A stretch of 64,000 nt of DNA from Aestuariispira insulae (GTDB lineage: Bacteria; Pseudomonadota; Alphaproteobacteria; UBA8366; Aestuariispiraceae): the NCBI RefSeq assembly GCF_003385955.1, contig NZ_QRDW01000001.1:434001-498000 (forward strand), given 5' to 3'. Below are positions 1-64,000 of the stretch, one piece after another (positions within the stretch are counted from its first letter, which is position 1; the number at the start of each line of letters is the position of its first letter). Both the position numbers and the translations under genes were made by a program. The notes below the pieces were generated by a model, which had not been told where the DNA came from, did no database searches, and was given only the letters and a program-made list of their open reading frames with translations.

Positions 1-70
1 TGACCGCGTGGCGCGCGTCGGGGCGCATCGGCGCGGTTGCGTTATAATCCAGATAAATCTGATCAGCCAT
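1..70 (-). CDS. Cysteine desulfurase, N-terminal fragment (cut by window edge)
   Basis: The reverse complement of the first 70 bases opens with ATG at 70 and reads MADQIYLDYNATAPMRPDAR and a little further, still open at the edge. The pattern IYLDYNATAPMRP is the typical start of class-V PLP-dependent cysteine desulfurases (NifS/IscS family), which take sulfur from cysteine for Fe-S cluster assembly. Only about 23 residues are visible, so the subfamily is unknown. The gene lies downstream of cysE on the same strand, separated by a hairpin terminator. Pairing a cysteine synthesis gene with a cysteine-consuming desulfurase is a common Fe-S context and suggests that a suf/isc cluster continues to the left; that part is inference. 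Confidence 0.8.
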   Translation of the reverse strand, partial: MADQIYLDYNATAPMRPDARHAV

Positions 71-97
71 CACACGGCCCAACTTGGTTCATAAATC

Positions 98-136
98 AAA
101 AACGGTCCCAAAGGCATATCCTTTGCGACCGTTTTT
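98..136 (-). terminator. Rho-independent terminator after cysE
   Basis: The outer arms AAAAACGGTC and GACCGTTTTT pair over 10 bp, and an inner CAAAGG/CCTTTG stem closes a short loop. Read on the minus strand the hairpin ends in a T run. It lies between the cysE stop (170) and the desulfurase start (70), so it should end cysE transcription. Because the arms end in A and T runs it could work in both directions. Confidence 0.85.
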
Positions 137-169
137 CTAGAACGTTGCCTAAAGGCATTCAACCGCAAT

Positions 170-925
170 TCAGGCCTGTTTCTGTTTCTTGCCCTCGGCT
201 TTATCGATCGCCGGCTTGTAAGGCAACGACCCGGAAGTTTTAGTCGCCTCATCCAATCGGCTTTCCAGGTCCTTGATCCGGGCATTGAGGGTGGAGACAT
301 GCTCCATCAAACCGTCCATGGCACGCGCCACGGGATCCGGCAGTTCGCCAAGCGGTGTGCCATATGGTGCAAATTCACCATCGGCCGATTTGGCCCGCGC
401 AATCACCCTGGCCGGAATGCCGACCACGGTCGCCCGTTCCGGCACATCCTTGATCACCACGGCATTTGCGCCGACCCGGGCGCAAGCGCCCACCGTGATG
501 GGGCCGAGAATCTGCGCCCCCGATCCGACAATCACATTGTCATTCAAGGTGGGGTGACGTTTGGTGCAGCGCTGCTGGTCGGAATCTTCCGACGGTGAAA
601 CGCCGCCCAGCGTCACATCATGATACAGGGTCACATTATTGCCGATTTCAGCCGTCTCCCCGATCACCACGCCCATGCCATGGTCAATGAAGAAACCTTC
701 ACCGATCGTGGCCCCGGGGTGAATTTCAATGCCGGTGATGAACCGTGCGGTCTGGGATAAGAAGCGCGGGGCCAGACGCCAGCCGCGTTTCCACATCCAG
801 TTGGTCCCACGATACATCAAGATCGCATGGAAGGCCGGGTAACAAAGAGCGATTTCAATCCGTGAACGCGCCGCCGGGTCGCGTTTGATCATGCCATCTA
901 TTTCACGGATGATTTTGTTCAACAT
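170..925 (-). CDS. cysE: Serine O-acetyltransferase
   Basis: Cytoplasmic enzyme that transfers acetyl from acetyl-CoA to L-serine, the first step of cysteine synthesis. The 251-residue product has the N-terminal helical part, including the segment [14 protein letters not shown], followed by the left-handed beta-helix of hexapeptide repeats ([43 protein letters not shown]). These include the His residues expected at the active site. The last 60 or so residues are a charged helical tail rich in Lys. I start the gene at ATG 925 ([10 protein letters not shown]) because an AGGAGG/GAAGGA Shine-Dalgarno stretch sits just upstream; the frame stays open to 988 without better support. A 248-base gap separates it from the divergent hydrolase gene. 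Confidence 0.95.
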
Positions 926-1173
926 TCCTTCGCCCTCCTGATTGTCAGTCGCGGCCCTGGCATCCTGTCTCGCCTGCGATATTGACATATAGGCTGATTT
1001 GCCTCTTATGTCAGTGCAGTCTCACAAGGACCCTTAAACTATTCAATTATCGCTTAGATATAGGGGATATGCGAATCGCGTCAAGGTATAGCCAAGGAAT
1101 ACAGTTGTTCCAAAGCGTAACAGACCTTTGATCGATTCCGCCACATGCCACAGCCTAGGTTCAAGGAAACACC

Positions 1174-1833
1174 ATGCCAGAAGTGATCATCAACGGACCG
1201 GAAGGCCGCCTGGAAGCACGCTACACAAAGGGTAAGTCGGACACTGCGCCGATCGCTCTTTTCCTGCATCCGCATCCGCAACATGGCGGCACCATGAACA
1301 ACAAAGTGGTCTATGCCATGTACCACAGTTTCATGCAGCGCGGCTTTTCCTGCCTTCGGTTCAATTTCCGCGGCGTCGGCCGCTCCCAGGGCGTCTATGA
1401 CAAAGGCGAAGGCGAGCTTTCCGATGCGGCATCCGCGCTTGATTGGCTGCAGGCCCAGAACGAAAATGCCAGCCAATGCTGGATCGCAGGTTTCTCCTTT
1501 GGTGCCTGGATCGGTATGCAGCTTTTGATGCGCCGCCCGGAAATCAACGGTTTCATCTCCATTGCGCCTCCGGCCAACATGTATGATTTCAGCTTCCTAG
1601 CCCCCTGCCCGTCTTCCGGCCTCGTGCTGCATGGCGACAAGGATGAAATTGTCACCGGCGATTCCATCGAGAAACTGGTGAACAAGGTCAATCAGCAAAC
1701 CAATATCGACGTCGACTTGCGCAATATTGCGGGTGCCGATCATTTCTTCACCGGTCTTCTCGACCAAGTGACGGACAATGTTCACGACTATCTGGACCAG
1801 CACGGTCCGGATCGTCTTTCCGGCGCGGAATAA
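1174..1833 (+). CDS. Alpha/beta hydrolase (COG2945-like)
   Basis: A 219-residue cytosolic alpha/beta-hydrolase-fold protein with no signal peptide. The nucleophile elbow GFSFGAW places the serine at about residue 108, an acidic residue lies in HGDKDE (about 155-157), and the histidine lies in GADHFF (about 190), so a full catalytic triad is present. The N-terminal HPHPQHGGTM loop and the FNFRGVGRSQG segment are typical of the small COG2945 hydrolases. The substrate is not known for the family and cannot be read from the sequence. The gene converges on anmK with only 7 bases between the stop codons. In many alphaproteobacteria this family sits beside Fe-S/cysteine desulfurase genes, which fits the left edge here. 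Confidence 0.85.
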   Translation: MPEVIINGPEGRLEARYTKGKSDTAPIALFLHPHPQHGGTMNNKVVYAMYHSFMQRGFSCLRFNFRGVGRSQGVYDKGEGELSDAASALDWLQAQNENASQCWIAGFSFGAWIGMQLLMRRPEINGFISIAPPANMYDFSFLAPCPSSGLVLHGDKDEIVTGDSIEKLVNKVNQQTNIDVDLRNIAGADHFFTGLLDQVTDNVHDYLDQHGPDRLSGAE

Positions 1834-1840
1834 GTCGAAC

Positions 1841-2929
1841 TCAAATCCAATCGGGTTTGACCAAATGCCCTCCAGCCAGTGGCCGGGGGGCATTTGTCGT
1901 CTTGGGGAAGCTGATAGGCAGACCACGCGCCGAACGGACTGCCATCAGGGCAAAGGCCTGTGCTTCGATCATGTCGCCATCCAGACCCAGCAGATCCACC
2001 GGTTCCACCGTGCCGGGCAGTTTTCGACGCATCATCCCCATCAGGGTCGCGTTATGACGGCCCCCACCGCAGATCAGCCAGGTTCTCGGCCGTTCCGGCA
2101 GATAATCCATAGCACGCAAAATAGCGGTTTTTGTGAAGGCTGCCAGGGTTGCCATCGCATCTTCGAGTGCCAGCCCTTCCACCGGATCTTTGCTGAAATC
2201 ATGACGATCCAGAGATTTGGGCGGCTTCCGCCGGAAATAAGGGTGATCCATCAGTTCTGAGAGAACCGCCCGATCCACTTGACCCTTTGCCGCTGTCTTC
2301 CCGGCCTCGTCATAGGCCTGGCCGGCCACCTCCAGCATCAGATCATCCATCAAACCATTGCCCGGACCGGTATCAAAAGCAATCAGCCCACCGTCCGACC
2401 CTACATAGGTGATGTTCGAAACCCCACCGATATTCACGAAAACCACCGGTTTTTCCAAGCCTAGCGCCAGAGCACCATGATAGACCGGCGCCAGCGGTGC
2501 CCCTTCGCCACCGGCCGCGACATCTTGCGATCTGAAATCATAGACCACTGGGATCCCGGTTTCCCGGGCCAACAGCGCGCCTTTGCCCAGCTGCCATGTG
2601 AAACGGTCCGACGGCACATGATTGATCGTTTGGCCATGAAATCCAATGTAAGCAACCTCCGCCGCCGAGATCCCTGCTTTTTCCAGCAAGGCTTTGACCG
2701 CATCAGCATGTTTCAGGGTGATTTCCTCTTCCAGGGCGTTAACCGTATCATTGGTCTCCCGCAGGCCCAACACAGCGCGGATGCGGTCCTGGAACGGCTG
2801 TTCATACGCAATGGATAGCGCCGGGCCGAAATCGAATACCTTTTCACCATCCGTACGGATCAAAGCCGCGTCAATCCCGTCCATGGAGGTGCCGCTCATC
2901 AGTCCGATTGCCCATACAATATCTGCCAT
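1841..2929 (-). CDS. anmK: Anhydro-N-acetylmuramic acid kinase
   Basis: Phosphorylates and opens 1,6-anhydro-MurNAc released from cell-wall turnover, giving MurNAc-6-phosphate for recycling. The 362-residue length is normal. The N-terminal phosphate-binding motif GLMSGTSMDGID (about residues 9-20) is diagnostic, and further ASKHA-fold signatures follow: GFHGQTINHVP, NIGGVSNIT, AFDTGPGNGLMDD and ICGGGRHN. The start ATG at 2929 is preceded by a GAGGGG Shine-Dalgarno sequence. It is divergent from tyrS, an arrangement seen in other alphaproteobacteria, and convergent with the hydrolase. The last codons are embedded in a strong hairpin (1862-1896). Confidence 0.95.
   Translation of the reverse strand: MADIVWAIGLMSGTSMDGIDAALIRTDGEKVFDFGPALSIAYEQPFQDRIRAVLGLRETNDTVNALEEEITLKHADAVKALLEKAGISAAEVAYIGFHGQTINHVPSDRFTWQLGKGALLARETGIPVVYDFRSQDVAAGGEGAPLAPVYHGALALGLEKPVVFVNIGGVSNITYVGSDGGLIAFDTGPGNGLMDDLMLEVAGQAYDEAGKTAAKGQVDRAVLSELMDHPYFRRKPPKSLDRHDFSKDPVEGLALEDAMATLAAFTKTAILRAMDYLPERPRTWLICGGGRHNATLMGMMRRKLPGTVEPVDLLGLDGDMIEAQAFALMAVRSARGLPISFPKTTNAPRPLAGGHLVKPDWI
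1862..1896. other. Strong hairpin in the 3' end of anmK
   Basis: CAAATGCCC (1862-1870) and GGGCATTTG (1888-1896) are perfect complements around a GC-rich centre. The hairpin lies inside the anmK coding sequence, just before its stop and just past the stop of the convergent hydrolase gene. No T tract follows in either direction, so it is not a canonical intrinsic terminator. It may block read-through or protect 3' ends between the two convergent genes. Confidence 0.5.
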
Positions 2930-3087
2930 CTCGCCCCTCTTACTCTCAAATCAGCCCTCGCCATACAACAGCTTGCCAGGTTTTGTACCCCGGCTGCGAG
3001 TTGTCGGTCCCGACCAACTGTGCTAAATGCTGCGCCGCTTAATCTCATATGTGATTCGCATAGATAGAAACATAGGACCGATCTGCC

Positions 3088-4341
3088 ATGACGTCACCAC
3101 GTTCCAATTTCCTGAAAGCCGTTGTTGAACGCGGCTATCTACATCAGTGCACCGATATGGATGCCTTGGATGACAGCATGGGTAAAGGAACGATTTCAGC
3201 CTATATCGGCTTTGACGCCACGGCGGATTCCCTGCATGCCGGTTCCCTGGTTCCGATCATGTTGCTGCGCTTACTCCAGAAATCCGGTCACAAACCGATT
3301 GTTCTCATGGGCGGCGGTACCACCCGGGTTGGTGATCCCAGCGGCAAGGATGAATCCCGACAGCTTCTGACCGAAGAAAAAATCGAAGAAAACCTGGCCG
3401 GCATCAAACGTGTCTTTTCAAAATTCCTGACATTTGGCGATGGTCCAACCGATGCGGTGATGGTCAATAATGCCGACTGGCTAATGGGTTTGAACTATAT
3501 CGATTTCCTGCGCGATTATGGCCGTCATTTCTCGGTCAACCGGATGCTGGGCTTTGAATCCGTCAAGATGCGCTTGGAACGCGAGCAGCCGCTGTCCTTC
3601 CTGGAATTCAACTATATGATCCTTCAGGCCTATGATTTCATGGAACTGTCGCGGCGCAATGGCTGTGTGTTGCAGATGGGCGGTTCCGATCAGTGGGGTA
3701 ATATTGTCAACGGCATCGATCTGACCCGGCGTGTGGATGAAAAACAGCTGTTCGGCCTGACCGTGCCGCTGCTGACCACGGCCTCGGGTGCCAAGATGGG
3801 CAAAACCGCCGGTGGCGCGGTCTGGCTCAACGAAGACAAGCTGCCCTCCTATGATTACTGGCAATATTGGCGCAATACCGAAGATGCTGATGTTGGAAAA
3901 TTCCTGCGTCTCTTCACCGAGCTGCCGATCGAGGAAATCGAAAGGCTTGAAAAGCTGGAAGGTGCCGAGATCAACGAAGCCAAGAAAGTTCTGGCTCATG
4001 AAGCAACCAAATTATGCCACGGCGAAGAGGCTGCTTTGCGGGCGGCAGAGACCGCACAAAAAACATTTGAACAAGGCGCTTTCGGCGGAGACCTGCCCAG
4101 CATTGAAATTGATCGTGGTGAACTGGAAGGCGGAATTGGCCTGCTGGACGCCCTAACCCGGGCCGGCCTGACCGCCACCAATGGTGAGGCACGACGTTTC
4201 GTTCAGCAAAGCGCGGTCAAGGTCAATGATGAAAAGGTTGATGATCCACGAGCACAGCTCAACACCGCCATGTTGAATGCCGAAGGCATTATCAAGCTGT
4301 CGGTCGGCAAGAAAAAACACGCTTTGGTTAAACTGACCTGA
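3088..4341 (+). CDS. tyrS: Tyrosyl-tRNA synthetase
   Basis: Class I aminoacyl-tRNA synthetase that charges tRNA-Tyr. The 417-residue product has the HIGH-type motif ([12 protein letters not shown], about residue 50), the tyrosine-binding segment [10 protein letters not shown], the GGSDQWGNI motif, and a KMSKS-loop variant KMGKT near residue 232. It ends in an S4 RNA-binding domain (roughly 350-417), as in the long bacterial TyrRS form. It stands alone in front of a strong hairpin terminator at 4373-4400 and is divergent from anmK with about 158 bases between the starts. Confidence 0.97.
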
Positions 4342-4372
4342 TCACCAGGGCAGCACAAACTGGAAATCTGAA

Positions 4373-4400
4373 AGCGGCGGAAATACTAGTTTCCGCCGCT
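4373..4400. terminator. Hairpin terminator shared by tyrS and the AsmA-like gene
   Basis: A perfect 11-bp stem (AGCGGCGGAAA with TTTCCGCCGCT) encloses the 6-base loop TACTAG. A pyrimidine-rich stretch follows on the plus strand, where it would end tyrS. The TAG stop codon of the opposite gene is formed by the loop bases 4386-4388, so the same structure sits exactly at that gene's end. Confidence 0.75.
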
Positions 4401-7400
4401 CTTGCTTCCTTCTCCCGGTGCCGAAGACTCACCATCCGGGAAAATATCAAAGATCTTCCGCAAGGCGCCCGGTGCCAGCGCAGACAGTGGATTGACCGTA
4501 ATTTCCGGCTTATCCATCGGGCCTGACACTTCGTAATTCGCTCCCAGAAAACCGCTATCCTCGCCCCCGGTCAACAACCATCCCACGACGGGGATGATGT
4601 TCAAGACACGGTTAATGGCATAGGCAGGGGCCACTGTCCCTTTTGCATCGATCCGATCTTCATCAAGATTATAGCTGCCCTTGATACTGATCCCGATAGA
4701 GGGGCTGAATGCCCGGGCCTTGGCAAAGGACAAAACAGCTTCATCAAGGGAATAATCGGCTTCAAACCGGGAAAAAGGCAGTCCCTTGTCTGTGAGGGAA
4801 GTCAATATTCCCGTCAAGGACATGAATTCCAGAACCTTCGCCATCACCGGCGCCTTGACCAACGTATATTCATCCATCTCGACATGTCCGACCAACGGTT
4901 CATCGGCGGATACTCTATGTCCGGTGACTTTCAGATTTCCGCCTTCAATACGATCAAACAGGTTCAAATTCCGGAAAGCCGTTCCTGCGTTATCCGCCGT
5001 TGCCAGCAACCGATAACCTCCGCCTTCCGGGCCATAGTCAATTTCCAATTCGGAAAGATCATCCAGTACCGAAGAGAGATGGAACCGCCGAACGTTTTGG
5101 CCGTCATGACGAATTTCCAGGCTCGAAGGACCAAGGCGGCGTTTGGGGATCGCCGTCAATTCTGTAAATGTGGCACGGATCGAAAACGGCGTGGATGCCT
5201 GTTGTTCTTCCGATAGTTTTTCAAGTTCCAATTCTCCCAGCGCCTGATCGATGATTCCTGTCAGATCAAATCTGTCCCCTTCCAGAACCACTTCGTAGGC
5301 CCCCTTTTCCGTCAAGGAGAGCTTGCCCGTGGTCCTGCCGCCATCAAGGACCATCTCCTTCATATCAACCGACTGGATTACCGACATATCCTCAGAGAGA
5401 ACCATGTCGAAATCCGTTTCCAGTGTTTCGTCTTTAAACCGTATCTTATTCAGTCGGACCGGCTGGCCATCTTCCAGCAGCATGATGAGGGAAAGGCTTG
5501 CCGGAAAAGTTCTCGGCTTCATCCAGTTCAGGGGGGCAATCACCATGCCTGAATCCGTTAAATCAGCATCCAGAAGCAGTTTTTGACTACCATCCCGGAA
5601 CTCCTGGCTAATCAGTTTGACCTGGGCCGGACCTTCAATAACCGGCGCAACCGTATGGCCGAATTTTTTCAACAGATGTTCATCCACCTGACCACTCGCC
5701 GTCAGCTCTTTACGCAGGGTCTCGTCATCGCCAAAGCGCTCTTTCCAAGTCACCCGAAGCGGCGTTTCCTCCAGGACCACATCACCGGCAATTTCAAAAC
5801 CGTCATTATCGACAGCCATCTCCAGATCCTGCCCTTGGACCGGTCTTCCCTGGAAGGCATCCTCCATTTTGAGATTTGTCAGTTTGGCGCTGGCTGTCAC
5901 ATTAATGCTCTTGGCCTCCAGGTCATTGATCAGAGGAAAAGCAAGCCTTACCGCGCCAACAGCATCTGCATTTACTGTTGCCGGATCAAAACCGATTCCG
6001 GAAACCAGCTTCAGCGGCTCGTGATCGACCAATTCCAGGGTCTCCCGGAAGGGGCCTTTAATCTGCAGGTTAATATCAATGGTTTCATCAACCCCGATCC
6101 CAAGGATATTGATCTTACCACCGGTTAGATGAAGATTGCCCACATGGCCTGTCGCGACATCAATATCAAATGTGCTTTCGTCAAAGACTGCCCGGCCGGA
6201 AACCCCGCGTGCAGGCGGCAACGGATTGAGATAATCCACCACCGAGTCCTGCATCAGAATTTCCCCTCCCATGCGGGTTAACTCAAAAGTCCCTTCGTCC
6301 CCCAGCAAACCCGCTATGGAAATGGTTGCCTCAGGCACAAAAGCTTCCGGAATATTGGGAACAACCCAGGCCCTGGCATCGCTGCCGAGATTTTCAGGCC
6401 AATATTTGTCCAGACTGGCAAAGTTGAAATCCGTCAATTTGCCATCCAGTTCCACCGAACGTCCGGTTTCTGTCTGGACGATATGGGCATTGGCGCTCAG
6501 CGCACCATCCGGCAGATCAATTTCGAGGGTTTCGAGCACGACGTGGCGGCCGGAATCTGAAATTGCCGCGCTCATTCGCAGAGCATCGAATTGCAGTGCT
6601 TCATGATAGAGACTGGGCACGGCAACCGTTCCGGGATCCATTGCCAGGGAGATACCGACATCCCCAAAGGTGACGTTTTGACTGTGACCATTGACGGAAA
6701 ACTCGATCTCAGCCGTTGCATCCGCCTTGGCCAGAATGTCAGCTTTTCGCAACTCTTCTGGCAGGTAGGCACCCCACAGTCCCAACTGAGCACCTTCCAA
6801 GGTCAACCCGGCACGATAATGCCGTTCGCCTGATCCTGACGGATCGCCTGAAACCTGGCCCAGCTTCACCGAAAGCCCCCCGGCTTCCGAAGAAACCAGC
6901 AAATTTGCAGCCCGTGGCCAGCCGTCCTCGCCGATATCAGCGTCGCCGCTTGTCACCAGTTTCGGTAACTCTGTGGATAGCAACGCCACATCAGGGAAAA
7001 AGCCGCTAAGGATAGCCGGATCCATATATGGACTGTCAAAAGTCACATGAAAAATGTCTTCTCCAAAATCCTTGGTCGCGATCAACGAGAGATCCACTGA
7101 AATGCCATCAAGCTGAAGCAATCCATCAAATTCAAGGGCAACTCCAAAGCCCGTGCGTTCGATATCAAGCTTGGCGATACTGGCATCCCATTTCCGCCCG
7201 GTCTTCTGGTCATCGATGGTCACCAGCGCATCGGCGAATGTGATGTGATTGAGATAACCGAACCGGCCCTGATCTTCTGCCGCACCAGCCGAGCTGAAAC
7301 CAGTCAGCAAATCCATCAACCCTTTTCCGTCATCAGCGGGCGCGACCTCCCCCTGGCCGACATCCATTACAATGCCCCAGTCGCCAAGATGATTTCTCTT

Positions 7401-7781
7401 CAAGGAGAATTTCGGGTGCAGGAATTCCAGCATGGTCGGCGCGATGGTACCCTCGCGCAGCGCCTTGAGAGAAAATCCGACGGAAATCTCGGGTAAAACC
7501 GCAACAGGTGCATGTCCTTTCTGGCGCGGGCTGATCATCACATCCTGGGCGACAATATCAACCGCACGGTCCCATCCGCCCCAGGTTAAAACAGTTGTAC
7601 CAACATCAAAGGTAAAAGGAGTGTCTTGAGAATTCAGCGCCTCTTCCAGGGAGGGCGTAATGAAATCCAGCTCCACAGGCCCGCTGGACAATTTCCAGAC
7701 CGCAGCGGCAATCAGAATGAACAGCCCGGCAAGAAGGCCGGCACAAACCTCGACAAAAAAACGTAAGGATCGGGCTGTCAC
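4386..7781 (-). CDS. AsmA-like / YhdP-family (DUF3971) envelope protein
   Basis: A very long protein (about 1131 residues) with one N-terminal membrane helix (FFVEVCAGLLAGLFILIAAAVW) and a large periplasmic, beta-strand-rich body. The C-terminal part, with VLNIIPVVGWLLTGG and GFLGANYEVSGPMDKP, matches the AsmA C-terminal region of YhdP-type proteins. Relatives (YhdP, TamB, YdbH) form bridge-like lipid channels between inner and outer membranes; that role is taken from the family. The frame can be opened at TTG 7805, but that codon has no Shine-Dalgarno, whereas GTG at 7781 has AAGGAAA upstream, so I use 7781. It is divergent from glnE and ends inside the shared terminator hairpin. Confidence 0.85.
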   Translation of the reverse strand: MTARSLRFFVEVCAGLLAGLFILIAAAVWKLSSGPVELDFITPSLEEALNSQDTPFTFDVGTTVLTWGGWDRAVDIVAQDVMISPRQKGHAPVAVLPEISVGFSLKALREGTIAPTMLEFLHPKFSLKRNHLGDWGIVMDVGQGEVAPADDGKGLMDLLTGFSSAGAAEDQGRFGYLNHITFADALVTIDDQKTGRKWDASIAKLDIERTGFGVALEFDGLLQLDGISVDLSLIATKDFGEDIFHVTFDSPYMDPAILSGFFPDVALLSTELPKLVTSGDADIGEDGWPRAANLLVSSEAGGLSVKLGQVSGDPSGSGERHYRAGLTLEGAQLGLWGAYLPEELRKADILAKADATAEIEFSVNGHSQNVTFGDVGISLAMDPGTVAVPSLYHEALQFDALRMSAAISDSGRHVVLETLEIDLPDGALSANAHIVQTETGRSVELDGKLTDFNFASLDKYWPENLGSDARAWVVPNIPEAFVPEATISIAGLLGDEGTFELTRMGGEILMQDSVVDYLNPLPPARGVSGRAVFDESTFDIDVATGHVGNLHLTGGKINILGIGVDETIDINLQIKGPFRETLELVDHEPLKLVSGIGFDPATVNADAVGAVRLAFPLINDLEAKSINVTASAKLTNLKMEDAFQGRPVQGQDLEMAVDNDGFEIAGDVVLEETPLRVTWKERFGDDETLRKELTASGQVDEHLLKKFGHTVAPVIEGPAQVKLISQEFRDGSQKLLLDADLTDSGMVIAPLNWMKPRTFPASLSLIMLLEDGQPVRLNKIRFKDETLETDFDMVLSEDMSVIQSVDMKEMVLDGGRTTGKLSLTEKGAYEVVLEGDRFDLTGIIDQALGELELEKLSEEQQASTPFSIRATFTELTAIPKRRLGPSSLEIRHDGQNVRRFHLSSVLDDLSELEIDYGPEGGGYRLLATADNAGTAFRNLNLFDRIEGGNLKVTGHRVSADEPLVGHVEMDEYTLVKAPVMAKVLEFMSLTGILTSLTDKGLPFSRFEADYSLDEAVLSFAKARAFSPSIGISIKGSYNLDEDRIDAKGTVAPAYAINRVLNIIPVVGWLLTGGEDSGFLGANYEVSGPMDKPEITVNPLSALAPGALRKIFDIFPDGESSAPGEGSKSGGN

Positions 7782-7810
7782 GTCTTTTCGGCTTTCCTTA
7801 ACCAAGCAAT

Positions 7811-7839
7811 TTGAACATCATACCGGGCAGCAGTATTTT
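7811..7839 (+). promoter_or_regulatory. Candidate sigma-70 promoter for glnE
   Basis: TTGAAC (7811-7816) and TATTTT (7834-7839) are separated by 17 bases and lie 28 bases before the glnE ATG, inside the divergent gap. Called on consensus and spacing only. Confidence 0.4.
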
Positions 7840-7866
7840 GGAGCCACAACCGTCCAAGACCCGATA

Positions 7867-10845
7867 ATGCAAGATTTTTTTTCGTCTTTCGCCACCTCCG
7901 CCCTGCCTGTTCCGTCAGACATGACCAGAGCCCGTATCGGGATGGAGCGCTTCCTGGAGGCAACCCAACCTGACGAGGCACTAAACCGCTTCGCCACTGA
8001 GTTTGCAAGTCACAATCAAGGCCAACTTCTTCTGGACGGTGTCTTTGGAAACAGCCCATTTCTGACCCAATGCATGATCCGGGAACCGGGGATCTTACTG
8101 AAACTGGTCGAAACCGGCCCAAACGCGTATCTTAAAGAGGTTTTAGACCAGGTTAAAGGCCTGCCCCAGCGTGAACTGGACGAAGCAGGATTGATGCGTG
8201 AATTGCGGATCGCCAAACGCCGGGTTGCCGTAACCACAGCATTGTGTGATCTCACGGGCATTTGGTCCCTGCCGCAGGTTACCGGCGCACTCAGTGACCT
8301 GGCGGATTTCTCATTGGACGCCTGCATTTCCCATGTGTTGCGTCGACTGCATGCAAGCGGGGAAATCACGCTGTCCCATCCGGATGATGCCTGCCGCGAT
8401 TCCGGTTTTGTCATCCTGGCCATGGGCAAACATGGATCCCGGGAATTAAACTATTCCTCCGACATTGATCTGATTGTGCTTTACGACCTGGCCCGATTAA
8501 ACCCAACCGACCCGGAGGCCATCCGGCAGTCCTGTGTCCGGGCGACCAGGGACATCATGCGACTGATGGAATCGCGCACCGCCGATGGCTATGTTTTCCG
8601 CACGGATCTCCGGCTCCGGCCGGATCCCGGCGCAACACCCTTGGCCATGTCGGTGGGCGCCGCGGAAACCTATTACGAGAGCCTGGGCCAGAATTGGGAG
8701 CGTGCTGCCATGATCAAGGCCCGCCCGGCGGCTGGTGACAAGGCGCTCGGCCAGGATTTCCTGGCCCATATCAAGCCCTTCATATGGCGCAAACACCTGG
8801 ATTTCGCTGCGATCAACGACATCCATTCCATCAAACGCCAGATCAATGCCCATCGGGGCAGCCGGCAAATCGCGGTGAATGAACATGATATCAAGATCGG
8901 CCGGGGCGGCATCCGGGAGATCGAGTTTTTCGCCCAGACCCAGCAATTGATCTGGGGTGGTCGGCTGCCCGCACTACGGCTGCGCCGCACCTGCGAGACC
9001 ATCGAGGCCCTCAACCAGGTCGGCCAAGTAAGTGACACCGCCCTCCGGGACATGGTCGCCTCCTATCATTATCTGCGAAAGCTGGAACACCGGCTGCAGA
9101 TGATTGATGATAAACAAACCCAGAAACTGCCCAAATCGGACGAGGATGTGGACAATATAGCCCGCTTCATGGGCTACCAAAGCCCGGAGGATTTCAGAAC
9201 AGATCTGCTGGAGCATCTGGGACGGGTCGAATCCCATTATGCCCGCCTGTTCGAGGATGAACCGGATCTGGGCGGCGGCGGTTCACTGGTCTTCACCGGC
9301 ATGGAAGATGATCCCGACACCGTTGTGACCCTGCAAAATATGGGTTTCAGGGAAGCCTCCAGGGTTTCCGGCATTATCCGGGCCTGGCATCACGGCCGGT
9401 ATCGTGCCACCCGAAGCGAGCGGGCCCGCCAGATCCTCACCGAGCTGATGCCCCAAATCCTGACCTCACTGGCCGACACCGCCAACCCGGATGAGGCATT
9501 TATCAACTTCGACACGTTCCTGTCAGGCCTCCCGGCCGGGGTCCAGCTTTTCTCGATGTTCAATGCCAATCCGAAACTGCTGAACCTGGTGGCCGAACTG
9601 ATGGGCAACGCACCACGACTTTCCAGACAGTTAGCCCGACGACCGGAATTGCTGGATTCCATGATCACACCGGGATTCCTCAAGGCTGAATTGTCGCCGG
9701 AGAACCTGAATCTGGCACTCGGCACCGTCTTGTCCGAAGCTGCAGATTATCAGGATGTGCTGGATGGCACGAGGCGCTGGTCAAACGACACAAAATTCAA
9801 GGTCGGTGTACAATTGCTGGATGGCACCCTCAATGGTGAAACCGTTGGTCCCATCCTCTCATCGCTAGCGGAAACACTCTTATGCCATTTGGTACCACGG
9901 GTGGAGCAGGAGTTCGCGGAAAGTCACGGAGTTATCCCCGGTGGCGGTCTGGCCATTATCGCCTTTGGAAAGCTGGGTGGTGGCGAGCTGTTGCCAGGTT
10001 CCGACCTGGATCTGGTCTATATCTATGATGGCGGTCAGGAGGAAGCTTCCGATGGCGAAAAAGCCCTAATGCCGACCGTCTATAACATCAGGCTCTGCCA
10101 GCGGATTGGTACGGCGGTCACCTCGCAGACAGGCGAAGGACGGCTTTACGACATTGATAACCGGCTAAGACCTGCAGGCAATGCCGGGGCGCTGGCCACC
10201 CAACTGCAGGGGTTCGAGAGCTATTATGATCTGGCCAATGGGGGCGATGCCTGGACATGGGAGCATATGGCACTGACCCGTGCGCGGGCAGTCTATGGTC
10301 CGGATCATCTCTGCCAACATCTACAAGACGCTATTCACCGGCTCCTGATCCAAAAAAGGGATGCTAACAGGATATTGATCGATGTTGCCGCCATGCGCGA
10401 GCGGATCGCACGCCAGTATCCCGGCAACAGCCTATGGAGCATCAAATATCAACCGGGCGGGCTGGTGGATATCGAATTCACCGCTCAAACCCTGCAATTG
10501 ATTCATGCCCATAAACATCCGGAGGTTCTGTCCCCCAACACCGCCCGGGCACTTGAAAAAATGCACAAGGCCGGCTTGATAAGCGCGGTTGATTTCAAGA
10601 GGCTTCGCGAGGCCTTGGGCCTGTGGCGGTGCCTGCAGGCTGTCCTGCGCCTGACCGTCGACAAAGATTTTGATGAGACCCGCGCGCCACTGGGTCAAAA
10701 ACAGGCATTGATGCGGGCTGCCAGGGCAGATAGTTTCAATCATCTGAAGGAGATGGTCCAAGAAACCGCTGACGCGGCACGCGAGGTTTTTGAACGCCTG
10801 ATCCTGTCACCCGCCGCCCAGGCGGCGGACGGACAAGAAGAATAA
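7867..10845 (+). CDS. glnE: Bifunctional glutamine synthetase adenylyltransferase / adenylyl-removing enzyme
   Basis: Controls glutamine synthetase by attaching and removing AMP in response to nitrogen signals passed by PII proteins. The 992-residue product has two nucleotidyltransferase domains. The N-terminal adenylyl-removing domain is marked by GKHGSRELNYSSDIDLI (about residue 190), and the C-terminal adenylylating domain by AFGKLGGGELLPGSDLDLV (about 700). Each is followed by a helical GlnD/PII-uridylyltransferase-like region. Length and order match the family. I start at ATG 7867 (MQDFFSSFAT), since the longer frame from 7660 would run through the start of the divergent AsmA-like gene. 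bcp follows 28 bases later on the same strand. Confidence 0.96.
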   Translation: MQDFFSSFATSALPVPSDMTRARIGMERFLEATQPDEALNRFATEFASHNQGQLLLDGVFGNSPFLTQCMIREPGILLKLVETGPNAYLKEVLDQVKGLPQRELDEAGLMRELRIAKRRVAVTTALCDLTGIWSLPQVTGALSDLADFSLDACISHVLRRLHASGEITLSHPDDACRDSGFVILAMGKHGSRELNYSSDIDLIVLYDLARLNPTDPEAIRQSCVRATRDIMRLMESRTADGYVFRTDLRLRPDPGATPLAMSVGAAETYYESLGQNWERAAMIKARPAAGDKALGQDFLAHIKPFIWRKHLDFAAINDIHSIKRQINAHRGSRQIAVNEHDIKIGRGGIREIEFFAQTQQLIWGGRLPALRLRRTCETIEALNQVGQVSDTALRDMVASYHYLRKLEHRLQMIDDKQTQKLPKSDEDVDNIARFMGYQSPEDFRTDLLEHLGRVESHYARLFEDEPDLGGGGSLVFTGMEDDPDTVVTLQNMGFREASRVSGIIRAWHHGRYRATRSERARQILTELMPQILTSLADTANPDEAFINFDTFLSGLPAGVQLFSMFNANPKLLNLVAELMGNAPRLSRQLARRPELLDSMITPGFLKAELSPENLNLALGTVLSEAADYQDVLDGTRRWSNDTKFKVGVQLLDGTLNGETVGPILSSLAETLLCHLVPRVEQEFAESHGVIPGGGLAIIAFGKLGGGELLPGSDLDLVYIYDGGQEEASDGEKALMPTVYNIRLCQRIGTAVTSQTGEGRLYDIDNRLRPAGNAGALATQLQGFESYYDLANGGDAWTWEHMALTRARAVYGPDHLCQHLQDAIHRLLIQKRDANRILIDVAAMRERIARQYPGNSLWSIKYQPGGLVDIEFTAQTLQLIHAHKHPEVLSPNTARALEKMHKAGLISAVDFKRLREALGLWRCLQAVLRLTVDKDFDETRAPLGQKQALMRAARADSFNHLKEMVQETADAAREVFERLILSPAAQAADGQEE

Positions 10846-10873
10846 CGTTTGATTGCATTTGGAGGATAGATAC

Positions 10874-11338
10874 GTGTCTTTGGAAACCGGCCAGGCCGCG
10901 CCTGATTTTACCATGAAAACCGACAGCGAGGGCGAAATCAGCCTCTCAGCGCTGAAAGGCAAACCGGTCGTGTTATACTTCTATCCCAAGGACGATACCC
11001 CGGGCTGTACCAAAGAGGCCTGCGGCTTTCGCGATTCCATGCCGGATTTTTCCGCCATCGATGCCGTCATTGTCGGTGTTTCCAAGGATACTGTTGCGAA
11101 ACATGATAAATTCAAGGCCAAATATGAACTGCCCTTCACCCTGGCCAGCGACGAAGACGGTAGCGTTTGCGAGGCCTATGGCACATGGGTGGAAAAAAAC
11201 ATGTATGGCCGGAAATATATGGGCATCGAACGGGCGACCTTCCTGATCGATGCTGAAGGCAAACTGGCCCGCATCTGGCGCAAGGTGAAGGTCAAAGGGC
11301 ATGTTGAAGACGTTCTTGAGGCCGTAAAGGCGCTATAA
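10874..11338 (+). CDS. bcp: Thioredoxin-dependent peroxiredoxin (BCP/PrxQ type)
   Basis: A 154-residue peroxiredoxin that reduces hydrogen peroxide and organic hydroperoxides. The motif FYPKDDTPGCTKEACGF holds the peroxidatic cysteine and a second cysteine five residues later, the PrxQ arrangement. The start is GTG at 10874, 8 bases after a clear GGAGG; the frame stays open to an ATG at 10853 that lacks a ribosome site. It follows glnE closely and is probably cotranscribed with it and the two genes downstream. Confidence 0.95.
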   Translation: MSLETGQAAPDFTMKTDSEGEISLSALKGKPVVLYFYPKDDTPGCTKEACGFRDSMPDFSAIDAVIVGVSKDTVAKHDKFKAKYELPFTLASDEDGSVCEAYGTWVEKNMYGRKYMGIERATFLIDAEGKLARIWRKVKVKGHVEDVLEAVKAL

Positions 11339-11375
11339 TCGACTTTGTACCCACGGGTTGAAAGGTAACCAGAAT

Positions 11376-12140
11376 ATGGCGATCGAAACATATGACGATC
11401 AAGTGGAAGCGGAATATCTCGAAGAAACCCGGGATGTCCTCTCTGAGATGGATGTAATCCTTGAACAGCTTGCCAACGGCTCCGAGGAAGGCCGCCGCCG
11501 GTTTGATGTCTTGATCGGCAAACTGCAGGCTCTTTGTGTCACCGGCCGCCATACCCGGCACGCCCTCTTGAATGTCACCATGCATCGTTTGATGAACTAT
11601 CTGGATGGTATCTCCAAACCCAGCAAAGAGCAGATGCAGGATGTGCAAATTTTCTCCGATACCATGACCGGTATCCTGGATGGGTCCATCCAGCATGATG
11701 GATGGGATTTCAGTGAGTTTGTCCGTTCCCTGCCCGTGCGCCGCCCCATGGATATCGAAGATCTGGAGCATCTGGATATCGAAGTAATGCTGGTGGAAGG
11801 CAAACGCAGTGCCGCGCGCCTGTTTGAGCGTGAGTTAAGGGCCTGTGGGTATCGCGTGACCTCTGTTCGTAATCCCCTGGAAGCCATCAGCCTGGCGGTG
11901 CGCATGCGGCCAGACTTGATCATCGCTTCAGCTGAACTGGACGATATCGGCGGAGTCGATCTTGGCTGTGCAATCGCCGCCATGCCCAGTACCAAAAACA
12001 TTCCCTTTGCAGTGCTTACCAGTTATGACCGCAATCACAAGGCGCTGGCCGATCTGCCTGAGAATGCAGCCGTGATGAACAAGGGCTCACGCTTTGGCGA
12101 GGATCTGGCGGACGTGCTGGAACAATTCAAGATCACATGA
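11376..12140 (+). CDS. Response-regulator-like protein with helical N-terminus and degenerate receiver domain
   Basis: A 254-residue soluble protein. Residues about 1-120 are alpha-helical and resemble an HPt-type bundle, but no HxxKG phosphotransfer motif is visible. Residues about 142-254 look like a CheY-type receiver (IEVMLVEGKRSAARLFEREL, then RPDLIIASAEL, then a Lys in MNKGS). In RPDLIIASAELDDIGG the position of the phosphorylated Asp is occupied by Ser, and the usual acidic pair near the start reads EG. It is therefore probably a pseudo-receiver that binds a partner rather than being phosphorylated. The start ATG 11376 has AAAGG upstream. Its stop overlaps the next start as ATGA, so it is coupled to the DUF455 gene. 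The signalling partner is unknown. Confidence 0.75.
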   Translation: MAIETYDDQVEAEYLEETRDVLSEMDVILEQLANGSEEGRRRFDVLIGKLQALCVTGRHTRHALLNVTMHRLMNYLDGISKPSKEQMQDVQIFSDTMTGILDGSIQHDGWDFSEFVRSLPVRRPMDIEDLEHLDIEVMLVEGKRSAARLFERELRACGYRVTSVRNPLEAISLAVRMRPDLIIASAELDDIGGVDLGCAIAAMPSTKNIPFAVLTSYDRNHKALADLPENAAVMNKGSRFGEDLADVLEQFKIT

Positions 12141-12928
12141 CACTTGTAAATGCGGCGCTGGAGGCCTTGGGAACGTCGGATGCCCGTGCCAAGGCCATGC
12201 GCAGTCGTGAGCTCGCAACAGAGTGGTTCAGCGGCAGGATTGCCGAGATTGGCTCCGCCCCCATTCCCGAGCGTCCCGCACGGCCTGAAGCCCCGATATT
12301 AATGCCCCCTGCGGATGTCCCAAAACGCAAGATAACCCGTGGCCTGCCGGGACGAATCGCGCTTTTACATGCGCTGTCCCATATCGAATTAAACGCTATC
12401 GACCTGGCCTGGGATATCGCGGCGCGTTTCACCCATGAAAAGCTGCCGAGGGAATTTTACGACGATTGGGTGAAAGTGGCCGATGACGAAGCCCGCCATT
12501 TCCTGATGCTGGATGACATCCTGCGCGAGATGGGGTCCCATTATGGTGCCCTGCCCGCCCATGACGGTTTGTGGGAAGCTGCCATGAAAACCGCCGATGA
12601 TCTGTTCGGGCGGTTGGCCATCGTTCCCCTGGTGCTCGAAGCCAGGGGCCTGGATGTCACCCCGGCCATGATAGAGAAACTGAAAAAGGCCGAGGATGAA
12701 ACCAGCGCCGCCGCCCTGCAGGTAATTCATGATGACGAGATCACCCATGTGGCGGCGGGAAAGCGATGGTTTGAATATCTATGCCAGCGGGACGGGCTGC
12801 CTGAAATTGAAACATGGCAGAATCTTGTACAGACCCTGTTCCGAGGCATTTTAAAACGCCCTTTCAACGTGGTCAGCCGGGAACGGGCCGGGTTCTCCGC
12901 TGCCTTTTATGACCCTATTGCGTCTTGA
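12137..12928 (+). CDS. DUF455 ferritin-like domain protein
   Basis: A 263-residue protein of the DUF455 (COG2833) family. A complete di-iron ligand set of ferritin-like carboxylate proteins can be read: Glu at about 84 (SHIELNA), Glu118/His121 (DDEARHF), Glu168 (VLEARGL) and Glu201/His204 (DDEITHV). This predicts a four-helix bundle with a di-iron centre that could act as an oxidase, hydroxylase or iron-handling protein. Its reaction is not established. The gene is translationally coupled to the pseudo-receiver protein by an ATGA overlap and lies after bcp, which suggests a redox or peroxide-related unit. It converges on the caspase-like pair with 6 bases between stops. Confidence 0.88.
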   Translation: MTLVNAALEALGTSDARAKAMRSRELATEWFSGRIAEIGSAPIPERPARPEAPILMPPADVPKRKITRGLPGRIALLHALSHIELNAIDLAWDIAARFTHEKLPREFYDDWVKVADDEARHFLMLDDILREMGSHYGALPAHDGLWEAAMKTADDLFGRLAIVPLVLEARGLDVTPAMIEKLKKAEDETSAAALQVIHDDEITHVAAGKRWFEYLCQRDGLPEIETWQNLVQTLFRGILKRPFNVVSRERAGFSAAFYDPIAS

Positions 12929-12934
12929 ATGCGC

Positions 12935-14623
12935 CTAAAAAGCGCGGCTACCAACCAGTTGAACCTGCTGATCACGGCCATAGTAGCGGCGGGCATAGTA
13001 GGTAACCGTCTGGTCCAGATAGGCCGATAATTCTGCAAAGGAAACCTTGCCGTCCGCGTTGCCAGTAGGCTTTTTATCTGCTTCGCCTGCCATCCCAAGC
13101 AGGAAGTATTTTGTAAAGAGACCATGGGACTTATCTTCCTCCCACGAGGCGATCTGCCGCCCGCTGCCGGCGGAAATCACCGTTAGCCCATCAGGGATTG
13201 AGACTGGTTTGGTCTTCATAAAGACCGGTGAGGCGTTTGAAATCACGCTGCCATCAGCGCTGGCACCGGAAAAACAGGCCTCCAACACGACCAAAACAGA
13301 CTTCGCCCGGACCTTGGACAGGTTGGCATAAAGATGATCCAGCCGATATCCGTTGAGATGCAGGGCGGCCGGGTCCGCATCCGACGGCACCAGATAGGCG
13401 GTGCCATCCTGGCCCGGCGCACCATGGCCTGCGAAATAAATCACGACCCGGGACTGTTTTGGGCGCACCCAGTTATAAAGCCGCCCCTTGTGATCACTGG
13501 GCGTGCCGAATACGGAAATAAATTCCGCCTGGGTCGCATCACGGAGATCAATCACATTGCCGGGCCGGATTCCCAAAGCCTGGATGGCGTAGCGTTTGAA
13601 CCCCTCCGCATCCGCATAGGCCGGGACCACATCGGGAATATCCTTGCCCGCATTGCTGTAATCCGCATTGCCGATGATAACCGCTATATCATCAGGATGC
13701 TCACCCCCTTTGGCAAAGGCCACATTCAGCGGCTGGCTGGGAAATTCCACCTTGCCCCCAACCCTGTTTCCGGCAACCGTTCTGGTGCCTTCAGGTGCCA
13801 AGGCAGAACTATAAACCCAACCAATGGGCTTGCCTTCCCGGGCGGCCTGCATCCAGCCATCAGGAAGGCTGCCGGTGATATCCACCAGTCCGCCCTGGCC
13901 AATCCGATCCAGTATCTTGGCGTTGGCATCAGGCAATGTCCGGATTAATGCTTCCCCGGCGACCACCCGGTATACAGCGTTTTCCCGGGTCAATTGCTGG
14001 CGCACATTAGCCATGAGCACCCGTTCCTGTTCCTTGGCCGCCAGATAGGCCGGAATATCACTGCGCAGATAGCGCAGAAATTCCACCAAATTGGCCTTGA
14101 GTGCACGCTCCGTCCCGGCCACAACCCTATCGGCACCGACAAAATATTCGCCAACGGTTGCAATGCCTTTGGTCACGATCTCCCGGTCAAACACCACTTC
14201 ACCCTCCGGATCAGTCAACCGGTAGCGCATGCCAAAATTGAGATCCATGTCATAGCCGTTGGAACTGTCGATCATTTCCACCAATTCTGCATCCAGCCGC
14301 AGCTTCCGGGATGCGCCAGGGGTAAAGATTCCGGACTGACGGACCGACTGTTCCACCGGCGTGGCGACATTGACATTCCAGCCATAGGAAAAGTCATTGA
14401 GCAGATTGTAATACATCCATGGTTCGCCCCAGCTGGTCGGAACCGAACGCTCGGGACTTGATACATCCACATGAATTATCCCGATATCCGCATCAATCAG
14501 GGGTGCCTGGACCGTCTGGCTGGTAATCTCAGGCGACTGTGCCACCGTCAATCCGCCGGTCTGGGGCACACAGCCTGCCACCAGCACAGCAAGTATCGCC
14601 ACGGCTGTTCCAAACTTCTTCAT
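12935..14623 (-). CDS. Caspase-fold (peptidase C14-like) lipoprotein with SH3-like domain
   Basis: A 562-residue exported protein. The N-terminus MKKFGTAVAILAVLVAGC is a lipoprotein signal with Cys18 as the lipidated residue. Residues about 40-195 form an unassigned N-terminal domain, and 217-277 look like a bacterial SH3-type fold (RTLPDANAKILDRIGQGG, DGWMQAAREGKPIGWV). Residues 310-510 are a caspase fold with the dyad His400 (YFAGHGAPG) and Cys450 (LEACFSGA). A C-terminal GNADGKVSFAEL resembles an EF-hand loop. It is the second gene of a coupled pair; its ATG overlaps the upstream stop by 4 bases. It should act on the periplasmic side of a membrane. The substrate is unknown. Confidence 0.85.
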   Translation of the reverse strand: MKKFGTAVAILAVLVAGCVPQTGGLTVAQSPEITSQTVQAPLIDADIGIIHVDVSSPERSVPTSWGEPWMYYNLLNDFSYGWNVNVATPVEQSVRQSGIFTPGASRKLRLDAELVEMIDSSNGYDMDLNFGMRYRLTDPEGEVVFDREIVTKGIATVGEYFVGADRVVAGTERALKANLVEFLRYLRSDIPAYLAAKEQERVLMANVRQQLTRENAVYRVVAGEALIRTLPDANAKILDRIGQGGLVDITGSLPDGWMQAAREGKPIGWVYSSALAPEGTRTVAGNRVGGKVEFPSQPLNVAFAKGGEHPDDIAVIIGNADYSNAGKDIPDVVPAYADAEGFKRYAIQALGIRPGNVIDLRDATQAEFISVFGTPSDHKGRLYNWVRPKQSRVVIYFAGHGAPGQDGTAYLVPSDADPAALHLNGYRLDHLYANLSKVRAKSVLVVLEACFSGASADGSVISNASPVFMKTKPVSIPDGLTVISAGSGRQIASWEEDKSHGLFTKYFLLGMAGEADKKPTGNADGKVSFAELSAYLDQTVTYYARRYYGRDQQVQLVGSRAF

Positions 14624-16356
14624 GATCCCGCCTCCACAATCTGGGCCTGCTGGTCGCGCCCATAATAGCGGCGGGCAAAATAAGTCAGCGTTTGTTGGAG
14701 ATAACGGTCCAACTCGTCATAAGTGACCCGGCCATTGGCATTACCATGGGGCGGTTTATCCGCCTCCCCCGACATGCCTTTGAGGAAATAAGTGGTAAAC
14801 AGGGAATGCTGGCGATCCTGATCCCAGGAGGCCATCTGATTGCTACCGCCCGCCGCGATCACCGACAGCCCTTTGGGAATACTCACCTGTTTGACATTCA
14901 AAAAGACCGGGGAGGCATTATTGATGACGGCACCGCCTTCCGCGCTACCTGAAAAACACGCTTCCAAAACCACGGTCACCGAACGCGCCCGGCTTTTCGA
15001 GAGATTTCTATAGAGATTGCTGAGCCGATAGCCGTTCAAATGCAGGGTTGATGGATTGGCATCGGTCGGCACCAGATAGGCACTGCCGTCACTGCCCGGC
15101 GCCCCATGGCCGGCATAATAGACATAGACCCGCGACACGCCCGGCTTCACCCAGTTATAGAGCCTGGCCCGGTGATCCTGATCCGTGCCAAACACAGAAA
15201 TCAAGTCCGCCTGGGTCGCATCCTTAAGCTCGATGATATTGCCGGGCCGCACACCCAGGGCCTGGGTCGCATAGAGCCGGAAACCAGCGGCATCCGCATA
15301 GGCCGGTTCGACCGCCGGTATGTCCCGGCCCGCCCTGGCATAATCCGCATTGGCAATGATCACCGCAATATCGTCAGGACGGGAAGGTACGGCGGAAAAC
15401 CGAACATCGACAGGATTTTGGGGAAAACGCCTGGCTATGGCGACCGCCTGCTGGCTTTCCATCGCAAGGGCCGAGCCATGGACCCAGCCAAAGGGTTTTC
15501 CTTCCCGCGCCACCTGCATCCAGCCATCGGGAAGCTGTCCCAGTATATGTAAAAGCCCGCCTTGCGCCACCCGGTCACGAGCATCGGATTCAACATTTGG
15601 AAACTGGCGAATAATCGCCTCCCCTGCCTTGACTCGGAAGGTGCCGTTCATCAGCTCCATTTCGTGGCCCATCCGCTGTTCCAGTTCCTTGGCCGCAATC
15701 TGTTTCATCAGGGGCGCATCGACCTTGAAACCAAGGGACTGACCCAGCGCGGCAAGGTTCAGCGGCGCTGTCTTGAGCGTGCCGCCCTCCAGATGCTCCA
15801 AAAAGGCCGGCTGCTTCAACATGTCGCGTGATGCGATCACCAGTGCTTTGACATAGGCGTCTTCCAGGGTCATTTCCTGTCCGATCATGCTACCTGCCAC
15901 CAGACTCCGGCCCTGGGCCGAACCGATTAGTGTGCCATCCGGTTCAAAATAGCGAATTGTGGCAGTAACATTGAAAGTCAGCCAGAATGTGTCGATCTGG
16001 CTCGAACCGGTCACAACGAAGATCATCTGTGGCTCATGGGACAAGGCGTCACGTTCCACATTGGCAAAAATCCGGCCCAGGACTTTTTCACCTGCATTGC
16101 TGATCGCGCGACCTTCACGCAGGGGCACCTGGGTACCCTGAAAATTCTGGATGGTGATCGTCTTTGAACGGTTTCTCTCATCGGGCATCATCAGCAAGAG
16201 CGCCTGAGCCTGCAACGGCAGGTTTGGAACCTTGTCGCTGCTGAAATCCACCTGCTGGACATTGGTGGCAACTGTCTGACAGCCCAACAGCCCCCCGGAA
16301 ACGCAAAGCAGGATCAAACAGGAACGGAAAAACGAAACAAACGCGGAAAAGGACAT
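14620..16356 (-). CDS. Caspase-fold lipoprotein, paralogue of the downstream gene
   Basis: A 578-residue exported lipoprotein (lipobox LLGC, Cys26). Residues about 40-195 form an N-terminal domain that I cannot match to that of its neighbour. Residues 238-297 are an SH3-like segment, and 327-530 a caspase fold with His417 (YYAGHGAPG) and Cys467 (LEACFSGS). A final GNANGRVTYDEL loop recalls an EF-hand. The two proteins are clearly similar from the SH3-like segment to the C-terminus, which indicates a tandem duplication, while the N-terminal halves have diverged or been swapped. I start at ATG 16356, which has GGAGGT just upstream; an extension to 16383 is less likely. It is the first gene of the coupled pair and follows an EamA transporter gene on the same strand with an 82-base gap. 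Confidence 0.85.
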   Translation of the reverse strand: MSFSAFVSFFRSCLILLCVSGGLLGCQTVATNVQQVDFSSDKVPNLPLQAQALLLMMPDERNRSKTITIQNFQGTQVPLREGRAISNAGEKVLGRIFANVERDALSHEPQMIFVVTGSSQIDTFWLTFNVTATIRYFEPDGTLIGSAQGRSLVAGSMIGQEMTLEDAYVKALVIASRDMLKQPAFLEHLEGGTLKTAPLNLAALGQSLGFKVDAPLMKQIAAKELEQRMGHEMELMNGTFRVKAGEAIIRQFPNVESDARDRVAQGGLLHILGQLPDGWMQVAREGKPFGWVHGSALAMESQQAVAIARRFPQNPVDVRFSAVPSRPDDIAVIIANADYARAGRDIPAVEPAYADAAGFRLYATQALGVRPGNIIELKDATQADLISVFGTDQDHRARLYNWVKPGVSRVYVYYAGHGAPGSDGSAYLVPTDANPSTLHLNGYRLSNLYRNLSKSRARSVTVVLEACFSGSAEGGAVINNASPVFLNVKQVSIPKGLSVIAAGGSNQMASWDQDRQHSLFTTYFLKGMSGEADKPPHGNANGRVTYDELDRYLQQTLTYFARRYYGRDQQAQIVEAGS

Positions 16357-16438
16357 GATGTACCTCCATCCCGGCCAAGCCATGCCGGTGGAAAGCGAAT
16401 TCCTTTATTTTAACGCCAAGCTGTTAACATTTCGCAAA

Positions 16439-17329
16439 CTAACCGCCGGCCAGCCAGCCTTCCCGGCTCCGGCTCCGGATCCAGTCCCGCACGGCAAAAG
16501 CGGCCACCGACAGCATAACAAGACTGCCCCCCGCCAGGCTTTGCAGCGGCGGCCATTCCGCCAGGATCAGCCCGGCAAACAATATCGCAAACGGTGTTTC
16601 CGCCGCCCCAAGCAGTCCCGATTCCGAGGCTGCAATCCTTTTCGTGCCTTCTATCAGGAAGACCGAGGCCATCGCAAAGACCAGCCCGAACAGGATCAAC
16701 AACCCTATGTCCCGCCCCCCCACCTGCAGCGGAGAAACCAACAACCAGCCCACCAAAAACAGCTGAAGTCCCGACACCCCGCCAGCCAGTACCACCGGCG
16801 TGTCCCTGAAGACCCTGACCAGCACCATGAAAAGCGCCATGCCGATCGTCATCAAGACCGCCATGCCGTCTCCCGCCAATCGGTCAAAACTCCCGCTGCC
16901 ATCTGCCATGATGATAATGCCAACGATCGAGACCGCCGCCGCCAACATCACAGAGGGCCGCATGGTTCTTCTCAATAGCCCCCATTCCAGAAGTCCCGCG
17001 ATGAATGGCGCGGTTGCATAGATGATCGCCACATTGGCAACATAGGTCATCTTGAAGGCGGAAATGAAAGCCAGACTGGCCAGGGCCCCGACCGTCGCCA
17101 GGCACCAGCCGCGCCAGCCCAGCGCCCGCATCGATTTAACCGGATTTCTGCCGGTCCGGATCCACAGGAACATCACGATCGCCAGGAAACCAAACAGGCC
17201 CCGCCAGCAAGCGATAGTGATGGAATCCGCCTCAATAAGCTTGGTGAATATGCCAGCCAGGCTGAAAGCCAACGCTGATAACAGCACCAGAACCACCCCC
17301 AGGCCATGATGATTTTCCGTTCCTGCCAT
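16439..17329 (-). CDS. EamA/DMT-family membrane transporter
   Basis: A 296-residue polytopic inner-membrane protein with about ten hydrophobic helices in two repeated halves, the EamA (drug/metabolite transporter) layout. The first helix reads GVVLVLLSALAFSLAGIFTK, and helix ends such as WRGLFGFLAIVMFLW and ETPFAILFAGLILAEWP are typical. Members export amino acids, nucleosides or other small metabolites; the substrate cannot be read here. It is divergent from a second EamA gene at 17480 and upstream of the caspase-like pair. Confidence 0.88.
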   Translation of the reverse strand: MAGTENHHGLGVVLVLLSALAFSLAGIFTKLIEADSITIACWRGLFGFLAIVMFLWIRTGRNPVKSMRALGWRGWCLATVGALASLAFISAFKMTYVANVAIIYATAPFIAGLLEWGLLRRTMRPSVMLAAAVSIVGIIIMADGSGSFDRLAGDGMAVLMTIGMALFMVLVRVFRDTPVVLAGGVSGLQLFLVGWLLVSPLQVGGRDIGLLILFGLVFAMASVFLIEGTKRIAASESGLLGAAETPFAILFAGLILAEWPPLQSLAGGSLVMLSVAAFAVRDWIRSRSREGWLAGG

Positions 17330-17380
17330 TCATCCATCCCCCGCAATAAATTGAACCTTGCTGAGGATAGAGCGCGCCTA

Positions 17381-17398
17381 CTGACAACATACTGTCAG
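17381..17398. promoter_or_regulatory. Inverted repeat between divergent transporter genes
   Basis: CTGACA and TGTCAG are perfect 6-bp arms with a 6-base centre. The element sits in the 150-base gap between the two divergent EamA genes, a natural place for a shared operator. The regulator is unknown. Confidence 0.35.
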
Positions 17399-17479
17399 CA
17401 AGCAACGGAGGTGGACGGGATATAGTTCTATGCCAACGCGGACATAGCGCATGCTATTCTTTCGGGATAAACCGGAGGC

Positions 17480-18409
17480 ATGACAGACATCACAAGAAAT
17501 ACCGACCGGGAACAAAGTGACCAGCGCCTTGGGCAGCTGCTTTTGTTTATCCTGCCCATCTTGATGTGCTCCAACATGCTGGCGGCAAAGGTCGGTACGG
17601 ATATCATACCGCCGATTGCCATGGCTTTCTGGCGTTGGACAATCGCTTTTGCCCTCATGTGCCTGATTGCCGGACGCCCGATTTGGCAAGCCCGCCATCA
17701 GATCCTCAAAGAATGGAAGGATCTGACGATCCTGGGCGCCCTTGGCATGGGGATTTGCGGTGCTTTTGTCTATCTTGGTGCGGCCAGCACCACAGCCACG
17801 AATATCGGATTGATCTATTCCGCCTCACCCGTTTTGATCATCCTTCTCTCCCGGTTTTTTTACGGAGAGCGGATGTTCGGACGCCAGGTGGCCGGTGTTG
17901 CGCTTGGGCTGGCCGGGGTCATGATCATCATTGCCAAGGGCAGTTTGCAGATCCTGGCCGAACTGCAATTCACGGCCGGGGATTTATGGATCGTCGCGGC
18001 AACAACCGGCTGGGCGGTCTATTCCATCCTGCTGCGCCACCGTCCGACCGAACTGGGCCTGCGCACCCGGTTCAGCGGCACGATCCTGTTCGGCATGCTC
18101 TGCCTTTTGCCCTTTACCATTTGGGAGGGGATTACGATCGGCACGGCGGACCTGACCTGGAAAACGGTCTTGCTGATTTCTTTCGTCGCCTGCCTGTCCA
18201 GCGTCGCGGCCTATATGATGTATGCCAAGGTGCAATTGCTTTTGGGGGCATCCAAAGCAGGGCTGGTGCTCTATCTGGCCCCGCTCTACAATTCCGTGCT
18301 GGCTTATCTTTTGTTGGGTGAAAAATTTGAGCCGCACCATATTGCGGGCGCGGCTCTCATTCTTCCAGGATTGTGGCTGGCCACAAAATCCCCGTCTAAG
18401 CGGAAATAG
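17480..18409 (+). CDS. EamA/DMT-family membrane transporter
   Basis: A 309-residue polytopic membrane protein with the two-fold EamA layout (LLLFILPILMCSNMLAAKVG, PPIAMAFWRWTIAFALMCL, YSASPVLIILLSRFFYGE, YLAPLYNSVLAYLLLGE). The conserved P-x-x-x-A-F-W-R-W and late LGE motifs are typical of small-metabolite exporters. Its GGAGG lies only one base before the ATG at 17480, an unusually tight spacing, so initiation may be weak or may start further in. It converges on prfB. Confidence 0.88.
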   Translation: MTDITRNTDREQSDQRLGQLLLFILPILMCSNMLAAKVGTDIIPPIAMAFWRWTIAFALMCLIAGRPIWQARHQILKEWKDLTILGALGMGICGAFVYLGAASTTATNIGLIYSASPVLIILLSRFFYGERMFGRQVAGVALGLAGVMIIIAKGSLQILAELQFTAGDLWIVAATTGWAVYSILLRHRPTELGLRTRFSGTILFGMLCLLPFTIWEGITIGTADLTWKTVLLISFVACLSSVAAYMMYAKVQLLLGASKAGLVLYLAPLYNSVLAYLLLGEKFEPHHIAGAALILPGLWLATKSPSKRK

Positions 18410-18421
18410 CAGGGCTGCCGG

Positions 18422-19552
18422 TTAGTCGATATCCTCGACCTCGCCATCCAGCCCGCCCTCAAACTTCATGGCCAATGCCGCTTCCAGATAATCCTGGATA
18501 TCGCCATCCAGAACCGCCTGGGCATTGCCTTTTTCCACACCCGTACGCAGATCTTTTACCATCTGATAAGGCTGCAGGACATAAGAGCGTAGCTGGCGAC
18601 CCCAACCGATTTCGGTCTTGGCTTCATATTCGCCCTTGGCTTCCGCTTCGCGCTGGGCCAGTTCACGCTCATAGAGGCGCGATTGCAGCATCTTCATCGC
18701 AGTTGCCCGGTTTTTATGCTGCGAGCGGTCATTCTGACATTGTACCACGATGCCGGTGGGCACATGGGTGATGCGTACCGCACTGTCGGTGGTGTTAACA
18801 TGCTGGCCACCGGCGCCGGACGCGCGATAGGTATCCACCCTAAGATCGCTGTCGACAATGTCGATTTCAAAATCATCATCAATCTCAGGTGAAACCGTGA
18901 CGGATGAAAAGCTGGTATGGCGGCGCGCATTGGAATCAAACGGCGAAATCCGCACCAGACGGTGGACCCCGGCCTCCGTCTTGAGCCAGCCATAGGCGTT
19001 GTGACCAGCCACTTTGATCGTGGTCGATTTGATGCCCGCTTCTTCTCCCGGGCTTTCTTCCAACAATTCCGTCTTGAAGCCCTGTTTGTCGCAATAACGC
19101 ATATACATGCGCAACAGCATAGAGGCCCAATCCTGGGATTCCGTGCCGCCGGCACCGGCATGCACTTCCAGGAAACAGTTATTGCTGTCGGCTTCACCGG
19201 ACAACAGGCTTTCCAGCTGTAGTTTGGCAGCTTTTTCCTGCAAGGCGGCGATGGCGGCTTCCGCTTCAGCGACCATGTCACCGTCATCTTCCATCTCGGC
19301 CAGTTCGATCAGTTCGATATTATCGTCAACGCCGCCGGAAATCTCGCGATAGCCACTGAGCGCCGATTCCAATGCGGACCGTTCCTGCATGATCTTCTGC
19401 GCCTTGGTGGAATCATTCCACAGATCGGGATCCTCCACCCGCGCATTCAATTCCGCCAGGCGTTTCTCAGACGCATCAAGATCGATATGTTTGGCCAGCA
19501 ACTGCAGGGACTGACGGATCTCGTCGACCATGGCCTGAACTTCGGCACGCAA
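18422..19552 (-). CDS. prfB: Peptide chain release factor 2
   Basis: Recognises UGA and UAA stop codons and triggers peptide release. The 376-residue protein has the peptide-release motif GGQ in SGAGGQHVN and the SPF tripeptide (RISPFDSN) that reads UGA, which separates RF2 from RF1. The start is TTG at 19552, 8 bases after AGGAGG. The reading frame is continuous through the N-terminal region, so the autoregulatory +1 frameshift of E. coli prfB is absent. The gene lies downstream of the PBP1A gene on the same strand, 162 bases away. Confidence 0.96.
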   Translation of the reverse strand: MRAEVQAMVDEIRQSLQLLAKHIDLDASEKRLAELNARVEDPDLWNDSTKAQKIMQERSALESALSGYREISGGVDDNIELIELAEMEDDGDMVAEAEAAIAALQEKAAKLQLESLLSGEADSNNCFLEVHAGAGGTESQDWASMLLRMYMRYCDKQGFKTELLEESPGEEAGIKSTTIKVAGHNAYGWLKTEAGVHRLVRISPFDSNARRHTSFSSVTVSPEIDDDFEIDIVDSDLRVDTYRASGAGGQHVNTTDSAVRITHVPTGIVVQCQNDRSQHKNRATAMKMLQSRLYERELAQREAEAKGEYEAKTEIGWGRQLRSYVLQPYQMVKDLRTGVEKGNAQAVLDGDIQDYLEAALAMKFEGGLDGEVEDID

Positions 19553-19714
19553 GGGAAAATCCTCCTGAAGAATGAAAATTTCGGGCCTGCCGAATCATCC
19601 AATGACAGGAATATGACAGGCGGCCTTTGGATGTACGCCATGGCAGCCAGAGGCGCAAGGATATAGTAGCCCGCCCCTATCTCGAGGACGGGCCAAGATG
19701 AAAACAAGGCCGAA

Positions 19715-22198
19715 TTAGTAAACGCCGCGCTGCGTTCCGCTTTTCGCTCTCATTGGCGCCGTTTCACTGTCTTCATCTTCGTCACTGCCGTCGATGAAGA
19801 CAGCCTGGGAACCGATCCCCGGTTCCGTTCCCGGTTTGAAAGCTTCCGAGATAATCCGCTGACTGCCACTGGTAGCCAACTTGCCGGTTTCCGCGTCAAT
19901 CCGCACCATGCGAATGCCCTCGGGCGTACGGAACGGGATCGCCGGTTTGTCGGCCAGGGCTTCCTGCATGAAAGCCTTAAAGACCGGTGCCGCGACAGAA
20001 GAACCGGTTTCCTGGCCGCCCCAAGGATTGCGGCCCAGCGGGATCGGCGTATCAAAGCCAATGAAGACACCAACCGCCAAATCGGGCGAGAATCCCACAA
20101 ACCAGGTATCCCGACTGTCGTTGGTTGTGCCTGTCTTACCGCCCAGCGGTTTGCCCACCTCACGGATGCGCCGCCCGGTGCCGCGCTGAACAACGCCTTC
20201 CAGCATGGTCACCACCTGATAGGCGCTGGCCGGGTCCGTCAACTGCGAGCGATTGTCACGAATACGCGGCACATCCTGCCCCTCCCAATGCAAAACGGTG
20301 CAATTGGTGCAGTCTCGCGGATCATGCTTATAAATTGTTCGGCCCAGACGGTCCTGAACCCGGTCAATCACAGTCGGGGTGATCTCTTTGCCGCCATTAA
20401 CCAGCATACCATAGGCCGCGGTCATATCGATCAGACTGACCGAAGCCGCCCCTAGCGCCATGGACAGCTGTTCCGGCATATCCTCGGCGATGTGGAACCG
20501 TTCGGCATAATCGGCGACCGTATCCATGCCGATTGCCTGGGCCAGACGGACTGTCATCAGGTTCCTGGATTTCTCAATCCCCACCCGCATGGGGCTGGGG
20601 CCATAAAATTTCTTGGAAAAGTTCGCCGGTTTCCATTTCGGCAGGCCCGGCCCCTGATCCAGCACAAAGGGCGCATCCAGGATCATGGTTGCCGGGGTAT
20701 ATCCCTTATCCAGCGCCGCCAGGTAAACAAACGGTTTGAACGCGGAACCCGGTTGGCGTTTTGCCTGGGTAGCCCGGTTAAACTCACTACGCTCATAGCT
20801 CCAGCCGCCCGCCATAGCATAAACGCGGCCCGTATGCGGATCGAGCGCCACCAGCGCACCATCTACCTCGGGGATCTGGCGCAACGCATAGCTGTTCTCC
20901 GGATATAGAACCGGCGGCTCACCTTTTTTCGGCGGCGGCCCTTCCGTGACCGTTTCCACCAGAACCACATCGCCGGGCTGATAGACATCGCCAGGCTTTT
21001 TCACCGTGCCGCCGACCCGCTGGTCTTCCAGCGCCTTGCGTGCCCAACGAATTTCCGCAAAGGGAATTGTCCCGATCCGGCCATCGGCCAGGGTGATATT
21101 GGTGGTCTTACCTTCATAGCCATTCACCACCGCCAGGTCCCAGCCTCGGACACCATCCGGCAGCTTGACCTCTTTCAGGGCACCGGCCCAGTTTCCTGTC
21201 ATATCCAGCTGGGTTACCGGTCCGCGATAGCCATGGCGGCGGTCATAGTCCTCCAACCCCTGGCGCAAGCTTTTCTGTGCTAGACTCTGCAACGCCGGAT
21301 CCAGGGTTGTGCGCACCGACAATCCACCTTCGGTCACCCCGCGCTCACCATAGTGGTCCGCCAGTTCCCGCCGTACTTCTTCAACAAAATATTTTGCATC
21401 CACCGGCTGGATATCAGAACGCGGCTGCACCACCAGGTCCTCCGCCCTGGCCCGGGCGGCCGAAAGCTTGGTGATATAGCCTTCTTCCTCCATCCGGCTG
21501 ATCACCCAATTCCGACGTTCAATCGCCTCACGGGTCCGGCGGATCGGGTGATAGTTATTTGGCGCTTTTGGCAGCGCCGCCAAATAGGCAATTTCCGCCG
21601 TGGTCAGCTCGCTTAAGGATTTGTCGAAATAGTTCAGGGCAGCCGCCGCAACACCGAAAGATCCATACCCCAGGTAAATTTCATTGAGATAAAGTTCCAG
21701 AATACGGTCTTTGCTGAGTGCGCGCTCGATCCGGAATGCCAGAATCGCTTCTTTGGCTTTCCTGGTGATCGAGACTTCATTGGTCAACAGGAAGTTTTTC
21801 GCCACCTGCTGGGTGATGGTGGATGCACCGATAAACCTGCGATTCTCGAAATAGTAGACAACATTGGTGGCCACGGCCCGGGCCAACGCAAGCGGGTCCA
21901 CGCCATAATGCCAGAAGAAATTTTGATCCTCGGCCGCAACGAAACCGTGGATAATCTCCTTTGGTATCGATTGGATCGGCACAAAGACCCGCTGTTCACG
22001 GGCATATTCCTTGATCAATTGCCCATCGCCGGCATGAATGCGGGTGGCTGTCGGCGGTTGATAATCCGCCAGTTGCTTATAGTCCGGCAATCCCTTGCCG
22101 TAATACCAAAGCGCATAAAGGCCGCCGCCGACACCGACGATGCCGGCAAGCACGGCCATGGAGAAAAGGAATATAAAGAACTTTAACAGAAATCGCAT
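19715..22198 (-). CDS. mrcA: Penicillin-binding protein 1A
   Basis: Bifunctional class A PBP (about 827 residues) that polymerises and cross-links peptidoglycan at the inner membrane. After the N-terminal anchor (FLLKFFIFLFSMAVLAGIVG) comes the glycosyltransferase domain with EDQNFFWHYGVDP. An OB-like insert follows, then the transpeptidase domain with the SxxK motif in SAFKPFVYL, an SRN triad and KTGTT. A disordered acidic tail ends the protein. I start at ATG 22198; the open frame extends to 22246, but the extra residues precede the membrane helix and lack a ribosome site. amiC-like is upstream and prfB downstream on the same strand. Confidence 0.95.
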   Translation of the reverse strand: MRFLLKFFIFLFSMAVLAGIVGVGGGLYALWYYGKGLPDYKQLADYQPPTATRIHAGDGQLIKEYAREQRVFVPIQSIPKEIIHGFVAAEDQNFFWHYGVDPLALARAVATNVVYYFENRRFIGASTITQQVAKNFLLTNEVSITRKAKEAILAFRIERALSKDRILELYLNEIYLGYGSFGVAAAALNYFDKSLSELTTAEIAYLAALPKAPNNYHPIRRTREAIERRNWVISRMEEEGYITKLSAARARAEDLVVQPRSDIQPVDAKYFVEEVRRELADHYGERGVTEGGLSVRTTLDPALQSLAQKSLRQGLEDYDRRHGYRGPVTQLDMTGNWAGALKEVKLPDGVRGWDLAVVNGYEGKTTNITLADGRIGTIPFAEIRWARKALEDQRVGGTVKKPGDVYQPGDVVLVETVTEGPPPKKGEPPVLYPENSYALRQIPEVDGALVALDPHTGRVYAMAGGWSYERSEFNRATQAKRQPGSAFKPFVYLAALDKGYTPATMILDAPFVLDQGPGLPKWKPANFSKKFYGPSPMRVGIEKSRNLMTVRLAQAIGMDTVADYAERFHIAEDMPEQLSMALGAASVSLIDMTAAYGMLVNGGKEITPTVIDRVQDRLGRTIYKHDPRDCTNCTVLHWEGQDVPRIRDNRSQLTDPASAYQVVTMLEGVVQRGTGRRIREVGKPLGGKTGTTNDSRDTWFVGFSPDLAVGVFIGFDTPIPLGRNPWGGQETGSSVAAPVFKAFMQEALADKPAIPFRTPEGIRMVRIDAETGKLATSGSQRIISEAFKPGTEPGIGSQAVFIDGSDEDEDSETAPMRAKSGTQRGVY

Positions 22199-22342
22199 GC
22201 TGCAGCGCTGACCACCATGGTTAATCCTCGCGCATACCAAACCCACAAAGCAGGTGCGCGGCTTACTCTATAAAGTAGGTTATGTCATTAATTCGGCAAT
22301 GTGGCCAGTTTATGTCAGGCAATCTAATTTTTAAAAAGCACA

Positions 22343-23602
22343 TCAAGACCGGCTGAGGCGGTTTTGCCGTCGGAAATATGCATCGACCGCCCGCAGCAAA
22401 GCACTACCAATTTTTCGGTGATGCACCGGATCGCGCAGCAGTTTTTCATCCTTGCGGTTCGACAGATAACCAAGCTCAATCAGAACCGATGGTACCGTCG
22501 GTGATTTCAAAACCGCAAAGCCAGCAAACCGGTGGGTATTGCGTAGCAACCGGATTTCCTGCCCCAGATCCTTCACCAGCATTTCCGCAAAATGCCAGGA
22601 TTGTTCCATCGTCGCTCGCTGTTCAAAATCCAGCAATGTCCTGGCCACAACCTCGTCATAGCCAGAGAGATCCACGCCCGCAATCAAATCGGATTTGTTT
22701 TCCTTGGCCGCCAGCTTGGCCGCCTCTTTATCCGACGCATTTTCAGAGAGCGTGTAGACGGACGCGCCCCGCACGTTGCGCCGATCGATTTTATCCGCAT
22801 GAAGCGAAACGAACAGATCTGCCTCATGTTTTTCGGCCACTTGATAACGTTGGCGCAGTGGAATGTAAAAATCGCGATCGCGGGTCAGACGCACCCGGTA
22901 CCGACCCGATTTCTCCAGAGCAGCCTTGACGGCTTTGGCCACCGACAGGGTCACTTTTTTCTCATAGGTGCCCATGCTGCCAATGGCCCCCGGATCCGGC
23001 CCTCCATGGCCCGGATCAAGAATGATCATCGGCTTTCTTTTTTCCGGTGCCGGGGTTGGGGCCGGCGTCGAATTGACCACGTCACGCTGTTGATGCCGTT
23101 TGATATAGTCCGGCCAATCCGGCGAAGTCACTTTACGTGAGGTTGCCGCAAAGGTCTGATCAGTGACAGGAATGATATCAATCACCACCCTGTGGCCACT
23201 CTTGCCACCGGGCGCGATCCGGAAATGTTTCTTGATGGCGACCGGCTTTTTCGTATCGATCACGATACGGCTCACCCCCGGCCGGAACAGGCCGTAGCGG
23301 TAGCCGGCCACAAGGCCCAGCGGTTTGCTCTTTTTCTGGGCCCAGTTCAATTCCGGCAGATCAATTACCACCCGATAAGGTCCGGAAAGCGTGAAAATTT
23401 CGTAGGGGACCTGACTATTCATATCGACGACAAAGCGGGTATAACCGGCATGTTCACCGATTCGCACTTCGTTGACCTGAATATCCTTGGCAGCAAAGGC
23501 TTTGCCTGACAGATTGACCACCAGCATCAGCAGACACAAAAACAGGCCGGCCATGCCCCGGGCTGTCCCTTTCATCAATCCTGTAGTCGGTTTTTCTGTC
23601 AC
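22343..23602 (-). CDS. N-acetylmuramoyl-L-alanine amidase with AMIN domain
   Basis: Exported cell-wall hydrolase (419 residues) that cuts the bond between MurNAc and the stem peptide, usually during daughter-cell separation. A hydrophobic signal (GMAGLFLCLLMLVVNLSGKAFA) is followed by an AMIN domain (about 40-140) that targets peptidoglycan and the division site. A Pro-rich linker comes next, then the Amidase_3 zinc domain: His in DPGHGGPDPGAIG, Glu in YEKKVTLS, His in VSLHADK and the catalytic Glu in IELGYLSN. The GTG at 23602 with a nearby AGG is used as start; ATG nine codons later is the alternative. It probably forms an AmiA/B/C-type partner to PBP1A next door. Confidence 0.93.
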   Translation of the reverse strand: MTEKPTTGLMKGTARGMAGLFLCLLMLVVNLSGKAFAAKDIQVNEVRIGEHAGYTRFVVDMNSQVPYEIFTLSGPYRVVIDLPELNWAQKKSKPLGLVAGYRYGLFRPGVSRIVIDTKKPVAIKKHFRIAPGGKSGHRVVIDIIPVTDQTFAATSRKVTSPDWPDYIKRHQQRDVVNSTPAPTPAPEKRKPMIILDPGHGGPDPGAIGSMGTYEKKVTLSVAKAVKAALEKSGRYRVRLTRDRDFYIPLRQRYQVAEKHEADLFVSLHADKIDRRNVRGASVYTLSENASDKEAAKLAAKENKSDLIAGVDLSGYDEVVARTLLDFEQRATMEQSWHFAEMLVKDLGQEIRLLRNTHRFAGFAVLKSPTVPSVLIELGYLSNRKDEKLLRDPVHHRKIGSALLRAVDAYFRRQNRLSRS

Positions 23603-24292
23603 TGGACCTCACAGCTTCTCATCAGCTTCCGCTAACACTATATCTATGGTGGCGCTCGCTGGAAACCACAACAAACATGATTTTTTCATGCAAATTCGGT
23701 TCCTCTTGGGGCATGCCGCCCTGTCCGACCGAAGGATATTGGACATATCGTTTTACAGCTATTCAAAAAAAACGACGGCGCGACGGTAAAAGCGATTGTT
23801 ATTTCCGGCCATACAGGATTAATTATGAGATGCGATAAAAGGTTTCGTAGCTGAAACTGCCACTGATCCGGCAGACCTTCTCGGGATGCTATCCGTATTG
23901 TTTCAGCTTTCGACAGCGTTTCAAAGAGCCGTACCGGCTGCCGGCCGATTTGCCTGGCACCACGGCGAAAGCAACGCACAATACGCAGTCCGGCCGACAA
24001 GCCAATCCTTGCCGTCGGACTTGGAACTAAATTTTTTTATGAGCGAACTGGCTCAGGTAGCTGAACAGTTTGATGTTGATGAAGCAAGGTCGAACAGAGA
24101 TCGGGACAGAAACAGGCACCGCCGCGCATTTTATGCCGCTGGCGGCATTTGCCGTTTCGCCGGGGAGCACCCCGGGCGACTCCTGCCCCTTTATTAAGAC
24201 TGCACACGCCCTTGCCTCAAATAATAATAACCCGCGCCCCTCCCAGGGGCATCGGTCCGTTCGACCGTTAACGCGGGCTGGAGACTATTTGC
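23603..24292 (+). promoter_or_regulatory. 690-base divergent gap, mostly probable rne leader
   Basis: I see no convincing protein-coding gene here; the short frames lack ribosome sites and cross the rne start. The AT-rich left part (about 23640-23830) should hold the divergent promoters; TTGTTA at 23796 with TTAATT 17 bases on is one weak candidate. The right 300-450 bases are GC-richer and structured and would form a long 5' leader for rne, as known for autoregulated RNase E mRNAs. Confidence 0.5.
24133..24178 (+). promoter_or_regulatory. Two adjacent hairpins in the rne leader
   Basis: ATGCCG/CGGCAT (24133-24148, 4-base loop) is followed at 24158-24178 by a longer GC stem, CGCCGGGG with CCCCGGGCG and one bulged G, loop AGCA. 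Both lie 115-160 bases before the rne start. In E. coli, hairpins in the rne leader mediate feedback cleavage by RNase E; a similar role here is inference. Confidence 0.45.
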
Positions 24293-26989
24293 ATGGCAAA
24301 GAGAATGTTAATCGATGCGACCCACCCGGAAGAAACCCGGGTTACGGTCGTAAGCGGCAACCGGCTTGAGGAATTTGACTACGAAACAGAAACCCGCAGA
24401 CAATTAAAAGGCAATATCTACCTGGCAAAAGTAACCCGGGTGGAACCGTCTCTGCAGGCTGCGTTCGTTGAATATGGCGGCAACCGCCATGGCTTCCTCG
24501 CTTTCAGTGAAATCCATCCCGACTATTACCGCATTCCCGTCGGCGACCGTGAAGAACTGGTCGAAGAGGATCAAATCGACGACGATGAAAATGGTGATGA
24601 TACCGAATCCGATAAACCGGTTGAGGAACTGGGCGGCGACGAAGCCGTGGATGAAGTTGAAGAGAATGCACACCGCCGCCCCCGCCTGAAACGGCAATAT
24701 AAAATTCAGGAAGTCATCAAACGCCGCCAGGTCCTGCTGGTCCAGGTCGTTAAGGAAGAACGTGGCAACAAGGGCGCGGCTCTGACCACCTATCTCTCCC
24801 TTGCTGGCCGCTATTGTGTCTTGATGCCGAACACCTCCCGTGGTGGCGGTGTCAGCCGCAAGATCGTCAATCCCGCCGACCGCAAGCGCCTGAAGAAAAT
24901 TCTGGCGGAACTGACCATGCCGCAGGGAATGGCAGTGATTGTGCGGACTGCAGGTGCCGAACGGTCACGTGCGGAAATCAAACGCGACTTCGACTATATT
25001 TTCAAACTGTGGGACGATATCCGCACGCGCACTCTGGAAGCATCTGCCCCGGCCCTCATCCACGAAGAGGCCAATCTGATCAAGCGGGCGTTGCGCGATC
25101 TGTACGCCAAGGACATGGAAGAAATTCTGGTCGCCGGTGACGAAGGATACCGAACCGCCAAGAATTTCATGAAATCGCTGATCCCCAGTCACGCAAAGAA
25201 GGTTCAACCCTATCGTGACCAGGCTATTCCGTTGTTCCAACGTTATCAGGTTGAAAGCCAGTTGGCCGCGATCCATGAACCAACCGTAATGCTGCGCTCC
25301 GGCGGCTCCATTGTGATGCACCAGACCGAAGCCCTGGTCTCGATCGACGTGAACTCCGGCAAGGCGACCCGTGAGCGCCATATCGAAGAAACAGCGCTCA
25401 AGACCAACCTGGAAGCGGCCGAGGAAATCGCCCGCCAGCTGCGCTTGCGTGATATGGCCGGCCTCATCGTGATCGATTTCATCGACATGGAGGAAGGTCG
25501 TAACGACCAGGCGGTTGAGCGGAAACTGAAAGAGACTTTGAAAAAGGATCGGGCCCGCATCCAAGTCGGACGCATCAGCCCATTCGGCCTTTTGGAAATG
25601 TCCCGTCAGCGCCTACGGCCCAGCCTGTTGGAAGCGATCACCCAGTCTTGCCCGCATTGCGGCGGCACCGGCTACATCCAGTCCACCGACTCTGCGGCGC
25701 TTTCTGTGCTGCGCGCCATAGAAGAAGAAGGCCTGCGCCGCAGGTCTTCCGAAATCACGGTCACAGTCAATCCTGATGTCGCTCTTTACATCCTGAACAA
25801 CAAACGCGGTGTTCTGGGTGAAATGGAAGCCAACTACGGCTTTGAACTGACCATCCTTACCAAACATGACATGCTGCCTGCGCAGTTTGACATGTCCCGC
25901 GTCGAAAGCGGTGACGGTCGTGTGGTGGAAGTCACTGAGCAGCCGCAACAGCAGCCCCAGGCCGCTAAGAGCGAAGACAGCGACGAGCAGCAGGAAGGCA
26001 AAGGCCGCCGCCGCCGTCGTCGTCGTCGCGGTCGCAAGCGCCCCGAAGATCAGGCCAATGCGGATAATGAGAATCAGTCTGCGGAAGAAACAGACCTGCA
26101 AGCGTCTGAATCAGAGGATGAGGCTAGGACCGATGGTGATGATGACGGCCAGAAGAAGCGCCGTAAGCGCGGCCGTCGCGGCGGTCGCCGCCGTGGCCGG
26201 GGCCGCGATCAGGACCAGCAGAACCTGAATCAAGACGGCGACGCAGAAGAGAGCCGGGATGAAAATTCCGACACTCAGCCGGCTGAGAATAACGATCAGC
26301 CCGCTGCTGCCGCTACCAACGAGGAAGAAGGAAAATCCAAGCGTCCGCGCCGCCGTCGTGGTCGTGGCAAGGATAACGCCGAGAACCAGGCGCAGGAAAC
26401 GGTCGAAACCGCCGGCTCCACCGAGCATGCAGCGGATGCCGCACCGGAAGCCGCCGCGACATCGGAAGCCGCCAATGACGCAACAGCAGAGGCCAAGCCG
26501 CAGCGCCGGAGCCGCCGCAGCCGGAAGCCTGCTGTGCCAGAGGAAAGCCCTGCAGCAGCAGAGACAGCCGATGGCTCGGAAGCTTCTTCTATAGAGGCTG
26601 CAGCTGTCGAAGCAACCGCATCCGAGTCGGATGCGGCCGCTCCGGCAGAAGCCGAGGCAAAGCCTGCGAAGAAAACCCGGGCGAAAAAAGCACGGGCCAA
26701 GAAAGCCAGCGCCAAGAAAACCACGGCGAAAAAGGCAACTGCCAAAAAAGCACGGGCCAAGAAAGCCGCAGCCAAGGCACCTGAAGCCAAGGAAGCACCG
26801 GCAGAAACCGCTCCGGCGGCACAAACACCGACCGCGACCGAAAGCCAGGCCTCTCCGGCCCCGGCGCCTGCGGCTCAACCGGCACCGGTTGCCGCACAGC
26901 CTGCCGCATCCACACCGGAACCAGCCAAGGAAGAGGCCCCGTCCGGGCCGAAGCGCAAAGGCTGGTGGAGCCGGGTTCTCGGCAGCTAA
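24293..26989 (+). CDS. rne: Ribonuclease E
   Basis: Main endonuclease of mRNA decay and rRNA/tRNA processing and scaffold of the degradosome (898 residues). The N-terminal catalytic half has an S1 domain interrupted by an acidic insertion (about residues 85-125, rich in Glu and Asp), as in other alphaproteobacteria. Catalytic aspartates lie in VSIDVNSG and VIDFIDME, and the zinc-link motif is CPHCGGTGY. The C-terminal half is disordered, with three arginine-rich RNA-binding blocks (GRRRRRRRRGRKR, KKRRKRGRRGGRRRGRGR, KRPRRRRGRGK), Ala/Glu linkers, a lysine-alanine repeat tract and a terminal KRKGWWSRVLGS. A GWW tail binds PNPase in Caulobacter RNase E. ATG 24293 has GGAG 9 bases upstream. Confidence 0.96.
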   Translation: MAKRMLIDATHPEETRVTVVSGNRLEEFDYETETRRQLKGNIYLAKVTRVEPSLQAAFVEYGGNRHGFLAFSEIHPDYYRIPVGDREELVEEDQIDDDENGDDTESDKPVEELGGDEAVDEVEENAHRRPRLKRQYKIQEVIKRRQVLLVQVVKEERGNKGAALTTYLSLAGRYCVLMPNTSRGGGVSRKIVNPADRKRLKKILAELTMPQGMAVIVRTAGAERSRAEIKRDFDYIFKLWDDIRTRTLEASAPALIHEEANLIKRALRDLYAKDMEEILVAGDEGYRTAKNFMKSLIPSHAKKVQPYRDQAIPLFQRYQVESQLAAIHEPTVMLRSGGSIVMHQTEALVSIDVNSGKATRERHIEETALKTNLEAAEEIARQLRLRDMAGLIVIDFIDMEEGRNDQAVERKLKETLKKDRARIQVGRISPFGLLEMSRQRLRPSLLEAITQSCPHCGGTGYIQSTDSAALSVLRAIEEEGLRRRSSEITVTVNPDVALYILNNKRGVLGEMEANYGFELTILTKHDMLPAQFDMSRVESGDGRVVEVTEQPQQQPQAAKSEDSDEQQEGKGRRRRRRRRGRKRPEDQANADNENQSAEETDLQASESEDEARTDGDDDGQKKRRKRGRRGGRRRGRGRDQDQQNLNQDGDAEESRDENSDTQPAENNDQPAAAATNEEEGKSKRPRRRRGRGKDNAENQAQETVETAGSTEHAADAAPEAAATSEAANDATAEAKPQRRSRRSRKPAVPEESPAAAETADGSEASSIEAAAVEATASESDAAAPAEAEAKPAKKTRAKKARAKKASAKKTTAKKATAKKARAKKAAAKAPEAKEAPAETAPAAQTPTATESQASPAPAPAAQPAPVAAQPAASTPEPAKEEAPSGPKRKGWWSRVLGS
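26684..26767 (+). repeat. Direct repeat inside the rne lysine-alanine tract
   Basis: An exact 24-base copy occurs at 26684-26707 and again at 26744-26767, 60 bases apart in phase. It encodes part of a KKARAKKA-type histone-H1-like tract. Such repeats expand and contract by slippage, so tail length may vary between strains. Confidence 0.85.
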
Positions 26990-27013
26990 CCCGCTGAGAT
27001 CATTAAAAACAGC

Positions 27014-27051
27014 AAACCCCCTGGCGGTTTTACCCCAGGGGGTTTCTTTTT
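27014..27051 (+). terminator. Rho-independent terminator after rne
   Basis: AAACCCCCTGG (27014-27024) pairs perfectly with CCAGGGGGTTT (27035-27045), and a run of five T follows after one C. It lies 25 bases after the rne stop. Confidence 0.93.
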
Positions 27052-27102
27052 CCGGCAGCGATCAGGACCGTGCGGACAGTGAAAATTTGCACCGCCATTG
27101 GA

Positions 27103-27131
27103 TTGTTTCTGCCGCCCAAGCCTGTTATAGC
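27103..27131 (+). promoter_or_regulatory. Candidate promoter for the purine run
   Basis: TTGTTT (27103-27108) and TATAGC (27126-27131) are 17 bases apart, between the rne terminator and purC. Based on consensus and position only. Confidence 0.45.
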
Positions 27132-27199
27132 ACGCCTGAAATTTCCTGGAATGACGGCATAATGCCGTGACATCCAGCTTGCTCAGAGACAATCGCGGA

Positions 27200-27952
27200 A
27201 TGGCCAGACGCTCGAAAATATACGAAGGCAAGGCAAAAGATCTTTTTGCCGGGCCCGAGCCTGAAACCCTTATCCAGTATTTCAAGGATGATGCCGCCTG
27301 TCGCACGCCTGAAAAAACCGGCACCATCAACGGCAAGGGTGTTCTCAATAATCTGATTTCAGAACATCTGATGGGACTGCTGCACGAGATCGGCATCCCA
27401 ACCCATCTGATCCGCCGCATTAACATGCGCGAGCAGCTGGTGCGCCAGGTGGAGACCATTCCCGTTCGTGTGATTGTGCGCAACATTTCCGCAGGCTCCC
27501 TGGTGAGCCGGCTGGGCATTCCCGAAGGCACTTTGCTGCCGCGATCGATTGTTGAATATTGCTATAAATCCGAAGAGCTGGGCTGTCCGGTGATTTCGGA
27601 AGAGCATATCACCGCCTTTGGCTGGGCCAGTCCGCAGGATATTGACGATTTCCTGGCCATGGCGCTGCGCATCAATGACTATCTGGGTGGCCTGTTCCGC
27701 GGTATCGGCATCAAACTGGTGGATCTCAACCTGGAATTTGGCCGCATCTATGACGAGAACGGCGAGATGCGGATCGTTCTGATTGATGAAATCAGCCCCG
27801 ACAGCTGCCGTCTGTGGGATATCAAGGATGGCCGCAAACTGGATCTCGACCGGTTCCGTCAGGATCTGGGCGGCATGGAAGAGGCCTATCAGGAAGTCGC
27901 CCGCCGTCTCGGTGTTTTGCCTGAAGGCGGGGTAAAGGAATTATCGCTCTAG
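27200..27952 (+). CDS. purC: Phosphoribosylaminoimidazole-succinocarboxamide synthase
   Basis: Joins CAIR and aspartate with ATP to make SAICAR in purine synthesis. The 250-residue length is normal. The N-terminal [14 protein letters not shown], the [18 protein letters not shown] segment and [14 protein letters not shown] are SAICAR-synthetase signatures. I start at ATG 27200 ([10 protein letters not shown]), the usual family start; an ATG at 27167 is possible but adds 11 atypical residues. First gene of a purC-purS-purQ-purL run. Confidence 0.96.
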
Positions 27953-28006
27953 AAAAAGAGCTTTGTTGCAACAATTAAGTTCAAGACCGTAACCGGAGGA
28001 CAAGAC

Positions 28007-28249
28007 GTGAAAGCCAAGGTTTACATTACGCTGAAGAATGGTGTGCTCGACCCCCAGGGGAAAGCCATCGAACATGCGCTGGGCGCGCTGGACTTTGGCG
28101 GCGTCAATGAAGTGCGTCAGGGCAAAATGATCGAACTGGACATCGCTGAGTCCGACGAAGCGAAAGCCAAGAGCCAGATTGAGGCCATGTGCGAGAAACT
28201 TTTGGCCAATACGGTCATCGAAAACTACGCGATCGAACTGATCGGTTGA
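28007..28249 (+). CDS. purS: Phosphoribosylformylglycinamidine synthase subunit PurS
   Basis: An 80-residue small subunit that bridges PurQ and PurL in the three-part FGAM synthase and is needed for ammonia transfer. The start MKAKVYITLKNGVLDPQGKA is diagnostic. Translation begins at GTG 28007, 7 bases after a strong GGAGG. A terminator-like hairpin separates it from purQ. Confidence 0.95.
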   Translation: MKAKVYITLKNGVLDPQGKAIEHALGALDFGGVNEVRQGKMIELDIAESDEAKAKSQIEAMCEKLLANTVIENYAIELIG

Positions 28250-28256
28250 TGAATAT

Positions 28257-28278
28257 GCCCGCGCTTGCGGGCGTTTTT
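28257..28278 (+). terminator. Terminator-like hairpin between purS and purQ
   Basis: GCCCGC and GCGGGC form a 6-bp GC stem with a GCTT loop, followed after one G by five T. It has the form of an intrinsic terminator but lies inside the purine run, 8 bases after the purS stop. It may lower expression of purQ-purL relative to purC-purS. Confidence 0.7.
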
Positions 28279-28299
28279 CGTTTAAAGGACGGGTAAATT

Positions 28300-28989
28300 A
28301 TGAAATCCGCTGTCATTTTGTTTCCCGGCACCAACCGGGAAAATGATGCCATCGCCGCCCTGGAACAGGCCAGCGGCTCCAAACCACAACTGGTCTGGCA
28401 TGGCGAAACCGAACTGCCGAAGGTCGATCTGATCATGATCCCTGGCGGTTTCTCCTATGGTGATTATCTGCGCTCCGGCGCAATGGCCGGCAAGTCCCCG
28501 GTCATGCGTGCGGTTGCCGACCAGGCCAAAGCCGGTGTTTCCATCATCGGGGTCTGCAATGGCTTCCAGATCCTGACCGAAACCCATCTCCTGCCGGGTG
28601 CTTTGATGCGCAACGCACATCTCAAATTCATCTGCAAACGCGCGGCCCTGAAAATTGAGAATGCGGAAACCCGCTTCACGTCGAAATACGACGCAGGCCA
28701 GGTGGTGAAATATCCGGTCGCCCATCATGACGGCAACTATTTTGCCGACAGCGAGACCCTGGACCGCCTGGAAGGCGAAGGCCGCGTGGCGCTCCGCTAT
28801 TGCGACGATGACGGTGTGGTAGCGCCTGAGACCAACCTCAATGGGTCCCAACGCAATATCGCGGGTATCCTGAATGAAAAAGGCAACGTGCTGGGCATGA
28901 TGCCGCATCCCGAAAATGCCATCGATCCGCTGCATGGCGGCATTGACGGCCGTGGTCTGTTCTCCAGCATGGTAGAGGCGCTGTCATGA
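28300..28989 (+). CDS. purQ: Phosphoribosylformylglycinamidine synthase subunit PurQ (glutaminase)
   Basis: Class I glutamine amidotransferase subunit (229 residues) that supplies ammonia to PurL. The nucleophilic Cys is in GVCNGFQ, and the His of the triad is in the VAHHDGNYF or MPHPENA segments. [14 protein letters not shown] is a PurQ signature. AAAGGA upstream of ATG 28300. The stop overlaps the purL start (ATGA). Confidence 0.96.
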
Positions 28990-31196
28990 GCAACGATTTC
29001 AACGCAATCGAGATCACTCCGGAACTGATCGCCGAACATGGCATCACCGAGGAAGAGCGCGAAGTGCTCATGAATATCATGGGCCGCATGCCGACCTATA
29101 CGGAGTTGGGTATCTTCTCCGTCATGTGGTCCGAGCACTGTTCTTATAAGTCCAGCCGTTTTTGGCTGAAAACCCTGCCGACCGAAGGCCCCCAGGTCAT
29201 TTGCGGCCCCGGCGAGAATGCCGGCGTGGTTGATATTGGTGACGGTCAGGCCGCCATCTTCAAAATGGAAAGCCATAACCACCCCAGCTATATCGAACCC
29301 TATCAGGGCGCGGCCACTGGTGTTGGCGGTATCATGCGCGATGTCTTTACCATGGGCGCGCGCCCCATCGCCAACCTGAACGCGCTGCGCTTTGGGTCGC
29401 CCGATCATCCCAAAACCCGCCATCTGGTAAGTGGCGTTGTTGCGGGTATCGGTGGCTATGGCAACTGCATGGGTGTGCCGACCGTTGGCGGTGAAACCAC
29501 TTTCCACCCCAGCTATAACGGCAATATCCTGGTCAATGCCATGACCATCGGCCTGGCCAATGCGGATAAGATTTTCTATTCCAAGGCCAGCGGTATCGGA
29601 AACCCTGTCGTCTATGTCGGTTCCAAAACCGGTCGCGACGGTATCCATGGCGCGACCATGGCATCCGCTGAGTTTGACGATAATTCCGATGAGAAGCGCC
29701 CAACCGTCCAGGTTGGCGACCCGTTTGCGGAGAAATTGCTGCTGGAAGCCTGCCTGGAACTGATGGCCGGCGATTCGATCATCTCGATCCAGGATATGGG
29801 GGCCGCGGGCCTCACCTCCTCCTCCGTTGAAATGGCGGATAAGGGCGAGGTTGGCATCGAGCTGTGGCTGGACAAAGTGCCTATGCGCGAAGAGGGCATG
29901 ACCCCTTACGAGCTGATGCTGTCCGAGTCCCAGGAACGCATGTTGATGGTCCTAAAACCGGGCCGCGAGGAAGAAGCACGCAAGATCTTCGAAAAATGGG
30001 AGCTGGATTTTGCGGTGATCGGCACCGTCACCGACACCCGTCATCTGGTCCTCAAATGGGACGGCGAAGTGGTCGGTGACATTCCGGTACCCCCACTGGT
30101 GGATGCCAGCCCGATGTATGAGCGCCCCTGGGAACCGACCCCGAAAGCGGTTGAGATCGACGCTGCTTCCGTTGCAGCGCCATCCAGCCTTACCGGCGCC
30201 CTAAAACAGATGATCGGCTCGCCCAACATGGCGTCCAAACGCTGGATCTGGGAACAATATGACCATCTGGTCATGGGGGAAACCATCCAGAGCCCCGGCG
30301 GAGACGCCGCCGTTGTCCGAATTCCGGGCAAGACCAAGGGGATTGCCACTTCCTCAGACTGCAACCCGGTCTATGTGAAGGCAGATCCGATCGAGGGCGG
30401 CAAACAGGCAGTGGCCGAATGCTGGCGCAACATCACCGCCACCGGTGCCAAGCCGCTGGCGATCACCAACAACATGAATTTCGGCAACCCGGAACGCCCC
30501 AACATCATGGGTCAGTTTGTCGGCGCTATCAAAGGCATGAGCGAAGCCTGTATCGCGCTTGATTTCCCGGTCGTGTCCGGCAACGTGTCCCTCTATAACG
30601 AGACCAAAGGCGAAGGCATCCTGCCGACCCCGGTGATCGGTGGGATCGGTGTCATTGCCGATGTGGCGAAATCCATGAATATGGCCCTGAAAAACGCGGA
30701 TGAGGAACTGGTCCTGATCGGCGAGACCAAAGGCCATATGGGTTCAACCCTCTATCTGCGTGAGATTGAGGGCCGCGAGGAAGGCACCCCGCCTGTGGTT
30801 GATCTGGCCGTGGAACGCCGTAATGGCGATTTCATCCGCGACCTGATCGATGCCGGACTGGTTTCCGCCTGTCATGACCTTTCTGACGGCGGCCTTGCCT
30901 GTGCCGTGACCGATATGGCCATGGCCGGAAAACTGGGCGCGACCTTGTCGCTAACCGACAGCGGCCTTGGCAACCATGTGGCATTGTTTGCTGAGGATCA
31001 GGGACGCTATTTGCTGAGCACGGCGAATGCCGATAAGATCCTGGAAAAAGCAGCCGCCAGTGGTGTTCCGGCCACAATTGTCGGCAAGACCGGTGGTGAT
31101 GCCTTGACGCTGGGCGATGGCGACGCCATATCCCTGGCGGAGCTGGTGGACGCCCATGAGGGCTGGCTGCCCAACTATATGGCGCAGGAAGCGTAA
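28986..31196 (+). CDS. purL: Phosphoribosylformylglycinamidine synthase subunit PurL
   Basis: ATP-dependent synthetase subunit (736 residues, the small PurL type that needs PurS and PurQ) converting FGAR to FGAM. Signatures include [47 protein letters not shown], and the second-half [13 protein letters not shown] and [16 protein letters not shown]. The overlap with purQ keeps the two subunits in balance. It is followed closely by bolA. Confidence 0.97.
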
Positions 31197-31211
31197 GGAG
31201 AGACAAAGACC

Positions 31212-31451
31212 ATGGCGATGAACCAGGCGGATATTGAACGCTTCATCAAGGAAGCCCTTCCCGATGCGGAGGTAAAAATTAATGACCTGCGTGGTGACGG
31301 GGATCATTATGCGGCTTATGTGAAATCGGCCGCATTCAAGGGCAAATCCCGCGTTCAGCAGCATCAGATGGTCTATCAGGCACTGCAGGGCCGTATGGGC
31401 AATGAGTTGCACGCCCTTGCCCTGCAAACCGCTGTTTTGGAAGACGCATAA
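31212..31451 (+). CDS. BolA-family protein
   Basis: A 79-residue BolA-fold protein. The segment [20 protein letters not shown] and the conserved His in [11 protein letters not shown] match the family. BolA proteins bind a [2Fe-2S] cluster jointly with CGFS monothiol glutaredoxins and help deliver Fe-S clusters or sense iron. The partner glutaredoxin is the next gene, 56 bases on. AAGGAGAG precedes the ATG. Short BolA of the YrbA/IbaG type is most likely. Confidence 0.93.
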
Positions 31452-31507
31452 GCGAAATGACACATGAGTGCCCCTTACAGGGGCGCCAGAAATGAAGGTT
31501 AGAAGAG

Positions 31508-31846
31508 ATGAGTGACAATCCGGTATTTGAACGGATCAATCAGGAAATCGGCGGCAATGACGTGGTGCTGTTCATGAAAGGCACTCCCGTATTCCCGCAA
31601 TGCGGTTTCTCTGCGGCTGTTGTCCAGGTGCTCAATCACATGGGCGTTCCGTTCAAAGGCATCAACGTGCTGGAAGATATGGAAATCCGCGAAGGCATCA
31701 AGGAATTTTCCAATTGGCCGACCATTCCGCAGCTCTATATCAAATCCGAATTTGTCGGCGGCTGTGACATTGTCCGCGAGATGTTTGAGACAGGTGAACT
31801 GGCCCAGGCCTTCGCCGATAAGGGCATCGAGCTTCAGGACGCCTGA
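31508..31846 (+). CDS. grxD: Monothiol glutaredoxin, CGFS type
   Basis: A 112-residue Grx4-like protein that carries [2Fe-2S] clusters, alone as a dimer or with BolA. The active site PQCGFSA holds the single cysteine, and KGTPVFPQCGFS, NWPTIPQLYI and GGCDI are all family signatures for the cluster- and glutathione-binding surfaces. The purL-bolA-grxD order is conserved in alphaproteobacteria. A strong terminator follows. Confidence 0.96.
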   Translation: MSDNPVFERINQEIGGNDVVLFMKGTPVFPQCGFSAAVVQVLNHMGVPFKGINVLEDMEIREGIKEFSNWPTIPQLYIKSEFVGGCDIVREMFETGELAQAFADKGIELQDA

Positions 31847-31869
31847 CGCACAACCAAATCGATAAAGAA

Positions 31870-31897
31870 AAGCCGCTCTCCGGAGCGGCTTTTTTTT
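31870..31897 (+). terminator. Rho-independent terminator after grxD
   Basis: AAGCCGCTC pairs with GAGCGGCTT around a TCCG loop and runs into eight T. It closes the purine/BolA/glutaredoxin run. Confidence 0.95.
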
Positions 31898-31948
31898 GTT
31901 TGTAACTGCTTAGACACGAAATGATTTCTTAACCGAATTCCAACTATC

Positions 31949-32704
31949 ATGGCCGACATGCGACTGATTAAAGAAACAATGGTCTGCCTGACATTTATTT
32001 GCCTGCTGTTCGGGCCCGGCAAGCCGTATGCAGACGCAATTGAGATTCATACAACCCACTACCCGCCTTTTGAGATTGAAAATGCCACTGATGGCCGGCC
32101 GGGTTTTGATGTCGAGGTCGTTGCTGAAGCCTTCCGGCGCATGCAGATTAAAACCGACATTCGCTACACTCCCTGGAAACGGGTCGTGGTATTGGCAGAG
32201 GCAGGATCTATTCCCGCTTTCTTCTCCTGCACCTATTCGATTGGCAGAGCACATTTTTCTGTTCTATCAATCCCGATCAGCCAGCTGACACCTGTCATAG
32301 CCCTGCGCAAGGACCAACCGGGCGGCCCCTTTAACACGCTCGATAGCATCCGGGAACTGCGGGTGGTCGGGCTGCGCGGCTACAGCTATGAGCAGGAATT
32401 GACCAATCTGGGGATCCCTCATTCGGTCCTAACGGCCGATGACCAGGCCCTGAAACATCTCACCATCGACCGGGCTGACGCTTTTTACACCGCCCTTGAA
32501 AATGCCGCTTACCTGGCCAAGCAGCTAGGCCTTTCGGATCAACTGCGCTACGACCGGCTGGAGGACAGGGAACAAACCCTGTTCCATTTATGCTTCAGCA
32601 ATCGCTGGCCCGGTTATGAACGGCTGTTGGCTGGGTTCAACAGCAGCCTGAAAGGCATGCTGAAGGATGGCACCGTGCAAACAATCCACGACCGCTACCG
32701 TTAG
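31949..32704 (+). CDS. Periplasmic solute-binding protein (family 3 type), orphan
   Basis: A 251-residue exported protein with a hydrophobic signal (MVCLTFICLLFGPGKPYADA) and the fold of family-3 amino-acid-like binding proteins: THYPPFEIENATDGRPGFDVEVVAEAF at the start and FNSSLKGMLKDGTVQTIHDRYR at the end. Relatives bind polar amino acids or act as sensor-like single-domain proteins. No permease or ATPase gene is beside it. The ligand is unknown. The gene converges on nadC and the stop codons overlap by 3 bases. Confidence 0.82.
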   Translation: MADMRLIKETMVCLTFICLLFGPGKPYADAIEIHTTHYPPFEIENATDGRPGFDVEVVAEAFRRMQIKTDIRYTPWKRVVVLAEAGSIPAFFSCTYSIGRAHFSVLSIPISQLTPVIALRKDQPGGPFNTLDSIRELRVVGLRGYSYEQELTNLGIPHSVLTADDQALKHLTIDRADAFYTALENAAYLAKQLGLSDQLRYDRLEDREQTLFHLCFSNRWPGYERLLAGFNSSLKGMLKDGTVQTIHDRYR

Positions 32705-33540
32705 AAATCCAGCCCCAGGTCAAAGTTTGGCGCACTATGCGTCAATCGCCCAACCGAGATCAGATCCACACCGGTCTCCGCAATCGAAGCCACCCGGTCC
32801 AGGGACACAGAACCGGAAGCCTCAACCTTCGCACGCCCGGCAATGATCGCAATGCCTTCGCGCAAGTCATCATTACCCATATTGTCCAGCATGATGATGT
32901 CGGGATGATGGGCCAAAGCCTCCTCCAAGTCCGCAAGGCGATCAATCTCTACCTCAATCTTGACCATATGACCGATCTGTTCGCGGGCCCGGTCGATGGC
33001 CGCACCGATGCCGCCACAGGCCGCGATATGATTGTCCTTGATCATCACCGCGTCATAGAGGCCGAACCGATGGTTCATCCCCCCGCCGCATTTAACCGCA
33101 AATTTCTCCAGCGCCCGTAAACCCGGGGTGGTTTTGCGCGTGCAGCAGATTTTGGCCGTCGTATGGGCGACCTGTGCCACATAGTCTGCGGTGAGAGTGG
33201 CAATGCCCGACAACCGTCCGGAAAAATTCAACGCGACCCGCTCCGCCGTCAGGATCGATCGCGCACTGCCGCGGATTTCCATCAGGCAATCCTTGGGCGC
33301 AATCCGGTCACCATCTTTTTTAAAGAGTGCGATATCCAGCCCTCTATCGACAAAAGCAAAACAATCCGCCGCCAGCGCGACGCCACAGGCGACCCCCTCA
33401 GCCCTGGCATTCAAACGTGCGGTCACCACTGCATCAGCCGGAATGGTCGCCAGGGTCGTAATATCCCCGGCATCGCCCAGATCTTCGCGATAAGCCCGCT
33501 CGATCAGGTCTCTGGCCAAGATCTCATTCATCTCATACAT
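32701..33540 (-). CDS. nadC: Nicotinate-nucleotide pyrophosphorylase (carboxylating)
   Basis: Quinolinate phosphoribosyltransferase, third step of de novo NAD synthesis: quinolinate plus PRPP gives nicotinate mononucleotide and CO2. The 279-residue protein shows YREDLGDAGDITT, the ERVALNFSGRLSGIAT segment, TRKTTPGLRALEKFAVKCGG and VEIDRLADLEEAL. I start at ATG 33540, which has AAGGA 8 bases upstream and overlaps the end of nadB by 8 bases; ATG 33531 is an alternative. Last gene of nadA-nadB-nadC. Confidence 0.96.
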   Translation of the reverse strand: MYEMNEILARDLIERAYREDLGDAGDITTLATIPADAVVTARLNARAEGVACGVALAADCFAFVDRGLDIALFKKDGDRIAPKDCLMEIRGSARSILTAERVALNFSGRLSGIATLTADYVAQVAHTTAKICCTRKTTPGLRALEKFAVKCGGGMNHRFGLYDAVMIKDNHIAACGGIGAAIDRAREQIGHMVKIEVEIDRLADLEEALAHHPDIIMLDNMGNDDLREGIAIIAGRAKVEASGSVSLDRVASIAETGVDLISVGRLTHSAPNFDLGLDF

Positions 33541-35104
33541 GGGAAACATCCTTGGATTCATAAGCGGTATCATCCTCTGCGAGGCCAGGAATGGTTTGCC
33601 TGTTCAAATAGCAGCGATGGTTAAACCGGCCCAAAGTCAGCGGATATTCACTGCGGAAATGACCGCCTCTGCTTTCCTGCCGGCCAATCGCGCCCGTCAC
33701 CACGGCAAGAGCCGCCGCGCGGAGATTCCTCTCTGAAGCTTCATCAGGTCGCCAGTCGACCAGTTGTGCATGCAGCGCCTGCATACCCTCTTCCTCACGC
33801 ACCACGCCAACCCCATCATACATTGCCTGGCGCAGCCAGGCCGGAACGGAAACGGTGATTGCCCCCTCACTCGCCACCCGATCAATCAGGCTCTGTGGCA
33901 GCATTGAACGCGGCTTCATGCCCAACGCCTTTACATCCGCCGCAACAAGCGGCGCAAAGACCAAGGCCTCCAAAAGGGAATTGCTGGCCAGCCGATTTGC
34001 CCCGTGAAGCCCCGTGGAGGCCACTTCACCGCAGGCCCAAAGCCCGGTCTGGGAAGACCGGCCCCGACGATCAGTGGCAATTCCGCCCATATGATAATGG
34101 GCTGCTGGAGCCACCGGTATGGGCGCTGTCACTGGATCAAGGCCATTTTCCAGACATAACCGATGGACGGTTGGGAAATGATCGGGGAATACGTCCCCGA
34201 CACTGGCTCTGGCATCCAGCCAGGCCCCCCCCTCTTTCACCGCCCGGTATACCGCGCGGGCCACCACATCACGCGGCGCCAGTTCGGCATCCGCATGGAT
34301 TTGTTTCATGAAACGCTGTCCCCGGTGATCCAGCAGGACTGCGCCTTCACCGCGCAGGGTTTCTGTAGCCAGGGGATTGGGTGATTTGCCGGGGATATCG
34401 ATCGCGGTCGGATGAAATTGGACAAATTCCATATCCACCAGTTCGGCCCCGGCCCGGAGCGCCAGCCCCAAGCCAAGACCACAAACCCCATCAGGATTTG
34501 TGGTCCGGCTGAACAACTGACCAAGCCCGCCCGTCGCCAGGATAACAGCCTCCGATTTCAGGCGGATTTTCCCGGTCCTGCTGGCCAGTTCCACCCCACA
34601 GACATGCCCCTGCTCCAAAATCAGCACCTCTGCAACAGCCGGGCTCAGAATCTGGATATGATCTGCCTTATGAACCTGCGCCCACAGGGTTTTGGTCAGC
34701 GCCGCCCCGGTGCCGTCACCATGGGCATGCACCACACGGTTCACCTGATGGGCAGCTTCCCGACCACATAGGATTGTCCCATCCTGTCCCCGGTCAAACG
34801 GCATGCCGAACCGCTCTAGCAAGGCGATGCGCAAAGCCCCCTCGCCAGTCACCAGATCGACCGTTTCCGGATCACACAGACCGGAAGACGCGCTCAGGGT
34901 ATCGGCTGCGTGCAATGCCGCATCATCCTCCGGCGCGACCGCCGCTGCAATCCCACCTTGCGCCAGGTCACTGGAGCCTTTTGCCCCGGTTCCGACAAGG
35001 ACAACCGGCATCGGCGCCAGGGACAAAGCCGTGAGCAGACCCGCCGCTCCGGTGCCGATCACCACTGGCCCGCATTGATATTCATTGATCCGGGCAAGCT
35101 TCAT
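33533..35104 (-). CDS. nadB: L-aspartate oxidase
   Basis: FAD enzyme (523 residues) oxidising aspartate to iminoaspartate, the first step of NAD synthesis. The FAD-binding GTGAAGLLTAL, the GSSDLAQGGIAAA motif, ATGGLGQLFSRTTNP and EFVQFHPTA identify it. Start ATG 35104 has GGGAGGG 6 bases upstream; the frame is open to 35185 but that would overlap nadA. It is 19 bases after nadA and overlaps nadC. Confidence 0.96.
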   Translation of the reverse strand: MKLARINEYQCGPVVIGTGAAGLLTALSLAPMPVVLVGTGAKGSSDLAQGGIAAAVAPEDDAALHAADTLSASSGLCDPETVDLVTGEGALRIALLERFGMPFDRGQDGTILCGREAAHQVNRVVHAHGDGTGAALTKTLWAQVHKADHIQILSPAVAEVLILEQGHVCGVELASRTGKIRLKSEAVILATGGLGQLFSRTTNPDGVCGLGLGLALRAGAELVDMEFVQFHPTAIDIPGKSPNPLATETLRGEGAVLLDHRGQRFMKQIHADAELAPRDVVARAVYRAVKEGGAWLDARASVGDVFPDHFPTVHRLCLENGLDPVTAPIPVAPAAHYHMGGIATDRRGRSSQTGLWACGEVASTGLHGANRLASNSLLEALVFAPLVAADVKALGMKPRSMLPQSLIDRVASEGAITVSVPAWLRQAMYDGVGVVREEEGMQALHAQLVDWRPDEASERNLRAAALAVVTGAIGRQESRGGHFRSEYPLTLGRFNHRCYLNRQTIPGLAEDDTAYESKDVSHV

Positions 35105-35123
35105 GGCCGGCCCTCCCTTTCGG

Positions 35124-36167
35124 TTATTTGACCGCCAGCATCCGGGTGATGGATGCCCGTGCTTTCTCCGCCACCTCAGGCGCAACGGTCACTTCATTGC
35201 TCAAATCCCGCAGGCAATGGATAATCTTGGATAGATTGATCTTCTTCATATGCGGACAGACGGTGCAGGGTTTGACGAATTCCACGTCCGGATGCTCTGC
35301 GGAGACATTGTCGCTCATGGAGCATTCAGTCACCATAAAGACCTTTTCCGGTTTCTTGGTCGCCACGAAATCCACCATCTGGGCGGTTGATCCGGCAAAA
35401 TCCGAAGCTTCGACCACTTCTGGGGTGCATTCCGGATGGGCTATCACCACCACCCCTTCATTCTGGTCCCGGAAATCCTGGATTTGTTCGGGCGTGAATA
35501 ATTCATGCACCTCACAGCGCCCATCCCAGGTGATCACTTCGACCCCGGTTTGCTTGGCGATATTCTGAGCCAGATATTTATCCGGTGCCATGATCACCCG
35601 GTCGACACCCAGACTTTCGATCACTTCCACCGCGTTACCGGATGTGCAGCAGATATCGGTTTCCGCCTTTACCTCAGCCGTGGTGTTTACATAGGTCACC
35701 ACCGGCACACCGGGATATTGCGCCTTCAGCGAGCGCAGCCCCTCAGCGGTGATTGATTCCGCCAGCGAACAGCCCGCGGTCGGGTCGGGGATCAATACCG
35801 TCTTCGCCGGGTTCAGGATTTTGGCGGTTTCCGCCATAAAATGAACACCGCACAACACAATCACATCCGCTTCCACCTCCAGCGCATCTTTCGCCAGTTT
35901 CAAGGAATCACCCACAATGTCGGCAACCCCATGGAAAATTTCCGGCGTCTGATAGTTATGGGCCAGAATGACGGCGTTTTTCTCTTTCTTGAGACGGTTG
36001 ATCTCATCGATCAGCGGGGCAAAATAGGTCCATTCCATTTCGGAGATCTGGCTTTTCAACTTCTGATAGACCGGTTGTGTCCGCGCGCGAACCTCCTCGG
36101 TCATGGGCAGAACAATATCCGCACCGGAAAATTCATTATTCTGAATAACTTGTTGTGCCTGAGCCAT
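35124..36167 (-). CDS. nadA: Quinolinate synthase
   Basis: [4Fe-4S] enzyme (347 residues) condensing iminoaspartate with dihydroxyacetone phosphate to quinolinate. Cluster cysteines can be placed in VLCGVHFMAETA, DICCTSGNAVEV and CTVCPHMKKI. AHNYQTPEIF and PDPTAGCSLA are family motifs. ATG 36167 with AAGGAG upstream is preferred; the longer frame to 36236 would run through the promoter and operator. First gene of the nad operon, probably repressed when NAD is plentiful through the palindrome at 36195-36213. Confidence 0.97.
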   Translation of the reverse strand: MAQAQQVIQNNEFSGADIVLPMTEEVRARTQPVYQKLKSQISEMEWTYFAPLIDEINRLKKEKNAVILAHNYQTPEIFHGVADIVGDSLKLAKDALEVEADVIVLCGVHFMAETAKILNPAKTVLIPDPTAGCSLAESITAEGLRSLKAQYPGVPVVTYVNTTAEVKAETDICCTSGNAVEVIESLGVDRVIMAPDKYLAQNIAKQTGVEVITWDGRCEVHELFTPEQIQDFRDQNEGVVVIAHPECTPEVVEASDFAGSTAQMVDFVATKKPEKVFMVTECSMSDNVSAEHPDVEFVKPCTVCPHMKKINLSKIIHCLRDLSNEVTVAPEVAEKARASITRMLAVK

Positions 36168-36194
36168 CAGAATACTCCTTCTTGAACCCATTTT

Positions 36195-36213
36195 AATACT
36201 CGTATGGAGTATT
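36195..36213. promoter_or_regulatory. Operator-like palindrome at the nadA promoter (NadQ/NrtR candidate site)
   Basis: AATACTC and GAGTATT are perfect 7-bp arms around GTATG. It overlaps the probable -10 box and lies 28 bases before nadA. A weaker related half site (ACGAGTAT) lies at 36236-36243. The regulator gene at 37485-38441 is the obvious partner. Confidence 0.7.
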
Positions 36214-36236
36214 ATTTGACGTATATATTCATACAA
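36209..36236 (-). promoter_or_regulatory. Candidate promoter of nadABC
   Basis: On the minus strand TTGTAT (36236-36231) and TAATAC (36214-36209) are 16 bases apart. The -10 box overlaps the palindrome, so bound regulator would block RNA polymerase. Confidence 0.5.
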
Positions 36237-36320
36237 CGAGTATAAATAAAGTCAAGAAAAAGCGCGATGTGAGGCGATGCGCCGCAAAGGGGTTGAGATC
36301 AATTGAAGGCTATTGAGAGA

Positions 36321-37403
36321 TCAGGCCGTGACGAATAGCCGGGCCACATAGGCCGTCACCGGATCGTTCAACCGACCCGCCAGACCTTCGGGATAGCCAA
36401 GGTCGGCCAGCGGCACCGGATCGATCAATTCCGTCAGCATCGGAGTTGCCGCAAACTCCATCTGCAACAGAAACCGATCCTGATCAACGGGCATCTCGCC
36501 CTTATGGATGCCAGCAGTATTCGTAATAAAACTGTCCCCGGCCTTGCCTGTCAGACGAACCCCCGCATTTCCAAAGGCCTTTTCCACATCCTCATCCGTC
36601 TTCCGCACGGATTTCAGATACCAGTCCATGAAATCCTTTGGCCCCTCCGGCCAATGATCTCGAGCGTTTCGGACCAGGGCAGCACGATGGCTCCCTTCCA
36701 CATAAACATGAGGCCCCGCCCCCTCTCCGGCATCACTCAGATAGACAAAAAGCTTACAAAAACGGTAGTCATCCAGGTCAAAGTGAAAAAACTGGGCGCG
36801 TTTCGGTGCCGGCAAGCCCGCATGGGAACGCCAGCAGGACAGGTTAATCAAGGTGGGCAACACACCGAGATGCGCCTGGATCAGGGCAATGGTTTCCGGC
36901 CTTGTAGCGATCTCGAGCACGTCGGGACAGGCCAGGATATCCGCGCGCTCATAACGCGCCACATTGTGACGGAGGGCCTCTTCATTCGATACCGGATGCC
37001 AGATTTCATCCGACTGCATCACGTGAAGAGCCTTCTTTTCGAAATGATCATTCAGCCGCCGGATCACAGATGAGGCCACAGGGGGCATCGGACAATGTCC
37101 CAACTGGTCAAGCACCTGCAATTTTTCGCGCCAATCCCGCTCAAGACGGGCCTCACACGGCGCAATTCGATCCACATATTGCCGGAATGCCCGGGATAGC
37201 ATGATATTCAACTCGTCATTCAAGACACCGTGAATCACACCGATGGCGTTATAGTTGAACTCCACACTGGTATCGTAATCCGCCATTTGTTCAGGTGTGA
37301 GTCGGAAGACTGAACGGAGAGGGGCAAATTCCGGCTCGTTCCCCAGGAATTCTTGGAATCCCCTGTACCAGTCAGACGCCAGCGTTGTTGCAATGGCCAC
37401 CAA
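36321..37403 (-). CDS. Putative Fe(II)/2-oxoglutarate-dependent oxygenase (PhyH-like)
   Basis: A 360-residue soluble protein. The second half has the metal-binding pattern of phytanoyl-CoA dioxygenase-like enzymes: FFHFDLDDYRF with His207 and Asp209, then His300 (GIHKG) and Arg310 for 2-oxoglutarate. PHVYVEGSHR between them fits the double-stranded beta helix. The first 150 residues are helical and unassigned. The start codon appears to be TTG 37403 (AAGGA upstream) or GTG 37400. It lies on the same strand between the NadQ-like regulator and the nadA promoter. The substrate is unknown; a link to NAD metabolism is only positional. Confidence 0.7.
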   Translation of the reverse strand: MVAIATTLASDWYRGFQEFLGNEPEFAPLRSVFRLTPEQMADYDTSVEFNYNAIGVIHGVLNDELNIMLSRAFRQYVDRIAPCEARLERDWREKLQVLDQLGHCPMPPVASSVIRRLNDHFEKKALHVMQSDEIWHPVSNEEALRHNVARYERADILACPDVLEIATRPETIALIQAHLGVLPTLINLSCWRSHAGLPAPKRAQFFHFDLDDYRFCKLFVYLSDAGEGAGPHVYVEGSHRAALVRNARDHWPEGPKDFMDWYLKSVRKTDEDVEKAFGNAGVRLTGKAGDSFITNTAGIHKGEMPVDQDRFLLQMEFAATPMLTELIDPVPLADLGYPEGLAGRLNDPVTAYVARLFVTA

Positions 37404-37484
37404 GATCCAATTTCCTTTTCTTTGCTGCCAAGCATTTGAAAAAGATTAAAACATGCCCTGGAAAATTTGCAAATTCCACGCGGT

Positions 37485-38441
37485 CTAAAGCGACAGTTTC
37501 ACGCCCGGCCGTACCCGTTCGCGCTGTACATCCGCTCGGAAACGGAACAGTTTCGCGGGCCGGCCCCGCCCTTCCTGAAACATGCCCCCGGTTTCCTCCA
37601 CCAGGCCTTGCGCCTCAATCAAACGCCGGAAATTCTGCTTGTGCAGCCCCTTGCCGGAGAGCGCCTCCACACAAAGCTGTAACTGGTAGAGGGTAAATTC
37701 CTCTTCCAGCAGCTCGAATACCACCGGCCTGAATTTAATCTTACCGCGTAACCGGCCAATGGCCGTGGCCAGGATCCGGCGATGGTCATGGACCATGCTT
37801 GCCCCCATCCGACGCACATGATCGGGAATGTCACGCGCCATACCCGCATCCCGATAAGCTTCTGCCACCAAATTGGCTTCATACAGGATTTCATAGCGAT
37901 CCAGGACCCGGTCATTATCCCAAACGCCGCCATCCAAGCCATAAACCGAAAGGATACGCGCTTCACGCTTGTCACGAAGCGCCCGTGTTTCGGCTGAGGC
38001 CACCCAGGCACGCAGAGCCGGATAGATTCGCTCCTCCAGGATTGCAGGTTCCCCTTCGCGCCAGTCTTCCCAAGGCAGATAGTCATACCAGGTGGGAAAA
38101 CGGATTTTCTCGCTACAATTGCCCAGCGGCCGACTTAGCGCCAGATATCCGACCGAAAGCACACGTCCACCCTCGGTAAAAGAGGTTTTGTAACGATCCC
38201 GATCGCCAAAGGTATAAAGCTGTTCCACATAGCCCAGCGGATGCTGGGTCAGGTCATGCACCCAAGTGCGAAGCCCCTCTTCCAGGGTCCGGTGTTTTTC
38301 AACATCCAGCGGTCCAAATGGCAGGCCGTAGTCAGGCTCAGACGCAATATCGGCAAATTGGCGCACGATCATGACCCGGGGCTCGTTCTCCTCCAGGGTC
38401 ACCACGACCACATTTAGACCGACAATTACTTGGCTCGCCAC
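37485..38441 (-). CDS. nadQ: NAD biosynthesis transcriptional regulator (NadQ, Nudix-related, COG4111 type)
   Basis: A 318-residue cytoplasmic DNA-binding protein. The first 150 residues follow a Nudix fold, but the catalytic REUxEExGU box is lost (the matching place reads LRTWVHDLT), so it should sense a nucleotide rather than hydrolyse it. The C-terminal part (about 225-310), with KIKFRPVVFELL, FTLYQLQLCVEALSGKGLHK, NFRRLIEAQGLVEETG and GRPAKLFRF, is the winged helix typical of NrtR/NadQ regulators. Alphaproteobacterial members are reported as regulators of nadABC, and the operon lies 2.3 kb away with a palindrome on its promoter. The start is GTG 38441. Confidence 0.85.
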   Translation of the reverse strand: MASQVIVGLNVVVVTLEENEPRVMIVRQFADIASEPDYGLPFGPLDVEKHRTLEEGLRTWVHDLTQHPLGYVEQLYTFGDRDRYKTSFTEGGRVLSVGYLALSRPLGNCSEKIRFPTWYDYLPWEDWREGEPAILEERIYPALRAWVASAETRALRDKREARILSVYGLDGGVWDNDRVLDRYEILYEANLVAEAYRDAGMARDIPDHVRRMGASMVHDHRRILATAIGRLRGKIKFRPVVFELLEEEFTLYQLQLCVEALSGKGLHKQNFRRLIEAQGLVEETGGMFQEGRGRPAKLFRFRADVQRERVRPGVKLSL

Positions 38442-38518
38442 TGTTCATGCTTCATGAGATTATCAGGCCGGATAATTAGATTTCTCTCCGGTTGCCTGTC
38501 AAGCATACAGCAATCGGG

Positions 38519-39748
38519 TCAGGCTGCACGATGTTTCCGGATAAATTCTCCGATTTGCGGCTTGATCTGCTCACGCCAGCGGCGCCCATTGAAAATGCCG
38601 TAATGACCGACATTTTCCTGCACAATATTCTTATGCTTTGCCTTGGGAAGGCCGGTACACATATCGTGCGCGGCATAAGTTTGGCCCGGCGCGGAGATAT
38701 CATCAAGTGCCCCTTCCACGGTGAGCAAAGCGGTTTTCGTGATCGCGGACGGGTCAACCGTCTCTCCACGCCATTTAAACAACCCGCGCGGCAAAGTGCG
38801 TTCCTTGAAGATCTCGCGGATAGTATCCAGGTAAAATTCAGCAGGCGTATCCATCACCGCCAGATATTCGTCATAAAACTTGCGATGGGCCGCCGCGGAT
38901 TCACCATCCCCCTCAATGAGATGATTGAACATCTTCATATGGGCGCTGGTATGGCGTGCCGGATTCATTGACAAGAACGCTCGCAATTGCAGGAAACCCG
39001 GGTAAACGCGGCGATTGGCCCCGGGGAACCGGCCCGGCACCAAGTGAACACAATGCTGTTCAAACCAGCTCATGGTGCGGTTTTCAGCCAATTGGGTCAC
39101 AACGGTCGCTTCCGCTGCGGGGTCAATCGGCCCGCCCATCAGGGTCATGGTGCTCGGCTGCGCCGGATCATCATGCTGGGCCAGGAGGCTGACCGCCGCC
39201 AGGGTAACCGGGGCCGGCTGGCAAACCGCCATGACATTCAGGTCCGGCGCAAGGAACCTCATGAAATCAAGCAGATAATCTATGTAATCATCCAGACTGA
39301 AATGCCCATCCTCAACCGGCACCAGAGCCGCATCAATCCAATCGGTGACATAAACCTCATGGTCTTGGATCAGCGCCTGGACCGTACCGCGCAGCAACGT
39401 GGCAAAATGGCCGGACATGGGGGCCACCAGCAGGATCTTGGGATCATTCCGCTTTTCCGCCCCAATGCGTTTGAAATGGATTAATTCGCAAAACGGCCGG
39501 CTGCGTACAACATGGCGCTCGACCGGATATTCCTCGTCATCTACGACGGTGAAATCAATGCCCCAAGCGGGTTTGGTTCGCTCCCGCATCACACTTTCCA
39601 AAACATCCGACCCGGCCGCCATCGCACGCCCCCAAGGGGTATAAGCCCAAGGATTCCATGGGTTTGTGAAAGACATTCGTGTGGTTTCCGCCAACAACCG
39701 AAATGGCGATAAGGCCTGGGTCTTGGCATCATAAAGGCTATAGAGCAC
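38519..39748 (-). CDS. phaZ: Intracellular polyhydroxyalkanoate depolymerase
   Basis: A 409-residue alpha/beta-hydrolase-type enzyme that mobilises stored polyhydroxybutyrate granules. The N-terminal MLYSLYDAKTQALSPFRLLA, the lipase-box-like AVCQPAPVTLAA with the catalytic Cys (about residue 176), the Asp in GALDDISAP and His in GHYGIFNGRRWR match the PhaZa1/PhaZd-type family. It has no signal peptide, as expected for an intracellular enzyme. It implies that the organism makes PHB. Confidence 0.93.
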   Translation of the reverse strand: MLYSLYDAKTQALSPFRLLAETTRMSFTNPWNPWAYTPWGRAMAAGSDVLESVMRERTKPAWGIDFTVVDDEEYPVERHVVRSRPFCELIHFKRIGAEKRNDPKILLVAPMSGHFATLLRGTVQALIQDHEVYVTDWIDAALVPVEDGHFSLDDYIDYLLDFMRFLAPDLNVMAVCQPAPVTLAAVSLLAQHDDPAQPSTMTLMGGPIDPAAEATVVTQLAENRTMSWFEQHCVHLVPGRFPGANRRVYPGFLQLRAFLSMNPARHTSAHMKMFNHLIEGDGESAAAHRKFYDEYLAVMDTPAEFYLDTIREIFKERTLPRGLFKWRGETVDPSAITKTALLTVEGALDDISAPGQTYAAHDMCTGLPKAKHKNIVQENVGHYGIFNGRRWREQIKPQIGEFIRKHRAA

Positions 39749-39886
39749 CGCGCCCTCTCATGATCTGTTTTGAAGGATTTCTGTGATCCGGTGTCCCATC
39801 ATAGCCGATTCCCATCCCGCACCGCAACAACACGTTTTCGCGACGCAACATCAATGGTTTAGGCCCGAATTATTAGCAACCCCATC

Positions 39887-39906
39887 TATTTAAGGCTTAT
39901 TTAAGG
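39887..39906 (+). repeat. Short direct repeat upstream of the chemoreceptor gene
   Basis: TATTTAAGG occurs at 39887-39895 and again at 39898-39906, an 11-base period, close to one helix turn. It lies 80-100 bases before the chemoreceptor ATG, in an otherwise plain 235-base gap. It could be a tandem activator site or part of the promoter. Confidence 0.5.
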
Positions 39907-39983
39907 AATGGAAAGCAATATTGGATTGTAGAAATTCACTCATCATCAGCGAGCAGGCCGATGTGCCTGCCAGGTATATTGCT

Positions 39984-41936
39984 ATGAGAAACCTACGCAT
40001 CAAATCTCAAATCCTGCTGATCAGCATAACCGCCCTGATCGGCTTTATCCTCATTTGCCTGATTTATTTTGCCAATCAGGCTCATATCTCCAGTCTTGAG
40101 GAGAAGCTGCAATCCGTGACCAAGCAGCAGGAATTAAACCAGTCTGCTCGATATGGGTTTTTAAACGCCCGGCGCCGGGAAAAGGATTTTTTGATCCGAC
40201 TGGATAGCAAATACCTGGACCAGCATGCCCAGACCGTTGCCAGCATCCGCACCGACCTATCCGAATTGCGGGCGTTTCATGCCAACGACGACATTGGTGG
40301 CATCATCGACCAGTTGCAGGGGAAATTCTCAGCCTATGTCACACAATTTGATAAGGTTTCACAATCCTGGCTCGCGATCGGCCTGACTGAGAAAGAAGGG
40401 TTGCGTGGCAGCCTGCGTTCGGCGGTTCACGGCGTTGAGGAAAAGCTGAAAGCGGAAAACAATCCGGAACTGATGGTTTTAATGCTGATGATGCGTCGGC
40501 ATGAAAAAGACTTCATCATCCGCCTGGATGAAAAATATGTTGGTCGCATGACGGACCGCCGCGCTGAGTTTGAAACCGCGCTGGCCGGATCCGGCATTGC
40601 GCAAGGGGCTCAAACCGAAATCCTGTCCTTGATGGCGGCTTATCACAGAGATTTCAAAGCGCTTGCCGTTGCCCGATTGAACCTTGTTGAGGATATTTCG
40701 GTTTTGAGCGCTATCTTTGCCGAAACAGAACCCCTGACCGAAGAATTAAACACCATCATGTTGAACCAGCTGATGGACACCCGGGTCAGCATTGCAGCGG
40801 CCAAAAACCTTGCCAGCATTCTGATGATCGCAACCATTATCATCATATCCGCCCTGGCATTTGGCCTGGCGCTGTTTATCGGCCGTCAGATCACTCTGCC
40901 GATCAACAGGATGAGCAGTGCCATGTCGGATCTGGCTGGCGGCAGCCGAAATGTGGAAATCTCCGATACCGAGCGCAAAAACGAAATTGGCATGATGGCG
41001 CAGGCATTGCGATATTTCCAAGACAAGCTGATCGAATCCGACCAGATGGCCGCAGAACAGAAACGGGCTCAGGAGGCCCGGGAAGAGCGCGTCCGTATGG
41101 TTGAGAAGCTAACCCACGATTTTGATGAGGCAATCAGCGTCACCCTGAAAACAGTGCGTTCCCAGGTGGAAGAGATGAACGAAACGGCGGTGACCATGTC
41201 CAACACCGCCAATGAGGCGGATGAAAAGGCGGAGAATGTCTCCAGCATTTCCAACCGCACCTCCAGCAATGTGCAGACCGTGGCCGCCGCGACCGAGGAG
41301 TTATCCTCCTCTATCGGCGAGATCAGCAGCCAGGTTTCCAAAGCGTCCCAGGTTGCGGGTAATGCCGTGAGCCAGGCCCGCGACACAACGATCCGCATGC
41401 GGGAATTGGAAGAGGCATCGCGGAAAATCGGCGATGTCCTGGCCATGATCACGGAAATTGCCGACCAAACCAACCTGCTTGCGCTTAATGCCACTATCGA
41501 GGCGGCGCGCGCTGGCGAAGCGGGCAAGGGCTTTGCGGTCGTGGCATCAGAGGTAAAAAGCCTGGCCCAGCAGACAGCCAAGGCGACCGAAGAAATCGGA
41601 TTGCAGATCTCCAATATCCAGACCGAAACCAAGGATGCCGTTACCGCCATCGATACCATCAGCAAAGTGATTGATGAGATTGACCAAATATCCAGCGGCA
41701 TCGCCGCAGCGGTTGAAGAACAGATGGCCGCAACGAAGGAAATTGCCCGCAATATTGAAGAGGCATCCCGCGGCACACAGGAAGTCACCGATAACATCCG
41801 TGATGTCTCCAGCGCCGCCAGTGATACCGGTGATGCCTCGCACAAAGTCAAGGAATCCGCAGGAGAGATGGCGCTTCAGACCGACAGGTTGCGCGAGGAT
41901 GTGGAAAAATTCATTGCCGATATCAAAGTAGCCTAA
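39984..41936 (+). CDS. Methyl-accepting chemotaxis protein with helical bimodular sensor
   Basis: A 650-residue chemoreceptor. One membrane helix (about 9-30) is followed by a large periplasmic helical domain holding two related segments, [15 protein letters not shown] (about 63) and [15 protein letters not shown] (about 172), the mark of helical bimodular (HBM) sensors. A second membrane helix (about 265-292) and HAMP domain follow, then the cytoplasmic coiled-coil with the highly conserved tip [29 protein letters not shown] receptors of other bacteria sense organic acids. I use ATG 39984 rather than TTG 39921 because the membrane helix follows it directly. No other che gene is near. Confidence 0.92.
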
Positions 41937-42015
41937 AACGCTGACCGGCGCTGATTAATCATCATGCCGCATTGACAAAAGGCCTACCTTCCCCCATTGC
42001 TCAAATCACATTAAT

Positions 42016-42033
42016 TGGATGTTGAACCATCCA
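42016..42033. promoter_or_regulatory. Inverted repeat before the MFS gene
   Basis: TGGATG and CATCCA are perfect 6-bp arms with a 6-base centre (TTGAAC), 27 bases before the GTG start. Candidate operator; regulator unknown. Confidence 0.35.
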
Positions 42034-42059
42034 TGTGAGCGAAGGGGGGAAGACAAGCC

Positions 42060-43307
42060 GTGACCAGTACCAATCAGACATCAGGATCCATACTTGGCAG
42101 CACCAATCCCGGTGAGACCATGCCAGGCATGAAAAAGAATGTCGCCCTGCTGACCGGCAGCCTAGCGCTTTCCATGACCGGCAATGTCCTGATCGTTGCC
42201 ATCGCCGCTCTTGCCGGCAAAACCCTGGATCCGGATGGCATTTGGTGGACCTTGCCACTCACCATGCAATTTGTCGGCATGATGCTCTCCACCATCCCGG
42301 CCAATTTATTGATGAAACGAATCGGCCGCCGCTGGGGTTTTACCATCGGCCAGTGTTTCGGAATGGCCGGCGGCCTGCTGTCTTGCTATACGATCATTGA
42401 ACAGGATTTTATCCTGTTCAGCGCCAGCGGTCTTCTGATCGGTGTCCATGCAGCCTTCTGGAATTACATGCGCTTTGCAGCGGCGGATGTTTCCACCCCT
42501 GCCTTTCGCAGCCGGGCCATCTCCTATGTGATGGCGGGTGGTGTAGTCGCCGCTATTCTGGGGCCCGAGCTTTCGAAACATACCTATCAACTGTTGGCAC
42601 CGGCCTCGTTTGCCGGTTGTTATCTGGCCATTGCCGTTTTATGCGCGATCACCATCGTGATCATTCAGTTCCAGACTTTCCCGCCGAAACCGAAAAAAAC
42701 GGCTGAGCAGCCAGAGGGCCGGAGCATGCTTGAGATTGCCCGCCAGCCCCTGTTCATCATCGCGGTTCTGTCCGCCATGATCGGTTATGGGGCCATGAAC
42801 CTGGTCATGACCGCAACTCCGCTGGCCATGCAGGCCTGCGGCTTCCTGCCCAATGATTCCAGCTTTGTTATCCAATGGCATGCGCTCGGCATGTTCGCAC
42901 CCAGCTTTTTCACCGGCCACCTGATCCGGAAATTTGGCAATATCACGATTATTTCCGTTGGTGTCTTTTGCATGTTCCTGACCCTTGCGATCAATCTTTC
43001 AGGGATCGAAATGGGCCATTTCCTGAGCGCCCTCATTCTGCTGGGGCTTGGCTGGAACTTCATGTTCATCGGCGGCACCACCCTGCTGACCAATTGTTAT
43101 CACCCTGAAGAACAGCATAAGGTTCAGGGCTTCAACGATTTCCTGGTCTTTGGCACCATGATCCTGACCAGCCTGTCCGCCGGCCTGTTGCAAAGCCTGG
43201 TGGGATGGACCTCGGTCAATTTGAGCGTCGCCCTTCCCCTGCTGATTGTGACGGTTGCCATCGTCTGGCTGAAACTGAACCGGCATACGGGTCAACAGCC
43301 CGCCTGA
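42060..43307 (+). CDS. Major facilitator superfamily transporter
   Basis: A 415-residue inner-membrane protein with about 12 hydrophobic helices in two halves and the typical loop MKRIGRRWGFTIGQ after helix 2. No signature points to a substrate; relatives include sugar and drug exporters. The start is GTG 42060, with AAGGGGGG about 10 bases upstream. A hairpin terminator follows its stop. Confidence 0.85.
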   Translation: MTSTNQTSGSILGSTNPGETMPGMKKNVALLTGSLALSMTGNVLIVAIAALAGKTLDPDGIWWTLPLTMQFVGMMLSTIPANLLMKRIGRRWGFTIGQCFGMAGGLLSCYTIIEQDFILFSASGLLIGVHAAFWNYMRFAAADVSTPAFRSRAISYVMAGGVVAAILGPELSKHTYQLLAPASFAGCYLAIAVLCAITIVIIQFQTFPPKPKKTAEQPEGRSMLEIARQPLFIIAVLSAMIGYGAMNLVMTATPLAMQACGFLPNDSSFVIQWHALGMFAPSFFTGHLIRKFGNITIISVGVFCMFLTLAINLSGIEMGHFLSALILLGLGWNFMFIGGTTLLTNCYHPEEQHKVQGFNDFLVFGTMILTSLSAGLLQSLVGWTSVNLSVALPLLIVTVAIVWLKLNRHTGQQPA

Positions 43308-43326
43308 TTTGACTCATCTCAATGGC

Positions 43327-43365
43327 AGGCCGATCAATACAGGTTACTGATCGGCCTTCCTTATT
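43327..43365 (+). terminator. Hairpin terminator after the MFS gene
   Basis: AGGCCGATCA (43327-43336) pairs with TGATCGGCCT (43348-43357), and a T-rich stretch (TCCTTATTT) follows. It lies 20 bases after the MFS stop. Confidence 0.8.
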
Positions 43366-43392
43366 TCCGCCCCATCAGCGAGAGCCCTTCAA

Positions 43393-43902
43393 ATGCCCCA
43401 TCCAAAATCCTGGTTTTCGGACAAGATAAAAAGACGGGAGAGCTCCAAGCACGGGTTCGGCCAGTTTGCTTTAGAACCTATTGAAGAAGGTGAAGTCCTG
43501 TTGGTCAAAGGCGGGCATATATTTGGGCGGGACACATTAAAACGGCTGGAGAAACTGCTGGGGCCGACCGAGTTCCAGATCGCCGATGATCTTTTCATCG
43601 GCCCCATGTCCACAACCGAACGCGAAGACTGCATGATGTATCTCAATCACAGCTGTGATCCCAATTGCGGGATCATGGGCCAGATTGTGGTGGTTGCCAT
43701 GCGCGATATCGCACCAGGCGAGGAAATCTCCATCGATTATGCCATGACCGATGATGACGATTATGAAATGCCCTGTAACTGCGGGAAGGCTCGCTGCCGG
43801 GGCACGATCACTGGAAAAGACTGGCAACGTCCGGATCTGCATAACCGATATGCCGGGTATTTTTCCGCTTATCTGGATGTGAAGATCTCGGGCCGGATCT
43901 AA
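43393..43902 (+). CDS. SET-domain protein (putative lysine methyltransferase)
   Basis: A compact 169-residue SET protein. The domain core is present: GFGQFALEPIEEGEVLL at the start, NHSCDPN (residues 85-91) for S-adenosylmethionine binding, IAPGEEISIDY with Tyr116, and a post-SET cysteine cluster CNCGKARCRGTITG (Cys128, 130, 135). This arrangement is eukaryote-like but small and seen in scattered bacteria. It probably methylates a lysine of some protein; the target is unknown. It stands alone after a terminator and converges on a drug-efflux gene with 9 bases between stops. Confidence 0.88.
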   Translation: MPHPKSWFSDKIKRRESSKHGFGQFALEPIEEGEVLLVKGGHIFGRDTLKRLEKLLGPTEFQIADDLFIGPMSTTEREDCMMYLNHSCDPNCGIMGQIVVVAMRDIAPGEEISIDYAMTDDDDYEMPCNCGKARCRGTITGKDWQRPDLHNRYAGYFSAYLDVKISGRI

Positions 43903-43911
43903 TCGGGGAAA

Positions 43912-45120
43912 TCAATCAGCGCTTGCCGCAGCCTCGTCCGCTTGCTGATTGACCGAACGGACATAGACCGCAGAAACCAATCCCAAGAGGGTCAGGAACA
44001 GCATCATGCCCAACAGGCCCAAAGCACCTGTTTCATGGGTCACGATCACGCCTGTGAAAGCGGTTAGCAAAGCACCGATGCCCACGGTCAGCGCCCCTGC
44101 CAGACCGGATGCACTGCCCGCCAGTTCCGGCCGGACCGACATGACACCCGCATTGCAGCTCGGCATGGTGATGCCATTGCCGATTCCCATGAACAAGGTC
44201 GCCCCGAACAGAGCCAGCGCGCTGCCCATTCCCAGGCTGAAAATCATCAGCCCGGACGCCAGGCCCGCAATCGCGACAAAGCGCCCGGCAATCATCAGGC
44301 TTGTCAATTCACAGCGCTTTGAAAACCGCCCGGATAAAAAGCTGCCAAAGGCAAATCCACCGGTGATCGACCCCAGATAAATCCCGACTTCGGCGGGGTT
44401 CAGCCCCAGCAAATCCACCGCCACCAGCGGTGCCCCCGCCAGAAAACCGTAGAAAGCTGCGGTACAACAGGCCATGCAAAGGGAATACCCCCAATACCGG
44501 CGTGACCGGAACAGATCGGGATAGCTTGAAAACTGCTGCAGGAAGGAGTTCGAGCGTTTCAAATGGGTTTCGCCAAGATCCCACCAGACCAAGGCGAAAA
44601 TAACCACGCCTAATCCTGAGAATAAATAAAAGCTGGCGCGCCAACCAAAAAACTCATCCAAAAAACCTCCCACCATCGGGGCCAGCATCGGGGCTATTGC
44701 CATCGCCATGGTCATGTATGCGATTCTGCCTCCAGCCTCTTGTGGCGGCAGCATGTCCCGGATCACAGCAAGGGAAAGAACCCACCCTGCAGCAATGACC
44801 CCTTGCAATAGCCTGAACAGCAGGAAGAGCATGAAATCATCGGTCATGGCGCAAATGATGGAGGCAGCACTATAGACCGATAGACAGAATAACAGCACCG
44901 GCCGTCGCCCGAAGCGGTCGGATACCGGTCCCATTACCAGCATCATCAAAGCGGTGACGGCCAGATAGCCCGCAATGGCAATCGCCATCAAACCGTATTC
45001 AACGGCAAAATCCGCAGCCATGTTGCTAAGCGAGGGCAAAAACAGGTTCAGGGTGAGAACGGATAATGCCGTCAACCCGATTAAGGTTATCATGCCGGGT
45101 GGACTGGCTGGCTGCCTCAT
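43912..45120 (-). CDS. MFS multidrug transporter, Bcr/CflA family
   Basis: A 402-residue 12-helix proton-coupled efflux protein. The motif VMGPVSDRFGRRPVLLFC after helix 2 and the A-x-x-P pattern APMLAPMVGGFLDEFFGWRASF are Bcr/CflA signatures. I start at ATG 45120, 7 bases after GGGGGGAG; the longer frame to 45192 would cross an inverted repeat. It lies downstream of the RND operon on the same strand but with its own ribosome site and a 12-bp inverted repeat upstream. Confidence 0.9.
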   Translation of the reverse strand: MRQPASPPGMITLIGLTALSVLTLNLFLPSLSNMAADFAVEYGLMAIAIAGYLAVTALMMLVMGPVSDRFGRRPVLLFCLSVYSAASIICAMTDDFMLFLLFRLLQGVIAAGWVLSLAVIRDMLPPQEAGGRIAYMTMAMAIAPMLAPMVGGFLDEFFGWRASFYLFSGLGVVIFALVWWDLGETHLKRSNSFLQQFSSYPDLFRSRRYWGYSLCMACCTAAFYGFLAGAPLVAVDLLGLNPAEVGIYLGSITGGFAFGSFLSGRFSKRCELTSLMIAGRFVAIAGLASGLMIFSLGMGSALALFGATLFMGIGNGITMPSCNAGVMSVRPELAGSASGLAGALTVGIGALLTAFTGVIVTHETGALGLLGMMLFLTLLGLVSAVYVRSVNQQADEAAASAD

Positions 45121-45146
45121 GTCACTCCCCCCTTTCCCAAATGAAT

Positions 45147-45187
45147 CCGGCCCAATGGGCATCACGTTAAGAGCGCCATTGGGCCGG
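45147..45187. promoter_or_regulatory. Perfect 12-bp inverted repeat between the RND operon and the MFS gene
   Basis: CCGGCCCAATGG (45147-45158) and CCATTGGGCCGG (45176-45187) are exact complements with a 17-base loop. No T run follows, so it is either an atypical terminator of the RND operon or a regulatory structure in the MFS leader. Confidence 0.55.
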
Positions 45188-45215
45188 GTCAATCAGTTAG
45201 AGAATAGCATTCATT

Positions 45216-48200
45216 CTATTCAATTTTGACTTTCATTTCTTCTCCCTGATCATCTTCATCCATCGCATGGTTTGTGAGGCCGAAATCGGCAAGAATGGTG
45301 TAGAGCACCGGCACGATCAGCAACACCAGAAGGGTTGATGCCATCAGGCCGAAAGAAAGCGAAGTCACCAGGGGAACAAGCACCTGCGCCTGAAAACTGG
45401 TTTCGAACAGCAGGGGCAGCATGCCCGCAATGGTGGTCAGGGAAGTCAGCAAAACCGCCCGGAACCGGTCTCGGCTGGCCTGGCGCGCCGCGACAGACAG
45501 ATCCGTCGTTTCTTTGGCCCGCATCTTGATGAATGTCACCAGCAGGATTGAATCATTCACAACAATCCCCGCCAGCGAGGCAAATCCCAGCATGGACGGC
45601 ATGGAAAAATCCAGCCCCATGATCACGTGGCCCCAGATGGATCCGATGAAGGCCATTGGGATGGCCAGCATGACCACAATCGGTTCCAAATAACTTCGGA
45701 ACTGGAAACTCAGCAGCAGGAAAACCCCAAGGATTCCCAGCCCAAAGCCCCGCAGCATGGATGTGGCTGTTTCCGCCTGCTCGGCTGCCTCACCTTCCAA
45801 CCCCAAGGTCACACTCGGGTATCTCTGCTGCATTTCGGTAAAGAAACCACTGCGTAAATCCGCCATAATCTGGTTCATGTTGGTCAGGGCGGGATCCAGA
45901 TCACCCTTGACCGTCACCGCACGCAACCCATCAATCCGCGTGATCTGGGAATAGCCGCGACCACGTTCTACATCTGCAATAGAAGTAAACGGCACCTGGG
46001 TGCCATCCGGAGCGGTCACGACGAAATAATCCAGATCACCCAGGCTATTTTGGTCATCCTGGGCCAGCCGGACATCAATCTCGTAACTTTCCGATCCCAC
46101 CTGGATTTCGCTGGCGGTCGTCCCCTGGAAGGCTGCACGCATCTGTCGGGCAATCCGGTCCGCATCCAGGCCAAGTTCTGTTGCGCCCTCTTTCAGGGTG
46201 ATCAGCAATTCCGGCTTGCCCGGTCGCAGGTCATTTTTCAGATCAAAAACACCCTGGTAGCTCTCCAGCTTGGCCATCAGCTCCAAAGATGCTTTTTCCA
46301 ATTCGGCCAGATCGCTGCCGTAAAGGCGGATATCAATCGGTGCCCCCGCCGGCCCCAGGGACGGTTCGGCCACGCTGAGCGCGATTGCATCGGGCACAAT
46401 ACCGATTTTTTCACGCCACAGACCGGTGATTTCGTCGATAGAGAGACCGCGCCGTTCGGCGGTCAGCAAATCAACGGTCACGGTCGCCAGATGCGGGCCA
46501 ACCTCATTCGTGTCCGGATTGCTGTTGAAGGCGACATTGGTATTCACCACCAGTCTTTCACCTTCCGGCATCTGATCAGCAAAGACCGCCTCAGTCTCCT
46601 TCAGGGCGTTCAAAATCCGGTCGACCTGTATTTCGGTCTGGGTCAGCGGCGTTCCCTGCGGCAGTAACAGGCGCGCCTGGACAATGTCACCGTCAAGATC
46701 CGGAAACGCCTTGAAACGCAGCAAGCCACTGGCCGGCATGGCCACCGAGGCCAGGAACAACATCAACACGATGCCAATTGTGAGATAGCGCCATTCGATC
46801 AGCCGGTCGATCGCCCGGCCCAGAAACCGTTCCCGGATACGTTCAAAACCGGAATCGAACCAACGCCGGAACCGATTATCCTGCCGGCGACCGGCGGAAT
46901 GAAGCATGTGATGCGGTAGGATCAGAAAGGCCTCGATCAGGCTGACTGCCAACGTCATGATCAAGACAATCGGCACCACACGCAGCACTTTGCCAATATC
47001 GCCGCTGATAAAGGCCAGTGGCAGGAACACGCTGACCGAGGTTGCAAAGGAGGACAGCACCCCTGGGAAAACCTCCTTGGTGCCGATCACCGCCGCCTCA
47101 ATTGCCGATTTCCCACGATGTCTATGGGTCGCGATATTTTCCGCAATCACGATGGAATCATCCATAATAATCCCAATCGCGATCAATAGCCCCACCATAG
47201 AGAGCATGTTGAGCGTAAAGCCCATGGCCACCATCAAGGCAACCGTGCCCAGGAAAGAAATCGGCAGGCCCATCACCGCCCAGAACGACAGGCGGATATT
47301 GAAAAAGGCCCACATCACCAGGAACACCAGCAGAAGCCCCTGAACCGCATTCTTGGTCAGCATACTTAACCGGTCTTCAACAATGCTGGTCACATCCCGG
47401 GTCAGGGTGAAATGCACCCCTTCAGGGGCTGACGCCTGAACTTCATTGATGAATGCCTCGATCTCGGCCTTGATGCGTAATGCATCTTCCGACTTGGTCT
47501 TGGTAATCTGCAAAATAGCGGCACGCTCACCGTTAAACAGGATCTTATCCTCGTCATCCTCAAAACGGTCAGTCACCCGGGCAATCTGGCCCAGTGTCAC
47601 CTCAGCCCCGGTCTCGCCGCCGATCACCACCAGGTTTTCCAGTTCCTGAATGCCTTTGCGCTCATCGGCAAACCGCAACAGGACCTCCTTGTCACGCGCT
47701 TCAATCGCGCCGGACGGCAGGTCCAGGCTCTGCTTGGCAACAATATCCGCGATCGATGAAATGGTAAGCCCATATTCCCGAAGCGCGCTCTGGCGCGGCT
47801 CAATTCGCAACTGCCGGTCCGGAAAACCATCCAGCTCCACCAGACTGACCAGCGATAGACGTAGCAGCCGGTCCTTGATTTCTTCTGCATAGACCTTGAG
47901 ATGCGGCGCGGACATCGGCCCGGTGATGGCAATTTGGATCACGCTGTCGGTCTTATTGAGCTGCCGAACCGCCGGGTCTTCCGCCAGGTCAGGAAAATTG
48001 TCGATGGCTTCCACTTCGGTTTTGATCTCGGCCAGGAAGGTGGCGATATCCCCTTCTTCCTGCATATCGATCGTGACGGCGGCACTGCCCTCACGGGTGA
48101 GGCAGCGGATTTCGTCAATAAAGGTAACATTGGCCACCGCATCCTCGACACGCTGGCAGATGGCATCCTCAATCTCTTCGGCTGTGGCACCCGGATAGGC

Positions 48201-48341
48201 AACCGTCACCTGAACCGAACTTTGGGAAAAATCGGGAAATGTCTGGCGCACCAGTGAGGGCGCACTAACAATCCCGATTACCATCAACAGCAGCATCAAA
48301 ATATTGGCTGCCGTCGGATGGGCGGTGAAAAAGCGGATCAT
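45216..48341 (-). CDS. RND-family efflux pump, inner-membrane subunit
   Basis: A 1041-residue AcrB-like pump with 12 membrane helices and two large periplasmic loops. It starts directly with a membrane helix (MIRFFTAHPTAANILMLLLM); the helix-4 region IGIIMDDSIVIAENIATHR carries the conserved Asp pair that relays protons. The sequence resembles the AcrB/D/F group of proteobacterial drug pumps with short loops. Its ATG overlaps the MFP stop by 4 bases. No outer-membrane channel gene is present, so a TolC-type partner must be encoded elsewhere. Confidence 0.93.
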   Translation of the reverse strand: MIRFFTAHPTAANILMLLLMVIGIVSAPSLVRQTFPDFSQSSVQVTVAYPGATAEEIEDAICQRVEDAVANVTFIDEIRCLTREGSAAVTIDMQEEGDIATFLAEIKTEVEAIDNFPDLAEDPAVRQLNKTDSVIQIAITGPMSAPHLKVYAEEIKDRLLRLSLVSLVELDGFPDRQLRIEPRQSALREYGLTISSIADIVAKQSLDLPSGAIEARDKEVLLRFADERKGIQELENLVVIGGETGAEVTLGQIARVTDRFEDDEDKILFNGERAAILQITKTKSEDALRIKAEIEAFINEVQASAPEGVHFTLTRDVTSIVEDRLSMLTKNAVQGLLLVFLVMWAFFNIRLSFWAVMGLPISFLGTVALMVAMGFTLNMLSMVGLLIAIGIIMDDSIVIAENIATHRHRGKSAIEAAVIGTKEVFPGVLSSFATSVSVFLPLAFISGDIGKVLRVVPIVLIMTLAVSLIEAFLILPHHMLHSAGRRQDNRFRRWFDSGFERIRERFLGRAIDRLIEWRYLTIGIVLMLFLASVAMPASGLLRFKAFPDLDGDIVQARLLLPQGTPLTQTEIQVDRILNALKETEAVFADQMPEGERLVVNTNVAFNSNPDTNEVGPHLATVTVDLLTAERRGLSIDEITGLWREKIGIVPDAIALSVAEPSLGPAGAPIDIRLYGSDLAELEKASLELMAKLESYQGVFDLKNDLRPGKPELLITLKEGATELGLDADRIARQMRAAFQGTTASEIQVGSESYEIDVRLAQDDQNSLGDLDYFVVTAPDGTQVPFTSIADVERGRGYSQITRIDGLRAVTVKGDLDPALTNMNQIMADLRSGFFTEMQQRYPSVTLGLEGEAAEQAETATSMLRGFGLGILGVFLLLSFQFRSYLEPIVVMLAIPMAFIGSIWGHVIMGLDFSMPSMLGFASLAGIVVNDSILLVTFIKMRAKETTDLSVAARQASRDRFRAVLLTSLTTIAGMLPLLFETSFQAQVLVPLVTSLSFGLMASTLLVLLIVPVLYTILADFGLTNHAMDEDDQGEEMKVKIE

Positions 48342-49726
48342 TTGACTTCCCCTTCACCGGAGGCCGCTTGGCGCAGTTTTTCCGCCGCCGCCTGATCCAC
48401 CATCGGCTCCAGCAGCATACCTTCAATCGCTGGTATCAAATCGGTCAGCACCAATGCTTCACCGGCCTGCAACCCGTCCAAAACAACCGCCACATCCCCC
48501 TGACTGGTACCCAGCTTGACCTCGCGATGGCGCAGGCGGTTGTCGCCATCCGCCACATAAACGATATCCGTGCCATTTTCCGAACGATGAAGCGCGCTGT
48601 AGGGAATCACTATTCGGCCCGGCTTTGCCTTGCCACGCAATTCCACCTCAACAAACAGGTTTTTCACCAGCGGCGGCCGCTTTCCGACGATGGCTTTTCG
48701 ATAAGGCTCGTCGACCGCAACAATGATCCCCAATGTCCGGGTGCCGCTATCAATCGCGTCATTGATCCGGTCAAGACGCGCCTCCCAGACCGGTGCCCCT
48801 TCCATATTCACAGCCCGAACCCGTGCTTCGATGCCAAACTCCCGCAAAATCTCCCCCGCTCGGCCGGGATCGAATCCTTCCATGGACCGCTCACCAGCCA
48901 TCAGGCTGGCAAAATGGGAAAGCGCGAACTGGGCGGTGATTTCGGACACATCAATCCCGTCGGCTTCCAACAATTGCTGGCCCACGGGCACATATTCCCC
49001 TTCTTCCACCGCAACACTGGCGATCCTCGCATCAAACGGCAGAATGATCCTTGTCCGGGACAAATCCTCTTCCGCCTGGGCAAGGCGGGTTTCATTCTGA
49101 CGTTTGGTGGCCTCCAGCACCGCCCGCTGGGCAGGGAGAAGACGGTTCTCGTTCTCCAGGTCCTGTATTTTCTGCCGCTGGGACAAGAGGTTGGTCTCTG
49201 CCGTATCCAATGCGGCCTGACTGCCGGCTCCCCGCTTTAACAGTTTGCGTTTCCGCTCCACTTCCTTTTCCGAAAGCTTCTGCAAATCCCGTTCGATCTT
49301 CAGGCTTTCCTGCAAGTTGGCGATGGTGGTGTCAATCTCGGAGATCTGGGCCTCAATGCTGATCAGATCCGCTTCCGAGCGTTCCACTTCAAGGATGTAA
49401 TCAGTCGGGTCAATCTCTACCAGCAACGTGCCGGCCGGCAAGATCCGGCCACGCAGCAGATCCGGGTTGCGATAGGTAATCCGGCCAGCCACTTCCGCCA
49501 CGGATGCAAGCTGTTTCTTCGGCTCCGCATATCCATATCCCAAAGATTTTGGAACGAAATCCAATGGCTGGACGGGCAGTACCCGCACCGGGCGTGCAGT
49601 TTCAGACGCTTCTCGCAATGTCGGCTGCTTTTTATTGGAAACGGCCAGCACCAGGACAACCACACCAACTAACAAAGGCGGTAGAAACAGCAGTTTTTTG
49701 TATTTTTTATCGATCTTACTCAACAT
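48338..49726 (-). CDS. Membrane fusion protein (HlyD/AcrA-like) of the RND pump
   Basis: A 462-residue periplasmic adaptor anchored by one N-terminal helix (LLFLPPLLVGVVVLVLAVS). A lipoyl half-motif, a long coiled-coil hairpin (about 115-215, rich in Glu, Gln and Lys heptads), the second lipoyl half LSRTRIILPFDARI and a beta-barrel domain follow in order. GAGGAG lies 8 bases before the ATG. It forms the middle gene of TetR-MFP-RND. Confidence 0.92.
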   Translation of the reverse strand: MLSKIDKKYKKLLFLPPLLVGVVVLVLAVSNKKQPTLREASETARPVRVLPVQPLDFVPKSLGYGYAEPKKQLASVAEVAGRITYRNPDLLRGRILPAGTLLVEIDPTDYILEVERSEADLISIEAQISEIDTTIANLQESLKIERDLQKLSEKEVERKRKLLKRGAGSQAALDTAETNLLSQRQKIQDLENENRLLPAQRAVLEATKRQNETRLAQAEEDLSRTRIILPFDARIASVAVEEGEYVPVGQQLLEADGIDVSEITAQFALSHFASLMAGERSMEGFDPGRAGEILREFGIEARVRAVNMEGAPVWEARLDRINDAIDSGTRTLGIIVAVDEPYRKAIVGKRPPLVKNLFVEVELRGKAKPGRIVIPYSALHRSENGTDIVYVADGDNRLRHREVKLGTSQGDVAVVLDGLQAGEALVLTDLIPAIEGMLLEPMVDQAAAEKLRQAASGEGEVK

Positions 49727-49833
49727 TCTCTTTTCTCCTCTTCCCCCGCCGTCTGTCCACGGCTGCCCGGAGGATCTGATTTACTGCGCGCCCTTTTGAT
49801 CGATAAATGTCACAAAAGTGTGCCAAGGTTGCA

Positions 49834-50490
49834 TCAATCTCTATCCAGCCCCAATGAACGCATCACAGTCGGCACTACGACTTCCTGGATTCCGGCGACC
49901 TGCCCCTCTTCCACACGCTCCCACCCCATCCGACGCAAAAAGGGTTCTTCCGCCAGCTTAAATGCCAGCCATTGGCCCAAAAGACTATGCGCGCCGATGA
50001 TCGAAGCTGGGTCATTTTCATCCATACCCCGGATACGGGCATAAAGGCGCGTGATCATGCGATGCATAGGCTCGATGAATTCCGCATAGAAAATCTCGAA
50101 GCCAATCCCCGGATTGGCATATTCCCGAAGCAACAGAGCCTGGCCGCTGCGGTTTAAATCATCATGGACAAACCGGGAAATGAAGAGAGCCACAAAAGCC
50201 CGAACATCCGCCGACTGTGTGACTGGGTCAAAGCCCGGCTTGTCCAGAATCGCCTGCAGGCTTTCCCGGACCGGTGCCATGCGCGGTTTCATATTGGCCA
50301 CCACAAACCGGCAGGTTTCTCGATACAGCTCTTCCTTGCCGCCAAAATGGTATCCGATCGCTGCGATATTGGCGTCCACCGCACGTGCCAGGGTTCGGAT
50401 CGAGACCCCCTCATACCCCTTTTCCGCAAACAGCCCGGCCGCCGATTTCAGCAGAAGGCTGCGGGTATTTTCCAAATCCGTGGCAATCAT
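49834..50490 (-). CDS. TetR/AcrR-family transcriptional regulator (CerR-type C-terminal domain)
   Basis: A 218-residue repressor-like protein. The N-terminal helix-turn-helix (LLLKSAAGLFAEKGYEGVSI, RTLARAVDANIAAIGYHFGG) is typical, and the C-terminal ligand domain (RHDDLNR-type segment, REYANPGIGFEIFYAEFIEP, IIGAHSLLGQWLAF) resembles the CecR/YbiH group. It is the first gene of the efflux operon and probably represses its own promoter through the palindrome at 50549-50564. GGAG lies 8 bases before ATG 50490. Confidence 0.92.
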   Translation of the reverse strand: MIATDLENTRSLLLKSAAGLFAEKGYEGVSIRTLARAVDANIAAIGYHFGGKEELYRETCRFVVANMKPRMAPVRESLQAILDKPGFDPVTQSADVRAFVALFISRFVHDDLNRSGQALLLREYANPGIGFEIFYAEFIEPMHRMITRLYARIRGMDENDPASIIGAHSLLGQWLAFKLAEEPFLRRMGWERVEEGQVAGIQEVVVPTVMRSLGLDRD

Positions 50491-50523
50491 GAAACGGGCT
50501 CCGATCCTATGTAGAACAGCGAT

Positions 50524-50552
50524 ATGTTATGCCGCCCAGCCAATTCAATCAA
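50524..50552 (-). promoter_or_regulatory. Candidate promoter of the TetR-MFP-RND operon
   Basis: On the minus strand TTGATT (50552-50547) and TAACAT (50529-50524) are exactly 17 bases apart. The -35 box overlaps the TetR palindrome, as expected for a repressed promoter. Confidence 0.6.
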
Positions 50553-50564
50553 ACGATCGTTTGA
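50549..50564. promoter_or_regulatory. Perfect palindromic operator for the TetR regulator
   Basis: TCAAACGATCGTTTGA is a perfect 16-bp palindrome 59 bases upstream of the regulator start and overlapping its -35 box. Confidence 0.75.
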
Positions 50565-50809
50565 AAAACTCCTCTCCTCAAGCCAAAATTCCTAAAACAA
50601 AGGCATGCGCAGGATCGGCACCATTTTGACCTTATTATTGTCATTTATAGCAATATAAATGTCCATTTCCACATAAAATACTGATTTTATTAACATAATT
50701 AAATTGGCTCTTCGTCTGAAAATACAGTAACATTTCTGACATTGCGATTTCTATCCAATCGCAATATCGAATCGCTTGCCTGCAAAAATCTTTGCTGGTA
50801 GGTGTGCGA

Positions 50810-51004
50810 TCAACGGTGATCGGTCATCCAAGCGCGATGACGATCTTAATAGGGAACACGGTGAGGCGTACCCAACAGGGACCAAAACCGTGGCTGCCCC
50901 CGCAACTGTAAGCGGCGAGCCAGATTTCCAACATGTCACTGGGCCATTGGCCTGGGAAGACGGAAATCAAGCAAAGACCCGCAAGCCAGGAGACCTGCCG
51001 TTGA
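50810..51004 (+). promoter_or_regulatory. Cobalamin riboswitch
   Basis: The conserved blocks occur in order: AATAGGGAACACGGTG (50849), GGCTGCCCCCGCAACTGTAA (50892), a GGGAAGACGG stem and the B12 box AAGCCAGGAGACCTGCC (50983). The closing P1 stem is TCAACGG (50810-50816) with CCGTTGA (50998-51004), and a GTCATC/GATGAC hairpin forms P2. Adenosylcobalamin binding should lower expression of the metal-uptake genes that begin at 51190. Confidence 0.95.
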
Positions 51005-51158
51005 CCAGTCTTGGCCATTTGGCCCGGGCAAACTTCGTCCAGACGCCGGGGTGAGCGTCAGATGTCGTCAAAGGTAAAAAATAATTCCCCTTTGCCGCCG
51101 TTTTCTCCCCGCGCGTTTCCAATCTTTGGTTCCGGCGCAATTAAACTGTGACATGCAC

Positions 51159-51186
51159 CGGTTCCAGGCAGTATCTTTGGAGACCG
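51159..51186 (+). promoter_or_regulatory. Candidate ribosome-site hairpin downstream of the riboswitch
   Basis: CGGTTCC (51159-51165) pairs with GGAGACCG (51179-51186) with one bulged base, which buries the GGAG Shine-Dalgarno of the first uptake gene. It may be the expression platform of the riboswitch, although it lies 155 bases after the aptamer. Confidence 0.4.
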
Positions 51187-51189
51187 CAC

Positions 51190-51984
51190 ATGATTCGCAA
51201 GACCGTTCTTTCCGCTGTGGCTGCGGCCGCGCTTTTTGCATCCGCCCCGGCAGGTGCCCATTTCCAGCTGATCTACACACCGGAAGTGAACCTGCAAAAA
51301 GCAGGCAATGTACCGTTCCGCCTGATCTTCTGGCATCCGTTTGAAAACGGACATGCTATGGATATGGGCCAACCGGAAGAGTTTTACTATATCCACAAAG
51401 GTGAAAAGACCGACCTGATCGACAGTTTGAAGAAAATCACCTTCAAGGGCGCCCATAACGAGGCCGCCGCCTATGAAGCGGATGTTAAAATCAAACGCAA
51501 TGGTGATTACATTCTGGTGGCGACGCCCGCGCCTTATTACGAAGAAAGTGAAGACATCTATATCCAGCAAATCACCAAGAGCTTCGTCAACAAAGGCGAG
51601 GTTCCCACCGATTGGATGGAGCCGATCGGCCTGAAAACCGAGATTGTGCCTTTGAACAAACCGACCAATATCCTGGCGGGATCCACTTTCACCGGGCGTC
51701 TGCTGTCCGCCGGCAAGCCGGTCGCCGGTGCTGAGATTGAAATTGAATATATGGCCGCTGAACCGGATATGGCGGAGAACAAAGCCGGCACGCCGAAAGC
51801 CGAACCGATGCCGGGCGGTGCCATCGTCGCGATCTCTGATGCCAACGGCTATTTCTCCTTCGGCATCCCGAAATCCGGTTTCTGGGGCTTTGCCGCCCTT
51901 GGTTCCGGTCCGGATAAGGAACATGAAGGCAAAGAACTGTCCCAGGATGCCGTCCTGTGGGTCCGCGCCTACGATGTTAAATAA
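51190..51984 (+). CDS. DUF4198 periplasmic protein of a Ni/Co ECF importer (NikK-like)
   Basis: A 264-residue exported protein with a cleavable signal ending APAGAH. The mature start HFQLIYTPEVNL, the FWHPFENGHAMDMGQPEEFYY segment rich in His and Met, and the C-terminal ISDANGYFSFGIPKSGFWGFAAL are DUF4198 signatures. Such proteins accompany NikMLQO-type importers as an extracytoplasmic metal-binding part. The start is ATG 51190 with TTGGAG upstream. First gene after the cobalamin riboswitch. Confidence 0.88.
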   Translation: MIRKTVLSAVAAAALFASAPAGAHFQLIYTPEVNLQKAGNVPFRLIFWHPFENGHAMDMGQPEEFYYIHKGEKTDLIDSLKKITFKGAHNEAAAYEADVKIKRNGDYILVATPAPYYEESEDIYIQQITKSFVNKGEVPTDWMEPIGLKTEIVPLNKPTNILAGSTFTGRLLSAGKPVAGAEIEIEYMAAEPDMAENKAGTPKAEPMPGGAIVAISDANGYFSFGIPKSGFWGFAALGSGPDKEHEGKELSQDAVLWVRAYDVK

Positions 51985-52017
51985 GCACGGCGACATCCAG
52001 TATAAGGGGTTCATCCC

Positions 52018-52644
52018 ATGCATATTGTAGATGGTGCCCTATCCAATGAAGTGGTCATCGCCGGCGGTGTTCTTGCCGTCGGCGGGATCGCCCTGGGCCT
52101 GCGCAAACTGGATATGGAAAAAATACCGGTTGCCGGGGTGCTCAGCGCCACATTCTTTGTTGCCTCCCTGATCAGCGTTCCCGTGCCGCCGACCAGCGTG
52201 CATTTGATCATGAACGGTCTGGCCGGAATCATCCTGGGCTGGGCGGCTTTTCCTGCCCTCTTTGTCGGTCTGTTGCTGCAATCGGTTTTCTTCGGTTTCG
52301 GGGGCCTGACGGTCCTTGGCATCAACACGGTCAATATCGCGCTCCCCGCTGTGGTGGCATTCTATTTATGCCGTAGCGGCATTCTCACGGCAGCCCCGAA
52401 AAAGGCCGCGATCTGGGGCGGTATTGCAGGGGCCCTGGCGATCGCGCTGACCACCGGAGTTGTCGCAATCTCGCTGACTTTGTCCGGTGAAAAATTCTAT
52501 GAAGCCGCCAAGCTGGTTTTTCTGGCCCATATCCCGGTCATGATTATCGAAGGGTTTGTTTCCGCCGCCGCGGTCTATCTCATTCGAAAGGTCAAACCGG
52601 AATTGTTTGATCTCCATAATACCGTTTCCCAAGGGGCGGACTGA
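52018..52644 (+). CDS. cbiM: Cobalt/nickel ECF transporter S component
   Basis: A 208-residue membrane protein that binds the metal ion. The N-terminus MHIVDGALS is the hallmark: Met1 and His2 with a later His (about residue 62, in PPTSVHLIMNG) form the square-planar metal site in the known NikM structure. About seven membrane helices are present. It is coupled by a TGATGA junction to the next gene. CbiM and NikM cannot be told apart by sequence here; the riboswitch favours cobalt. Confidence 0.94.
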   Translation: MHIVDGALSNEVVIAGGVLAVGGIALGLRKLDMEKIPVAGVLSATFFVASLISVPVPPTSVHLIMNGLAGIILGWAAFPALFVGLLLQSVFFGFGGLTVLGINTVNIALPAVVAFYLCRSGILTAAPKKAAIWGGIAGALAIALTTGVVAISLTLSGEKFYEAAKLVFLAHIPVMIIEGFVSAAAVYLIRKVKPELFDLHNTVSQGAD

Positions 52645-53270
52645 TGACATTGTTTAAATCCCTCGCTCTGCCCACCCTGTTCGCAGTGGCCCTGTTTTCT
52701 GCCACGCCAGCATCCGCCCATAAGGTGATTGCCTCCGCCTTTGCCGAAGGCGACTTGATCGAGGGCGAGATTGGTTTTTCCAATGGCGAAATGGCCACCA
52801 ACCAGGCGGTTGAGGTTTTTGCTGAAGACGGCCGGAAATTGGGGGACACCCACACCGATGAAGAGGGTTTTTTCACCTTCCAGCCAACAGAGCAGATCGT
52901 CCATATCTTCCGCGCCAACCTCGGGGCAGGTCATGTCGCTGAATATCGGATGGAAATTGATGAGCTGCCGGACGGTCTAGCCGGCGGCCAGGCCCCAGCC
53001 AGCACCGGTGCTAAAACCGTTTCCGCGCCAGCAACCGCAGTAATCTCTGGCTCTGTCGCACCGGATGCCCTCAAAGAGCTTGTTGCCGAAGCGGTGCGCC
53101 GCGAAGTGAAACCGCTCCGGCGGGAAATCGCCGCCTATAAGGAGAAAAACAATCTACAGTCCATCCTGGGCGGCATCGGATATATCATCGGCATTTTTGG
53201 CCTGGCCGCCTATCTGGCCGCCCGGAGACGCCAAAAACAGTCCGGCATTGCCGGGCAGGCAGCCGAGTGA
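52644..53270 (+). CDS. NikL-like accessory protein of the ECF importer
   Basis: A 208-residue protein with an N-terminal signal (TLFAVALFSATPASA), a periplasmic beta domain (HKVIASAFAEGDLIEGEIGFSNG), an Ala/Thr linker, an amphipathic charged helix and a C-terminal membrane helix (GIGYIIGIFGLAAYLAA). It takes the place of CbiN in this operon, as in NikKMLQO systems. The gene overlaps both neighbours (TGATGA and GTGA), so it is strongly coupled. Confidence 0.82.
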   Translation: MTLFKSLALPTLFAVALFSATPASAHKVIASAFAEGDLIEGEIGFSNGEMATNQAVEVFAEDGRKLGDTHTDEEGFFTFQPTEQIVHIFRANLGAGHVAEYRMEIDELPDGLAGGQAPASTGAKTVSAPATAVISGSVAPDALKELVAEAVRREVKPLRREIAAYKEKNNLQSILGGIGYIIGIFGLAAYLAARRRQKQSGIAGQAAE

Positions 53271-54061
53271 GTGCGCTTTTACATAACGGGCCGGAGGCAA
53301 TAGCCTCTACGCCCAGCGCCGGAGGCTGGAGCGTCCGGGATCTGGATCCGCGCGTCCGGATCCTGGTCGTTTGCGCCTTTGCCGCCACTGTCGTGAACCT
53401 GAACGCCTTCCCTATCCTTGGGACAGCGCTCGGCTTTTCTCTGGTCGCCCTCTTTTCTGCCCGCCTTCCGTTAGGCAAAACGCTGAAACGGGTGATGATG
53501 ATGGACACTTTCGTTGTCTTCATGCTGTTTCTGCTGCCCTTTACCATGCCGGGTGAGACCGCCTTCACCGTGTTTTCCTTTGCCGCCAGCTGGGAAGGGA
53601 TTTTTGAAGCCTGCCGGATCGCATTAAAGGCCAACGCAATCGTCATGATGGTACTGGCCCTGGTCGGCACCATGGAGGCCGTCACACTGGGGCACGCTCT
53701 CTCCCGGCTGCGGGTGCCGGAAATACTGATCCATCTAATGTTGTTTACGATCCGCTATATCGAGGTCCTGAATGACGAACAGAAACGGATGCGGGTCGCA
53801 ATGAAGGCCAGAGGATTCCGGCCCAGCAACAATATACATACCTACAAGACCTTCGGATATCTTGTCGGCATGCTGCTGGTTCGCGCGCTGGAACGATCCG
53901 AACGGATTTTAAAAGCCATGAAATGCCGGGGTTTCCAGGGCAAACTCTATCTGTTGGATGACATGACCTGCAACGCCCGCGACTATATTTTTGCCGGCAT
54001 GATGATAGCCATCATCGTCGTCCTGCTCAGTTGGGAGTATCTCAATGTCCCCTTTGTTTGA
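53267..54061 (+). CDS. cbiQ: ECF transporter T component
   Basis: A 264-residue membrane protein that couples the S component to the ATPase. It has about five helices and the two Ala-Arg-Gly-type coupling motifs (RVAMKARGFRPS and KAMKCRGFQGK). Start GTG 53267 overlaps the upstream stop; the end overlaps cbiO by 17 bases. Confidence 0.93.
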   Translation: MSALLHNGPEAIASTPSAGGWSVRDLDPRVRILVVCAFAATVVNLNAFPILGTALGFSLVALFSARLPLGKTLKRVMMMDTFVVFMLFLLPFTMPGETAFTVFSFAASWEGIFEACRIALKANAIVMMVLALVGTMEAVTLGHALSRLRVPEILIHLMLFTIRYIEVLNDEQKRMRVAMKARGFRPSNNIHTYKTFGYLVGMLLVRALERSERILKAMKCRGFQGKLYLLDDMTCNARDYIFAGMMIAIIVVLLSWEYLNVPFV

Positions 54062-54728
54062 TCTTGCCGGCATCCATTATGCTTACCCCGGTCACCGCCC
54101 AATTCTGAACGGGGCAGACCTACAGCTATTCACCGGTGAACGCCTGTGCCTTAACGGCCATAACGGTGCCGGAAAAAGCACCCTGTTGCAGATCATGACC
54201 GGTTTGTTGAAGCCCTCAGCAGGATCCGTCACGGCCTTTGGCCGGGAACGCAAGGCCGAGGCCGATTTCACGGAAGTGCGCCGTCGTGCGGGCTTTGTCT
54301 TCCAGGATCCCGATGACCAGCTTTTTTGCCCCACAGTCGCGGAAGATGTCGCCTTTGGCCCCCTGAATCTTGGCAAATCCAAGGATGAAGCCATGGCGAT
54401 TGTGGAGGCCACTTTGGACATGCTGAACCTCACAAGCTTCCGGGACCGGATCACCCATAAACTGTCCGGCGGGGAAAAGCGCCTGGTATCTCTGGCGACG
54501 GTGCTGGCCATGGAGCCGGATGCACTGCTTCTGGACGAACCAACCACCGCATTGGATGAGCGCACCACCGAGCGCCTGGTGGAAATCTTGCTGGAACTGC
54601 CCCAGGCCATGGTTGTGATCTCTCATGACCCGCATTTCCGCCATAAAATCGCTACCCGGACAATCCGTCTGGAAGACGGCGCGGTCCACCGCCCCGCCCC
54701 AACCTGCAAACACGCAAAAACCGCTTAA
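54045..54728 (+). CDS. cbiO: ECF transporter ATPase
   Basis: A 227-residue ABC ATPase. Walker A is NGHNGAGKSTLL, the Q-loop FQDPDDQLF is characteristic of energy-coupling factor ATPases, the signature is KLSGGEKRLVSLA, and Walker B is ALLLDEPTTALD. The switch His lies in VVISHDPHF. Only one A component is present, as in CbiO homodimer systems. Last gene of the uptake operon. Confidence 0.95.
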   Translation: MSPLFDLAGIHYAYPGHRPILNGADLQLFTGERLCLNGHNGAGKSTLLQIMTGLLKPSAGSVTAFGRERKAEADFTEVRRRAGFVFQDPDDQLFCPTVAEDVAFGPLNLGKSKDEAMAIVEATLDMLNLTSFRDRITHKLSGGEKRLVSLATVLAMEPDALLLDEPTTALDERTTERLVEILLELPQAMVVISHDPHFRHKIATRTIRLEDGAVHRPAPTCKHAKTA

Positions 54729-54780
54729 ATACCCGTGGCACCCCCCATTGGAAATCACATGTCGATTTTTGCCTTAACAT

Positions 54781-54797
54781 ATCCCCTCCTGGGGGAT
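54781..54797. promoter_or_regulatory. G/C-tract inverted repeat, probable CsoR/RcnR-family operator
   Basis: ATCCCC and GGGGGAT flank TCCT, the C-tract/G-tract form of CsoR/RcnR-family sites. It lies directly before the sensor gene and overlaps its Shine-Dalgarno region, so autorepression is likely. Confidence 0.6.
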
Positions 54798-54808
54798 AGG
54801 ATATGTTC

Positions 54809-55072
54809 ATGATACATGAATCCCACGATAAGGTGCTCAACCGTCTGAAACGGGCGCATGGCCACCTGCACAAGATCCTCGATATGATGGAAAAGGAACG
54901 ATCCTGTGTGGATATCGCACAGCAACTGCATGCGGTTGAGAGCGCGGTTCAAAAGGCAAAAAAATTGCTGATCCAGGATCATATCGACCATTGCCTGGAA
55001 AGTGCGGTTCTCTCGGGCCGGAAGTCCGATGACGTGCTCGCCGAGTTCAAAGAAATCTCCAAATATCTGTAA
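54809..55072 (+). CDS. CsoR/RcnR-family metal-sensing repressor
   Basis: An 87-residue all-helical repressor. Counted from the ATG at 54803, candidate metal ligands are Cys35 (ERSCVDI), His60 and Cys64 (DHIDHCLES), plus several N-terminal His residues (5, 8, 19, 21, 23). C-H-C matches the copper sensor CsoR and also the nickel sensor InrS, which adds an N-terminal His; RcnR itself has His in place of the second Cys. With an RcnA-like exporter next door a Ni/Co sensor is more likely. ATG 54809 is used because AGGA is 7 bases upstream; ATG 54803 is the alternative. Confidence 0.88.
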   Translation: MIHESHDKVLNRLKRAHGHLHKILDMMEKERSCVDIAQQLHAVESAVQKAKKLLIQDHIDHCLESAVLSGRKSDDVLAEFKEISKYL

Positions 55073-55083
55073 GGACCGGCCCC

Positions 55084-55929
55084 GTGGATATTCTTGAACT
55101 TTTGAAAAATGGCGACACGTCCTTTGCCGCATTGGCCTTCATTGCGCTGGCTGTCGGCGCCCTGCACGGGCTGGAACCCGGTCATTCCAAAACCATGATG
55201 GCCGCCTTCATCATCGCAGTGAAAGGGACAGTTACCCAGGCAATCCAGCTGGGCCTGGCCGCCACGGTGTCCCATTCCCTGATCGTCTGGGTGCTTGGCT
55301 TGTCAGCCATCTATTTCGGCAATGAGATGATCGGCGAGGAATTGGAGCCCTGGCTGATCCTGGTGTCAGGCATAGTGATTTTGTTCGTGGCCGCCTGGAT
55401 ATTCTTCCAGACCAGACTCGCCCAGCGGAAACGCAGCCACCATCATCACCACCATTCCCACGGGGGCAGTCATTCCCACGGTGGTGCGCATTCCCATGGC
55501 GGCGACCATTCGCACAGCAACAGCCATCACGCCCACAACGGAGACGGCGACGCCCATGCCGCCGCCCATGCCCGCGAAATTGAGACCCGCTTTGCCGGCG
55601 GCGCGGCCAGCACCGGCCAAACCATCATGTTCGGCCTGACCGGCGGCTTGATCCCCTGCCCGGCCGCCATCACGGTACTGATTTTATGCATGCAGACGGA
55701 TCAAATTTGGAAAGGGGTCGGCCTGGTCTCCGCCTTTTCCGTGGGGCTTGCCATCACATTGGTGACCGCGGGCCTTGTTGCCGCCCTGGGCTTGAAATAC
55801 GCCTCCCGCAAATCCGCAAAGGTGGATGAATGGCTGTCCAAAGCACCTTATCTCTCAGCGGCGCTGATCTTCCTGATCGGGCTTTACATGGCCGGATCTG
55901 CATATCTCCATCTCACGGAATCTCACTAA
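55084..55929 (+). CDS. RcnA/NicO-type nickel/cobalt efflux protein
   Basis: A 281-residue membrane protein with about six helices. The first motif HGLEPGHSKTMMAAF and the GLIPCPAAITVLI motif are signatures of the NicO/RcnA family, and a long cytosolic loop (about residues 118-165) holds 18 histidines in His-Ser-Gly repeats. It should export excess Ni or Co. The GTG start at 55084 is 11 bases after the sensor stop and has AAGGA upstream, so the two are cotranscribed. Confidence 0.93.
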   Translation: MDILELLKNGDTSFAALAFIALAVGALHGLEPGHSKTMMAAFIIAVKGTVTQAIQLGLAATVSHSLIVWVLGLSAIYFGNEMIGEELEPWLILVSGIVILFVAAWIFFQTRLAQRKRSHHHHHHSHGGSHSHGGAHSHGGDHSHSNSHHAHNGDGDAHAAAHAREIETRFAGGAASTGQTIMFGLTGGLIPCPAAITVLILCMQTDQIWKGVGLVSAFSVGLAITLVTAGLVAALGLKYASRKSAKVDEWLSKAPYLSAALIFLIGLYMAGSAYLHLTESH

Positions 55930-55952
55930 CCCGCCGAGCAGGGCTATTCCTA

Positions 55953-56969
55953 TTACTGGATCAATATTTCACGGGAAGCGCGTAGAATCACCTGCGGTTC
56001 AGTCTGCCCCTCTTCCATCCTCAGCAATCTATATTGGCCACGATAGCGGCCGGGATCCCAGGTCCGGCCCTTACCTGCCTTGCCGACATACTGAAATTCA
56101 AACAGCTTGGATTTCTCATAAACACCACTGGCCTTGACCAATGGTTCTGACGCGCCTTCCCTTGTGATTGAGACCTCCCAGCGGTCTCCGGCGCGCGGTC
56201 CCATCACAAACAAGTTCAGGATGAAATTCTTGGCCTTGGCCGGGAATTCGCCTTCATAATCCAGGCCAAATTCCAGAGCGTCCCGGTTCAGCGGATATTC
56301 GGAAAACCCCATATGGATCATTCGGACCGGATCATAGGCCAGCTTTTCAACCACCTCCGCCGACCAGAGCGGGTTGGCCTGCTGCGGGCAGCCCTCTTCC
56401 AGCGCAGCCCCTGAAAAAGGATCAATCCGTTTACCTCGGCGCACCACTTCGAAATGCAGATGGGGAAACTCGCTCAGCCCCGAGAGGCCGACATCCCCCA
56501 ATTTCTGCCCCCGGCCCACCCGCTCGCCAGCCTTAACCAGGATACTGCCGCGTTTCAGATGGGCATAAGCGGTCAAAGTGCCATCCTCATGCTCAATCGT
56601 GACCAGATTGCCATAGCCCCGGGCGCGCACGGCGTCATAGGAAACCAGCGTGGAGCTAACATCCGGCATGTGATCGCGCACCTCACGCACAACCCCGTCC
56701 GCTGCGGCCAGCACCGAAACGCCCTTATCCATGGCCGCCATATCCAGCAGACGGATATCCGTGCCTTTATGGTCATCATTGGTCAGGCGATTACAGCGGA
56801 AATCCCGGTAATCCTCTCCTGGTGCCATATCGACATATTTCATGACAAAACAGTCTTTGCCGGGGGCACAATCCACTGGCCAGGACAGCGACAATGCCTG
56901 CTGGGCATATCCGCTTGATAAGCAAGCCAGAAAAACCAACCCAGCTGCTGGCGCAAGAAACCTGGACAT
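55953..56969 (-). CDS. M23-family metallopeptidase (LytM-like)
   Basis: A 338-residue exported protein (signal FLAPAAGLVFLACLSSGYAQ). The zinc site is intact: His and Asp in DDHKGTDIRLL and the HLHFEV motif. The region between reads as a LytM beta-domain (GNLVTIEHEDGTLTAYAHL, KLGDVGLSGLSEFPHLHF). The last 100 residues form an extra beta domain of unknown role. It probably cuts peptidoglycan cross-links. It converges on the RcnA-like gene. Confidence 0.92.
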   Translation of the reverse strand: MSRFLAPAAGLVFLACLSSGYAQQALSLSWPVDCAPGKDCFVMKYVDMAPGEDYRDFRCNRLTNDDHKGTDIRLLDMAAMDKGVSVLAAADGVVREVRDHMPDVSSTLVSYDAVRARGYGNLVTIEHEDGTLTAYAHLKRGSILVKAGERVGRGQKLGDVGLSGLSEFPHLHFEVVRRGKRIDPFSGAALEEGCPQQANPLWSAEVVEKLAYDPVRMIHMGFSEYPLNRDALEFGLDYEGEFPAKAKNFILNLFVMGPRAGDRWEVSITREGASEPLVKASGVYEKSKLFEFQYVGKAGKGRTWDPGRYRGQYRLLRMEEGQTEPQVILRASREILIQ

Positions 56970-57045
56970 GATAGCCCCCTTTCCGAAACCTTGTTTCCCG
57001 GCAGCATGCAGGCAGGAATAACGCTGTGCAACCGTGCCCAGAAAG

Positions 57046-57073
57046 AAAAACGGGCGACCAAGAGGCCGCCCGT
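57046..57073 (-). terminator. Rho-independent terminator after serA
   Basis: On the minus strand ACGGGCG and CGCCCGT form a 7-bp stem followed by a T run (57050-57046). It lies 24 bases after the serA stop. Confidence 0.85.
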
Positions 57074-57096
57074 CAGAGTTTACCGTGTTTACAATG

Positions 57097-58674
57097 TTAG
57101 AAATGCAAAAGCTTGGACTGGCTGACCAGCGGCAAATCCCGGATCTCTTTCAGGATCGCCTCATCAATCGGCGCATCCAGCTGGATCAGCGAGAGCGCGT
57201 CGCCCCCCTCTTCCGCCCGGCCCAGGTGGAAGGTCGCGATATTTGCGCCCGCCTTGGCCAGAATGGTGCCCAGCTCACCAATCAGGCCCGGCTTGTCCTG
57301 GTTGGTGGTGTAGAGCATATGCTTGGTCAGCTCCGCTTCGATGCCAATGCCCTTGATCTCGACTATCCGTGGCTTGTCGCCGCCAAACAGCGTACCGGAG
57401 ACCGACCGTTCCATCCGCTCCGTGGTCACCACCAGTCGGATCAGGGTGTGATAATCGCTGGAGCGGTCATTCTTAACTTCCGCCACATCAATGGAGCGTT
57501 CCCGGGCTATTACCGGCGCATTGACCATATTCACGCAATCGGTCATCGGCCGAAGCAGCCCCGCCAGCACCGCCTGAACCAGCGGTTTGGTGTTCAAGCC
57601 CGCAACCTGGCCTTCAAATTCGATCCGGATCCCTTTGATGCCGCTTTCCGTCAACTGCCCCGCAAAGGAGCCCAGCTGTTCCGCCAGGATCATATAGGGC
57701 TTTAACTTCGGCGCGTCTTCTGCGGAAACAGAGGGGATGTTGAGCGCATTGGTCACCGCCCCGGTCAGCAGATAATCCGCCATCTGTTCGGCCACCTGGA
57801 TCGCCACATTTTCCTGGGCCTCAGTGGAGGCCGCGCCCAGATGCGGGGTGCAGACAACTTTATCGTTGCCAAAAAGCGGGTTGGATTTGGCCGGCTCTTC
57901 CTCGAACACGTCGAGCGCCGCACCAGCAACCTTGCCGGCATTCAAGGCTTCGAGCAGGTCCGCCTCGTTGATGATGCCGCCACGCGCACAGTTGATGATC
58001 CGGACCCCGTCTTTCATCTTGGCGATCGTGTCCTTGTTGATCATGTTTCGGGTGCCGTCGGTCAGGGGCGTGTGGATGGTGATGAAATCAGCCAGGCTGA
58101 GCAACTCATCCATCTCGACCTTCTTCACGCCCATTTCCTTGGCTCGTTCCGGCGACAGGAAGGGATCAAAGGCAACAACCTTCATTTTCAGGCCCTGCGC
58201 CCGGTCAGCAACGATGGAACCGATATTACCGGATCCGATCAGGCCGAGCGTCTTGTTGAACAGCTCAACCCCCATGAAACGGGATTTCTCCCATTTACCC
58301 TGATGTGTGCTTTCATTGGCCTGAGGGATCTGGCGGGCCACCGCCATCATCATGGCAACGGCATGTTCCGCCGTGGTGATGGAATTGCCGAAAGGCGTGT
58401 TCATCACAACGACGCCACGTTGGGTTGCCGCAGGCTTGTCCACATTATCGGTGCCGATGCCGGCCCGACCGACCACTTTCAGATTTTCAGCCGATTCAAG
58501 AAGATCGGCGGTCACTGTTGTAGCAGAACGAATCGCCAGGCCGTCATATTGGCCAATGATTTCCTTCAGCTGGGCCGGTTCCAGCCCCACATTCACATCA
58601 ACCTCAATGCCGCGCTCTTCAAAAATTTCCTTGGCACGCGGCGACAATTTGTCCGAAATCAGTACTTTAACCAT
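57097..58674 (-). CDS. serA: D-3-phosphoglycerate dehydrogenase
   Basis: First enzyme of serine synthesis (525 residues): 3-phosphoglycerate to phosphohydroxypyruvate with NAD. It is the long form with a substrate domain, NAD domain (LGLIGSGNIGSIVADRAQGL), catalytic Arg/Glu/His (NCARGGIINEADL, CTPHLGAAST), an intervening domain and a C-terminal ACT domain (TTNQDKPGLIGELGTILAKAG) that gives serine feedback. Start ATG 58674 (MVKVLISDKLS) is the family start; longer frames lack support. serC is upstream in the same operon. Confidence 0.97.
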   Translation of the reverse strand: MVKVLISDKLSPRAKEIFEERGIEVDVNVGLEPAQLKEIIGQYDGLAIRSATTVTADLLESAENLKVVGRAGIGTDNVDKPAATQRGVVVMNTPFGNSITTAEHAVAMMMAVARQIPQANESTHQGKWEKSRFMGVELFNKTLGLIGSGNIGSIVADRAQGLKMKVVAFDPFLSPERAKEMGVKKVEMDELLSLADFITIHTPLTDGTRNMINKDTIAKMKDGVRIINCARGGIINEADLLEALNAGKVAGAALDVFEEEPAKSNPLFGNDKVVCTPHLGAASTEAQENVAIQVAEQMADYLLTGAVTNALNIPSVSAEDAPKLKPYMILAEQLGSFAGQLTESGIKGIRIEFEGQVAGLNTKPLVQAVLAGLLRPMTDCVNMVNAPVIARERSIDVAEVKNDRSSDYHTLIRLVVTTERMERSVSGTLFGGDKPRIVEIKGIGIEAELTKHMLYTTNQDKPGLIGELGTILAKAGANIATFHLGRAEEGGDALSLIQLDAPIDEAILKEIRDLPLVSQSKLLHF

Positions 58675-58735
58675 TGTTCTGGTCCATAATCCTAATAAGT
58701 AAAATTCGTCTGGTTCACTTGATCGGCTGCGGTCT

Positions 58736-59881
58736 TCAGACGCCTGAGACTTCGCCATAAGCCCAATCAAGCCAGGGCATCAACGCTTCCATGTCGGCCG
58801 GTTCTACGGTTGCCCCGCCCCACAGACGAAGCCCCGCCGGTGCATCGCGATATCCGTTTATATCAAAGGCAACGCCCTCTTTATCCAGCAGCTGGGAAAT
58901 TTTCTTCGGTGCGCCGGACCGCTCTTCACCATCCAACACACATGCATCTGACAGCTTGAGGCAGATCGCGGTATTGGAACGTGTTGCCGGGTCAGCACAG
59001 AGGAAATCAATCCACTCGGTCTGCTCGACCCAGTTGGCCACGGCCTTCAGGTTCTTTTCCGAGCGCGCGATCATTTCCTTTAAACCGCCGATGGATTTCG
59101 CCCATTCCAGCGCATCCAGAACATCTTCCACCGCCATCATGGACGGGGTATTGATGGTTTCTCCCTTGAAGATGCCATCGATCAGCTTGCCACCCTTAGT
59201 CATGCGGAAAATCTTCGGCAGCGGCCAGGAGGGCACATAATTTTCAAGACGTTCAACCGCCCGTGGTGACAAAACGATCATGCCATGCGCACCTTCACCA
59301 CCCAGCACTTTCTGCCAGGACCAGGTGGTCACATCCAGCTTGTCCCAGGGCAGCTCCATAGCAAAGACCGCGGAGGTCGCATCACAGATGGTCAGGCCCG
59401 CCCGGTTCGCGGCGATCCAATCACCGTTGGGAACTTTGACGCCACTGGTGGTGCCGTTCCAGGTGAAAACCACATCGCGATCGCAATCCACTGCCGCCAG
59501 ATCCGGCAGCAGGCCGTAATCGGCCTCCAGAACGCGCACGTCATCCAGCTTGAGCTGTTTCTGCACATCAGTGACCCAGCCTTTGCCAAAGCTTTCCCAG
59601 GCCAGCATGTCCACACCACGTTCGCCCAGAAGCGACCAGAGCGCCATTTCCACCGCGCCCGTGTCACTGGCCGGAACGATCCCGACCCGGTAATCATCGG
59701 GAATGCCCAGCAAGGCCTTGGTTTCGTCAATGACAGCTTTCAATTTTGCCTTACCCTCACCGGAACGATGAGATCGACCCAATACAGCACCTTCCAGACA
59801 GGACCAGGACCAACCGGGACGTTTGGAGCAGGGACCTGAAGAGAAAAACGGCCGTTCCGGCCGAACTGTCGGCTGGGTCAT
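58736..59881 (-). CDS. serC: Phosphoserine aminotransferase
   Basis: PLP enzyme (381 residues) that converts phosphohydroxypyruvate to phosphoserine. It is the alphaproteobacterial type, with [13 protein letters not shown] near the start, [42 protein letters not shown] and the PLP-binding Lys in [18 protein letters not shown] 59881 has AAGGAAGG upstream. It precedes serA by 61 bases. Upstream lies a palindrome-rich leader. Confidence 0.97.
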
Positions 59882-60243
59882 AACAATATCCTTCCTTGGG
59901 TAAACAAACTCTGGGGTTAACCCCTTGTATATACAATCAACAGCAAGCATTTGCTGCGATGCGAGATATACCGTGTGGTCAACCAAACGCAACAGAAATT
60001 TGTCGCAAAATTCGATATATTAGTCGCATTTCAAGTATATCAGGCGACTAATTTTTTCCAATGCGCGACAATTGATTTCAACAAAAACAAACTAAATATT
60101 TGAAAAATATATAGAAGCACAAGCAACGAGGGCTCATGAACCGTTAAACCGATCGGTCAGTTAAGAACCGTCAGAACAAATCATGGGACAGTTTGGACAA
60201 ATTGACGCGGCCCGCTATCCGGCACCGGTCAAGACAATATGGC
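59882..60243 (-). promoter_or_regulatory. 362-base serC upstream region with leader palindrome
   Basis: No coding gene is seen in this AT-rich gap. On the minus strand TTGCGT (59992-59987) and TATATC (59970-59965), 16 bases apart, form a candidate promoter. Within the transcript GGGGTTAACCCC (59913-59924) is a perfect 12-bp palindrome 32 bases before the serC start. A small conserved RNA element (the serC motif) is known upstream of serC in alphaproteobacteria; whether this is a member needs a covariance-model search. Confidence 0.45.
59999..60071. promoter_or_regulatory. Nested inverted repeats upstream of the serC promoter
   Basis: The outer arms are TTGTCGC (60000-60006) and GCGACAA (60065-60071); the inner arms are TTAGTCGC (60020-60027) and GCGACTAA (60044-60051). 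Four GTCGC cores are arranged symmetrically just upstream of the candidate -35 box. A T run beside the inner arm also makes it look like a terminator on the plus strand, but no plus-strand gene precedes it. Confidence 0.55.
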
Positions 60244-60522
60244 TTAATGCGGGCAGTTGGATTTACCGCAATGGCTGACTGAGCCGACTGAAACAAAGGT
60301 CTTGCAGACCGGGCATTCCTGAGTGTCCTCGATCACTTCAGGATCGCGATGGCCGGTGCGTTTACCAGCCGCCCGGCGCATCCGCTCTGATAGGGTCGGC
60401 TCACCGGATTTCCGCTGGCCCTTTTCAATATTCTGCAGGCGGCCGACATATTTGAAACCGTACCAAACCGCCGCAATCACGGCGACAAGCACAATCAATT
60501 TGCCGAAACTGATACCAAACAT
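60244..60522 (-). CDS. Small membrane-anchored zinc-ribbon-like protein
   Basis: A 92-residue protein with one N-terminal membrane helix (LIVLVAVIAAVWYGFKYV), a basic linker and a C-terminal cysteine/histidine cluster (ECPVCKTF, then HCGKSNCPH), which suggests one zinc site. The family is conserved but uncharacterised. The start is ATG 60522 with GGGAT upstream. It is downstream of the S49 peptidase on the same strand, separated by a hairpin. Confidence 0.78.
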   Translation of the reverse strand: MFGISFGKLIVLVAVIAAVWYGFKYVGRLQNIEKGQRKSGEPTLSERMRRAAGKRTGHRDPEVIEDTQECPVCKTFVSVGSVSHCGKSNCPH

Positions 60523-60536
60523 GTCTTATCCCACCC

Positions 60537-60553
60537 GGCCGGAACGACCGGCC
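60537..60553. other. GC hairpin between the S49 peptidase and the small zinc-ribbon gene
   Basis: GGCCGG (60537-60542) pairs with CCGGCC (60548-60553) around AACGA. No T run follows. It could be a weak terminator or an mRNA end. Confidence 0.35.
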
Positions 60554-60600
60554 TGTCCCTGTTACTGCTTATGATGACAGCCCGTCTCCAGGCACCCGTA

Positions 60601-61491
60601 TCAAAGACCAAGGCGGCTCCACCAGATACGGCTTTCCGCCACCTCCAGGATCTCCTCACCCATTTTAGAGATTTTCCCCTCCAGGCCCAGCCGTTTCTGA
60701 ATCCAGGATTTGGGCCGACTGACATCCTTGAACTCGACCTTGTCACCGAATTTCTCGCGGCAAACAGCCTTCAATTCGCCAGTCGCATCGACAAGGCCCA
60801 GATCAACACCACGCGCACCGGTCCAGAAACTGCCGGAAAACAGCTTTTTTTCTTCTTCCTTCAATCGGCCATCACGGCGGGAACGCACAAAATCTTTGAA
60901 CTGCTCATGAATATCATTCTGCAGTTCCTTGAGATGTTTTACGTCCGCTGCCTTTTCCGGCGAGAAAGGATCCAATTGGGATTTCGACTCACCCGAGGTA
61001 TAAACCCGGCGCTCCACACCAATCTTGGAAATCATTTCCGTAAAACCGAAACCGGCGGAAATCACCCCGATCGACCCCACCACACTCGCGGGCTGGGCGT
61101 AAATCTCATCCGCTGCACAAGCCAGCCAGTAACCGCCACTGGCCGCGGCATCCTCACAAAAGGCCAGGATCGGTATGTCTTTTTCCTCAGCCAGTTGACG
61201 GATACGGGCCGCAATCAGGGCTGATTGCACTGGCGAACCGCCCGGCGAATTGATCGCAAGCGCGACTGCTTTGAGATTCGGCGTCTTGAACGCCTCATCA
61301 ATGACCGTTTCCAAATCATGCAAATTCAATCCACCACGCCGCAGCGGGCCGCCTGCCTGGCCGATCACACCATAAAGCCTCAGGACCGCGACAGATGGCT
61401 TGCCCTTCAACTTCCCGGCCAGCGGTTTGCCGATAACGGGAATTTTGGCCAGCACGGCCTTCCATCCGGTCAGTTGCTGATCAGTTGACAT
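60601..61491 (-). CDS. sppA: S49-family serine peptidase (SppA/SohB-like)
   Basis: A 296-residue protein of the signal-peptide-peptidase family, which degrades leftover signal peptides at the membrane. It uses a Ser/Lys dyad: Ser118 in DAAASGGYWLA and Lys170 in YTSGESKSQLD. The oxyanion region NSPGGSPVQS and QPASVVGSIGVI are also present. It is the short, single-domain form. No clear N-terminal membrane helix is seen, which is unusual for SppA, so a cytosolic or peripheral location is possible. Confidence 0.9.
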   Translation of the reverse strand: MSTDQQLTGWKAVLAKIPVIGKPLAGKLKGKPSVAVLRLYGVIGQAGGPLRRGGLNLHDLETVIDEAFKTPNLKAVALAINSPGGSPVQSALIAARIRQLAEEKDIPILAFCEDAAASGGYWLACAADEIYAQPASVVGSIGVISAGFGFTEMISKIGVERRVYTSGESKSQLDPFSPEKAADVKHLKELQNDIHEQFKDFVRSRRDGRLKEEEKKLFSGSFWTGARGVDLGLVDATGELKAVCREKFGDKVEFKDVSRPKSWIQKRLGLEGKISKMGEEILEVAESRIWWSRLGL

Positions 61492-61567
61492 GCTCTTCTT
61501 TCCATTCTTTCGCTGAGACTATTCGGGCGGATATACAGACAACAAGTGTGGGTTCGATCCCTCAAGG

Positions 61568-62458
61568 TCAAGTCTTTTCACCCGCGACTTCCCTGAGTAG
61601 CCAGTCATGAAACAACCTAACTGGCGGACGCATTTCGCGCCCCTCCGGTAAAACCAGGAAATAACCGCCATCCCAAACAGCATCGGCACCAAGCGGCATC
61701 ACCAGACGTCCGGATTCCAGATCGTCCTTGGCCATTTCCTCCACCCCCAGGAACAGGCCATGCCCTTCCAGCGCCGCCTGATAGGCCAGCATGGACATGG
61801 TGTGGACCGTGCCTGTTTCCAGGTCCGCCTCCTCGATGCCACGCTGTCGAAACCAGGCTTCCCATTCACTTTGATCAACATCGTGGATAAACGGCAAGGC
61901 AAACAAATCTGCCGGTTTTTCCGGCTTTTTACGCCCTTCGAGCAATAAAGGGCTACACATGGGCACCCTGTCTCCCGGTATCAGCATACGAGCCTTCAAT
62001 CCCGGCCAGCGCCCCGCCCCATAGCGAACACCGATATCGATATTCTCGCGATCATAATCCACCAGCGCTGTTGTCGAATCCAGCTTGATCCTGATCGCAG
62101 GATGATCAGTGTTAAACCGGCCCAGCCGCGGCATCAGCCAGCGCGAAGCAAATACAAGGGTTGTCGTGATCTGGACGGGACGATCCTGTTCCAGTCCCAG
62201 GGCGCGTTTGGTCGCCTCTTCCAGGATGTCAAAGCCCCTGAGATAGTCCTTTTGCAATCTCTGCCCCGCATCGGTCAGAATCATGCTGCGCCCCTCTTTG
62301 CGAAACAACCTGAAGGCAAACCAGTCTTCCAACTGCCGGATCTGCTGACTGATCGCAGCATGGGTCACGTTCAATTCTTCTGCGGCACGGGAATAATTCA
62401 AATGCCTGGCGGCGGCTTCAAAGGCCCGCAAAGCTGTTAAAGGCGGCAAACGTCTCAT
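61568..62458 (-). CDS. LysR-family transcriptional regulator, GcvA-like
   Basis: A 296-residue regulator. The N-terminal helix-turn-helix (PPLTALRAFEAAARHLNYSRAAEELNVTHAAISQQIRQLE) with P-L-x-A-L-R-A-F-E is typical of the GcvA group, and the C-terminal part is a two-lobe effector domain. I start at ATG 62458; the longer frame to 62524 would run through the inverted repeat. It is divergent from the small ORF and the aminotransferase gene, which are its most likely targets. Confidence 0.92.
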   Translation of the reverse strand: MRRLPPLTALRAFEAAARHLNYSRAAEELNVTHAAISQQIRQLEDWFAFRLFRKEGRSMILTDAGQRLQKDYLRGFDILEEATKRALGLEQDRPVQITTTLVFASRWLMPRLGRFNTDHPAIRIKLDSTTALVDYDRENIDIGVRYGAGRWPGLKARMLIPGDRVPMCSPLLLEGRKKPEKPADLFALPFIHDVDQSEWEAWFRQRGIEEADLETGTVHTMSMLAYQAALEGHGLFLGVEEMAKDDLESGRLVMPLGADAVWDGGYFLVLPEGREMRPPVRLFHDWLLREVAGEKT

Positions 62459-62472
62459 TTCACCATCGATTC

Positions 62473-62489
62473 TGTAAGATTTACTTACA
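62473..62489. promoter_or_regulatory. Inverted repeat before the LysR gene
   Basis: TGTAAG and CTTACA are perfect 6-bp arms with a 5-base centre, and the core fits the T-N11-A pattern of LysR sites. It lies 15 bases before the LysR start, in the divergent gap. Confidence 0.55.
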
Positions 62490-62579
62490 TAATAGAAAAT
62501 TTTCAGAGTCGCTGCCAACCTCAATTCCCCCTACCTTGCCAAATAAGATTTTAACACCGCTTGTCGGGAAGGAAGCGTC

Positions 62580-62807
62580 ATGATTAACATATTGAATGCA
62601 CTCGTTACGGAAGCGACTCGCCAACCAAATGAAGACATCGCCCGGCAGCTGGCGCGAAAGAACCATTCAGGCACCGAGCAATCTATCATTAAAGTTGATA
62701 ACTATTCTTACAGGAATGTCATTGTGACATGGTTCACGAAAATTTGGCGACACCCTCAAATAGGCATTGTTGCCGCTCCAAAACCATGGAACAATGCAGG
62801 AACATAG
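62580..62807 (+). CDS. Small protein of unknown function
   Basis: A 75-residue frame starting MINILNALVTEATRQPN, with GGAAGGAAG placed well before the ATG. I recognise no family. The middle (RNVIVTWFTKIW) is weakly hydrophobic and too short for a firm membrane helix. It lies 22 bases before the aminotransferase gene and is divergent from LysR, so it could be the first gene of the regulated unit or a leader peptide. No homology evidence is available. Confidence 0.5.
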   Translation: MINILNALVTEATRQPNEDIARQLARKNHSGTEQSIIKVDNYSYRNVIVTWFTKIWRHPQIGIVAAPKPWNNAGT

Positions 62808-62829
62808 AACGAATTAGGGACGTCTTTGT

Positions 62830-64000
62830 ATGCTGTTTGATTTGGACCAAGCCCGGCGCGAAACGCCGGGCTGCAAGCATGTTACCCACCTGAACAATGC
62901 CGGGGCCGCATTGATGCCGCAACCGGTTCTCCACACCCAAATCAGCCATTTGGAATTGGAAGCGACTATCGGCGGCTACGAGGCTGCTGAGCGCGAGCAG
63001 GACCGTATCGAAGCTGTTTACGATTCCATCGCGCAGCTGATCAACTGCCATCGGGATGAGATTGCCATCGTAGAGAATGCCACGGTCGGTTGGGACATGG
63101 CTTTTTATGCGATCCCGCTTGCGGAAGGTGATCGGATCCTGACGGCCGAGGCCGAATATGGTGCAAATTTTGTCGCCTATCTCCAGCAGGCGAAACGGAC
63201 CGGCGCAGTGATTGATGTCATCCCCTCCACACCCGATGGCGAGATCTGTCTGGAAAGCCTGAAACAGATGATTGACGACCGGGTGAAACTGATTTCCATC
63301 ACCCATGTGCCAACCAATGGCGGCCTGGTCAATCCAGCCACCGAGGTGGGCCGGATCGCGCGGGAACATGGCATTCTCTATCTGTTGGACGCCTGCCAGA
63401 CGGTTGGTCAAATGCCCATAAATATCGCAGAGATCCAATGTGACATGTTGAGCGCCACGGGGCGAAAATTCCTGCGCGGCCCTAGGGGCAGCGGCTTCCT
63501 TTACGTCCGCCGGGACCTGATCGCGGATCTGGAGCCGCCGATGCTGGACCACTATGCAGCCAAATGGATGGCGCCGGACCGGTACGAAATGCAGTCCAAT
63601 GCACGCCGATTCGAAAATTGGGAAAACAACTATGCCGCCAAGCTGGGTTTGGGAGTGGCCGCAGATTACGCCCTGTCCTGGGGCCTGGACCGGACCTGGC
63701 AACGCTGCCTTGCCCTGGCCACTCAACTGCGCGATGGCCTTGCCGCGATACCCGGTGCGAGCCTGCGCGATATCGGACAGCAACAATGCGCCATCACAAC
63801 TTTTACACTGGCGGGGCATGATCCGTTTCAGGTGAAGCAGATCCTGAATTCGCAGGATATAAATGTTTCTGTTTCCGGCCCCAACAGCACCTTGCTGGAC
63901 GCGCAAAAACGGGATCTGCCACCTCTGATCCGGGCATCCGTCCATTATTATAACAGTGAAGAAGAAATTGATCGGTTCCTGCGAGCCGTTGGATCTTTGA
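62830..64000 (+). CDS. Aminotransferase class V-fold PLP enzyme, cut by the window end
   Basis: An open frame of 390 complete codons from ATG 62830 that has no stop before the edge. It belongs to the fold-type I class V group (NifS/SufS/isopenicillin N epimerase-like): THLNNAGAALMP at the start, the cofactor segment YLLDACQTVGQMPI and the PLP Lys in SATGRKFLRGPRGSGFLYVRR. Members include cysteine desulfurases, epimerases and lyases. No SufS-type cysteine loop is clear, so the substrate is undecided. Probably regulated by the divergent GcvA-like protein. Confidence 0.85.
   Translation, partial: MLFDLDQARRETPGCKHVTHLNNAGAALMPQPVLHTQISHLELEATIGGYEAAEREQDRIEAVYDSIAQLINCHRDEIAIVENATVGWDMAFYAIPLAEGDRILTAEAEYGANFVAYLQQAKRTGAVIDVIPSTPDGEICLESLKQMIDDRVKLISITHVPTNGGLVNPATEVGRIAREHGILYLLDACQTVGQMPINIAEIQCDMLSATGRKFLRGPRGSGFLYVRRDLIADLEPPMLDHYAAKWMAPDRYEMQSNARRFENWENNYAAKLGLGVAADYALSWGLDRTWQRCLALATQLRDGLAAIPGASLRDIGQQQCAITTFTLAGHDPFQVKQILNSQDINVSVSGPNSTLLDAQKRDLPPLIRASVHYYNSEEEIDRFLRAVGSL

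Follow-up and report, generated by a model that had tools for sequence, protein, structure and literature searches.

We propose, with moderate confidence, that two overlapping genes in a 64,000-nucleotide stretch of Aestuariispira insulae DNA (the window) encode duplicated, translationally coupled, envelope-anchored cysteine proteases of the caspase type, which would carry out regulated cleavage after Arg or Lys in the cell envelope. The proposal draws on the structure of the genes (A and B), their export signals (by pattern), their domain order and catalytic dyads, their sister relationship, the apparent capture of the A N-terminus, and frequent pairing in the wider family; from these we infer the activity, specificity, membrane, envelope role and interaction of the two products.

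Gene Structure and Export Signals

The four-base overlap described in the first-pass annotation was confirmed by the coordinates and by the shared ATGA (Table 1), and the ATG of A is preceded, 7 bases upstream, by a separate GGAGG. Although the open frame of B can be extended to 16383, the ATG at 16356 has a GGAGG placed 6 bases ahead of it and is the favored start. A promoter and terminator scan gave results at chance level. In agreement with the same annotation, both proteins are predicted from sequence to be bacterial lipoproteins, each having a signal peptide and a lipobox that ends in Cys (LVAG-C18 in A and LLG-C26 in B, by pattern match rather than a trained predictor). In Escherichia coli, lipoproteins without Asp after the lipid-carrying Cys are sorted to the outer membrane. 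Since this residue is not Asp in either A or B, both would be expected at the outer membrane, hanging into the periplasm.

Table 1. Features of the gene pair in window coordinates.
Feature	Position	Strand	Remarks
Gene A	12935..14623	minus	562-residue predicted lipoprotein, caspase domain C-terminal
Gene B	14620..16356	minus	578-residue predicted lipoprotein, caspase domain C-terminal; upstream partner of A
4-base overlap ATGA	14620..14623	minus	B stop codon with A start codon
GGAGG, likely ribosome-binding site of A	14631..14635	minus	within 3' end of B
GGAGG, likely ribosome-binding site of B	16363..16367	minus	favors start 16356 over 16383
A signal peptide to lipobox Cys18	14570..14623	minus	pattern only
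A N-terminal lipoprotein domain, ~residues 19-190	14054..14569	minus	homologous to stand-alone lipoproteins
A SH3-like segment, residues 227-275	13799..13945	minus	SH3_3 below cut-off; weak match PDB 9ovi
A caspase domain, residues 308-559	12947..13702	minus	Pfam Peptidase_C14 and predicted fold
A catalytic His400 codon	13424..13426	minus	
A catalytic Cys450 codon	13274..13276	minus	
B signal peptide to lipobox Cys26	16279..16356	minus	pattern only
B N-terminal domain, ~residues 27-200	15757..16278	minus	no convincing relative; predicted secondary structure
B SH3-like segment, residues 247-297	15466..15618	minus	SH3_3 below cut-off
B caspase domain, ~residues 325-576	14629..15384	minus	Pfam Peptidase_C14 and predicted fold
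B catalytic His417 codon	15106..15108	minus	
B catalytic Cys467 codon	14956..14958	minus	

A Pfam scan of five flanking genes, among them an EamA transporter directly 5' of the pair, DUF455 and a response regulator, revealed no envelope-stress context and no mobile, defence, toxin or lysis gene. One scan for viral relatives, reaching close relatives only, found none. Recent arrival on a mobile element was considered and rejected, as the GC contents of A (0.563) and B (0.567) are near that of the window (0.556) and the five neighbors are other chromosomal genes.

Caspase Domains and Predicted Specificity

Pfam score, dyad and predicted fold all place A and B in peptidase family C14. Peptidase_C14 (PF00656) scored above its cut-off of 21.4 bits in both A (35.8 bits, E 8.7e-9) and B (31.2 bits, E 2.3e-7). 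The dyads are intact as first annotated (His400/Cys450 in A and His417/Cys467 in B), with the motifs GHG and EACFSG. The predicted folds matched metacaspase 4, caspase-8 and MALT1 with Z of about 20-21 (about 19-21, at rmsd 2.2-3.9 over 192-212 residues, among all the matches listed), and the bacterial structure 3bij matched the model of A (Z 20.3). With regard to a p10 domain, which orthocaspases lack, both models aligned with caspase-8 along its full length. Most of residues 308-559 of A were modeled by AlphaFold2 above pLDDT 90, and the loop after the catalytic Cys was poorly predicted (pLDDT 41-44). Given the intact dyad and predicted fold, the loss of the active-site pocket that had been raised as a possible objection finds no support.

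Among 34 aligned caspase domains, position 338 is always Asp and position 494 always Trp, while position 448 is Glu in 31 and Asp in three, and position 495 is Glu or Asp in 32. Excerpts from a study of MALT1 describe Asp365, Asp462 and the acidic (Glu500) and aromatic residues of loop L5 as holding the P1 Arg (PMC4357240). Our four positions look equivalent to these, judged by where they lie with respect to helix 1 and the catalytic Cys rather than by a residue-level structural alignment. By analogy with metacaspases and paracaspases, the caspase domains of A and B are predicted to cut after Arg or Lys. The structure alignments covered 32 of the 34 homologue stretches, leaving out L082 (truncated) and L077 (a metagenome bin apparently assigned to the wrong species); stretches with X had been skipped earlier.

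SH3-Like Segments and N-Terminal Domains

The SH3-like segment annotated in both proteins was recovered as SH3_3, with scores of 18.4 bits in A and 22.4 bits in B that lie below the Pfam cut-off of 27. PDB sequence searches gave a weak SH3-like match to A (9ovi) and otherwise chance hits. The two proteins had been described as alike from this segment to the end and unlike over the N-terminal 200 or so residues, and the comparison agrees: identity is 58% over A165-557/B187-574, with 69% in the caspase domain and 59% in the SH3 part, whereas similarity between the N-termini was no better than chance by profile and pairwise comparison.

The same two methods showed the N-terminus of A, signal peptide included, to be homologous to a family of stand-alone lipoproteins. 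At least this N-terminus therefore looks like a captured stand-alone lipoprotein. The underlying alignment comprised nine of 19 loci plus A, with the right frame for 10 of the 19 and some starts or ends trimmed by eye. The stand-alone lipoproteins scanned (seven in one scan and five in another) fell into no Pfam or NCBIfam family, their matches being far below cut-off (e.g., LptE, 0.039). For the N-terminus of B, a search of 289 genomes yielded no convincing relative (nearest E 0.002, with two internal stops, and 0.003), and by this comparison it is an orphan. The objection raised at the outset, that the N-termini might be ordinary known modules, thus applies in part to A. AlphaFold2 placed three strands similarly in both N-termini, followed by a helix (strands 108-121, 125-137 and 143-156 in A, whose first 105 residues were unpredicted); the two were submitted aligned to each other, which can make models alike. 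Whole-model fold searches of A and B were filled by caspase-domain matches.

Duplication and Conservation of the Pair

A and B are sister genes (support 99/94) in a 53-row tree, which took in 53 of the 57 family genes (L073 twice, L082 and L092 were left out for Ns or truncation). Sisterhood in the tree puts their likeness far beyond chance, and the tree makes the pair a lineage-specific tandem duplication. A separate sister pair at locus L023 in genome G001 (100/99) indicates that tandem duplication recurs in this caspase family. Duplication with swapped domains, as first suggested, is upheld as to the sister genes and the captured N-terminus of A; the swap itself is one option only, given the similarly placed strands in the AlphaFold2 models, although no sequence method linked the two N-termini.

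Conservation of the exact pair was rejected, as it was found in no other genome of a comparison set without same-genus genomes. One search was limited to three scored candidates per genome, and a second may omit records very close to the window's genome. Among 38 relatives, the N-terminus of A had one weak match and that of B none. Pairing did find support in another form, as genes of the family are often adjacent to a further caspase gene.

A Wider Family of Putative Exported Caspases

The family was defined as 57 genes, leaving out repeats (L075, L076, L078 and L087) and genes with E >1e-60 to the profile. One caspase domain is fused to shuffled periplasmic modules, including TPR, Sel1 and lipoproteins, a DegP-type PDZ pair (L074), and PDZ with an S41 protease (L059 and L060). 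At L074, the gene for a caspase-TolB protein (TIGR02800 above cut-off) overlaps the PDZ-caspase gene, and TPR plus trypsin neighbors occur at L062 and L070. The catalytic His and Cys are kept in 54 of the 57 genes, A and B included. Ser replaces the Cys in two (L027 and L031) and Phe in L082, at a contig end. L027 and L031 directly adjoin another caspase gene, whose motifs are GHG and DSCF; they are sister rows, and the Cys-to-Ser change was therefore probably one event.

Nine of 32 loci chosen regardless of neighbors have another caspase-fold gene no more than 300 bases away. The binomial tail is 8e-12 to 4e-17 if a genome of 4500 genes is assumed to contain 20 to 5 further caspase genes, an order of magnitude only, with loci that are non-independent (several come from one genome, and L076 and L078 are sister rows) and with partner genes seen earlier among the seeds of two of the three profiles used for detection, which favors such partners. 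Pfam PF00656 confirms seven of the nine partners (L055, L074, L057, L058, L063, L066 and L078). The partner at L076, which is also L027's partner gene, matches an NCBIfam caspase model only below cut-off (2.7e-12). The partner at L085, interrupted by the end of its contig, gave no Pfam match at 0.001 but reads as a truncated family member. L057 and its partner are on opposite strands. Adjacent partners come mostly from another caspase subfamily, and L055, L063 and L074 each show a 4-base overlap with a caspase gene of a different subfamily; these pairs therefore cannot be fresh tandem duplicates. The other 23 loci have no second caspase within 300 bases, and four of the six family genes in the window's genome have none among the two nearest frames on each side, so members can work singly. 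We infer that members of the wider family are regulated proteases, anchored in the envelope and specific for Arg/Lys, which may act in pairs.

Relation to Known Caspase Homologues

Prokaryotic caspase homologues, or orthocaspases, occur in several copies per genome with varied extra domains and are abundant in Alphaproteobacteria, according to the portions consulted of two surveys (PMC3501461; PMC6426788). A and B resemble them in all these respects, as well as in caspase fold (predicted here), His/Cys dyad and acidic residues that would be expected to favor Arg or Lys at P1. They differ in that the caspase domain forms the C-terminal part of a lipoprotein, where it follows an N-terminal module and SH3-like segment, and in that related loci add a DegP-type PDZ, PDZ-S41 or a coupled caspase-TolB protein. 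In the consulted portion of the former survey, 20 of 217 predicted operons are also said to contain multiple metacaspases, with Alphaproteobacteria among the groups (PMC3501461). The exported branch likewise brings caspase genes together (at nine of 32 loci), but mostly across subfamilies and with three 4-base overlaps, and in the window the two genes are sisters whose N-termini differ. For both models, MALT1 paracaspase and plant metacaspase 4 rank with the best fold matches; these proteins are nonetheless eukaryotic, share about 14-19% sequence identity with A and B, and carry other accessory domains.

The literature searched, with most subscription journals outside its scope, contained no description of an exported, paired caspase branch. 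The initial view that no known pathway explains the genes stands, although their caspase domain belongs to a described group. With orthocaspases and multi-caspase operons already described, A and B belong to an envelope-directed, domain-swapping branch of a known group.

Alternative Explanations

A and B might instead be redundant tandem duplicates, each working alone, with N-termini that drifted or were exchanged and an adjacency that is only a relic of duplication. Their sisterhood in one lineage, the absence of the pair from the compared genomes (none of the same genus), the recurrence of tandem duplication at L023 and the many homologues without a caspase neighbor make this account possible, though we find it doubtful: cross-subfamily pairs with 4-base overlaps recur, and at 69% identity A and B still hold the dyad and the family-invariant residues. 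Retention of His and Cys, here and in nearly all of the family, also makes it highly improbable that the caspase domains are non-proteolytic scaffolds or that one pair member is a regulatory pseudo-enzyme. The Ser-bearing genes beside a second caspase gene would fit such a role, as would the commonness of pseudo-orthocaspases in Alphaproteobacteria noted in excerpts from PMC6426788, but these two genes probably record one event.

Damage-activated executioners that kill the cell from the periplasm would be consistent with the predicted caspase fold and intact dyads, and programmed cell death is one proposed role for prokaryotic caspase homologues in the part of PMC3501461 consulted. We regard this as very unlikely, since maintenance agrees better with the multiple copies per genome and with the fusions to modules that maintain the envelope (DegP-type PDZ, S41), and the flanking genes scanned include no toxin or lysis partner. 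A role in conflict or phage defence, along the lines of EACC1-caspase or similar systems, is a remote prospect. The sole NCBIfam match of A and B, and the closest curated caspase model there, is the EACC1-associated caspase NF047832 (E 9e-18 and 1.7e-20), from a system that is described in excerpts from PMC7159879 as two-gene and membrane-associated, and A and B share the two-gene organization. However, the scores of 64.5 and 73.5 bits are about half the cut-off of 140, the PADLOC caspase matched only at E 0.002 and 0.00033, and the gene 5' of the pair is the EamA transporter rather than EACC1 (checked at this locus only). The C-terminal caspase domain, the export signals, and the scans that found neither viral relatives (close relatives only) nor mobile or defence genes (five flanking genes) also argue against it.

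Proposed Role and Implications

Under our preferred reading, that of coupled envelope proteases, A and B would each be exported and lipid-modified and would face the periplasm from the outer membrane. The N-terminal module and SH3-like segment would position the protease within the envelope or detect its trigger there, and cleavage after Arg or Lys would serve envelope quality control or remodeling rather than general degradation. Made together, the two proteins would contribute to one process, in which they may form a mixed dimer or act as activator and target. A broader extension, which we consider unlikely, is that many alphaproteobacteria have a periplasmic caspase cascade, in which co-made exported caspases from adjacent or overlapping genes, one bearing a sensor (PDZ, lipoprotein, SH3-like or TolB) and the other its target or mixed-dimer partner, of the same or a different subfamily, would turn envelope damage into a proteolytic signal that arises outside the cytoplasm. 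In such a cascade, A and B would stand as the sister-gene version, and the pairs of Cys-to-Ser and intact genes as the pseudo-enzyme/enzyme version.

The wider family is of more interest than the A/B pair itself. What caspase homologues do in free-living bacteria is debated, often in terms of cell death. A lipid-anchored branch with DegP-type PDZ, S41 and TolB parts, often encoded next to a second caspase, would shift part of that debate toward protein quality control in the envelope.

Architecture of the Caspase Pair

Genes A and B encode paired caspase-like predicted lipoproteins and overlap by 4 bases (ATGA), each with GGAGG 6-7 bases ahead of its start codon. Upstream on the same strand lies an EamA transporter gene, and downstream a convergent DUF455 gene comes within 6 bases of the end of A. 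By pattern match, each protein begins with a signal peptide that ends at a lipobox Cys, Cys18 for A and Cys26 for B. Each has an N-terminal stretch of ~180 residues with zero Pfam matches, an SH3-like segment with a Pfam score under the cut-off, and a C-terminal caspase domain scoring above it. The catalytic dyads lie where the first-pass annotation had placed them, at His400/Cys450 (A) and His417/Cys467 (B).

The caspase domain was modeled mostly above pLDDT 90, except in the loop after the catalytic Cys. The top solved-structure matches of the two models, for which Foldseek was also used, were metacaspase 4, caspase-8, caspase-9, caspase-11, and MALT1 (Z ~20-21); the A model also matched the bacterial entry 3bij (Z 20.3). 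Across 34 aligned sequences, position 400 is always His, and position 450 has Cys in 32 sequences and Ser in the other 2. Asp at 338 and Trp at 494 occur in all 34. Position 448 has Glu in 31 sequences and Asp in the remaining 3, and 495 is Glu or Asp in 32. In MALT1, Asp462 sits two residues ahead of the catalytic Cys. The MALT1 P1-Arg pocket, as described in a review, includes Asp365 (helix 1), Asp462 (L4), and Glu500 with an aromatic residue (L5) (PMC4357240). Given the conserved acidic and Trp positions and this description, we predict by analogy that A and B cleave after Arg or Lys.

Features of the caspase pair, the wider family (genes related by the C-terminal caspase domain), and their neighbors; coordinates are local to each locus
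Locus	Positions	Strand	Feature
Window	14620-16356	minus	gene B, first of the pair
Window	12935-14623	minus	gene A, second of the pair, after B
Window	11373-12928		span of a receiver-domain protein gene and the DUF455 gene that it overlaps by 4 bases, facing the caspase pair; the response-regulator receiver domain lies within the C-terminal half of the protein
L019			lectin-like front (PA-IL just under cut-off)
L023 (G001, same taxonomic family)	7630-10232		two sister caspase lipoprotein genes separated by 86 bases, a pair independent of A/B
L027	2458-3840		caspase lipoprotein, Ser for catalytic Cys, directly adjoining an other-subfamily caspase
L031	8149-9774		as L027
L058	2-2065		caspase + FGE-sulfatase gene; a Sel1-caspase lipoprotein gene follows 36 bases downstream
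L058, L061			Sel1 repeats as front (Pfam)
L059	6501-8828		C-terminal-processing-type protease front (PDZ + S41) joined to C-terminal caspase domain
L060	6204-8816		as L059
L062	1932-5776		caspase gene adjoining TPR + trypsin-like protease (Pfam)
L070	4469-8804		as L062
L073	758-5511		caspase gene beside TPR + trypsin-like protease (by resemblance)
L063 (contig shared with L087)	2092-10978		five caspase-fold genes in 9 kb, two subfamilies
L063	7443-8816		49% identical to the L019 lectin-like protein over its length
L072			TPR as front (Pfam)
L074 (MAG BS150m-G3)	7227-8789		two DegP-type PDZ domains (front) + caspase
L074	8786-11215		caspase-TolB gene, overlapping the former by 4 bases
L096/L103, L106, L107, L112-L115, L117, L120			alphaproteobacterial stand-alone lipoproteins homologous to the A N-terminus

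Origin of the Pair and Its N-Termini

A and B are 58% identical (BLASTP) from A165/B187 nearly to their C-terminal ends, with 69% identity in the caspase domain and 59% in the SH3 part. In a maximum-likelihood tree built from 53 of the 57 family genes retained they are sisters (support 99/94), followed by L019, which belongs to the same genome, and by L054 and L057. The pair therefore arose by duplication within this lineage, most simply a tandem one. At the sister pair of G001, the N-termini of the two proteins look alike by eye.

The N-termini of A and B are no more alike than shuffled sequences: they align with a score of 43 against a shuffled mean of 41, and 75 of 200 shuffles scored equally high. 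AlphaFold2 predicted similarly positioned elements, with strands at 108-121, 125-137, and 143-156 and a helix from 165 in A, and helices at 82-96 and 164-180 with strands at 105-117, 124-137, and 143-156 in B. Confidence there was low to middling, with A 1-105 under pLDDT 50. These models are at most a hint that the two share one fold, because the N-termini were aligned together in both AlphaFold2 jobs, which can force likeness.

The A N-terminus is 28% identical to a stand-alone lipoprotein from a genome of the same taxonomic family (z 11.5 over shuffles). With a two-row profile, A-type N-termini were present in 17 of 289 alphaproteobacterial genomes, own and seed genomes counted. Among the 21 matches listed, 18 are open frames of 172-260 residues; the others are A itself (a 593-residue frame) and frames of 333 and 424 residues. 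Nine stand-alone lipoproteins align with A from the signal peptide through the domain end. On these alignments, the simplest reading is that an entire small lipoprotein was fused onto an SH3-caspase protein. Pfam and NCBIfam gave no family name for the stand-alone lipoproteins scanned. For the B N-terminus no convincing relative was found: one of 39 genomes matched, its own, and 289 genomes yielded three matches, its own and two weak ones.

The Wider Family and Its Partners

The window's genome holds six family genes, the A/B pair and four singles, five of which a Pfam search recovers. Relatives at E < 1e-20 occur in 9 of 39 genomes and in 15 of 385 genomes of the class (own genome counted in both), and the distribution is patchy. 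Scanning named genomes with caspase domain patterns gave 33 loci, one too short and 32 usable. N-termini vary widely among loci while the caspase domain is constant; besides the tabulated fronts, several lack a family name. The L059 and L060 proteins carry two protease domains per chain. The caspase gene of L077, a metagenome bin titled Bordetella parapertussis, clusters in the tree with that of a Burkholderiales bin (100/100); the species name given for L077 seems questionable.

Of the 32 usable loci, 9 have another caspase-fold gene no more than 300 bases away, and 16 have one anywhere in the examined stretch. Against pairing, 23 loci show none within 300 bases; short contigs conceal some neighbors. 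Eight of the nine adjacent partners are on the same strand, three overlap by 4 bases (L055, L063, L074), and Pfam confirms seven. All except that of L085 score far below members on the family profile and group as another subfamily, on profiles seeded by the analyst, and thus are not fresh duplicates. These eight retain a GHG and a DxC motif. The sister lineages L027/L076 and L031/L078 each combine a family member in which Ser replaces the Cys with a partner that has both motifs. The L055 and L063 partners are 75% identical, versus 42% for the loci's own caspase lipoproteins. One L063 caspase-fold gene carries SH3_3 and FGE-sulfatase domains above cut-off. The TolB part of the L074 partner exceeds the TIGR02800 cut-off, and that genome encodes a separate TolB besides the fusion.

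Prior Knowledge and Proposed Role

A 2012 survey of prokaryotic caspase homologues places 237 of 508 in 217 predicted operons, 20 of them with more than one homologue and Alphaproteobacteria among the groups (PMC3501461). A 2019 survey counts 3,075 alphaproteobacterial orthocaspases, and 582 alphaproteobacterial homologues without the dyad (PMC6426788). The kind is therefore already known; our literature search found no published report of this lipid-anchored, paired caspase branch. The 2019 text also describes trypsin-like and DUF4384 parts in one dyad-less clade (PMC6426788); at L062, too, both occur, as neighbors of the caspase gene.

Observed here are the export signals, the predicted fold, the dyads, the kinship, and the pairing, while enzymatic activity, specificity, trigger, and A-B contact are inferred. 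The lipid anchor, the SH3-like segment, and the relatives' DegP-type PDZ, S41, and TolB fusions or neighbors point to the envelope as the site of action. There, A and B may contact each other and would act in one common process, a regulated periplasmic proteolysis at Arg/Lys sites in which the N-terminal module would select the location or the trigger of the putative protease.
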